Virus record (IMG/VR): IMGVR_UViG_3300048588_000642
Coordinates: 1-29,828 of that record
Strand: one strand, 5' to 3'
DNA length: 29,828 bases
Origin: a virus
The position numbers were made by a program, and so were the translations under genes. Position 1 is the stretch's first letter. The number at the start of each line of letters is the position of its first letter. Below the pieces are notes generated by a model. That model was not told where the DNA came from, did no database searches, and saw only the letters and a program-made list of their open reading frames with translations. Positions 1 through 29,828 of this stretch are shown in pieces.

Positions 1-68
1 TTGCCCGCATGGGCTAGGCCGGTGGGTACATTCCCCTCAGCATCTCTATAAAATTTTACTTTGCTCAT
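1..68 (-). CDS. Partial fibre/appendage paralog, N-terminus only
   Basis: Only the first 22 codons lie in the window; the gene runs off the left edge. The start ATG (66-68) follows the stop of the upstream gene by 13 nt. The N-terminus reads MSKVKFYRDAEGNVPTG, which closely matches the first residues of the next gene upstream (MGKLQIHRATEGSVPTG) and the opening MSKIKFY of the one before. It is therefore another member of a tandem family of small structural, probably tail-fibre or appendage, proteins. Nothing can be said about the rest of the protein. Confidence 0.7.
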   Translation of the reverse strand, partial: MSKVKFYRDAEGNVPTGLAHAG

Positions 69-81
69 TGTGCGGTTCGGG

Positions 82-669
82 TTATGCTACATCGCCAGAT
101 ATTAGCCATGTATCAGTATCTATTTTTAAAATTCGTGCTACGCCATATTGAAATGCCAGGGTTGTTGCCCCGAGCACCGTTACGCTGCCCAACCCCGCTA
201 TACTTACGCCACCATTGCCTATCAGGGCAACATCAGCATAAAAACCAATGGGTATAGGCACGCTGCTATTTTCAGGCAGATCAAGCTCTTGGCTAGTAGC
301 GCTGGTAAATGCCATTAAAGAGTGGATATCGCTGACCTGTAGCGTTACCGTGGCGGCTGTAAAGGCGCGCACAGGCTGCAGGCGGGGGGCATAAAGGTTA
401 TTTGCGCCAAGTTGTGCAAGTGCGCTGCCCGTCCAAAACCACATGGTGCCCTCGGCAATAGCCACATATATTTTGCCTTGGTACTTGGTGCTTAGGCCAC
501 TTATGGCGGCCTCGTTGGTTTCAAAAATTACATCGCTAAACTTGATTTTGTTGCCGGCACTATCTATTACATAGAGATTGCGCTCATTGGTAAAGTACAC
601 TTTACCCGTGTGCGTTGTGCCGGTGGGCACACTGCCTTCTGTTGCGCGATGTATCTGCAGCTTGCCCAT
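82..669 (-). CDS. Putative phage tail-fibre/appendage protein (195 aa)
   Basis: The protein starts with MGKLQIHRATEGSVPTG, the family signature shared with the genes on either side, followed by a beta-rich, Gly/Ala/Thr-rich body. Residues around 70-85 carry an aromatic motif (GTMWFWTG) of the kind seen in fibre and collar proteins, and the C-terminal half is hydrophobic beta-strand-like. It follows the 238-aa gene after 3 nt and is presumably transcribed from the promoter at 1627-1663. Role is inferred from composition and the tandem paralogous setting; the virion location is unknown. Signal peptide and catalytic motifs are absent. Confidence 0.6.
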   Translation of the reverse strand: MGKLQIHRATEGSVPTGTTHTGKVYFTNERNLYVIDSAGNKIKFSDVIFETNEAAISGLSTKYQGKIYVAIAEGTMWFWTGSALAQLGANNLYAPRLQPVRAFTAATVTLQVSDIHSLMAFTSATSQELDLPENSSVPIPIGFYADVALIGNGGVSIAGLGSVTVLGATTLAFQYGVARILKIDTDTWLISGDVA

Positions 670-672
670 ACG

Positions 673-1389
673 TTACCAAGCTGTGCTTGTCCATTTCATT
701 ACAGCGTTGGCGTTGTAAGTGATGTCGCCATCGCCATCCTCGCCAATTTTATTAAGCTGTGTGAGGTTTGTGTGGCTGTGTGCTGCACCACCGCTAACGT
801 CAAACGTTAAGGTGTTGCCAGATCTAACTATCGTGATGTTAGCGCTGCCTGCCGCGAAGGTTATGGTTTCGCCCTGGCTAATGGTTTCTGTTGCGCCTGC
901 GCCTACTTTAATGCCAAAGCTGGTCATGAGGCCAGAAAGGTCTAGGCTCTCATACTCGCTTACCTTGTGCCATGTTGCGGCTGCAAACTCATAGGCATAT
1001 AGGGCGCTGCCGCTGCTCACGGTGCCATCGCCTGTGGCATCTAGCACCAAACAAAGGATGTTTTTAGTCGGGCTTAAAGCATCGCGGTCGCCAATGTCTG
1101 CAACAACTTCAAAATCGATACCAATACCGCTGGGCAGTTGCGATATGGGCACCTTGCCGCCACTATCAAGGCTGGCAAGGCCGCTATTGGCGCCTTTTTG
1201 AATGCCAATAATGGCTTCAACCAAAGCTTGGGTGCTTACGTGGCGAGCGCTACCGGCACCACCCGTGCTGTTGGTTACATAAAACTCAGCCGCTGCAACA
1301 CCATTAATGGTTTTGGTAATCAGGTATAGCGCGTTCGCTACCGGTGATCCGGGCAGGGCTGTTTCTTTATAAAATTTGATTTTGCTCAT
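673..1389 (-). CDS. Putative tail-fibre protein (238 aa)
   Basis: The N-terminus MSKIKFYKETALPG resembles the two paralogs downstream. Around residues 65-90 it has the segment ANSGLASLDSGGKVPISQLP, which matches the 'GLASLD..GKVP..QLP' motif common in the N-terminal, virion-proximal part of phage tail fibres. The remainder is Ala/Gly/Thr-rich and beta-strand-like, ending in W. This is the best functional anchor for the left-edge cluster: these genes are likely receptor-binding or appendage proteins. It lies 15 nt downstream of the 66-aa gene and is read as one operon with its neighbours. Confidence 0.7.
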   Translation of the reverse strand: MSKIKFYKETALPGSPVANALYLITKTINGVAAAEFYVTNSTGGAGSARHVSTQALVEAIIGIQKGANSGLASLDSGGKVPISQLPSGIGIDFEVVADIGDRDALSPTKNILCLVLDATGDGTVSSGSALYAYEFAAATWHKVSEYESLDLSGLMTSFGIKVGAGATETISQGETITFAAGSANITIVRSGNTLTFDVSGGAAHSHTNLTQLNKIGEDGDGDITYNANAVMKWTSTAW

Positions 1390-1404
1390 GTTGTATCGGT
1401 AGGT

Positions 1405-1605
1405 TTACCAGTTAGCGGTTTGCCAATCAGGGTCATCACTGGCAATAACCACCCACGTGGTAATGCCAGCATCGTAACGCCTAAAATTGAGGATGTCCCA
1501 CGTAAGCGGGTCATTGGTAGTAGTCTCGCCCCAAATCACGTTTGTGTTAGCAGGGGCGGTGGTGCCGTAAAGGATGGCCGCAACTTGGCCCAGATTAACA
1601 CTCAT
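1405..1605 (-). CDS. Small structural-type protein of the fibre operon (66 aa)
   Basis: This is the first gene after the promoter at 1627-1663, with a leader of about 20 nt. The product is rich in Thr, Asn and Trp (WGETTTNDPLTWDILNF, DDPDWQTANW), with no signal peptide or membrane segment. Its composition resembles short adhesin or fibre-tip modules, and its place at the head of the fibre operon supports a virion role. I do not recognise the family. Confidence 0.55.
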   Translation of the reverse strand: MSVNLGQVAAILYGTTAPANTNVIWGETTTNDPLTWDILNFRRYDAGITTWVVIASDDPDWQTANW

Positions 1606-1626
1606 TGCAATGCAGCTTTAATACCC

Positions 1627-1663
1627 GCAAGGTGCAACCGCCCCCAAACCCATTAAAGGACAC
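1627..1663 (-). promoter_or_regulatory. Phage structural-gene promoter, copy 1
   Basis: On the minus strand GTGTCCTTTAATGGG (1663-1649) is followed after exactly 14 nt by CACCTTGC (1634-1627), then about 20 nt to the ATG of the fibre operon. The same two elements with the same 14-nt spacing occur at 21725-21761 and 27355-27391. The downstream element resembles the Bacteroidota -7 box TAnnTTTG, although this copy is the weakest match. The promoter role is inferred from conservation, geometry and position immediately after a terminator. Confidence 0.65.
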
Positions 1664-1696
1664 AAAAAAAGCCCCGACTGTAAGGGCAGCCGGGGC
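1664..1696 (-). terminator. Rho-independent terminator
   Basis: On the minus strand a 10-bp GC-rich stem (GCCCCGGCTG paired with CAGTCGGGGC, one G-U) closes a 6-nt loop and is followed by seven T residues. It ends leftward transcription coming from the early and cassette region. The fibre promoter begins immediately downstream, so the two insulate the structural genes from read-through. Confidence 0.85.
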
Positions 1697-1762
1697 AACT
1701 ATTATGAGTGAATTTAAAGACTATGCAAAAGTAAAAATTACGCAATGCGCTGAGGGCGCACT

Positions 1763-1825
1763 GCCCATAACTTACGCTAACTAGCACGGCTTGAGGCCGC
1801 GCCTGTTAGCTTTCAGTTATCGGTC
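1763..1825 (-). repeat. attC-like site A (about 63 bp)
   Basis: Imperfect inverted repeat directly after the stop of the 166-aa cassette gene. On the minus strand it opens with CCGATAAC and closes with GTTATGGGC. Inside these are a second pair, GCTAAC and GTTAGC, and a GGC/GCC stem around a 5-nt loop, with mismatched bulges between. Paired TAAC/GTTA cores, bulged arms and placement at the 3' end of an ORF are the classical layout of an integron attC site. It is shorter than sites B and C. Confidence 0.6.
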
Positions 1826-1828
1826 ATG

Positions 1829-2329
1829 CTAAAACGGCAAATCGTCATCATCTTGATTAGCCGTTTCGACAAGTTCACCTTGACTGCTAATTGACTGGGC
1901 AAAATCTATTTCCATATCAATGAAATCAAGCTCAATCTCATTTAAAAACTCTTCAACCATCATCTTAAATTCTAAATTGGTTGTAGGTTCTTTTTCAAAT
2001 TTCGTTTCGGGATTATATTCCCTTGTTTTGACATATTTTTTTCCATCACAAACAGAGCAACTAAGCATTATTAGTTTGTTTGGGTTTTCGACTAAGTAGC
2101 CAATAGATATTCCGTTTCCAGAAAAAAAGCGGCTACCATTTTTACCTATTTCAAAATCCAAAAAATATGACAATCCACCACAATGACCAGAGCCATCGGA
2201 GAATTTGCCGTAATAATTTGGTTGATGAAATTTTTCAGTAACAGGTGAATAGATACTGAAACGTGTGTCAATTAATTCAGGGTAAAACTTTCCTTTAGGC
2301 GACACTGATAATAATTTTACTTTTTCCAT
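1829..2329 (-). CDS. Cassette protein with SSB-like C-terminal tip (166 aa)
   Basis: Unknown family. The start at 2329 (MEKVKLLSVSPKG) is preferred over an upstream ATG at 2389, because the extra 20 codons would be read from attC-like site B and the chosen ATG has an A-rich leader like that of the neighbouring cassette. A Cys pair (CSVCDG) and a Gly/Ser/Phe-rich centre precede an acidic helical region. The protein ends NQDDDDLPF, which matches the acidic-hydrophobic tip of bacterial SSB used to recruit repair and replication partners; the body does not look like an SSB OB-fold. The gene lies between attC-like sites B and A, i.e. in cassette configuration, and is AT-rich relative to the phage core. 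Confidence 0.65.
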   Translation of the reverse strand: MEKVKLLSVSPKGKFYPELIDTRFSIYSPVTEKFHQPNYYGKFSDGSGHCGGLSYFLDFEIGKNGSRFFSGNGISIGYLVENPNKLIMLSCSVCDGKKYVKTREYNPETKFEKEPTTNLEFKMMVEEFLNEIELDFIDMEIDFAQSISSQGELVETANQDDDDLPF

Positions 2330-2362
2330 TTGTTTAAATTTTATTCGTTTGACAATGAAGCA

Positions 2363-2503
2363 CGAACCGATAACATGCGTTTGGCTCAATGGCGGGTTTA
2401 GTGCTTAATTGAGCTTTGTGCCTCGCATCGGCTTTTGTGGTATGTTGACAGTTCCGTGCTCCGAAAACCGCCACTGCGCCAAGCGCAACCACGTTAGCGG
2501 TCA
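2363..2503 (-). repeat. attC-like site B (about 140 bp)
   Basis: Long imperfect inverted repeat between two unrelated small genes. On the plus strand, CGAACCGATAAC at the left is mirrored by GTTAGCGGTC at the right. The arms continue as TTTGGCTCAATGGCGG against CCGCCACTGCGCCAAG with bulges. The right end touches the stop codon of the 81-aa cassette gene. The central part (2404-2442) resembles the centre of site C, including TTAATTGAGCT, so B and C are members of one repeat family, as in chromosomal integron arrays. Confidence 0.7.
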
Positions 2504-2746
2504 GGCTAAAACGACACCCTTCCGAAGTTTACCAGTTGAAGTGTATTGCTTTTTAATTCGCTTACCTTCTTTGACAAGCCATTCGCCAAGCTCTACTAAT
2601 TCGTCAGGGTTGCTAATTGAACTGAATGAAATGTCAAGGCTTACAATGTCGTAAGGCTCACGAGTTTCATCTTTTGCGTGTTCGTCAACTGTGATTTCTA
2701 CATCATCAATAGTTGGATGGTTGATTGTTTCTTTAATAAGTCCCAT
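2501..2746 (-). CDS. Cassette protein of unknown function (81 aa)
   Basis: Start chosen at 2746 (MGLIKETINHPTIDD). A longer frame exists to 2854, but its first 36 codons would be read through attC-like site C. The ATG follows an A-rich leader (TTTAAATAACAACAAA), similar to that of the other cassette gene. The product is small and acidic in the middle and basic at the end (GEWLVKEGKRIKKQY), with no membrane segment. I do not recognise it. Its TGA abuts the core of attC-like site B, the typical stop-codon position in integron gene cassettes. Confidence 0.6.
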   Translation of the reverse strand: MGLIKETINHPTIDDVEITVDEHAKDETREPYDIVSLDISFSSISNPDELVELGEWLVKEGKRIKKQYTSTGKLRKGVVLA

Positions 2747-2788
2747 TTTGTTGTTATTTAAAATTTTATACCCTTGTGAAAACAAGCC

Positions 2789-2924
2789 CGAACCGCTAAC
2801 AAGGGTTTGTAGCAATAGGGGCAGAAGTGCTTTAATTGAGCTGTGTACTTCCAATCAGCTTTGGTGGGTTATTGAACAGTAGTGCATCTAATCCCCTACT
2901 GCTACAAGCCCCGAACCGTTATAG
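2789..2924 (-). repeat. attC-like site C (about 135 bp)
   Basis: Imperfect inverted repeat. The plus-strand arms TTTGTAGCAATAGGGG and CCCCTACTGCTACAAG pair with one mismatch, and outside them lie CGAACCGCTAAC at the left and CGAACCGTTAT at the right. The TAA of the adjacent DUF4406 gene (2919-2921) is embedded in the outer TAACGG core. The centre (2831-2870) is related to the centre of site B. The structure fits the single-strand hairpin fold of attC sites. Confidence 0.7.
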
Positions 2925-3314
2925 TTGCTGTAAATTAGGTATCACTTTTCTAAATAGATGTTGTGTTTTTGTCGTGCCATTATATATCTCACTCTCGATC
3001 TTGATGTCAATTTTTAATTTAAGATCTTCTGTCGGGTAAAACACCTGCAATCCTATTTGTCTGGCCACTAATTCTTCTAACACAGCGCCTTTGCTTTCCA
3101 GCCAGTTGTGTAGCATATAAATAGCATCACACTCACACAGTGCTTTAATATCCTCGCGCATGTAGCTGTGCCATTCTTTATCATGCAAATGGGGCAAGGC
3201 TATCGGGTTTACAGGGGTGTGGCCTTGCTCTTTTAAAAAAGCTTCTGCCTTGGCAAATAGGGCGAGGGCTTGCTGCTCTATGCCGGTTATTTTTCCGGAG
3301 ATGTAGATTTTCAT
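2919..3314 (-). CDS. DUF4406-type protein (131 aa)
   Basis: Starts MKIYISGKITG, the typical opening of DUF4406 proteins (nucleoside deoxyribosyltransferase-like Rossmann fold), with HTPVNP, a WHSYMREDIKAL helix and CDAIYMLHNW. These positions correspond to the conserved core of the fold; a nucleotide-related role is inferred. An upstream in-frame ATG at 3398 would add a low-complexity Pro/His/Lys segment. The start at 3314 is preferred because a second copy at 4269-4481 begins at the same residue. The stop codon lies inside attC-like site C, so the 3' end may have been redefined by cassette insertion, or the gene may itself be a cassette. Confidence 0.75.
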   Translation of the reverse strand: MKIYISGKITGIEQQALALFAKAEAFLKEQGHTPVNPIALPHLHDKEWHSYMREDIKALCECDAIYMLHNWLESKGAVLEELVARQIGLQVFYPTEDLKLKIDIKIESEIYNGTTKTQHLFRKVIPNLQQL

Positions 3315-3404
3315 GCTTTTTGGAGGGGTTGGGGGTTTAACCACGTAATGTTTTGGCTCATGGTGTGGCTGCGTTTTACGTGGTGAATTGTTTTTCATTC
3401 TGTA

Positions 3405-3704
3405 TTAATCAGGTATTTTGGGCAATTCACCCTCTGACTCCCATTCTGATTTAACTATCCTGTATCTGTTCTTCTTGAGGAGTTCAAATAATTCTTCTGC
3501 GCATTTTTCGCAGAGTTCTACTTTGTCAATATCACCGCTTCCTCCTTCTATGTAGTTTGATCCTGTTATTCGTTTAACAACGCACTCAAAAACATCATAA
3601 AAACGCGGCTGTGTTATTACGTTATCGCATTTATCACACAGATTGTACCTGTCGGTAATAACATCAGCCTCTATTACTTTCTTAACACGATTGATTACTT
3701 CCAT
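3405..3704 (-). CDS. Small zinc-ribbon-like protein (99 aa)
   Basis: Two CxxC knuckles (CDKC near residue 23 and CEKC near residue 69), with a further single Cys between, suggest a zinc ribbon. The C-terminal third is helical and charged. It lies 3 nt downstream of the 165-aa gene and 6 nt ahead of an in-frame extension of the DUF4406 gene. Base composition is AT-richer than the structural genes, which fits an accessory origin. Function unknown. Confidence 0.6.
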   Translation of the reverse strand: MEVINRVKKVIEADVITDRYNLCDKCDNVITQPRFYDVFECVVKRITGSNYIEGGSGDIDKVELCEKCAEELFELLKKNRYRIVKSEWESEGELPKIPD

Positions 3705-3707
3705 AAA

Positions 3708-4205
3708 TTAAGCTGTTTGTCTAAGGAATTTTGTTTTTGATATATAATAACCCGCACTTTGGGCGTCTTCAAGGAAGATCGAAGCCGCGTCCTGGGAAAG
3801 AACGAGTTTTTTTCTTTCCTTTCCGTACCCCTCAACGTGTTCCCGACCTGCCTGGTCTGTAAAAACGCAGCTGAATTCTTGGAACGGGTCTGGCCTATTT
3901 TCGCGCCTTATTATTTTAAGCTGCATGGTTGGGTTGTTAGGCAGAATTTCAATCAATATGGTGTAATAACGCCTAATCTTTATTCTTCTCAACCTATCAG
4001 TCCATCGTGTGTATACGCTTAATTCTAGTAAAAGGATTTTTTTTTGATCGAATTTCAGTGAATCGATTCTATCCATTAATTTAAAAAACTTAGGTCCGCT
4101 ATCTGTCTTTTCGTGCTTTTCTCTGAGTATTCTAAGGGTATCCCAGAACTCGTTTATCTCGTTTTGTTGCGATGCATTTAATTCTGTTGGCTCGTAATGA
4201 TTCAT
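3708..4205 (-). CDS. Hypothetical accessory protein (165 aa)
   Basis: Unrecognised. The N-terminal half is predicted helical and charged; the middle has a basic patch (RWTDRLRRIKIRRYY), then a beta-rich part, ending with a short helix and basic tail. No membrane segment or signal peptide. The start is preceded by a run of ten A residues (minus strand), a leader type shared by several genes of this accessory block. The gene and its 99-aa partner sit between two copies of the DUF4406 gene. Confidence 0.6.
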   Translation of the reverse strand: MNHYEPTELNASQQNEINEFWDTLRILREKHEKTDSGPKFFKLMDRIDSLKFDQKKILLLELSVYTRWTDRLRRIKIRRYYTILIEILPNNPTMQLKIIRRENRPDPFQEFSCVFTDQAGREHVEGYGKERKKLVLSQDAASIFLEDAQSAGYYISKTKFLRQTA

Positions 4206-4268
4206 TTTTTTTTTGTTTTTAAAGAGTAAATATAAAATTGTTTTTAGCCTGGCACCTTTGCTGGCTTG

Positions 4269-4481
4269 CTAGTTGTGTAGCATATAAATAGCATCACACG
4301 CGCACAGCGCTTTAATATCCTCGCGCATGTAGCTATGCCATTCTTTATCATGCAAGTGGGGCAGGGCCATCGGGTTTACCGGGGTGTGGCCTTGCTCTTT
4401 TAAAAAAGCTTCTGCCTTGGCAAATAGGGCAAGGGCCTCTTGCTCTATGCCCGTAATCTTTCCGGAGATGTATATCCGCAT
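4269..4481 (-). pseudogene. Truncated second copy of the DUF4406 gene (70 codons)
   Basis: Residues 1-70 are almost identical to the first 70 of the copy at 2919-3314, from MRIYISGKITG to CDAIYMLHN. The frame then stops with TAG where the intact copy continues with Trp. Weak nucleotide similarity continues for roughly 15-20 bp past the stop and then ends. The second half of the domain is missing, so this is probably a decayed duplicate. Short open products from it cannot be excluded. Confidence 0.75.
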
Positions 4482-4486
4482 CGCTT

Positions 4487-4729
4487 TTAAATCTTAGATT
4501 TTAAATTTTCATTCTCAACATAAACCACCCCATCCTTCAAATACCCGCCAAACCTTTTCAGGTCACTATACCCCGGCCATAAAATGTAGGGGCCTTCAAA
4601 ATTTCCCGTGTTCGGGCTGCGCAAATAATACGTGCTATGCTTCACGTCATTGCCATCCGCAAAGTCGCTGCGCAAAGCCTTCCGCAGTTGTTTGGTAAAA
4701 ACGTATTCTAATTCTTGTATTTCATCCAT
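4487..4729 (-). CDS. Hypothetical protein (80 aa)
   Basis: Starts at 4729 (MDEIQELEYVFTKQL), 2 nt after the stop of the preceding zinc-ribbon gene; an upstream ATG at 4774 would overlap that gene by about 40 nt. The product has a helical N-terminus and an aromatic, beta-type C-terminal half (GPYILWPGYSDLKRFGGYL). No known motif is recognised. It lies 5 nt ahead of the truncated DUF4406 copy and is likely part of the same leftward transcript. Confidence 0.6.
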   Translation of the reverse strand: MDEIQELEYVFTKQLRKALRSDFADGNDVKHSTYYLRSPNTGNFEGPYILWPGYSDLKRFGGYLKDGVVYVENENLKSKI

Positions 4730-4731
4730 GG

Positions 4732-4929
4732 CTATAGTATAGGTTTCCAGAAACGCAACTTTGTCCTGCCGCAATAAGGGCAGCGCACCGGCAGCTCATG
4801 CTTTTCGTAACCACAAACGCTAGTGTCATCAACCAAAGCAACTTTTTTGTTTTTGCTGATGTAAGCAACTCTTTTGTTTTTAGTGTTTACGCACGCAGTA
4901 CAAATCCGATCAAGGTCATTTTCTGCCAT
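4732..4929 (-). CDS. Small zinc-ribbon protein (65 aa)
   Basis: Four Cys arranged as CTAC near residue 10 and CPYCGR near residue 50 (with an extra Cys at VCGYEKH) form a probable zinc ribbon. The rest is basic. It is the first gene after the iteron region and its ATG is preceded by an A9 tract in the minus-strand leader. Small zinc ribbons near phage origins are often regulatory or DNA-binding, but no specific function can be assigned. Confidence 0.6.
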   Translation of the reverse strand: MAENDLDRICTACVNTKNKRVAYISKNKKVALVDDTSVCGYEKHELPVRCPYCGRTKLRFWKPIL

Positions 4930-4980
4930 TTCTATTTTTTTTTAGTGATTTCAAACTTGCCCAAGGGGTCGTTTTTCCGC

Positions 4981-5134
4981 CCCAACCTTCCCAACTCTCC
5001 CAACTTTGGGCGTTTTATGGCGCTCTTCCCAACCCGTCCCAACTTTTACTATTTGTATTTAAAGAAAAAAAAAGTATTAATTCATTCATTATTAGCTTGT
5101 TAGCTGTCAGGTTGGGAAGGTTGGGAGAGTTGGG
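4981..5134. other. Iteron cluster, candidate replication origin
   Basis: Eight copies of the hexamer CCCAAC occur at near-helical spacing. Five read on the plus strand (4981, 4990, 4999, 5028, 5038; steps of 9, 9, 29 and 10). Three read on the minus strand (GTTGGG at 5111, 5120, 5129; steps of 9). The oppositely oriented arrays flank an AT-rich stretch (5044-5100) containing A9 and a repeated TTCATTCATTATTA-like segment. Iterons beside an AT-rich unwinding region, next to the helicase gene, are the classical layout of an iteron-type origin. The function is inferred. Confidence 0.65.
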
Positions 5135-5179
5135 AGCGTTTTTCATCTTTTGGCAAGGGCTAAACAGTTTTTTTTTTCA

Positions 5180-7345
5180 TCAAAAAGGCAAATCATCCTC
5201 CTTACCATCAACCACCAGTGGCGCACTAACCGCCCCGGCTTCTAAGCTCTTGCTCCGGCTAAGCGTAATGCCCAACGCCTCAAAATCAAAAATGTGGGCG
5301 CTCGTCTTAATGCTCGTGTGCTCAAGGTTGCCATCCTGCGTGCTGCGCGTTTTTACAAAATGCTCGCTGTTTATATACCCGAGGTAATACGCGCGGTTTT
5401 TCAAGTAGCTGGTTAAGCTGGTTAAATCAATGGCGCCCATGCCCATGCTGCGCTTAAAGCGTGCATACAACTGCTGCACGTTTTTAAGGCGCAGGTAAAG
5501 CACCTCTTTGGTGTCACCCAAATCATGATCATAATCGCCATCATCACCCGTCATGCGCAGCAAGCGCTTATCTTTAATGTTGTAGTGCTCGCCCTCGCGC
5601 AGCAAGCCCTCGCCAAACAAGGTCTCCACCGTAGTCCACCAGTCCGTAAGCACATCATTGGTGCTAATCATGGCGCTCATCATCAGCACCTCTTCAACCG
5701 CCCATTGGCGGTAGGCCGCGCTCTTCCATGGCAGCGTTAAGGCACTCTCATTAAAAAACTCATACAGTGTAACCAGTGCGGCATAGTTGCGCAGCACCCG
5801 CTCATTATAGCTCTTGCCCAAATTGCGGATGGTGTTGGCCATGGCCTTCATCGTTTCGTTAAAACGCGGGTAATATTCGCGCTCCAACTTTGGCCGGTGC
5901 TGCAGCAGCTCCGTAAGGCAGCCGCTCAAACCTTCCTTTTCGGCCAGCTTCAAAAAGTCATACGCATCGTTTTGCTCTTTGCTGCGCTTTTCTTTTTTAT
6001 GAAAAACCCGCATCACGCTGCGGCTCAATACGCTGTTATCATCCTTTGTGGACAAATACTGTCCAACCAAAATCAAAGCGCTGTTTACCCGCATAATCTC
6101 CGTTTTGCGCTTGCTGCCACCCTTGCCGCGTTCTCGGCCCTCCCCATCATAGGCGCCTTTTATGGCCTGAAACCACTCATCTTTTACCACCTGATCATCA
6201 AACTCATTCAAAAAAACTGGGCAGTTTTTAAACCGGGCAAGCCTATTGGCAAAGGCAAAATCAGTACCGCTATTCAGGTTAAAGGCGGGTAATTCTTTAA
6301 AAAAGAGGTTGGTAATACTCTCCGCAAACTTGCTCTTGCCGCTCTGGCTGGCACCGTAGCAATACAGGTGGGGGCAGTTGTTATCTACCTTAAAAACCAA
6401 ATCTTTAAAGAGGCTAACCAGGCTAAAGCCCACACCACTCAGCGCATGATCATCATACGCCAACTTCATTTTATTGCACCACGTTTCAAACGTAATGCTG
6501 CTGGGCGCATAGGCCAGATAACGGTCATTTTCATACATGTCATCCTCCAACCTAAAACCCGCGTAAATGGTACTGCCTGCCGGGCTAAAAAAGTGCTTGC
6601 CGATATGCTCAACCAAACCAACTTCATTATAAGGCTCAAGCTTGCCATTAAAGGTGTGGTTAAACCAGGCAAAAAAGCCCTCTGTTTGCCATCCCAATGT
6701 TTTCAACTCAAACGCCTTGGGGAAATCTTGCAAATACCTCAGTTGTATTTTGTGCAGTTGCTGCTGGTTGCCAAAAAACAGAAACGTGCCCTTGTCAAAT
6801 AGAAACTTTTTAAACTGATCTACACTCACCATGGCGCTGCTGGGCATTTCTACCACCTCTGGTGCGTTAACACCATTGTCAATCTTAATCACACGGGTAT
6901 TATCATCCTGATCATACTTGTGGAAGATGGGCGTCAAAACGAAATTGCACACGCTCTGAAAACCGCTATTGCCATTCTGGAAGTAGTACCCGGTTTTCTC
7001 ACCATCCGTAAGGGTAAAAAAGCCCCACCTAAAAAACTCATCCTTATCCGCACCACTAGGCCACCTCAGGCCGTTGCTAGTATCATCAACCACCACCACA
7101 TCAAGCTCCTGCTTTTGCTTCATGCTGGCCTTAATGTTTTTAATGGGCACCTTAATCAAGGCCGCCACCTGCTTGGTGTACTCATCGCGGATTAAATCGC
7201 CAGGCACACTATACAGCACCTCCACCACCTTATCAAGCGCATCTTGGCGCGCATGGGCATCCGTAGCATTGGCAAACAAATTTTTAGCGAGGCACAAAAT
7301 GCCATCCTCTTTATACGTGAACAGGTACTCTGTAAATGCGGTCAT
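5180..7345 (-). CDS. Replicative helicase-type ATPase (SF3/DUF927-like, 721 aa)
   Basis: Residues 331-338 (GASQSGKS) form a Walker A and residues about 376-384 (PVFLNEFDD) a Walker B, followed by a hydrophobic sensor strand (near 422-432) and an Arg-finger-like SRSVMRVF (near 441-448). This order fits SF3-like/DUF927 helicases fused to or paired with phage primases. The first ~75 residues (RDEYTKQVAALIKVP) resemble the segment that follows Toprim in DnaG, which the nearby primase lacks. The C-terminus is KEDDLPF, an SSB-like acidic tip, unusual for a helicase. Probable role: origin unwinding during phage DNA replication, with the iteron region just downstream as candidate origin. Confidence 0.8.
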   Translation of the reverse strand: MTAFTEYLFTYKEDGILCLAKNLFANATDAHARQDALDKVVEVLYSVPGDLIRDEYTKQVAALIKVPIKNIKASMKQKQELDVVVVDDTSNGLRWPSGADKDEFFRWGFFTLTDGEKTGYYFQNGNSGFQSVCNFVLTPIFHKYDQDDNTRVIKIDNGVNAPEVVEMPSSAMVSVDQFKKFLFDKGTFLFFGNQQQLHKIQLRYLQDFPKAFELKTLGWQTEGFFAWFNHTFNGKLEPYNEVGLVEHIGKHFFSPAGSTIYAGFRLEDDMYENDRYLAYAPSSITFETWCNKMKLAYDDHALSGVGFSLVSLFKDLVFKVDNNCPHLYCYGASQSGKSKFAESITNLFFKELPAFNLNSGTDFAFANRLARFKNCPVFLNEFDDQVVKDEWFQAIKGAYDGEGRERGKGGSKRKTEIMRVNSALILVGQYLSTKDDNSVLSRSVMRVFHKKEKRSKEQNDAYDFLKLAEKEGLSGCLTELLQHRPKLEREYYPRFNETMKAMANTIRNLGKSYNERVLRNYAALVTLYEFFNESALTLPWKSAAYRQWAVEEVLMMSAMISTNDVLTDWWTTVETLFGEGLLREGEHYNIKDKRLLRMTGDDGDYDHDLGDTKEVLYLRLKNVQQLYARFKRSMGMGAIDLTSLTSYLKNRAYYLGYINSEHFVKTRSTQDGNLEHTSIKTSAHIFDFEALGITLSRSKSLEAGAVSAPLVVDGKEDDLPF

Positions 7346-7375
7346 TTATATGGTGGAGTTTTAAAAGTGATTTTT

Positions 7376-7678
7376 TTATTGTTGGTCTTTGAATACAGGG
7401 ATCTTCTGATTATGTAAAAAATAAATAAGTTCCATCATAATTGGCATGTCCATTTCCCATGCCAAGACGTCCATGGATCTCATTTTCTGTCCGTTGTGCG
7501 GCAAAACTACTTTCGTGTAATTTTCACGAACGCCTTTTGCTCGCCAATTATCAACCTGAGTTTTGGTCATCATGTTGTTTTTACAAGCATGATATCCTTG
7601 ATGGAATCCTTTTCTAAACTGCTTTTCACAAAGCATTTGAATTTCCTTCCTGATTTTCTTTTCAGTTAATTTATCCAT
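7376..7678 (-). CDS. Hypothetical protein inserted between primase and helicase (100 aa)
   Basis: Unrecognised, basic and helical, with Lys/Arg-rich N-terminus (EKKIRKEIQMLCEKQFRKGF) and Met-rich C-terminal region (MDVLAWEMDMPIMMEL). The ATG has an A-rich leader (AGAAAAAAGAC). AT-rich composition sets it and the next gene apart from the flanking replication genes. The pair separates the primase from the helicase that carries the likely C-terminal part of DnaG, so it may be a later insertion. Confidence 0.55.
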   Translation of the reverse strand: MDKLTEKKIRKEIQMLCEKQFRKGFHQGYHACKNNMMTKTQVDNWRAKGVRENYTKVVLPHNGQKMRSMDVLAWEMDMPIMMELIYFLHNQKIPVFKDQQ

Positions 7679-7709
7679 GTCTTTTTTCTATTTATTAGTT
7701 ATGGCGTGT

Positions 7710-7982
7710 TTAATTATATACCGCAACTGACGGTTCAAAAAGCTTCATTTCCCCCGTGTTTTTATCAACCCAAAGAATAGATCCTCCTATAAAATCAGCT
7801 ATTTGTTGATAGACGAACGGAACGCACTTTGAAACATATTCGTCAATTATCGGAGCCATGTTTTTTTTGTTGAGTTCACAACTCCATTCTGCTTTTGCGA
7901 TTGGGTTGTTTTTGTCTTTACAAATGGTAAAATCACAAGTAGTACCATTTTTGAATTTGTAATTAATTCTGAACGTAATCAT
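7710..7982 (-). CDS. Hypothetical protein inserted between primase and helicase (90 aa)
   Basis: Unrecognised. A beta-rich start (MITFRINYKFKNGTTCDF) with two Cys, then a helical middle and beta-rich end. No signal peptide or membrane segment. It starts 18 nt after the primase stop behind an A9 tract. Like its downstream neighbour it is AT-richer than the primase and helicase genes. Confidence 0.55.
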   Translation of the reverse strand: MITFRINYKFKNGTTCDFTICKDKNNPIAKAEWSCELNKKNMAPIIDEYVSKCVPFVYQQIADFIGGSILWVDKNTGEMKLFEPSVAVYN

Positions 7983-8000
7983 TTATTTTTTTTTAAGTTA

Positions 8001-9104
8001 TTATTCACTAATTGCTACTTCCTCAATCTCATCAACCCCCTCCGTTTTATGCTCTTTCACCCAATTCCGAGCAAGGCTATCAGGGTCCTCAGCAGCGGGC
8101 AGCACCAAGGCATCTACCTTAAAGCCAAACTTTACAGCACTGGCCACAGCCTTGTAAAGCGCCTTTTGCCCCGCGGCATCGCCATCAAAACCAAAAACAA
8201 GGTGGTTGGTGTAGCGCTTTAAAATAGTGAGGTGCGCATCCGTTAAGGCCGTACCACACGTGGCCACAGCTTGGGGGCATCCCGCTTGGTGCAAGCTTAT
8301 CACATCAAAATATCCCTCAACCACCACAGCAAAACCGCCCGTGCGTATGTGCTGCGCGGCATGGTTAAGGCCATACAGCACACGCTCTTTATGGTAAAGC
8401 CGCGTTTCGGGGCTGTTTAAATATTTTGGGATGCCCTCTTTACCCGTTACATCGCGGCCACCAAAACCAATCAGCCTATCCGCCTGGTCATGTATCGGGA
8501 AGATAATCCTGCCCCGGTACACATCATAATTATTGCCGTTTTTGTGGTTGCACAAGCCCAATTCGCGCGCAATCTCAAAGAGGCCCACAGGCAACACCTT
8601 ATCCGTAAGGTAGCGCCACTCATCAGGCGCCCAGCCCAGTTGCCACTGCAGCACCGTATCCTTAACCAAACCGCGGTTGCGGTAAAGCTCAAGCACCGGC
8701 ACACTATCAGGCAGCGCCTCATGCAGCGCCTTTTGGTATTGGCTGTGGGCAGCCCGCAAAGTGCAGTCAAGCTGCGTAAGGTGGTCAACCTCTTCAGCGG
8801 TTTGGGCCTTGGCATCATGCTCTACCGGTATGTTGTACAGGTTGGCCAAGTGCGTAATGGCCTCGGGGTAAGTCATGCCCTTGTAATCCATTAAAAAAGT
8901 AACCGGCTTGCCACCCTTGCCGCTGCTAAAACATTTGTAGATGTTTTTGCTCGGGCTAACCATAAAGCTACCCGTTTTCTCCTGCACAAAAGGGCTGAGG
9001 CCCTTCCATGTGCTGCCATTCTTTTTAAGCTCAACAAAAGGCTGTATAACATCCAGCACATTAGCCGCCTCAAAAACACGGTCAAGGGTTTGTTGGGTAA
9101 TCAT
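8001..9104 (-). CDS. DnaG-type primase, short form (367 aa)
   Basis: N-terminal zinc-binding-like domain (about 1-95), catalytic core and Toprim domain with VVVEGYFDV (near 261-269) and FGFDGDAAG (near 304-312); the DEDPDS-type acidic motif (AAEDPDS) is near 337-343. The usual zinc ligands are mostly replaced: Ser37 and Val40 stand where Cys/His are expected, Cys58 remains and Ser61 replaces the last Cys. The protein ends soon after Toprim, so the DnaG C-terminal helicase-binding part is missing here and seems to lie at the start of the helicase protein. Role: RNA primer synthesis for phage replication. The ATG overlaps the stop of the preceding gene by one base. Confidence 0.9.
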   Translation of the reverse strand: MITQQTLDRVFEAANVLDVIQPFVELKKNGSTWKGLSPFVQEKTGSFMVSPSKNIYKCFSSGKGGKPVTFLMDYKGMTYPEAITHLANLYNIPVEHDAKAQTAEEVDHLTQLDCTLRAAHSQYQKALHEALPDSVPVLELYRNRGLVKDTVLQWQLGWAPDEWRYLTDKVLPVGLFEIARELGLCNHKNGNNYDVYRGRIIFPIHDQADRLIGFGGRDVTGKEGIPKYLNSPETRLYHKERVLYGLNHAAQHIRTGGFAVVVEGYFDVISLHQAGCPQAVATCGTALTDAHLTILKRYTNHLVFGFDGDAAGQKALYKAVASAVKFGFKVDALVLPAAEDPDSLARNWVKEHKTEGVDEIEEVAISE

Positions 9105-9280
9105 TACTTAATAAATTTTTGGCCGTTGTACCAATACTGATCACACACCCATTGGCCATTATTGCGCTTGGGTTGGTAAATGGCGTTGCCCACTTTGTTA
9201 GGGCCTGTAAACCTGCGGCACCTTTCGCGCATGGGGCAGGTGGCGTTATTGCAGGCGGTAATGTTTTCTGGTTGGCTCAT
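9104..9280 (-). CDS. Small Cys-rich protein before primase (58 aa)
   Basis: Five Cys, at residues 10, 15, 21 and 46 plus nearby basic residues (TACNNATCPMRERCRRF, then QWVCDQYWY), suggest a small metal-binding fold. It starts with ATGA overlapping the stop of the 112-aa gene, and its TAA overlaps the primase ATG (TAATG), so translation is probably coupled to the primase. This placement hints at a replication-linked role, but no family is recognised with certainty. Confidence 0.7.
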   Translation of the reverse strand: MSQPENITACNNATCPMRERCRRFTGPNKVGNAIYQPKRNNGQWVCDQYWYNGQKFIK

Positions 9281-9615
9281 TGGTAACTTATGGTTGACAA
9301 TCCGCGATAATCCAGCTTGCTCTGTAATGCCTTAAAAAAGTTCGGGTGCGTAAATTCAAAGTGCATATCCGGAAGAATAAGCTCTAAATACTCCTCCGCT
9401 TTTGCCACAGCTTCGCCCCATTCAGCTAAGTCGTTTGGCATATCAGGCTCCACCAACGTAATGCGCACCGTATTGCCTACTCTTTTAGTTGCGGTTTTAT
9501 ATCCCCGCTCATTATTATATGCAGCAACCATTTGCACAATCACAATGCGTGGGTGGTTATCCGGCAAGAGCATTAAAGCTTCTTCAATTCTGTTTTGGAT
9601 TTCAGTTCTTTCCAT
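9277..9615 (-). CDS. Hypothetical early protein (112 aa)
   Basis: Start at 9615 (MERTEIQNRIEEAL) is chosen because the longer frame to 9687 would run through the preceding TM gene. The protein is acidic and helical, with the segment LAEWGEAVAKAEEYLELILPD, and has no recognised catalytic motif. Its TGA overlaps the ATG of the Cys-rich gene. It belongs to a chain of coupled early genes; function unknown. Confidence 0.6.
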   Translation of the reverse strand: MERTEIQNRIEEALMLLPDNHPRIVIVQMVAAYNNERGYKTATKRVGNTVRITLVEPDMPNDLAEWGEAVAKAEEYLELILPDMHFEFTHPNFFKALQSKLDYRGLSTISYQ

Positions 9616-9619
9616 TTTC

Positions 9620-9769
9620 TTAATTATTATCATGTTCATCAGTAGGGTGCTCTTCGTCAGGGCTATTAAGCCACATTGCAATGCCATCAGCCAGTATGAT
9701 GATGCTAAAGGTTACTCCACTAGCTAGTATTGATACGGGTATAATCCAGTGTTCAGGGGTTAGTGTCAT
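9620..9769 (-). CDS. Tiny single-TM protein (49 aa)
   Basis: Hydrophobic segment at about residues 9-33 (WIIPVSILASGVTFSIII) followed by a short acidic tail (SPDEEHPTDEHDN). Its ATG overlaps the stop of the preceding gene (ATGA) and its TAA is 4 nt before the next start. An inner-membrane location is likely. The regular coupling to neighbours argues that it is a real gene despite its size. Confidence 0.6.
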   Translation of the reverse strand: MTLTPEHWIIPVSILASGVTFSIIILADGIAMWLNSPDEEHPTDEHDNN

Positions 9770-9918
9770 GGTTTGCAGTTTTTGTGGGTGATGGCGAATC
9801 TGATTAGTATGGCTTTAGAATCATCTGTGAAGCTTGCAACCGGCAGGAAGCGTTTTTGGCCGCAGTTTGTGCATTTGCATACATCCGAAGAGATGTTGTA
9901 GAGAAGGTGCGGGGTCAT
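9766..9918 (-). CDS. Tiny Cys-containing protein (50 aa)
   Basis: Carries CKCTNCG at residues 14-20 and a further Cys near the end, consistent with a small zinc-binding knuckle. Both ends overlap the neighbouring genes through ATGA junctions. No signal peptide. Function unknown. Confidence 0.55.
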   Translation of the reverse strand: MTPHLLYNISSDVCKCTNCGQKRFLPVASFTDDSKAILIRFAITHKNCKP

Positions 9919-10061
9919 GGCTTCTTGGTTGTTAAATCCTGTAATTCCTTCAAAATCTTAGTATTTCTTTTTAGCTCTTTAAGATTATAAGCCAAGGAAA
10001 AACAGGCAACAATTAGCTGGACACTCAAGGTTATAATCATTATTATATCTAGAGTAATCAT
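9915..10061 (-). CDS. Tiny TM plus coiled-coil protein (48 aa)
   Basis: N-terminal hydrophobic helix (IIMIITLSVQLIVACFSLAY) followed by a Lys/Leu-rich amphipathic helix (LKELKRNTKILKELQDL). It starts within an ATGA overlap with the 73-aa gene and ends in another. A membrane-attached accessory role in early infection is plausible but unproven. Confidence 0.6.
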   Translation of the reverse strand: MITLDIIMIITLSVQLIVACFSLAYNLKELKRNTKILKELQDLTTKKP

Positions 10062-10279
10062 GGCTTGGCTTTCTTTCTCTTGGGCCAGTTGGGCTCATGC
10101 TTTAGTTGAAAGCTGGTGCCTGCGTATAGCTCATTAGCTTCTTGCCAAGTGCCTAGGTTGTGCTCCCAATTATACCTTGCTTTGAGGTAAGGCACGTCAT
10201 GTGGGTTGTTGGGATCAGTTTTAAACAAGCCTAAAAACTCATTGAGCGTTTCTTTTGGTTTAACCAGGGTACTAGCCAT
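10058..10279 (-). CDS. Hypothetical early protein (73 aa)
   Basis: Unrecognised small basic, aromatic protein (YLKARYNWEHNLGTWQEANE; ends KRKKAKP). The start is fixed by a strong AAAGGAGG ribosome-binding site 6 nt upstream, and the ATG lies inside the last codons of the ASCH-like gene, so translation is coupled. Confidence 0.65.
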   Translation of the reverse strand: MASTLVKPKETLNEFLGLFKTDPNNPHDVPYLKARYNWEHNLGTWQEANELYAGTSFQLKHEPNWPKRKKAKP

Positions 10280-10853
10280 TTGTGGCCTCCTTTCTGCCTA
10301 AAGTGCTTACAACTTCAAAGCTTAGCACCCAAACCCAAGGGTTTTTTTCAAGGCTTCCGGGGCCATGAATGCTTTTCCAGAGGTTATAAAACCAAAGCTT
10401 TGCGGTGCGGTCAGCATCAATAGTGCTGTTTAGCAAGCCCTCGCGCGCAGCATCAATTTCGCTTATGTCGTGCAACCGCTCAACCCTTACCTCCGTAAGC
10501 TTTAGCCAAATCCGGGCAGCATCTTTTGGCATGTGGATGGAAGGTTTCCATCCGTAAAAATGCTCTTGGCTTGCATAATCTGCACGAAAATCAATTACGC
10601 CATCCTGTTCGTTTTTCGCCCACGTTTCGCGCACCCAAAGCAAATCTCCGGGCTGGCCATACGGGCAGTTTAAATACCTATGGTCATCATTCTCAGTGTC
10701 ATAAAAATGCGCCTTACTTTTTTCTTGGTTGAGAGATTGAAATTCATCGTTGGGCATAAGGAATTTTACCACCCTTCTGGTTTGCGTTTTTCTGCCTTGC
10801 AGTATGGCTTGCACCATTGGGGTGCTGAAGATGATGGGGCGCTCTTTAGCCAT
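10272..10853 (-). CDS. ASCH-like phage protein (193 aa)
   Basis: The N-terminal sequence PIIFSTPMVQAILQGRKTQT followed by RRVVK is the hallmark of a phage family with a PUA/ASCH-like fold (opening 'PI.FS..MV.AIL.GRKTQTRR'), probably nucleic-acid or nucleotide binding. WVRETW and the aromatic C-terminal region (NPWVWVLSFEVV) fit the family. Start is Met at 10853, given by an AAAGGAGG site 6 nt upstream, not the upstream ATG at 10877. The C-terminus KEATNG is read from the next gene's ribosome-binding site and start. Confidence 0.75.
   Translation of the reverse strand: MAKERPIIFSTPMVQAILQGRKTQTRRVVKFLMPNDEFQSLNQEKSKAHFYDTENDDHRYLNCPYGQPGDLLWVRETWAKNEQDGVIDFRADYASQEHFYGWKPSIHMPKDAARIWLKLTEVRVERLHDISEIDAAREGLLNSTIDADRTAKLWFYNLWKSIHGPGSLEKNPWVWVLSFEVVSTLGRKEATNG
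10286..10293 (-). promoter_or_regulatory. Strong Shine-Dalgarno sequence for the 73-aa gene
   Basis: AAAGGAGG on the minus strand, 6 nt before ATG at 10279, inside the end of the ASCH-like gene. Such strong sites are uncommon in Bacteroidota, where most genes here use A-rich leaders. Confidence 0.75.
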
Positions 10854-11049
10854 TGGTGGCCTCCTTTTCTGCTTCATCTACCGGCACACCGTTTAGCTCT
10901 TTGAGCTGTGGCAGGGCACCACGTAGCTGCACCACTTCAAAATCACTGTCTCTAAAGCCTTTGGCTTTGTAGCGCTTAATCTCGTTGGCAACGGCCTGTT
11001 TTACCAGGTAGGTTTGCAACGGATTGTTTAAAAAGATTGCGTTTTGCAT
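10846..11049 (-). CDS. Hypothetical early protein (67 aa)
   Basis: Start chosen at 11049 (MQNAIFLNNPLQTYLVKQAV). An upstream ATG at 11085 adds 12 residues without a clear signal. The product is helical and mixed-charge, and ends EKEATNG because its 3' end contains the ribosome-binding site and ATG of the ASCH-like gene. No family recognised. Clear coupling to the next gene supports it as a real gene. Confidence 0.55.
   Translation of the reverse strand: MQNAIFLNNPLQTYLVKQAVANEIKRYKAKGFRDSDFEVVQLRGALPQLKELNGVPVDEAEKEATNG
10860..10867 (-). promoter_or_regulatory. Strong Shine-Dalgarno sequence for the ASCH-like gene
   Basis: AAAGGAGG on the minus strand, 6 nt before ATG at 10853. The junction matches that at 10286-10293 almost base for base (AGGAGGCCAC then AATGGCTA), so both genes encode EATNG at the upstream gene's end. 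It decides the start of the ASCH-like gene. Confidence 0.75.
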
Positions 11050-11133
11050 AAAAATTGGGTTTTTGTATAAGTGCCGCCAAATCAACCCCTGGCAGCATTG
11101 GGGCTTTAGTAGGTGCCTTAAAAAGGCAATGGG

Positions 11134-11277
11134 TTACTCTAGCAGGTGTAAATCTTTGGCCAGCCACAGCAACCAATACGCGGTTGTGCATAAGCCAATG
11201 GCGGCCATCAGGCCAAAAAATGCCCAAAGGGCTAGGTTAAAAGCAAACTGCTTATCAATGTGGTTAGGGCGTTGCAT
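11134..11277 (-). CDS. Small membrane protein (47 aa)
   Basis: Sequence starts MQRPNHIDKQFAFNLALWAF and continues into a long hydrophobic, Trp-rich segment (residues about 12-40), so one or two membrane helices. It overlaps the preceding zinc-finger gene's stop by 14 nt. No signal-peptide cleavage site is apparent. Similar tiny membrane proteins occur further down this operon. Function unknown. Confidence 0.6.
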   Translation of the reverse strand: MQRPNHIDKQFAFNLALWAFFGLMAAIGLCTTAYWLLWLAKDLHLLE

Positions 11278-11545
11278 ATTCGTTGGGGTTTAGGGTTAAA
11301 AGCACTTTTGCAAGCCGCTGCGTAAAGGCTAGAGGCTCTTGGTTAATGTCATGTATGGCACGTAAAAACGGGTCTGTGGGTACACGCGGCAGTTGGTCTT
11401 GCACGGTTGGGCGGCTGCCCCGCAAATTGGCCGTGTATTGGGCAAAGTGGTAATTGCACAGCCATGTGCCGTTGTTGTACGGGTGCCGTATTTCGGCTAC
11501 GTTGCCGCACACCGTGCAAAGGCCGTTTTTCAAATGCTTGCCCAT
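11264..11545 (-). CDS. Zinc-finger-like small protein (93 aa)
   Basis: Ligand pattern C10-x2-C13 and C30-x2-H33 (LCTVCGN, WLCNYHF) suggests a treble-clef or zinc-ribbon finger in the N-terminal third; the remainder is basic and helical. Starts 2 nt after the upstream stop. DNA-binding or adaptor role is possible, but the family is not identified. Confidence 0.65.
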   Translation of the reverse strand: MGKHLKNGLCTVCGNVAEIRHPYNNGTWLCNYHFAQYTANLRGSRPTVQDQLPRVPTDPFLRAIHDINQEPLAFTQRLAKVLLTLNPNEYATP

Positions 11546-11547
11546 CG

Positions 11548-11748
11548 CTAAAGCAATACACCGTTATTCATCAACTCACCGGCCATCGCTTTTTTGCGGT
11601 TTAGGTAGGCCAACACGTGGGGCTTTGCCTCATCAGGTATTTGCTTATCCCACATCGCCTCATTAGCCATAAGCTCAAGGCGCACATATTCAGCCCGTGC
11701 ATTTGCCTTGGCCGCGTTGTTCAGATCAATATTAATTGCAGTTGCCAT
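11548..11748 (-). CDS. Hypothetical early protein (66 aa)
   Basis: Small helical, Ala-rich protein (MATAINIDLNNAAKANARAE). The start at 11748 is preferred, though an in-frame ATG at 11766 is possible; either start overlaps the end of the 144-aa gene. Contains PDEAKPHVLAYLNRKKAMAG. No motif recognised. Confidence 0.6.
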   Translation of the reverse strand: MATAINIDLNNAAKANARAEYVRLELMANEAMWDKQIPDEAKPHVLAYLNRKKAMAGELMNNGVLL

Positions 11749-12166
11749 AGTGCGCTTCATGTTCAATTACAGTAGTCTCGGCCCAATACACTAAGTCATG
11801 CAACAGCGCGCTGTTGCTGGTAAAATATTTGCTGCTAGCGCCCGGCATAATGCTTATAAGCTCAGGCTTGTAGGCCATAATTTGGCGGGCCGTGGCAAGC
11901 ATCGTCCAACGCTCTTGGGTGCTAAGCATCAGCTTTAATTTGTACAAGGCAGCCGCCTTGGCGGTAGTCATGTGCCCGCCATACTTGGTAAGCACCTGCT
12001 CGCGGTGGTTCACATAATAGCTCAATCGGCTCTTTATGCTGTTATTAATAAAGCTGGGCAGCATTTGCTTTTTTAGGTTGATGGTAGTCACCTTGCCCAA
12101 ACCAAACTTCATCACCAACCTAACACGCTCCGCGGTTAATGGCGTAACACTGATTAAATCACTCAT
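11732..12166 (-). CDS. Hypothetical early protein (144 aa)
   Basis: Mostly helical and basic, without recognised domains. It opens MSDLISVTPLTAERVRLVMK and includes GGHMTTAKAAALYKLKLMLS. The ATG overlaps the stop of the LuxR-type regulator gene by 4 nt, so the two are likely co-translated. A DNA-binding or regulatory accessory role would fit the position but is not demonstrated. Confidence 0.6.
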   Translation of the reverse strand: MSDLISVTPLTAERVRLVMKFGLGKVTTINLKKQMLPSFINNSIKSRLSYYVNHREQVLTKYGGHMTTAKAAALYKLKLMLSTQERWTMLATARQIMAYKPELISIMPGASSKYFTSNSALLHDLVYWAETTVIEHEAHYGNCN

Positions 12167-12720
12167 AACAAATGGTTATTAAAGGCCCACACAGCAACAT
12201 CCACGTTGGTGGTTAGCCCAGTTTTTCTAAAAATATTTTGCTTGTGTTTATCCACCGTGTGCTCCGTAATCTCAAGCACATCAGCAATCTGCTTACCGCT
12301 AAAGTTGGCAGCAATAAGGCGCACCACATCCATTTCGCGGGCCGTGAGGTAGCCATTGGCCACCGGCATAACATGCTTAACCACCTGCTTCAGCACACAC
12401 TGGCACTCGCCACCACAGGCATGGTTATCATGCGCGCCTAGGGCGTAGCCATCAAAGTCAGCCTCATGGTTATAGCCACCATAAAGGCACTTGGCATATA
12501 CATACACCTGGTCATCCTCCAGCGCAACACCAATCTTTTCAAATTGCGCCATCACATCCTCATTAGCCAGCATCTCATCGCGCAAAAACGCCTTCACCGT
12601 AGCAGGCACATCCGTAAAAGGCACCGCGCTACCTTGGTAAATCGCCATCAACACACCCTCAGGCGTGGTAAATAGCTCAATGCTATTATCAATCAATCCG
12701 GGGGGCAGAAGCTGTTGCAT
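12163..12720 (-). CDS. LuxR/GerE-type phage regulator with Cys-rich module (185 aa)
   Basis: The C-terminal part (about 123-185) is a GerE helix-turn-helix: LTAREMDVVRLIAANFSGKQ, then IADVLEITEHTVDKHKQNI and FRKTGL. Upstream, residues about 80-110 contain CLYGGYNH and CGGECQC, a probable metal-binding module typical of a Bacteroidota phage regulator family. No receiver domain is present, so it is not a classical response regulator. As second gene of the leftward early operon it may control switching from early to later expression. Ligand is unknown. Confidence 0.8.
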   Translation of the reverse strand: MQQLLPPGLIDNSIELFTTPEGVLMAIYQGSAVPFTDVPATVKAFLRDEMLANEDVMAQFEKIGVALEDDQVYVYAKCLYGGYNHEADFDGYALGAHDNHACGGECQCVLKQVVKHVMPVANGYLTAREMDVVRLIAANFSGKQIADVLEITEHTVDKHKQNIFRKTGLTTNVDVAVWAFNNHLL

Positions 12721-12722
12721 GG

Positions 12723-12953
12723 TTAAGGGTTTTTAATGGTTTCAAGTTGGGCACTCGCCTCAGCGCGCAAATCCGTAAGCAACTCCATCGCCTGCTTCTG
12801 AATTTCGGCATGTATCAAATCAGTATTAATCCACTGATACACGTATTGGCGAGCATATCCGCTGCGCGCAGCTATTTCAGCCGCCACTTTATTGGCCGGC
12901 ATCAGTTTATTAATAGCCTCAATCAGTTCGTTTTTCACCTTCTCGTTTGTCAT
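12723..12953 (-). CDS. Cro-like small HTH protein (76 aa)
   Basis: Residues about 22-50 (VAAEIAARSGYARQYVYQWI) form a likely helix-turn-helix preceded and followed by helices. It is the first gene leftward from the divergent switch region and opposes the HTH repressor gene on the other strand, the position of Cro in lambdoid phages. Dimeric DNA binding is inferred. Confidence 0.7.
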   Translation of the reverse strand: MTNEKVKNELIEAINKLMPANKVAAEIAARSGYARQYVYQWINTDLIHAEIQKQAMELLTDLRAEASAQLETIKNP

Positions 12954-13024
12954 CGTTACAGAAATCTAGTATTGCCTTTGTTTAAAATCAGTTGAATATT
13001 TGTTTCAAATCCGTTGACAAATCA

Positions 13025-13039
13025 CGAAATAAATTTTCG
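13025..13039. promoter_or_regulatory. Operator-like palindrome O1
   Basis: CGAAATAAATTTTCG, i.e. CGAAA-N5-TTTCG, in the divergent region between the Cro-like gene and the repressor gene. Two other copies with the same half-sites and spacing lie at 13056-13070 and 13334-13348. Confidence 0.7.
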
Positions 13040-13055
13040 CATACGCAAGGATTTA

Positions 13056-13070
13056 CGAAAGAATATTTCG
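13056..13070. promoter_or_regulatory. Operator-like palindrome O2
   Basis: CGAAAGAATATTTCG, the same CGAAA-N5-TTTCG pattern. Its centre is 31 bp from that of O1, about three helical turns, so bound dimers would face the same side of the DNA. Confidence 0.7.
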
Positions 13071-13108
13071 CATCAACCGGCAAAAAGGGTAAAATAATTA
13101 CGTAACAA

Positions 13109-13142
13109 TTTGATAATCAAAGCAAAAAGCGGTGTAAATTTC
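13109..13142 (+). promoter_or_regulatory. Putative repressor promoter, probably leaderless
   Basis: TTTG at 13109-13112 and TAAATTTC at 13135-13142 match the Bacteroidota -33 and -7 elements with a 22-nt spacer. The -7 box ends 4 nt before the ATG at 13147, so the transcript would start at or near the start codon. O1 and O2 lie upstream. Confidence 0.45.
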
Positions 13143-13146
13143 TATC

Positions 13147-13545
13147 ATGACCAAAGCCTTAGAAAAAATCAAGAACTACATGGAGCAGCACGAGCTGAGC
13201 ATCGCTGAAATGGCGCGCAGGCTCGATTTTGCCCCTAAAAACATGGAGAACCGGCTTAAGAAGGATAACTTTAGCATACAAGAGTTAGAGCTCATTCAAG
13301 AGCGTTTAGGCATCGCCATATTCGCAGATGAAGCGAAAGAAAGTTTCGCAATCAACGAACCGCCACCCGATTATGGCAATCGGCCCATCAACATTGTCAT
13401 CAATTTAGGCAAATCAGAAGGCAACCCACTAGCCCAAAAGCTAAGGGCAGCATCTAAACCGGTGCGCCAACCGTTTTTTGCAAACGTGGTATTCATGCCA
13501 AGGCCGCCAAAGTTTTCAAAATGGGCAATGCCCTCAAAAACCTGA
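13147..13545 (+). CDS. HTH repressor-like protein (132 aa)
   Basis: N-terminal helix-turn-helix: HELSIAEMARRLDFAPKNME (residues about 15-35), in XRE/cI style, followed by a second helical part (SIQELELIQERLGIAIF) and a Pro-rich linker. The gene is on the plus strand, divergent from the Cro-like early gene, with two CGAAA-N5-TTTCG palindromes between them and a third inside its own coding region. No peptidase or oligomerisation domain is recognised. The last ~57 codons overlap an opposing exported-protein gene, and their basic, Phe-rich sequence may be a product of that overlap. Probable lysogeny or early-gene repressor. Confidence 0.75.
   Translation: MTKALEKIKNYMEQHELSIAEMARRLDFAPKNMENRLKKDNFSIQELELIQERLGIAIFADEAKESFAINEPPPDYGNRPINIVINLGKSEGNPLAQKLRAASKPVRQPFFANVVFMPRPPKFSKWAMPSKT
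13334..13348. promoter_or_regulatory. Operator-like palindrome O3 inside the repressor gene
   Basis: CGAAAGAAAGTTTCG, matching O1 and O2 in half-sites and 5-bp spacer. It encodes part of the repressor (EAKESFA). Could serve as a roadblock or looping partner about 280 bp from O2. Confidence 0.55.
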
Positions 13546-13760
13546 TTGCTGTATTGGTAAAAAGCCACTGGCCCAAACGTAAAATTCTCACTCAAACCAA
13601 TCTCGCCACGCACAAAAACAGAAACGCCAGGCGTAAAGCTCCGCGTATCTCCTGCCTTAAAATCTGGCAATGCCCAATTTGGGCCAACTGTTAATCTGAT
13701 GTTTTGTGCGCCAACCGCCATAAAGGCGAGGCAGAGCAGTAGTGTTGTGGCTTTTTTCAT
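13371..13760 (-). CDS. Exported barrel-like protein, probably 3'-truncated (129 aa)
   Basis: Clear signal peptide (MKKATTLLLCLAFMAVGAQ), then alternating beta-strand-like segments with aromatics (TPGVSVFVRGEIGLSENFTF, GPVAFYQYSNQVFEG), as in small outer-membrane beta-barrels. The C-terminus does not end in a typical barrel strand, and the last ~58 codons overlap the opposite-strand repressor gene by 175 bp, so the gene is probably truncated. It lies between the tail operon and the repressor, a usual place for lysogenic conversion genes. A surface or exclusion role is speculative. Confidence 0.6.
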   Translation of the reverse strand: MKKATTLLLCLAFMAVGAQNIRLTVGPNWALPDFKAGDTRSFTPGVSVFVRGEIGLSENFTFGPVAFYQYSNQVFEGIAHFENFGGLGMNTTFAKNGWRTGLDAALSFWASGLPSDLPKLMTMLMGRLP

Positions 13761-13773
13761 AGCCTCAAAGCTA

Positions 13774-15255
13774 TCAAATCTTCAAAACCTCCGCCTCTAC
13801 CAATGTTCTATTTTCTGAAATTTCGTAACTCAGCTTCTTCACAAAGCACCGCCACCCGTCAATCACCCACACACTTAGTGGATTAAACTCCGCGAGCTCC
13901 GCGCTAGTCAACCACATCCACACCCGCAGCGTGCGCCCGCGTAGCGTAACATCCAACCACGGCTGCCACCATTGCGCATAAAGCCCAGCGGCATCCTTCC
14001 ACGTTAAAGCATAATTAAAACCCGTAGTGTATCGGTTATCACTAGTGGCCAAAGGCATCGGCCCCCAGGCCGGATTAAGCGTGTACGTGTTTTGCAGCCC
14101 GCGGTAAAAAAGCAACCGCACGCCCGGATTATCGCCCAGCCGGTTAATGGTCACCGGTATGTGCCACTCGCCATCATTATCACGGTCCCACATAGGCAGC
14201 GTAGCAATTTGGCTCTCAACCACCTCACTATCAGCCGTGCCGTTTATGCCCTCCAATGTGCCCGCCCAATCTGGGGTTGCGCTCAATTCCTCCTCATCAA
14301 AAACATACCGCAAGCTGTATGTTTTGTACTGCTCAAACACTGTTTGGTAGCGCTCCACACGCTCATTCAACACCACCCTTGGCAAATTAAATAAGCTGCT
14401 CCGTGGCACAATGCGCAGCGTATTGGTAGGCGCATCAAACAACACCAGCAAATTAAACAGCTTGCTAAAGCTGGTCAAAAACTCCTCCACAGCCATATCT
14501 GGCACATGCTCTTTTAATTTTATCCCTGCAGGGAAGGTTTGCGTGTACTCACCGCTGGCATTTACCAAATTCAATGGCCGCAGATTAAAAAAGATGAGGC
14601 TATCAATCTCCGCATCATCCAGAAAATCGCTGTCAATTTTCAAGTCGTACTCATTTTTGAGCACACTCCAAAACGTCCGCACAAATACAAAGGGGCACAT
14701 CGGGTTTATACCCGTGCGGTCAAAGCCCTCCCAGTTGCCCGTAACCGTGCGCTGGCTATCCGTTACGTTTATAAACGTCATGGGGAAATCTCCATTGGGC
14801 ATACTAACCTCTGCAAAAGTGAGTAGGGCAGTAGCATTGCTCACTTCGGCATCAGCATAATCAAACATATTGCTTATGCCACTAAGCTCCGGCCAAGCCG
14901 CCATTTCATTAATCTTGGCGCCCTTTATTTTTTCTTTCAAAGCGCCAACCGTACCCACAAAGTACACCTCAAAGGCCAGATCAGTATCACCTTCTATATA
15001 AAGCCGACCACTCTTAAAAACCCGTCCATCCACATAAATACTGCACCCGTAACTCGTGGCAGGGTCCCAAACCACCTCGGGCACATCCGCAAAGCCGAAA
15101 GCCCGCCTGTTGCCCGGTGTTTTTGGCAAGCTAAACCGCCAACTGTGCTCACCCGGTATGCTCAAAAACTCATCAAAGGCAAAAGCCTCTTGCATAGATA
15201 TGCGCAAACCTGCGCCAACATCCAGCATCGTATTATTTACAGCAAGTGCTATCAT
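13774..15255 (-). CDS. Tail/baseplate protein (493 aa)
   Basis: Last large gene of the tail operon. Early residues include SIPGEHSWRFSLPKTPGNRR, a pattern I associate with tail-tip or baseplate proteins of Bacteroidota phages; the rest is mixed alpha/beta without enzyme motifs, with a Trp-rich C-terminal third. The start overlaps the preceding gene's stop (ATGA). Position after the tape measure and another tail protein points to distal tail or hub assembly. The exact role is not established. Confidence 0.65.
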   Translation of the reverse strand: MIALAVNNTMLDVGAGLRISMQEAFAFDEFLSIPGEHSWRFSLPKTPGNRRAFGFADVPEVVWDPATSYGCSIYVDGRVFKSGRLYIEGDTDLAFEVYFVGTVGALKEKIKGAKINEMAAWPELSGISNMFDYADAEVSNATALLTFAEVSMPNGDFPMTFINVTDSQRTVTGNWEGFDRTGINPMCPFVFVRTFWSVLKNEYDLKIDSDFLDDAEIDSLIFFNLRPLNLVNASGEYTQTFPAGIKLKEHVPDMAVEEFLTSFSKLFNLLVLFDAPTNTLRIVPRSSLFNLPRVVLNERVERYQTVFEQYKTYSLRYVFDEEELSATPDWAGTLEGINGTADSEVVESQIATLPMWDRDNDGEWHIPVTINRLGDNPGVRLLFYRGLQNTYTLNPAWGPMPLATSDNRYTTGFNYALTWKDAAGLYAQWWQPWLDVTLRGRTLRVWMWLTSAELAEFNPLSVWVIDGWRCFVKKLSYEISENRTLVEAEVLKI

Positions 15256-16763
15256 GCGTATTGGTCGGGTTGCTCCTGGGTTAATGTCAATTCCATACCG
15301 TTTAAGGTGCCGCTATCTGTATCCCACAAATCTTTGCTGTGGCCAACAATGCTAACAGGCATGTGGTGCGTGGTGGTAAGCATATACACATCAGGGCTGC
15401 GAAGCACCTCTTTAAGCTGCTCCACTTCTGCTCTGCTTAAAAATCCCGTGCTCACCTTCCAGCTATCTAAGCTCTGCTGATTCAACGTAAAGTTAACCGG
15501 CTCATCACGCGCGGGGTTATTCTTCAGCAGCGTAACCCGCTCAACCTTGGCGCTGGTTTCTTTGCTTATCATACCGCGCAACTCAAAAAACTCATACACC
15601 CCAAAACTATTTTGAAAGAGCAGCTGCATGTAATCCCGTGCCGCGCCATCCTCCAGCGTAAAATGATAAAACTCAGATAAATAATTACCCGGAAAGCTGG
15701 TATTAATAATCACCACACTATAGCTAACCAAATCATCAGCCGCAAGCCCAAAGGCTGTAGCCACCGTGGCCACACTGCAATCTATGCACCACAAGCTGTG
15801 GCGGGCAACGCTAGTTTTAACAATAGGCACCGCGCTAACCGCAGTGCCATCCGTTTTAATACCATCAAAGCGCACATTATACGTAGTTTCTATACTGGTA
15901 TGCCAATACGTAAGCACCATTTTAGCCTCTGTGCGCACGCGCTGGCTGCGCATCCGCGTTAAAAAAAGCTTACTGTTTACATAGGTCATCATTTCATTTT
16001 GGGCACTAGCCGCCTTAGCCGCACCGCCCGGCAATGCATAGTGCCAGTTATCCGTAATCAGCTTTTGCGCTACAGCCGGCACGCCAAAACGCTCCGCCCA
16101 ACGGCACCTAAACTGCACCACCGCAGCGCTAACATCAGCGCATGCCAGCAGCACAAAATCAGGCTTTGCCAGCCGGTTATAAAAACCGCGCAGTATTTTA
16201 TTTAGGTGCATGAACACCGCCCCGCCAAACGGATACGCGCTAACCTCATACGTGTATGCATCGCCATCAGCAACCACATCAACCACGCCAAGCAGTTCAA
16301 AATTATCGCGCTCAACCACATTAACGCCACCCGCAACCGTGGTGCGCGTAATGCCGCTGCCAAAAATTACCGTTGTGGTGCTGTAATACGTGCCTTTTTG
16401 CCGTGCCGTAAAGCGCACACCACCCGTAATGCTGGCCATCGTAAAATCACCATAAAGCTGCGCATTGGCCTCAAGGGCAGGCAGTAGCTGAAAATCAACA
16501 AAATTCTGCACCGTGCCACCAATTCTTGGCAGTTGCAAACCACTACTGTCAGGGCTGTTTTTAAAAATAAAAGGCATCAACACAGCCCCCGCACCATAAC
16601 TAAACGCCATATCCGCATCCGCAGCCGGTATAGCACTAAAAGTTATGTCAAACACATGCGCAACACCCGCATTACTAAATTGATTGTTACTGCTTAACTC
16701 ATAAAACGCCCGCCCATCAGCGAGGGTCCACGTGCTAGGCTCTTGCAAAACGCTTATTGCCAT
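15252..16763 (-). CDS. Tail protein, likely distal tail/baseplate (503 aa)
   Basis: Beta-rich protein following the tape measure by 3 nt. It starts MAISVLQEPSTWTLADGRAF and has long aromatic/Gly-rich stretches. No peptidase or glycosidase motif. In siphophages the gene after the tape measure usually encodes the distal tail protein, which supports the call. Sequence identity to a named family cannot be claimed from reading alone. Confidence 0.65.
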   Translation of the reverse strand: MAISVLQEPSTWTLADGRAFYELSSNNQFSNAGVAHVFDITFSAIPAADADMAFSYGAGAVLMPFIFKNSPDSSGLQLPRIGGTVQNFVDFQLLPALEANAQLYGDFTMASITGGVRFTARQKGTYYSTTTVIFGSGITRTTVAGGVNVVERDNFELLGVVDVVADGDAYTYEVSAYPFGGAVFMHLNKILRGFYNRLAKPDFVLLACADVSAAVVQFRCRWAERFGVPAVAQKLITDNWHYALPGGAAKAASAQNEMMTYVNSKLFLTRMRSQRVRTEAKMVLTYWHTSIETTYNVRFDGIKTDGTAVSAVPIVKTSVARHSLWCIDCSVATVATAFGLAADDLVSYSVVIINTSFPGNYLSEFYHFTLEDGAARDYMQLLFQNSFGVYEFFELRGMISKETSAKVERVTLLKNNPARDEPVNFTLNQQSLDSWKVSTGFLSRAEVEQLKEVLRSPDVYMLTTTHHMPVSIVGHSKDLWDTDSGTLNGMELTLTQEQPDQYA

Positions 16764-16766
16764 GGC

Positions 16767-19700
16767 TTAATTTAATTTACTTCTGTTCGTAATCACACTA
16801 TCCTTTGCCTGCCTATCGGCAATATCCCTAACCGTGGCATCCGGAAGCACCGCCACACTGGGCCTATCCAGCTTATCAGCAATCATGGCCAGCAGCATTT
16901 CAACCTTCTCCTGGTTAATGGTGGTATTGGTTACGCTGCTATGCTTCTCCACCACCGTACTGGTTGGGCCGCCCATAGCAAACCCATTTTTTTGGCTGCG
17001 GATGTTCTCCAGCATACCCACAACATTGGCCACATAACCATCCTGCATCATCCATTTGGGCACAACATACTCGCCATCATGCACAATGCCGGCAGGTTTA
17101 AAGCCTGTGCTATCTGCCGCACCAAAACCAAAACCGGTATATCCGCCAGCTGCGTATTTTTTCAGGCCGCCAATGCTTTGGGCAGCAACCGTGGCCACAC
17201 CAATACCACTTCTAATTTTGGCCGCCACAATTTGGGCAGCGGTTATGGGTATGCCCGCAACACCTAACCCGGCATTGGCAGCGCTTAGCCCTGCAATTTC
17301 TTTTTGCAGGTTTACAATAATCTGGCTAATGGCCGCAGCCTTCTCTGCCACAAACAACGTTTTAAAGAGGCCGCTGCTTCTATCCACATACGTGGTCATG
17401 GCTCCGGCCAACTGCTGTAAACCTTCAATCTTGGCATCTTTTACAACATCATCACTCTTTACAACCGCCTTATTAACCTGGGTAATTTGCCTGTTTTTCT
17501 CGTTGTAAATCTGCGTGTACTTTTCTGCAATATCCTTCTCCAGCGCCAACGTATCCTCACCAAACTGCTGCTTTACAGCCAGCATACTGGCCAAGTGGGC
17601 CGCCTCAAGCTCTAATTTTTGCAAATTATACTGCTCTTGCGTAATAAGCTCCTGCTGCAAACTGGTTTCAAGTTCAATCAAGCCAAGAGTTAAATTATCC
17701 TCAAGGCCTTGCTCCGTATTAGTTTGCTGCCATTTCAGCTTTAAGTTACTGAGGTCTTGCTGATAAATTTCCTCAAGCATCTTCTTCTGCTCGTTGGTAA
17801 GCGCCTCATTTTCTAAAATCTTGGTGTAGCGCGCCTGCAGCGCTGCCTCTTCGCGGGCTTGCTCATCTTGTATGCGCTGTATGTGCAGCTGCGCAATTTG
17901 CTCATCCAAACTCCTACGCTTGCTAACAGCATCCTCATCACCGGCACCGCCACCAGTAGCGATAATCTTCATCCATGTGCCACCGCTAAACATCCACAAA
18001 AAGCCGCCTTCTTCTTTGGTGGTGCCTTCAGGTATTCCGCTGCCGCCAGTTGGGGCAGGGGCAGGGGTGCCAACCGCATCTAAACCAAGTTTCTTGGCAA
18101 GTTCTTCGCGCTCTTTCCGCAACCGGTTGCCCACTTCCAGGCTACCATTATATATATCCTCAGCATCTTGCAACTGCGCAATGCTGGTGCTCAGGCGCAC
18201 CACTTCATCGCGGTAACTGCTCTCTCCGCGTATTTCGCGCAACTGCTCTAACACACTCAAGGCTTTAAACTCAGTGCTGCCTAACGTGGGTATGCGCACC
18301 TGCTTCTCATTCTCCTTGTTATTCTCCTCAGTAAGCTTAACAATCTTGCGCAGCACTTCTTCTTCTGCCTGCAAAAAGCGCATTTTCTTTTTGGCGATGT
18401 GCTCAATCTGTTCTTGCACCTGCTCATCTTCTTTTTGCAGCACAATCTTATTAACCAACTGCTCATTCACCTTTTCAATCTCAAGGCGCAACTGGCTGTT
18501 GCTAATCGTGTCAGCATTTATATGGCTTAAATACTGCGGATACATATTTTTCAGCTCCTCAATAAGTTTCACCCGCTGCTCTTGCGGCAAATTGGTGTCA
18601 TAAATCTGCAACTCTAACATGCGCATGCTCATACGCTCCTCTTCCATCGTTTCGCTAACCGGCACCTCAATCATTTTATTTAGCCAGTGCACAATGTTGG
18701 CCAATCCATCCGTAATAGTACTATTGGCAAACGCGCCAAGCATTGCGCGCTGCAAACGCTCCCAACCAGCCGCAAGGTTTTCGTTTTTGGTGTTGTACTC
18801 CTGCGTAATACTTGTGCCTTCCGCCATTGCCTTATTGGCAATGCTCTGCTTGGCCTCTATATTGCCAATATTCTCCGCCATGCTGGCCAGCACAGCAATG
18901 CCGCGTGTGCCATCAATATCGAGCTGCTGCAACTTCTCCACCATCACGCCATAGCCATCATTATTGCCTTTCAGGCCTTTCAGCACATTCATAAAGGCCG
19001 CGTTGGCATCGGTATTGAGGAGTTTTGTAAAATCGCCAATCTCCATATTGGCCACCTTGGCATAGGTTGCCGTATCATCAAACATATTGGTGATAACCTG
19101 ATTCAGTGTAGTGCCGCTAATCTCTGCACTTTGCCCCGCCTCATCCAGCGCAGCGGCTAAACCTATAACCTGATCCGCAGTAAAACCAGCCTGTTGGCTT
19201 ACACCACTTAACCGCTTCATAAAGTCAACCTGAAAGCTGGCTTGGTTGGCACCACTGGCCGCCACGGTATTAATGGCGCTGCCCAGTTTTAGCATAGCTT
19301 CTTCAAATCCAACACCCGCATTTTCACCAATCTTAAACTGCTGGGTTAGCTTACCCACTTCGCGCAGCGCTTCTTCACCGCCCAAATCATCGCCAAGGGC
19401 AACCTTTATTTGGTTAGCCGCTTTTACAAACTCAAGCACATCCTTTTTGCTGGTCATGCCCAAACGCCCTGCCTCCTCAGCCAAGCCAAGCAACTCTTTG
19501 CGGCTGGTGCGGGTGTTTAGTTTTTGCAGAGATGCGCTCAGCTCGTTCACCTCTTTCTCCGTCATGCCGGTGGTTTTCATCACGTCCGCCATGCTATCAC
19601 TCAGCTCTGCATTGCGCTTTATCACGCTAACAATACCAATGGCAAAACCAGCCAGAGCAGCGGTGGCCGCTGTAGCCATGGCCGCGTACTTATTAAAACC

Positions 19701-19940
19701 GTTGGCAGCCTTGCCCCAAGCGTTATTGGTGCCGTTAATTTCATTGCGCACACCGCGCACACGCGCCTCAACCGCCTGCAACTGCTTCGTTTTTTCAATA
19801 AACGCCTGCGTGCCTGGTGTAAGCAGGGCAATTTCATTGCGCAACTTGCGGCTCTCGTTGCTCATTTCGCGCAAATTCTTACCAGCAGTTACATCATTAA
19901 TGTAAACATTGGTCCGTATATTTTCTACTCTCGTGCCCAT
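16767..19940 (-). CDS. Tail tape measure protein (1057 aa)
   Basis: Long, helical protein with coiled-coil ends, a conserved tape-measure block at about 150-420 (NRNAEL..MADVMKTTGMTEKEV, LAAALDEAGQSAEISGT) and hydrophobic TM-like segments near 88-107 and near 880-960. The charged coiled-coil middle (about 490-880) carries a Gly/Pro/Thr-rich inset near 650-700 (WMFSGGTWM). At about 1.5 angstroms per residue the tail would be near 160 nm. Start codon overlaps the stop of the upstream gene. Confidence 0.9.
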   Translation of the reverse strand: MGTRVENIRTNVYINDVTAGKNLREMSNESRKLRNEIALLTPGTQAFIEKTKQLQAVEARVRGVRNEINGTNNAWGKAANGFNKYAAMATAATAALAGFAIGIVSVIKRNAELSDSMADVMKTTGMTEKEVNELSASLQKLNTRTSRKELLGLAEEAGRLGMTSKKDVLEFVKAANQIKVALGDDLGGEEALREVGKLTQQFKIGENAGVGFEEAMLKLGSAINTVAASGANQASFQVDFMKRLSGVSQQAGFTADQVIGLAAALDEAGQSAEISGTTLNQVITNMFDDTATYAKVANMEIGDFTKLLNTDANAAFMNVLKGLKGNNDGYGVMVEKLQQLDIDGTRGIAVLASMAENIGNIEAKQSIANKAMAEGTSITQEYNTKNENLAAGWERLQRAMLGAFANSTITDGLANIVHWLNKMIEVPVSETMEEERMSMRMLELQIYDTNLPQEQRVKLIEELKNMYPQYLSHINADTISNSQLRLEIEKVNEQLVNKIVLQKEDEQVQEQIEHIAKKKMRFLQAEEEVLRKIVKLTEENNKENEKQVRIPTLGSTEFKALSVLEQLREIRGESSYRDEVVRLSTSIAQLQDAEDIYNGSLEVGNRLRKEREELAKKLGLDAVGTPAPAPTGGSGIPEGTTKEEGGFLWMFSGGTWMKIIATGGGAGDEDAVSKRRSLDEQIAQLHIQRIQDEQAREEAALQARYTKILENEALTNEQKKMLEEIYQQDLSNLKLKWQQTNTEQGLEDNLTLGLIELETSLQQELITQEQYNLQKLELEAAHLASMLAVKQQFGEDTLALEKDIAEKYTQIYNEKNRQITQVNKAVVKSDDVVKDAKIEGLQQLAGAMTTYVDRSSGLFKTLFVAEKAAAISQIIVNLQKEIAGLSAANAGLGVAGIPITAAQIVAAKIRSGIGVATVAAQSIGGLKKYAAGGYTGFGFGAADSTGFKPAGIVHDGEYVVPKWMMQDGYVANVVGMLENIRSQKNGFAMGGPTSTVVEKHSSVTNTTINQEKVEMLLAMIADKLDRPSVAVLPDATVRDIADRQAKDSVITNRSKLN

Positions 19941-20314
19941 CAGGTATTTTTTATCAGGATGCGTTGCGCGTTAATCACTAAATCACCGGTCTTTTCAGCC
20001 AAACCATCAATCAAATCAGGCATTCTGCTTTCAATTACAGGGTTAAACCAAGGCTGTGGACGAAGTTTGCCCTGGGCAATAGCTTGTTTTTTGGTCAGGC
20101 CGCCAAAAACACCCATCTCTACAAACACCCCATGCCTGGGGAATTTAAAACCAATAGCCTCCATCAGCCCAAAGCGGTATTTGTTCACATTGCGCAAAGT
20201 GGCCGTAACCGTGCCTTTGTTTTGGCTAACCAACCCACGCCTGGTATTGCTGGCCCACTTCTGCAAAAAAGTGTTCAGGTGCTTTATTTCTTCTGGAGTT
20301 AATTGCCCACTCAT
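19940..20314 (-). CDS. Tail-completion/connector-type protein (124 aa)
   Basis: Short mixed alpha/beta protein with KLRPQPWFNPVIESR, similar to the 'RPWF.PA...' region of HK97-gp10-like tail components. It lies between the 174-aa gene and the tape measure, overlapping both. The assignment to that family is tentative; a role in joining or completing the tail is likely from position. Confidence 0.55.
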   Translation of the reverse strand: MSGQLTPEEIKHLNTFLQKWASNTRRGLVSQNKGTVTATLRNVNKYRFGLMEAIGFKFPRHGVFVEMGVFGGLTKKQAIAQGKLRPQPWFNPVIESRMPDLIDGLAEKTGDLVINAQRILIKNT

Positions 20315-20835
20315 ACCTCAAAGTCATCTTCATCATCCCACTTAGCCACATCAAACAACTCCTGCGCCTCATCAAACTGAAAGCTTAGGCGCACGCCTGC
20401 CAAACCGCCATCAGCATACCCTTGCGGCATCGGCTCTATGTTAAAAGTACTCGGGTTAAGGCCGGGCAAAACGTAGTCAGCAGCATCCTCATCGTAGCTC
20501 TTTGCATCCTTAATCATCTTGGCAATAATGTCTTGGGCAATGGTGTAGCATTTATCATAAACCGCCTCAAGCCCTGCAAAATCAAATGGGTCATTATTGC
20601 GGTCAAAAATCATGATGGCACCGTTCTTTATCAGCCGCACGTTGGCATGTTGGCCACCTGTGCTGTAAAAAGGGCGCTCAAGCCCAATGCATGGGGTGCT
20701 GCCGATATCCTTTAAGCTATTTATCAGGTCGCTTAAATCAATACCAAAAAAGCGCTTGGCCGTTGGGCTGTGTTTTATCAGCTTGTGGTTTTCGGCCACA
20801 GCTTCAAAGTAGGTTACAAGTTGGCTGTACGTCAT
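20311..20835 (-). CDS. Probable minor tail protein (174 aa)
   Basis: Unrecognised family. N-terminal helical part (MTYSQLVTYFEAVAENHKLI) then beta/alpha, ending acidic (KWDDEDDFEV). Overlaps genes on both sides by 4 nt in the tail operon, so probably co-translated. Could be a head-tail connector or tail terminator; no motif settles it. Confidence 0.55.
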   Translation of the reverse strand: MTYSQLVTYFEAVAENHKLIKHSPTAKRFFGIDLSDLINSLKDIGSTPCIGLERPFYSTGGQHANVRLIKNGAIMIFDRNNDPFDFAGLEAVYDKCYTIAQDIIAKMIKDAKSYDEDAADYVLPGLNPSTFNIEPMPQGYADGGLAGVRLSFQFDEAQELFDVAKWDDEDDFEV

Positions 20836-21719
20836 TGCTTATTTAGTTTGGCCAGCTCTGCACGCCTGGCATCTTGGTCAATCTTGGTTAACTCCCAAAG
20901 CAGAAAGCTCAGGTGCTTTTCTGCAATCGCTTCAAAATGCAGAGGCTCCTTGGCCAATGCTCTAAAAATGTCCATCCACCCATTGCCATTGCCCTCTGCG
21001 GTGCCTTTGCTAAATATCTCCGGATAATTCTCAATAATGGCCGCGCGGCAACCGGCAAACCACAGCAAAATGGGGTACTTCTTCTTATCACTTAAGGCTA
21101 AAAAATGCTTCGCGCGTTTATCCAGGCTAAACCGGTTAAACGGTTCTCGCACATCACCGGTAAAGGCAAAATTGTTGGGGTCATGCTTCTGGCCCTTGCC
21201 CCGCGGGCGGTAAAGTATGGCAGCCAGCTCTGCCACAGCATGCTCATCACCCTGCAGCGCCTTGGTAAAGGCTATTTCTGCAAAGTGAAACTCTGCACCG
21301 CTCAAATTGGCCAGCTTTTCTTTAGGGCCGTAATACGTGTAACCCAAAAAATCAAACTCATCAAAGGGCTGTTTTACGTCAATCCGCTTAAAAACAAAGT
21401 TGATGTGCTGCAAAACATCAGCAACTTCATCCGCTTCTAGGCTATAAAAGGCGCGGTTGCGCCTGCTAAATGGCCACCAACCAATGCCGCAAAGCTGTTT
21501 TAGCACCGCAATCCGTCCGGTTTGCAGGTCAGTATCAACCTTAATGGTCTCTAAATACTTGTTTTCAGCAATGCATTGCAGCAAATGCCTGTAGGTTACT
21601 GCCATGGGCCACAAGTTTTTGCCAAGCCAGGGCAAAGCCCTTGCTGGCACCTCACTCCAATCGCTCGCAAAATCGAAGCGCACAAATTTGCCCTTATACG
21701 GTACGGTCAGCTTATTCAT
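20832..21719 (-). CDS. First gene of tail operon, unknown (295 aa)
   Basis: Start at 21719 (MNKLTVPYKGKFVRFDFASD) is preferred over ATG at 21749, because the promoter element CACATTTG ends 5 nt before it, implying a short leader. The product is aromatic, helical in the second half, without known motif (GWWPFSRRNRAFYSLE; KKYPILLWFAGCRAA). As the promoter-proximal gene of the tail operon it is probably structural or an assembly factor. Not recognised. Confidence 0.6.
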   Translation of the reverse strand: MNKLTVPYKGKFVRFDFASDWSEVPARALPWLGKNLWPMAVTYRHLLQCIAENKYLETIKVDTDLQTGRIAVLKQLCGIGWWPFSRRNRAFYSLEADEVADVLQHINFVFKRIDVKQPFDEFDFLGYTYYGPKEKLANLSGAEFHFAEIAFTKALQGDEHAVAELAAILYRPRGKGQKHDPNNFAFTGDVREPFNRFSLDKRAKHFLALSDKKKYPILLWFAGCRAAIIENYPEIFSKGTAEGNGNGWMDIFRALAKEPLHFEAIAEKHLSFLLWELTKIDQDARRAELAKLNKQ

Positions 21720-21724
21720 AGTCC

Positions 21725-21761
21725 CAAATGTGCGGGCAACCATGCGCACAATAAAGGACAG
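21725..21761 (-). promoter_or_regulatory. Phage structural-gene promoter, copy 2
   Basis: On the minus strand CTGTCCTTTATTGTG (21761-21747), 14 nt, then CACATTTG (21732-21725). CAnnTTTG is one base off the Bacteroidota -7 box. The start codon of the tail operon is 5 nt further on, so the mRNA would have almost no leader. Confidence 0.7.
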
Positions 21762-21803
21762 CCAAAATCAAATGCCCATCAAATAAAACCGCCTCAAATT
21801 GAG

Positions 21804-21811
21804 TAGCTTTA
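21804..21811 (+). promoter_or_regulatory. Putative -7 box of the plus-strand gene
   Basis: TAGCTTTA, 4 nt before the ATG at 21816, the same spacing seen for the repressor gene. I see no convincing TTTG at -33, so the call is tentative. Confidence 0.35.
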
Positions 21812-21815
21812 CACT

Positions 21816-22031
21816 ATGATACAAGAAAAAGATTGTGATAAGGTTCTAGCCCTCGCATTTAAAACGCGCAACGCCCGCAAACGCCTCAAGCTTACGCCAA
21901 AAGCGTGGCACAACTACACCACCCGCTTTGCAGATGGCAAACTAAGTTTTGGTAAAAAGCTTGAGCTGCTAAACCTTATGCAGCAAATTTACTGGCGCCT
22001 GCCGGATGAAAATAAAAAGCACGGGTTTTAA
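21816..22031 (+). CDS. Small basic HTH-like protein on plus strand (71 aa)
   Basis: One of only two convincing plus-strand genes. It is helical and basic with TRNARKRLKLTPKAWHNY and FADGKLSFGKKLELLNLMQQ, a helix-turn-helix-like arrangement reminiscent of small XRE-type proteins. It is divergent from the tail promoter (copy 2) and ends 5 nt before a convergent tRNA-like gene. A regulator of the adjacent late promoter is a reasonable inference. Alternative: a moron gene of unrelated function. Confidence 0.55.
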   Translation: MIQEKDCDKVLALAFKTRNARKRLKLTPKAWHNYTTRFADGKLSFGKKLELLNLMQQIYWRLPDENKKHGF

Positions 22032-22035
22032 GGAG

Positions 22036-22107
22036 AAAGGGGGCCGGGATTCCAACCCGGATGCAAGCCGCCAGAGCAGCCCTGTGTTGCCATTACACCA
22101 CCCCCTT
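22036..22107 (-). tRNA. tRNA-Gln-like gene with irregular anticodon arm
   Basis: Acceptor (AAGGGGG/CCCCCTT), D arm (GTGT-AATGGCA-ACAC) and T arm (CCGGG-TTGGAAT-CCCGG) fold well, and the D arm resembles tRNA-Gln. The anticodon arm pairs only as a 5-bp stem with an 8-nt loop (GCTCTGGC) or as a 6-bp stem with a 6-nt loop, with several G-U pairs. CTG is the best anticodon candidate. The T loop has G where C56 is nearly universal. No CCA is encoded. Confidence 0.65.
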
Positions 22108-22112
22108 ATAAG

Positions 22113-22289
22113 TTAGTCTTTGCCTGGGTTGCTAATCAAAAACGCTATCAGCGTTAAAAAATTAAACAGCACAGCGGCCACACTCCACAGCAGCTTGCCG
22201 CCAGTGCTAATCTTCCGGCCGGTAAACCAAACGCGGTGCAGCACAAAAGCAGAGCACAATAGCGGTATCAAAGCAAATAACTTCATCAT
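22113..22289 (-). CDS. Holin-like protein with two TM helices (58 aa)
   Basis: Two hydrophobic segments (about 3-19, FALIPLLCSAFVLHRVW, and 33-53, LLWSVAAVLFNFLTLIAFLI) joined by a basic loop (FTGRKISTGGK), short charged C-terminus. Size and topology fit a class II-type holin. ATG overlaps the stop of the 95-aa gene. It is the last protein gene before the tRNA. Alternatively an unrelated small membrane protein. Confidence 0.6.
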   Translation of the reverse strand: MMKLFALIPLLCSAFVLHRVWFTGRKISTGGKLLWSVAAVLFNFLTLIAFLISNPGKD

Positions 22290-22573
22290 AGCATCAATAA
22301 TTTAAGAGTTAAAATTTCTGTGCGCACATACACCAGCCGCAGCGCGCCAACACTTAGCACTTGCCCGTGCACCTCTGCCACCGTAAACAGATAAAAATCG
22401 TGCATCACCACATGCTTATCAAGCAAAGCACCACTGGCAGCAGCATAAACCATATCGTCCGCTTCAACGCTAAGGTGCTTCGCAACCTTATCCGCAATGG
22501 CTTTTTTATGCTGATCAGCAACAGGCCTACCAAACACCAGGGCAGTAAAAAGTATAAGTAGTACGTACTTCAT
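22286..22573 (-). CDS. Exported hypothetical protein (95 aa)
   Basis: N-terminal signal peptide (MKYVLLILFTALVFGRPVA), followed by a mixed alpha/beta mature part (HVVMHDFYLFTVAEVHGQVL). No lipobox Cys. Overlaps neighbours by 4 nt. Its place in the lysis/membrane module suggests a periplasmic role. Family not recognised. Confidence 0.6.
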   Translation of the reverse strand: MKYVLLILFTALVFGRPVADQHKKAIADKVAKHLSVEADDMVYAAASGALLDKHVVMHDFYLFTVAEVHGQVLSVGALRLVYVRTEILTLKLLML

Positions 22574-22935
22574 TTAGCCAGTATGCTATAAGCGAGGGCA
22601 CCAACCGCAACACCGCCAACACCCCACCACAGGCGCTTGCCTTTCAGCCACTTTACCTTGGCCTCACTATCATTCAGGGCCGCGGTTAAATCTTCAATTT
22701 CAAGCTCAGCCCCTTCAAGCTCCATGTGGGCAATCATTAAACCTTCTTTAAGGGCAGGCACCACCACGCGGTTTAAATTATCCGCCTCTTTCAGGCAAAT
22801 TTCTAACCGGTCAAGGTCAGCCATAATTTTTGCAGCAGTTTCTACACTAAAGCAAACACTATCATTTTTTGTAGCGGTCTGTGATGAGCCGCTCAAGGCT
22901 ATCAGCAGTAGCACCACGGTAATCAGGTATTTCAT
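22570..22935 (-). CDS. Exported coiled-coil membrane protein (121 aa)
   Basis: Signal-like N-terminus (MKYLITVVLLLIALSGSSQ), a central coiled coil rich in Glu/Leu (ELEGAELEIEDLTAALNDSE) and a C-terminal hydrophobic helix (WWGVGGVAVGALAYSIL). It overlaps the preceding gene by 74 nt in another frame. Similar topology to spanin or lysis accessory proteins, but no lipobox Cys is present. Confidence 0.6.
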   Translation of the reverse strand: MKYLITVVLLLIALSGSSQTATKNDSVCFSVETAAKIMADLDRLEICLKEADNLNRVVVPALKEGLMIAHMELEGAELEIEDLTAALNDSEAKVKWLKGKRLWWGVGGVAVGALAYSILAK

Positions 22936-23164
22936 AGTACTCAGTTTTTATAATACTATCCGTTTTAAGCCCTTCATTTATAATGTGATCCAGCACAATA
23001 ATCCTAGTATGGTTGGCACTAGGCTCCACAAAAACCGTTTTCTGGCTGGTATCTTTAAGCAGCGCCAAATACACCACACCAATAAGGATGAGCAGCCTAA
23101 CCGCCCACCGCGCGTAAAAATCACGTTTGCGGGCATCAGTAAATATTTCTTTCAGCTTTACCAT
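22862..23164 (-). CDS. Membrane-anchored protein, i-spanin-like position (100 aa)
   Basis: N-terminal basic stretch then one TM helix (YARWAVRLLILIGVVYLALL, residues about 18-37) and a soluble C-terminal part. Its 3' end overlaps the exported coiled-coil gene by 74 nt out of frame, an Rz/Rz1-like arrangement. The spanin role is inferred from topology and overlap only. Confidence 0.55.
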   Translation of the reverse strand: MVKLKEIFTDARKRDFYARWAVRLLILIGVVYLALLKDTSQKTVFVEPSANHTRIIVLDHIINEGLKTDSIIKTEYYEIPDYRGATADSLERLITDRYKK

Positions 23165-23322
23165 GTTCTTTTTGGTCCTAAAACAGGGTATTCTACGCGC
23201 GGCTTAATCGCATCAGCAAGTTGCCTGTTGCTTTCAATCAGCATTTTAATGAGCTCAGCCTTGTTGCATTTCATGTACATAGCCACTTTCTCTTCATGCG
23301 TCATTTCTATTACGTGCATCAT
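23158..23322 (-). CDS. Small hypothetical protein (54 aa)
   Basis: Short, charged, helical protein (MTHEEKVAMYMKCNKAELIK) with Pro-rich end. It starts 4 nt after the endolysin stop and overlaps the next gene (ATGGTAA). The start may be the first or second of two adjacent ATG codons. Unknown function; supported by its fit between the two coupled genes. Confidence 0.5.
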   Translation of the reverse strand: MMHVIEMTHEEKVAMYMKCNKAELIKMLIESNRQLADAIKPRVEYPVLGPKRTW

Positions 23323-23326
23323 AGCT

Positions 23327-24082
23327 TTACCATGTCATGTATTCGCCCCGTATATCATAATGCGTAAATGTTTCATACGCTTTTAACCCACCGGGTATAA
23401 TCTTGCCTTCATCCATCAACTTCTTAATAGTTTTGGCAACGGTGCTAGGCTTGAGGCCCTTCACCTTAATGTCCGCAGCTTGCCCTGTTAAATGGTAGCT
23501 ATTTGGCTTGCCATCAACCGCCAAATTATGCGCCTTGCTACGGTAGCCGCTGCTTATTTCAATAGGCTTGCCGCCCAGCGCTGCCCGTATAACCTCAAGC
23601 TGCTCAATAACCAGCAACACATTGCGCCTAACATTAGCAGGCATCCGCGCGCCATCACCACTGTCAAATTCTGATAACTGAAAGTTTCCTGAAGGAGTTG
23701 CTGTGTTACCAGGTGCAGGTGTCAACCTTTTTCCTGTAGGTGTCAACCTTTTTGGCTCAGGCGCAGTTACGCGCCCAGCCTTATCAACTTTGTCAACCTT
23801 ATCAACTTTATCAACTTCGCTCTCAGCACCTTTCTTCTTAACCCCTGCCAGCGTGCCCAAATTGCTCAAGCCATACCGGCTAAACCTATCCACACCACGC
23901 AAACCAAGGGCAATAATTATAATCTCCAACCAAAACTCAAGCAAACCAACCTCGTACTGCAAGCCAATATATCGGGTGTCAATCCAAATGTGCAGAATAA
24001 TAGCAACACCAAGGTAAGCACTCACTTTACTGGTGCTCACTGTGCCATCTTCATTCTGAAACAACCCTTTTAAAGCTTTCAT
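23327..24082 (-). CDS. Membrane-anchored M15 endolysin (251 aa)
   Basis: Residues about 22-38 and 46-61 are hydrophobic TM segments (holin-like). A linker with four VDK repeats (90-101) and an RLTP repeat follows. Residues about 135-251 form a peptidase M15-type domain: SSGYRS (177-182), SYHLTGQAADI (H197, D204) and THYD (H241) supply the expected zinc ligands and the Arg/Asp motif. Predicted to cleave peptidoglycan cross-link peptides during lysis. Start at 24082 is preferred over ATG at 24106. Confidence 0.8.
   Translation of the reverse strand: MKALKGLFQNEDGTVSTSKVSAYLGVAIILHIWIDTRYIGLQYEVGLLEFWLEIIIIALGLRGVDRFSRYGLSNLGTLAGVKKKGAESEVDKVDKVDKVDKAGRVTAPEPKRLTPTGKRLTPAPGNTATPSGNFQLSEFDSGDGARMPANVRRNVLLVIEQLEVIRAALGGKPIEISSGYRSKAHNLAVDGKPNSYHLTGQAADIKVKGLKPSTVAKTIKKLMDEGKIIPGGLKAYETFTHYDIRGEYMTW
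23781..23816 (-). repeat. Four tandem 9-bp repeats in the endolysin linker
   Basis: GTTGATAAA-type 9-bp unit four times, encoding VDK x4. Nearby, GTGTCAACCTTTTT occurs twice with 21-bp spacing (plus strand, 23719-23753). In-frame slippage would change linker length. Confidence 0.8.
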
Positions 24083-24113
24083 TTTTTGTAGGCAATAAAG
24101 CTGCAACTAGGTA

Positions 24114-24374
24114 TTAAATACTATCCTCTTGGCTTTTTTTTATATCCTTCAGGTCACTTTCTATACTCTGCAGGCGGTAGTTTATCAGTTGTATATCCTT
24201 CACGCTATCCCTGCCCTCCATCTTAATCACCTGCATTTCCTCCTCAATTTTACTGAGGCTGGCGCTAATACTGTACGTGGTTATCGTTAGTATAAATCCC
24301 AATACACTCATCAGTATCGGGAAGAAATACCGCTGTATCCCGTTTTCAACCCTTTCTTGTGTCTCTTCGCTCAT
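24114..24374 (-). CDS. TM plus coiled-coil protein (86 aa)
   Basis: One membrane helix (FFPILMSVLGFILTITTYSI, residues about 17-36) followed by a coiled coil (LINYRLQSIESDLKDIKKSQ). This layout resembles small haemolysin/XhlA-type lysis accessory proteins. It lies between the endolysin and the 79-aa TM gene, overlapping the latter by 4 nt. Role is inferred. Confidence 0.55.
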   Translation of the reverse strand: MSEETQERVENGIQRYFFPILMSVLGFILTITTYSISASLSKIEEEMQVIKMEGRDSVKDIQLINYRLQSIESDLKDIKKSQEDSI

Positions 24375-24610
24375 TTTTGTTTGGCCAGTTTTTGGTTATA
24401 GATGTATTTAAACTCTCTGGTTGCATGCTTCGTAAGCATTCGGTCACTCCACTTGGGGTGCTTCCTTCTCAATTCGCGCAAGTATTGGCGCAGCAACAGC
24501 TCCGCTTCTTCATTCGCCTTGCGGCTTTTCACCGTTTTAATGGCTTTAACCACCACCCAAAAGGCAGCAGTAAGCGCTAAACACATTATTGTTATCTCCA
24601 AAAAGTTCAT
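24371..24610 (-). CDS. Small membrane protein (79 aa)
   Basis: N-terminal TM helix (MNFLEITIMCLALTAAFWVV) followed by a basic, helical cytoplasmic tail (LRELRRKHPKWSDRMLTKHA). Overlaps neighbouring genes at both ends. It lies between the DUF6712 gene and the lysis module. Function unknown. Confidence 0.55.
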   Translation of the reverse strand: MNFLEITIMCLALTAAFWVVVKAIKTVKSRKANEEAELLLRQYLRELRRKHPKWSDRMLTKHATREFKYIYNQKLAKQK

Positions 24611-25737
24611 CAGTAGTAAATTTTAAGGGTTTCATCAACCGTGTAGCCGGTAGTGCTTACCGTTGCAGGGTCTTGGTACAATGCACTAGTAAAATATTCC
24701 GGATAAATCTCTGCTGTGGCGTTGGCATTCAGGTAATCGGTTAGCTTCTTCAACCACTCTTCGCCCTCTTGCCTGTGCAACCGGCTAAAGCCATCCTTCT
24801 GTGCCTGGTCTGGGCCTTTCTGCTCCGCGATGTTGGCCGCACTTTGCGCAACCATGCCATGCATAAAAGCACCATCCGCAGTAATAACAAAGTTTAGCTC
24901 TTGTATTGCCCTAGCAATAGCCAAGTGCGCAACCGCAGGCTGTATGTAATCGGCCAAAAGGGTTTTAACCTCAGGCGTCATGTTTACATACGTCAGGTAC
25001 AACTGCCCATTTGCGCCAATATTAAACTCTTGGCCATCCTCACTTTCAACCACAAGCTCGCCACTTTCATCAATATAAAAGCGCAAGCTGCCCGCTTCTG
25101 GCGCACCGGTGGTCAAAATCTGCCGCTTTATCTCAGCAAAAAGGGCATCGCCAAGCACATTTTTTAAATACGTGTGCTCCACATTGCGCATAAAGGGGCG
25201 CAGCGCCACCAGGGTGCGGTAATTGTTCCTAATGTTGGCCCACTTCTGAAACTCCTGAGCCGTATTAATAAAAAAGTTCCTGCTGGTGTAATACTCACTC
25301 GTATCCTTCCATGTGGGAAAATCTTCCAGATGCGCAAACATGTACCCAATCAGGGTATCAAGGCTGTAGTAAGCAATATTGATGATGCTCTGCTCAAGCT
25401 TAATCTGCTGCCATTGGTAGGCCTGTTTTTCCCTATCCGTAGCCAGTGTAATGCCGCTGCTGCTTATAATTACCCCGCTTTGCTGCACATAATTGTGCAA
25501 TGCGAGGTTAGCCAATGGCTTCTGCACATAAGGCAGCAAGGCCGCTTGGGGGGCAGTCATGGTGTTGGCCGTATAAGCAGCAAGCAAATCGCTATAAATC
25601 TGCTGGCCAAGCACCCGTATAACCTCCCGCTCAGCCTCGCTATTGCTTAAAAACGGATTGATGGTTGCAATATCAAGCCCCGTGCTAACCGTAACATGGG
25701 CCTTCAGTTCGGGGTTAGTTTTGATTAGTGTTGGCAT
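24610..25737 (-). CDS. DUF6712-like head protein (375 aa)
   Basis: Helical protein starting MPTLIKTNPELKAHVTVSTG, with LVALRPFMRNVEHTYLKNVL and acidic region (DESGELVVESEDGQEF). I recognise it as the DUF6712 family found next to portals in Bacteroidota prophages. Its start overlaps the portal gene by 23 nt. Whether it is a connector or replaces the usual capsid protein is not decided; no other capsid candidate is in this module. Confidence 0.6.
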   Translation of the reverse strand: MPTLIKTNPELKAHVTVSTGLDIATINPFLSNSEAEREVIRVLGQQIYSDLLAAYTANTMTAPQAALLPYVQKPLANLALHNYVQQSGVIISSSGITLATDREKQAYQWQQIKLEQSIINIAYYSLDTLIGYMFAHLEDFPTWKDTSEYYTSRNFFINTAQEFQKWANIRNNYRTLVALRPFMRNVEHTYLKNVLGDALFAEIKRQILTTGAPEAGSLRFYIDESGELVVESEDGQEFNIGANGQLYLTYVNMTPEVKTLLADYIQPAVAHLAIARAIQELNFVITADGAFMHGMVAQSAANIAEQKGPDQAQKDGFSRLHRQEGEEWLKKLTDYLNANATAEIYPEYFTSALYQDPATVSTTGYTVDETLKIYY

Positions 25738-27073
25738 CGGTCGTTTCGTTTCCAGAATCTAGTTTCGCAATCATGTAATTTTTAAACTGAAAGCAGAATT
25801 TGCTATTCGCAACCCCTTTGGTAAGCCTGTCAGCCCACCCGTTATACTTGGCAATAAAATGCAGCGGTTTCAGGATGATATCCTGGTGGGGTTTGGCCAT
25901 AATTATGTAGTTGTTCCATGCCACTCTTTTATCAGAGCCTGATCCACTGCTTTGGCTATTCTTGCCGGCACCCGCCCCAAACAGGGTAGGGTCAACATTC
26001 AAATTTTTATAAATGTGCGCATCCGCCTCTTGGCTATCCTCTAAATAGATGCCATTCTTAAACTTATCATCCAGCACCTCAATCTTCCAGTCCTTGTATT
26101 TATGCTGATTATCATCCGTCTTGCTCACCATCATCAAGCTCTTGCCAGCCTTTTCAGCACCCGTCATAAAATCGTTAAACGAGGTCACTTCAGTTTTGAT
26201 AAGCTCCACGCGCTCCGCTTCTGCTTTTTTGTTAAAGCCAGGATATTTCCAATCCCACCACCAATCCGGCACCGTTATTAAATATTTGATGCTCATCTGA
26301 TTATCCAGCAGCGCCTTTTTAAATTCAGGGATGCGCTTCGCGATGGGCAGCCATGTGCTTAGCAACACATGCCACGGGGCTTTTTGGTAGTAGCTCCGTC
26401 CGGGGCTAGGGTAGCTCACCGGATAAATAAATTTCTCATTCTTCCACTCGCTAACCTGCGCCAATGGGCTGGTGCGCGTGTTCAACACTTTCAGCTTGAG
26501 CATATCACGCTCAGCCTGTATCAGTTTCCAATCCGGATTAACATACGCATGCGTAATCAACCCCTTGTTTTTGCCGCTTTCTTCCCTGCGCTTATAGCGC
26601 ACATCCGTGGTTTCAAGGCAACTCAAGTAAGCAATGCGCTTACCGTTTATGCTCTGCACCATCTCTGGGAAGATGTTGTAAAAATTATAGAAATACGCGC
26701 TGGCCTCCATAATGTACGCCATGATGTCCGTATCCTCAAGCCATGCCTCAATTTCAGGGTCAAACATCCGCACAAAGCGCTCCGTGCCATCCGCATCAAT
26801 AATAGTCAAGCCATACGCAAGGCCGCCACCATACAAAGCACGCGCCTTCCAGTCAAGTATAGGCTCCACCAAACTAACCGCAGCAATCTGCTCCAAAACC
26901 TCCTGTGGGTAAAGGTTAGTCCGCGTGCCCCAAAAGCTCCACGGTTTCGTTTTTAATTCCTTCGGATTAATCTGTTGCGTAGGTGTAGCACCGCCACCCA
27001 CATTCGTGGTTACGATTGCTCGGTGTCCTGCAAAAATCACATTGCCACTACTATCCCTGCCAAGCTCTTCCAT
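25715..27073 (-). CDS. Portal protein (452 aa)
   Basis: Located between the terminase region and tail genes and of typical portal length. It has a Thr/Gly-rich N-terminal leader, VEPILDWKARALYGGGLAYG, and an alpha-helical region with LNVDPTLFGAGAGKNSQSSG before a conserved C-terminal helix (KPHQDIILKPLHFIAKYNGW). The GAGAGKNSQSSG motif after NVDP matches the usual portal 'G.P..L.G' turn. Expected to form the dodecameric portal ring at the packaging vertex. Confidence 0.8.
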   Translation of the reverse strand: MEELGRDSSGNVIFAGHRAIVTTNVGGGATPTQQINPKELKTKPWSFWGTRTNLYPQEVLEQIAAVSLVEPILDWKARALYGGGLAYGLTIIDADGTERFVRMFDPEIEAWLEDTDIMAYIMEASAYFYNFYNIFPEMVQSINGKRIAYLSCLETTDVRYKRREESGKNKGLITHAYVNPDWKLIQAERDMLKLKVLNTRTSPLAQVSEWKNEKFIYPVSYPSPGRSYYQKAPWHVLLSTWLPIAKRIPEFKKALLDNQMSIKYLITVPDWWWDWKYPGFNKKAEAERVELIKTEVTSFNDFMTGAEKAGKSLMMVSKTDDNQHKYKDWKIEVLDDKFKNGIYLEDSQEADAHIYKNLNVDPTLFGAGAGKNSQSSGSGSDKRVAWNNYIIMAKPHQDIILKPLHFIAKYNGWADRLTKGVANSKFCFQFKNYMIAKLDSGNETTDANTNQN

Positions 27074-27333
27074 CAGTAAACCACGGGTATTTTGTTCAAC
27101 TCAGTAATCAATTTTTGATGCACAGCATAATCATGCCTCCCCTTAATGTTGGGCCGTATGCCAATAAACTCACGGTTGCCGCGCAGCGTAGGGGGCAAGC
27201 TGCAGCGCACCGCACTGGGCAACTCTACACGCTTACCATCCTGCGTAAAAAACACCACATGAAAAGCCGCAGGCTTGCCCTCGGCATTCTTCCGGTTCAT
27301 TAAAGGGATAGCTTCATTCAAAGGCATCGGCAT
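27073..27333 (-). CDS. Small hypothetical protein before portal (86 aa)
   Basis: First gene after promoter copy 3. Start taken at ATG 27333 (MPMPLNEAIPLMNRKN); a second ATG at 27327 is possible, and the TTG at 27357 lies within the promoter box and is unlikely. Basic, beta/alpha protein (AFHVVFFTQDGKRVELP). Ends overlapping the portal ATG by 1 nt. Unknown family, probably a head-assembly accessory. Confidence 0.6.
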   Translation of the reverse strand: MPMPLNEAIPLMNRKNAEGKPAAFHVVFFTQDGKRVELPSAVRCSLPPTLRGNREFIGIRPNIKGRHDYAVHQKLITELNKIPVVY

Positions 27334-27354
27334 ACATGCAGCAATTCTATAAGC

Positions 27355-27391
27355 CAAAGATGCTTACCACCCCAACCACATTAAAGGACAG
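27355..27391 (-). promoter_or_regulatory. Phage structural-gene promoter, copy 3
   Basis: On the minus strand CTGTCCTTTAATGTG (27391-27377), 14 nt, then CATCTTTG (27362-27355), one base off the Bacteroidota -7 box TAnnTTTG. It overlaps the last codons of the upstream 77-aa gene and precedes the portal module. Confidence 0.7.
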
Positions 27392-27614
27392 CCCCACAAC
27401 ACATCATTTTTACCGCTTCTAGGGCAGCCCAGCCAAAATGTAAAGTCGTGCGCTGCTTCCTGGCTTGTTGCTTCGCCTGGTTGTAGTGGTGTAAAAAATC
27501 GGTGGCGTTCCAAATATGGCTGTAGCCTTTTTGTGCAAGCTCTTTCTGCGTGCGTTCCGCTATACTTCCACTTTTAGTATAGTGTGTTTGGTCTATTATT
27601 ATTACCTTGCTCAT
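27381..27614 (-). CDS. Small hypothetical protein (77 aa)
   Basis: Start taken at 27614 (MSKVIIIDQTHYTKSGSIAE); the longer frame would read through the upstream hairpin. N-terminal beta strand then helices; C-terminal Cys pair (MMCCGAVL). The stop codon lies within promoter copy 3. Not recognised. Confidence 0.5.
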   Translation of the reverse strand: MSKVIIIDQTHYTKSGSIAERTQKELAQKGYSHIWNATDFLHHYNQAKQQARKQRTTLHFGWAALEAVKMMCCGAVL

Positions 27615-27646
27615 CTCTTTTTTAGTATTACTGTTTTCATAAACAA

Positions 27647-27686
27647 GCCCCCGCAATGCGTCAACATTCCGGGGGCTTTTCTTTTT
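27647..27686. terminator. Strong hairpin, terminator-like, possibly bidirectional
   Basis: Stem GCCCCCGCAATG/CATTCCGGGGGC with one mismatch and 6-nt loop. On the plus strand it is followed by TTTTCTTTTTT, on the minus strand by a weaker TTGTTT. It follows the stop of the 120-aa gene, so the minus-strand function is the one expected from context. Confidence 0.65.
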
Positions 27687-28048
27687 TAATCCGCTAAAAT
27701 TTCAGCATCAATACCGGCAATCTTGCCCGTAATTTTTGCCGTCATAAACTCTTTAAACTCCTGCAGAATAAACTCATTGCTCACGCTCAACACCTCCGTG
27801 TTATAGCCCTGCTTGAGTATTAGTTTAAAATCCTTGGCGTTTTCAAAGTTTTCAAGGTCGGCAGAGTTCTTAAACTCCGTGCCCTGCAAAACGTCAAGCG
27901 TTTCTAAAAACCGCGCGCGCACTCGCACCAGTTGCGCCATTCTGTTAAAACGGCTAATCTCCTTCAAGAGATTTTTTGCGCCCGTCTCGGGTGCTTTTTC
28001 GGCTGTTTTTTTCGTGGTATCGCCTACCAACTTTTTTACTGTTTCCAT
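27686..28048 (-). CDS. Hypothetical protein (120 aa)
   Basis: Basic N-terminus with Lys/Thr repeats (METVKKLVGDTTKKTAEKAP), helical middle (NRMAQLVRVRARFLETLDVL) and acidic end. Looks like a small DNA-binding or scaffold-type protein, but no family is recognised. It follows 283 non-coding bp downstream of the terminase and ends in a terminator-like hairpin, so it may form its own transcription unit. Confidence 0.6.
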   Translation of the reverse strand: METVKKLVGDTTKKTAEKAPETGAKNLLKEISRFNRMAQLVRVRARFLETLDVLQGTEFKNSADLENFENAKDFKLILKQGYNTEVLSVSNEFILQEFKEFMTAKITGKIAGIDAEILAD

Positions 28049-28331
28049 AATGTAAGTATTTAAAAATCAATACTCTAATACACAAAATATACTCAATATG
28101 AGTATATTTTTACCCAAAAAAACACCCAAAAAATCATATAAAAACCAATGGCCAAAGCGGGTAAAAAAAATTTGCACAACAAATTTTCTTTTATCACGCA
28201 TTGACCCAAGCGGCTGCCCCAACCGAAAAGGCTTAATTTCCTGCGAAAGAGAAAGGGATATATGAGCGCGCGCGGCCGCGCCCCCTTGATTGAGGCGGCC
28301 CCCATTCATGGGGGTCTCCGAGTGAAAGGAT
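28049..28331. promoter_or_regulatory. Non-coding region with AT-rich palindromes
   Basis: Contains a perfect 11-bp inverted repeat (AAAATATACTC/GAGTATATTTT, 28084-28110) with 5-nt spacer, an 8-bp AAAATTTG/CAAATTTT repeat (28167-28187), and a GC-rich block with GCGCGCGCGGCCGCGC near 28265 and a CCCCCAT/ATGGGGG hairpin. These are likely operators and/or weak terminators after the terminase. Two short open frames crossing it look non-coding. Confidence 0.45.
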
Positions 28332-29828
28332 CTAGATGTGCATGGTGGCTATGAACGGCAACTCTATGCCATAAGCCTTGTGATATTTGAAGAACATTAG
28401 CGTGTCCATTGCATCAGATAGGTGAGTGGCATCTTCTTGTGCCTGGTCAGGGTCACGCTCTGGTGACTTATCTTTTTCAAAGCCTTTGGGTGTTTGCTTT
28501 AGGCCAGCCCCTAGCATTGAAGTCTCAAGCTTTTCGCAGTTAACGCGGTGGTACCTAAAGGCTGGCATCCTGCTGTCATTCTCTTGCAGCAGAACCCCCC
28601 AGAACTCATACTTGCGGTCGTGCGTTGGCGCTTGGCCGCAGTATATCTCATTAACCGTCCATTTATGGCGCTCAAAGGCCTCTACCACTTGGCTGCGATA
28701 GGTGAAATCAGTAATACCGCTGGCCGCAATGGCTGTGTGATCATAGTAGTAGTTAACCTCCTTAGTGGGGTAGTGGGCGTAGTACTTACAGAACTTATCT
28801 ACTACATCAGTAATAAGCTGAGGGTGCAGCACATACAGGCTATTAAACACCCTGAACTCATTGCCTACCTCTTGCCCAACAACCATGCAGTTTATCTGCG
28901 CACCATAGTCAAAGGCCACATCAAGTGGCGCCTTGTGCAGCATACCTCCATCTTTGCGGCAATCAGGCACTTGCAGCTGGTCAAAATCATAATCAATACT
29001 ATCTGCCCAGCTGTAATCAACCCACTCTTGGCCGTGCTTATCGGTATCAATTAATTGATAAAACCCGCCCTCTACACGGCTGGTGCGTTTGTTCATTATG
29101 CTGGCATCAAACTTAGCAGGGCTTAACTGCCTGCGCATATCGTTTAAGAACTCGATACCAAGCACATCAATGTTATCCATAACACTGGCCTCAGCATAGT
29201 AAATACTGCCTTGGCGCAGTTTGTTTAGCTGTGCCTCTAGCTTCGCAATCCGGTTAAGCTGCTTATACCGGTAATCATCACTCATTGGCCGGTTTAGCTC
29301 TTTCTTTAAGATGTTGATGTGCAGCTGCAGCTCCATGATCAGCTTCACCTGTTTGCGGTCCATGTCCCCTTCTTTCTCTAAAATCCACTTGCTTTTACTG
29401 GCCGTGGGCATATCCGTTAAAAACATCTTGCTGCGGTAGCAGCTCAGGTGCCCGAAGTAACTCCTATCTCCGCGCAGCGTTGGCATAATCTCATCATCAA
29501 GGCGCTCTTTGTTTAGCAACTTGGCCTCATCGCCCCCAATGTATGCCAGGCTTAAACCGTTGCTGCTGCCCACACGGTCTTGGCTGATAAGCACCTGACT
29601 GCTGCCATTAAACCAATAAATGGCATACTTGCTATCCAAGGGCATCGTGCGAGGCCCCTGCCAGTTCCACATTCGTTTCCACTTTTCATCAGGCTCTCTG
29701 CCAATAATGTAATGCACATCACGCACGTACCCCATCCGCGCCCAGTTGCTAATGGCAGGGGGTAGGGTGCGCACCAAGAGCTGCATAAACGTAGCGCCCA
29801 CAATGCCGCCACTACTGCGCGGCATATC
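28332..29828 (-). CDS. terL: Terminase large subunit, partial (about 498 codons visible)
   Basis: Open to the right edge, so the N-terminus, including Walker A, lies outside. Visible motifs: MPRSSGGIVGATFMQLL, typical of the segment following Walker A in Bacteroidota prophage terminases; LAYIGGDEAKLL as Walker B; C-terminal nuclease acids DVAFDYGAQ, YYYDHTA and HLSDAMD. The ATPase pumps DNA through the portal and the RNase-H-like domain cuts it. Stop at 28332. Best-supported packaging gene in the window. Confidence 0.9.
   Translation of the reverse strand, partial: DMPRSSGGIVGATFMQLLVRTLPPAISNWARMGYVRDVHYIIGREPDEKWKRMWNWQGPRTMPLDSKYAIYWFNGSSQVLISQDRVGSSNGLSLAYIGGDEAKLLNKERLDDEIMPTLRGDRSYFGHLSCYRSKMFLTDMPTASKSKWILEKEGDMDRKQVKLIMELQLHINILKKELNRPMSDDYRYKQLNRIAKLEAQLNKLRQGSIYYAEASVMDNIDVLGIEFLNDMRRQLSPAKFDASIMNKRTSRVEGGFYQLIDTDKHGQEWVDYSWADSIDYDFDQLQVPDCRKDGGMLHKAPLDVAFDYGAQINCMVVGQEVGNEFRVFNSLYVLHPQLITDVVDKFCKYYAHYPTKEVNYYYDHTAIAASGITDFTYRSQVVEAFERHKWTVNEIYCGQAPTHDRKYEFWGVLLQENDSRMPAFRYHRVNCEKLETSMLGAGLKQTPKGFEKDKSPERDPDQAQEDATHLSDAMDTLMFFKYHKAYGIELPFIATMHI

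Follow-up and report, generated by a model that had tools for sequence, protein, structure and literature searches.

A CALIN-like cassette array, very probably mobile, in a phage of Bacteroidota

In an integron cassette, the inner box of the site pairs with the box found at the start of the same cassette. Cassettes may also lie at G|TT outside an integron, an arrangement known as attG insertion. Such secondary-site (attG) insertion of cassettes is named in the accessible part of PMC12901181. The authors of IntegronFinder, who recognise IntI by its extra domain, reported few integrons in Bacteroidetes. CALINs (clusters of attC sites lacking an integrase) and integrons were also previously known from phages, Polaribacter phage P12002L being an example in the accessible part of Qi et al. 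(2023; PMC9892861).

The locus described here belongs to the window, i.e., the whole 29.8-kb stretch of DNA analysed, a linear virus record that holds an incomplete phage genome. The terminase has its closest relatives in Microcystis-labelled and Flavobacterium phages, and the virus infects Bacteroidota bacteria. One segment of the window is, with high probability, a mobile integron-type cassette array without a recombinase of its own (CALIN-like), placed at the end of a phage operon and filled in trans. Site homology, covariation, box complementarity and the extra cassette of a sister phage together indicate integron-type cassettes without a recombinase in the sequence. The CALIN-like cluster that the original prediction had placed in this phage was thereby borne out, by matches to a covariance model (R1) as well as by covariation, box complementarity and the exact unit present in the sister.

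Layout of the array and structure of its sites

Along the - strand, the array region runs from the DUF4406 gene through site C, the 81-aa ORF, site B, the 166-aa ORF and hairpin A to a probable terminator (Table 1); as the stem and T run of the latter lie just beyond site A, the array probably occupies an operon's 3' end. The stop codons originally noted at the repeats are indeed there, the TGA of the 81-aa gene abutting site B and the TAA of the DUF4406 gene lying inside the outer box of site C. Three cassette genes had been counted in the original prediction; the window has two cassettes, and the DUF4406 gene, whose stop codon sits at the right cassette junction, is flanking phage sequence and not cassette cargo.

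Table 1. Positions of the array components and neighbouring features in the window
Feature	Positions	Strand	Description and evidence
Probable intrinsic terminator	1664..1698	-	stem then T run, just past site A; sequence
Site A	1763..1822	+	hairpin GCTAACTAGCACGGC-ttgag-GCCGCGCCTGTTAGC, then TTTCAG|TT; sequence, fold, sister indel
Cassette 1	1817..2493	+	antisense ORF1 and site B body; crossovers G1816|T1817, G2493|T2494
ORF1, 166 aa	1829..2329	-	without family match; SSB-type acidic tip NQDDDDLPF at C-terminus
Site B, attC-like	2366..2501	+ polarity	R1 108.9 bits, E 1.4e-25
Cassette 2	2494..2918	+	antisense ORF2 and site C body; crossovers G2493|T2494, G2918|T2919
ORF2, 81 aa	2501..2746	-	without family match
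Site C, attC-like	2792..2926	+ polarity	R1 102.2 bits, E 7e-24
DUF4406 / nucleoside 2-deoxyribosyltransferase-like phage gene	2919..3398	-	PF14359 4e-24; phrog_355

A homologue of ORF1 with 84% amino acid identity is found in IMGVR_UViG_3300044994_000363, and at the DNA level ORF1 is recognised at 86.5% identity in a phage other than that of the window, with the homology stopping exactly at G1816. The frame of ORF2 continues without a stop upstream, across the box of site C (reading ..LVSGSGLFSQGYK..); the sister phage gave the sole match to ORF2, and the bacterial genomes searched gave none. Comparison of the cargo genes with PADLOC and Pfam gave nothing above chance, an Rfam scan of the window returned no match, and no DNA resembling the array was found in phage isolates.

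Other features of the window were recorded as well. The DUF4406 gene is partly duplicated (3085-3321 versus 4252-4488, 88% identical), the second copy being truncated after ..AIYMLHN, and the SSB-like acidic tip of ORF1 (..DDDDLPF) is shared with a large protein of the primase region (5180-7345, ..EDDLPF). At 4981-5140, 24-nt inverted repeats of CCCAACCTTCCCAACTCTCCCAAC stand 109 nt apart, as a possible origin or regulator site, and at 22035-22107 ARAGORN calls a tRNA-like gene whose anticodon has two bases.

With regard to the three inverted repeats originally proposed, sites B and C are indeed long and imperfect, with outer TAAC/GTTA, and placed as described, but site A stands outside their family. 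The homology foreseen for the centres of B and C amounts to 77% over 44 nt, and to 73% over 88 nt. A scan with an attC-type covariance model, R1, built from bacterial chromosomes only, matched both of them and gave no match for site A. The latter, with CTAAC/GTTAG, is an unrelated hairpin and not an attC of the B/C family; its exact sequence was found outside the window only in the sister phage. Fold prediction, suggested as a check, supported the hairpin of site A (DNA fold z -2.5 on the + strand and -4.5 on the - strand) but, for B and C each folded on its own, showed no significant advantage over shuffled sequences (z -0.9 to -1.7). The strong structural support for B and C is the covariation across the family, not their single folds. 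In an alignment of 47 bacterial sites, the outer AAC and CGTT are invariant and a 17-pair stem stands 1-2 nt from R'' and 5-6 nt from R'; 16 of the 17 pairs vary on both sides, 95.7% of cells are paired and the covariation score is 0.69, versus 0.15 when shuffled and <=0.10 when slid.

In the window, spacers of 1-2 nt inside R'' and 5-6 nt inside R' give B and C a + polarity, and every gene of the array region lies on the opposite, - strand. The genes had been assumed to share the orientation of attC; model R1 and the spacers place them antisense instead. An ordinary gene-then-attC polarity was considered for the window and rejected, since model R1, the spacers and the position at which the sister indel breaks all disagree with it. 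The R' boxes of the window (GTTATCG, GTTAGCG and GTTATAG) depart from the strict GTTRRRY, the family consensus being GTTANNGG, and 1x1 mismatches stand where canonical attC has bulged extrahelical bases.

Sites B and C are homologous to hundreds of sites elsewhere, which form arrays in viral contigs and bacterial genomes. Homologues of site B, 78-88% identical, occur in many Bacteroidota genomes; for site C, Pedobacter segetis and four further viral contigs hold sites that are 88-94% identical. Apart from the sister, the DNA pattern of the B/C centre matches four viral contigs, as well as P. segetis and a Saprospiraceae MAG, and a DNA search placed one site on an Empedobacter plasmid. Whole-genome searches found sites, often clustered, in 23 of 251 Pedobacter-family genomes and in 46 of 199 Saprospiraceae-order genomes. 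The search for the same repeat beside unrelated genes, proposed from the outset, was in this way answered positively across Bacteroidota genomes, phages and one plasmid. Two bacterial loci deserve a separate mention: in one array (L099), equal-length ORFs with the same N-terminus at 2567-3466 and 4118-5017 suggest a cassette duplication, and in a bacterial chromosome (L101, 6176-6597) a phage-type cassette (leader ..ADAGQVAPPDAKHLL..) adjoins an ordinary array.

Whole-cassette differences between closely related phages

Both cassettes of the window show the box pairing of integron cassettes. The own-start box of cassette 1, GTTATCGGT at 1816, perfectly complements ACCGATAAC at 2366-2374, as does that of cassette 2, GTTAGCGGT at 2493, with ACCGCTAAC at 2792-2800; among the 434 TAAC/GTTA pairs present at cassette distance on the + strand of the window, these are the only 2 perfect 9-nt complements. 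In the family counts, for which viral contigs, some possibly related, were picked by site pattern among the matches listed, the six variable box bases fully match the own start in 44 of 88 viral cassettes (among the matches listed) and 40 of 58 bacterial ones, against 5/88 (again among the matches listed) and 2/58 in the control, where the adjacent box replaces the own start.

The sister contig IMGVR_UViG_3300048591_001064 is ~99.9% identical to the window and ~249 bp longer. Its surplus is exactly one cassette, composed of a 58-bp site, whose 11-bp stem pairs perfectly, and a 59-aa ORF, with boxes GTTATACGT and ACGTATAAC that are perfect complements; the resulting count of three cassettes versus two in the window rests on two metagenome assemblies. 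This cassette is inserted at CAG|TTAT beside hairpin A, the first position in the site polarity, and the indel breakpoint falls within the shared GTTAT at 1816-1820. From this one indel between metagenome contigs, site A may be regarded as a putative recipient (attI/attG-like) site, and the ancestor would have carried hairpin A directly after the DUF4406 stop codon (..CAACTATAAC|TGAAAGC..). A search with the site A pattern for an empty site found it only in the sister, with no cassette-free version, and L240, a relative with neighbouring tail genes, carries a different gene there. A search for related phages lacking the segment had been suggested as a check; the near-identical sister does differ by a whole unit, but none was found with the segment empty.

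Gain or loss of whole cassettes at G|TT is seen in the sister phage and also in cultivated Polaribacter phage Freya. The isolates compared (Freya_1, 2, 5, 6, 8, 9 and 10), from one host, hold 0.5 to 5.5 kb in the interval upstream of the annotated integrase and differ from one another in entire inserts placed at a single G|TT point (..AAC|ACCCCTATAAC..) immediately upstream of it; the inserts are nested as a series, and Freya_8 and Freya_10 additionally show one internal difference of 902 bp. In Freya, R1 matches the strand that does not carry the genes, mostly with weak scores (15-37 bits), and the G|TT breakpoints of Freya and the sister have just 3-11 bp of homology. The published account of the Freya genomes (44.0-48.9 kb) interprets the integrase as pointing to a temperate lifestyle, and a search of its text found no mention of integrons or cassettes (PMC8776804). 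Phage Leef_1 has a layout similar to Freya, and P12002L has one R1 site (39117-39250, +, E 8e-7) with antisense genes.

Inverted genes and the associated recombinase

Gene orientation was counted on the longest ORF between consecutive same-polarity sites. With ORFs called mechanically, 71 of 79 viral cassettes among the matches listed are antisense and 8 sense, whereas the bacterial cassettes of the same site family are sense in 73 of 74 cases and antisense in 1 (Fisher p 6e-33, viral contigs among the matches listed). The contrast holds at the contig level (40:3 for viral contigs among the matches listed versus 0:38 for bacterial ones, p 6e-20), and one site subtype is sense in bacteria and antisense in phages. 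These counts bear on the reading of the array as a fossil, in which part of a chromosomal integron of bacteria was moved once by illegitimate recombination and is now immobile. Such a fossil agrees with sites of the same family as the bacterial arrays, with the absence of a detected recombinase and with the boxes of the integrated sites, which are mismatched as in any array; it is disfavoured by the exact one-unit difference in the sister and by the antisense genes of the window, which resemble other phage cassettes and not the sense bacterial ones, and is thus very improbable.

An ORF starts within the site, on the same strand, at 98 of 166 viral sites among the matches listed versus 11 of 141 bacterial sites. 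Since ORF starts lie inside the site, unrelated phage proteins have common leaders (..FAKPVLG|AVP, ..HKADVS|GS and ..DANRLLA|DV). Judging from these sequences, the phage site would double as a portable start module for its gene, which would in turn explain the inversion of genes in phages. The inverted orientation together with starts inside the site is new as far as found in the open-access literature. As the element so often covers a phage gene start, a 5' regulatory role is likely too. That the sites are nothing but attC lookalikes with a role in transcription or translation (terminators or 5' regulatory elements), their genes differing via homologous recombination between repeats, is nevertheless a most improbable account, given that it leaves unexplained the complementarity of R'' to the start of its own cassette and the short homology at the G|TT breakpoints, and that a tyrosine recombinase adjoins several arrays.

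A profile from bacterial recombinases found no recombinase in the window, the sister or the extending contigs, and the array of the window has no linked integron integrase. Six viral arrays among the matches listed have a tyrosine recombinase at the first-position end, divergent from the site polarity, and share a similar junction upstream of the first cassette, roughly ACATATATA..AG|TT (attI-like); the left flank of the window is without this motif. In L013, L164 and L177 the recombinase gene is incomplete, runs off the end of the locus or is deleted. In L013 (9866-11113) its N-terminal part stands beside the array, with an HNH-type ORF next to it and no C-terminal part seen nearby, and in L177 (1974-2585) the catalytic middle is deleted in a recombinase still adjoining a two-site array. 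In bacteria, the recombinase is upstream of the array and codirectional in L099, L102 and L106, and in L117 a site lies 430 bp behind it. With no recombinase found and a flank devoid of the attI-like motif, the cassettes of the window are best read as secondary G|TT insertions by a recombinase acting in trans; the secondary-site insertion originally proposed is plausible given this flank, but no empty site was found.

The phage recombinase aligns end to end with archaeal XerA and in two pieces with IntI4, of which ~48 residues are skipped, and it scores below the cut-offs of both integron and Xer models. Against TIGR02249 (cut-off 265), the associated recombinases reach 153-223 bits, the profile being matched in two pieces with its 183-237 missing, and show neither the IntI-specific extra domain (I2) nor the curated score. 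The use of TIGR02249 as a test of true integrases was dropped, as sub-cut-off matches were obtained everywhere, including in 14 of 14 controls, and only the two-piece pattern was used as a criterion. A single-strand (HUH/IS200-like) or Xer-type element, not related to integrons, has little probability: the IntI insertion is indeed missing from the associated recombinases, most of which reach slightly higher scores with XerA-type models, but a recombinase, an attI and a cassette array with box pairing make up an integron architecture, and unsystematic inspection around the arrays brought no HUH protein to notice.

For mobile cassettes filled in trans, the preferred reading, the following mechanism may be envisaged. 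The units 1817-2493 and 2494-2918, each made of an attC-like hairpin and one small gene, would be circularisable and would have been inserted successively at G|TT, at the 3' end of the phage operon beside hairpin A. The tyrosine recombinase, provided in trans by the host or by a co-infecting phage, would be of the IntI-like, I2-less type that is seen beside arrays of this kind; like IntI, it would use the folded strand of the site and make its cut within the R' box. Inversion of the gene relative to the site would allow it to be read along phage transcription. More generally, it seems fairly likely that Bacteroidota phages run a distinct and actively exchanging integron lineage, with a short, I2-less tyrosine recombinase, an attI beside it and a 5' attC that gives a start codon and an N-terminal leader to the antisense gene; its active exchange is read from the Freya isolates and from the window and its sister. 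If this is true, cassette recombination at hairpin sites does not need the IntI insertion.

Comparison with known systems

Sequence by itself makes cassette turnover in phages visible here, both in metagenomes and in named isolates, and the variation of phage genomes is thereby tied to an integron-like engine that may escape searches based on the extra domain of IntI. Two questions become testable: the need for the I2 insertion in recombination at folded sites, and the way in which promoterless cassettes are expressed, the phage site itself appearing to start the gene. The nearest precedent, as far as the accessible part of PMC9892861 (Qi et al., 2023) goes, shares the occurrence of cassettes and attC-like sites in virulent phages that have no integrase; that part differs in presenting neither systematic gene inversion, nor a gene start inside attC, nor the I2-less recombinase class, nor cassette presence and absence in near-identical phages. 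With attG insertion, site A of the window shares a G|TT outside an integron, while the recipient is the end of a phage operon and the recombinase is of another class. The phage recombinase is without the ~48 aa of the insertion that makes up the extra domain of IntI, strict GTTRRRY is not kept, 1x1 mismatches replace the bulged bases and phage genes are inverted; with canonical integrons the phage arrays nonetheless have in common folded sites whose structure is conserved more than their sequence, circular cassettes whose boxes pair, an ordered insertion beside attI and an integrase at the head of the array.
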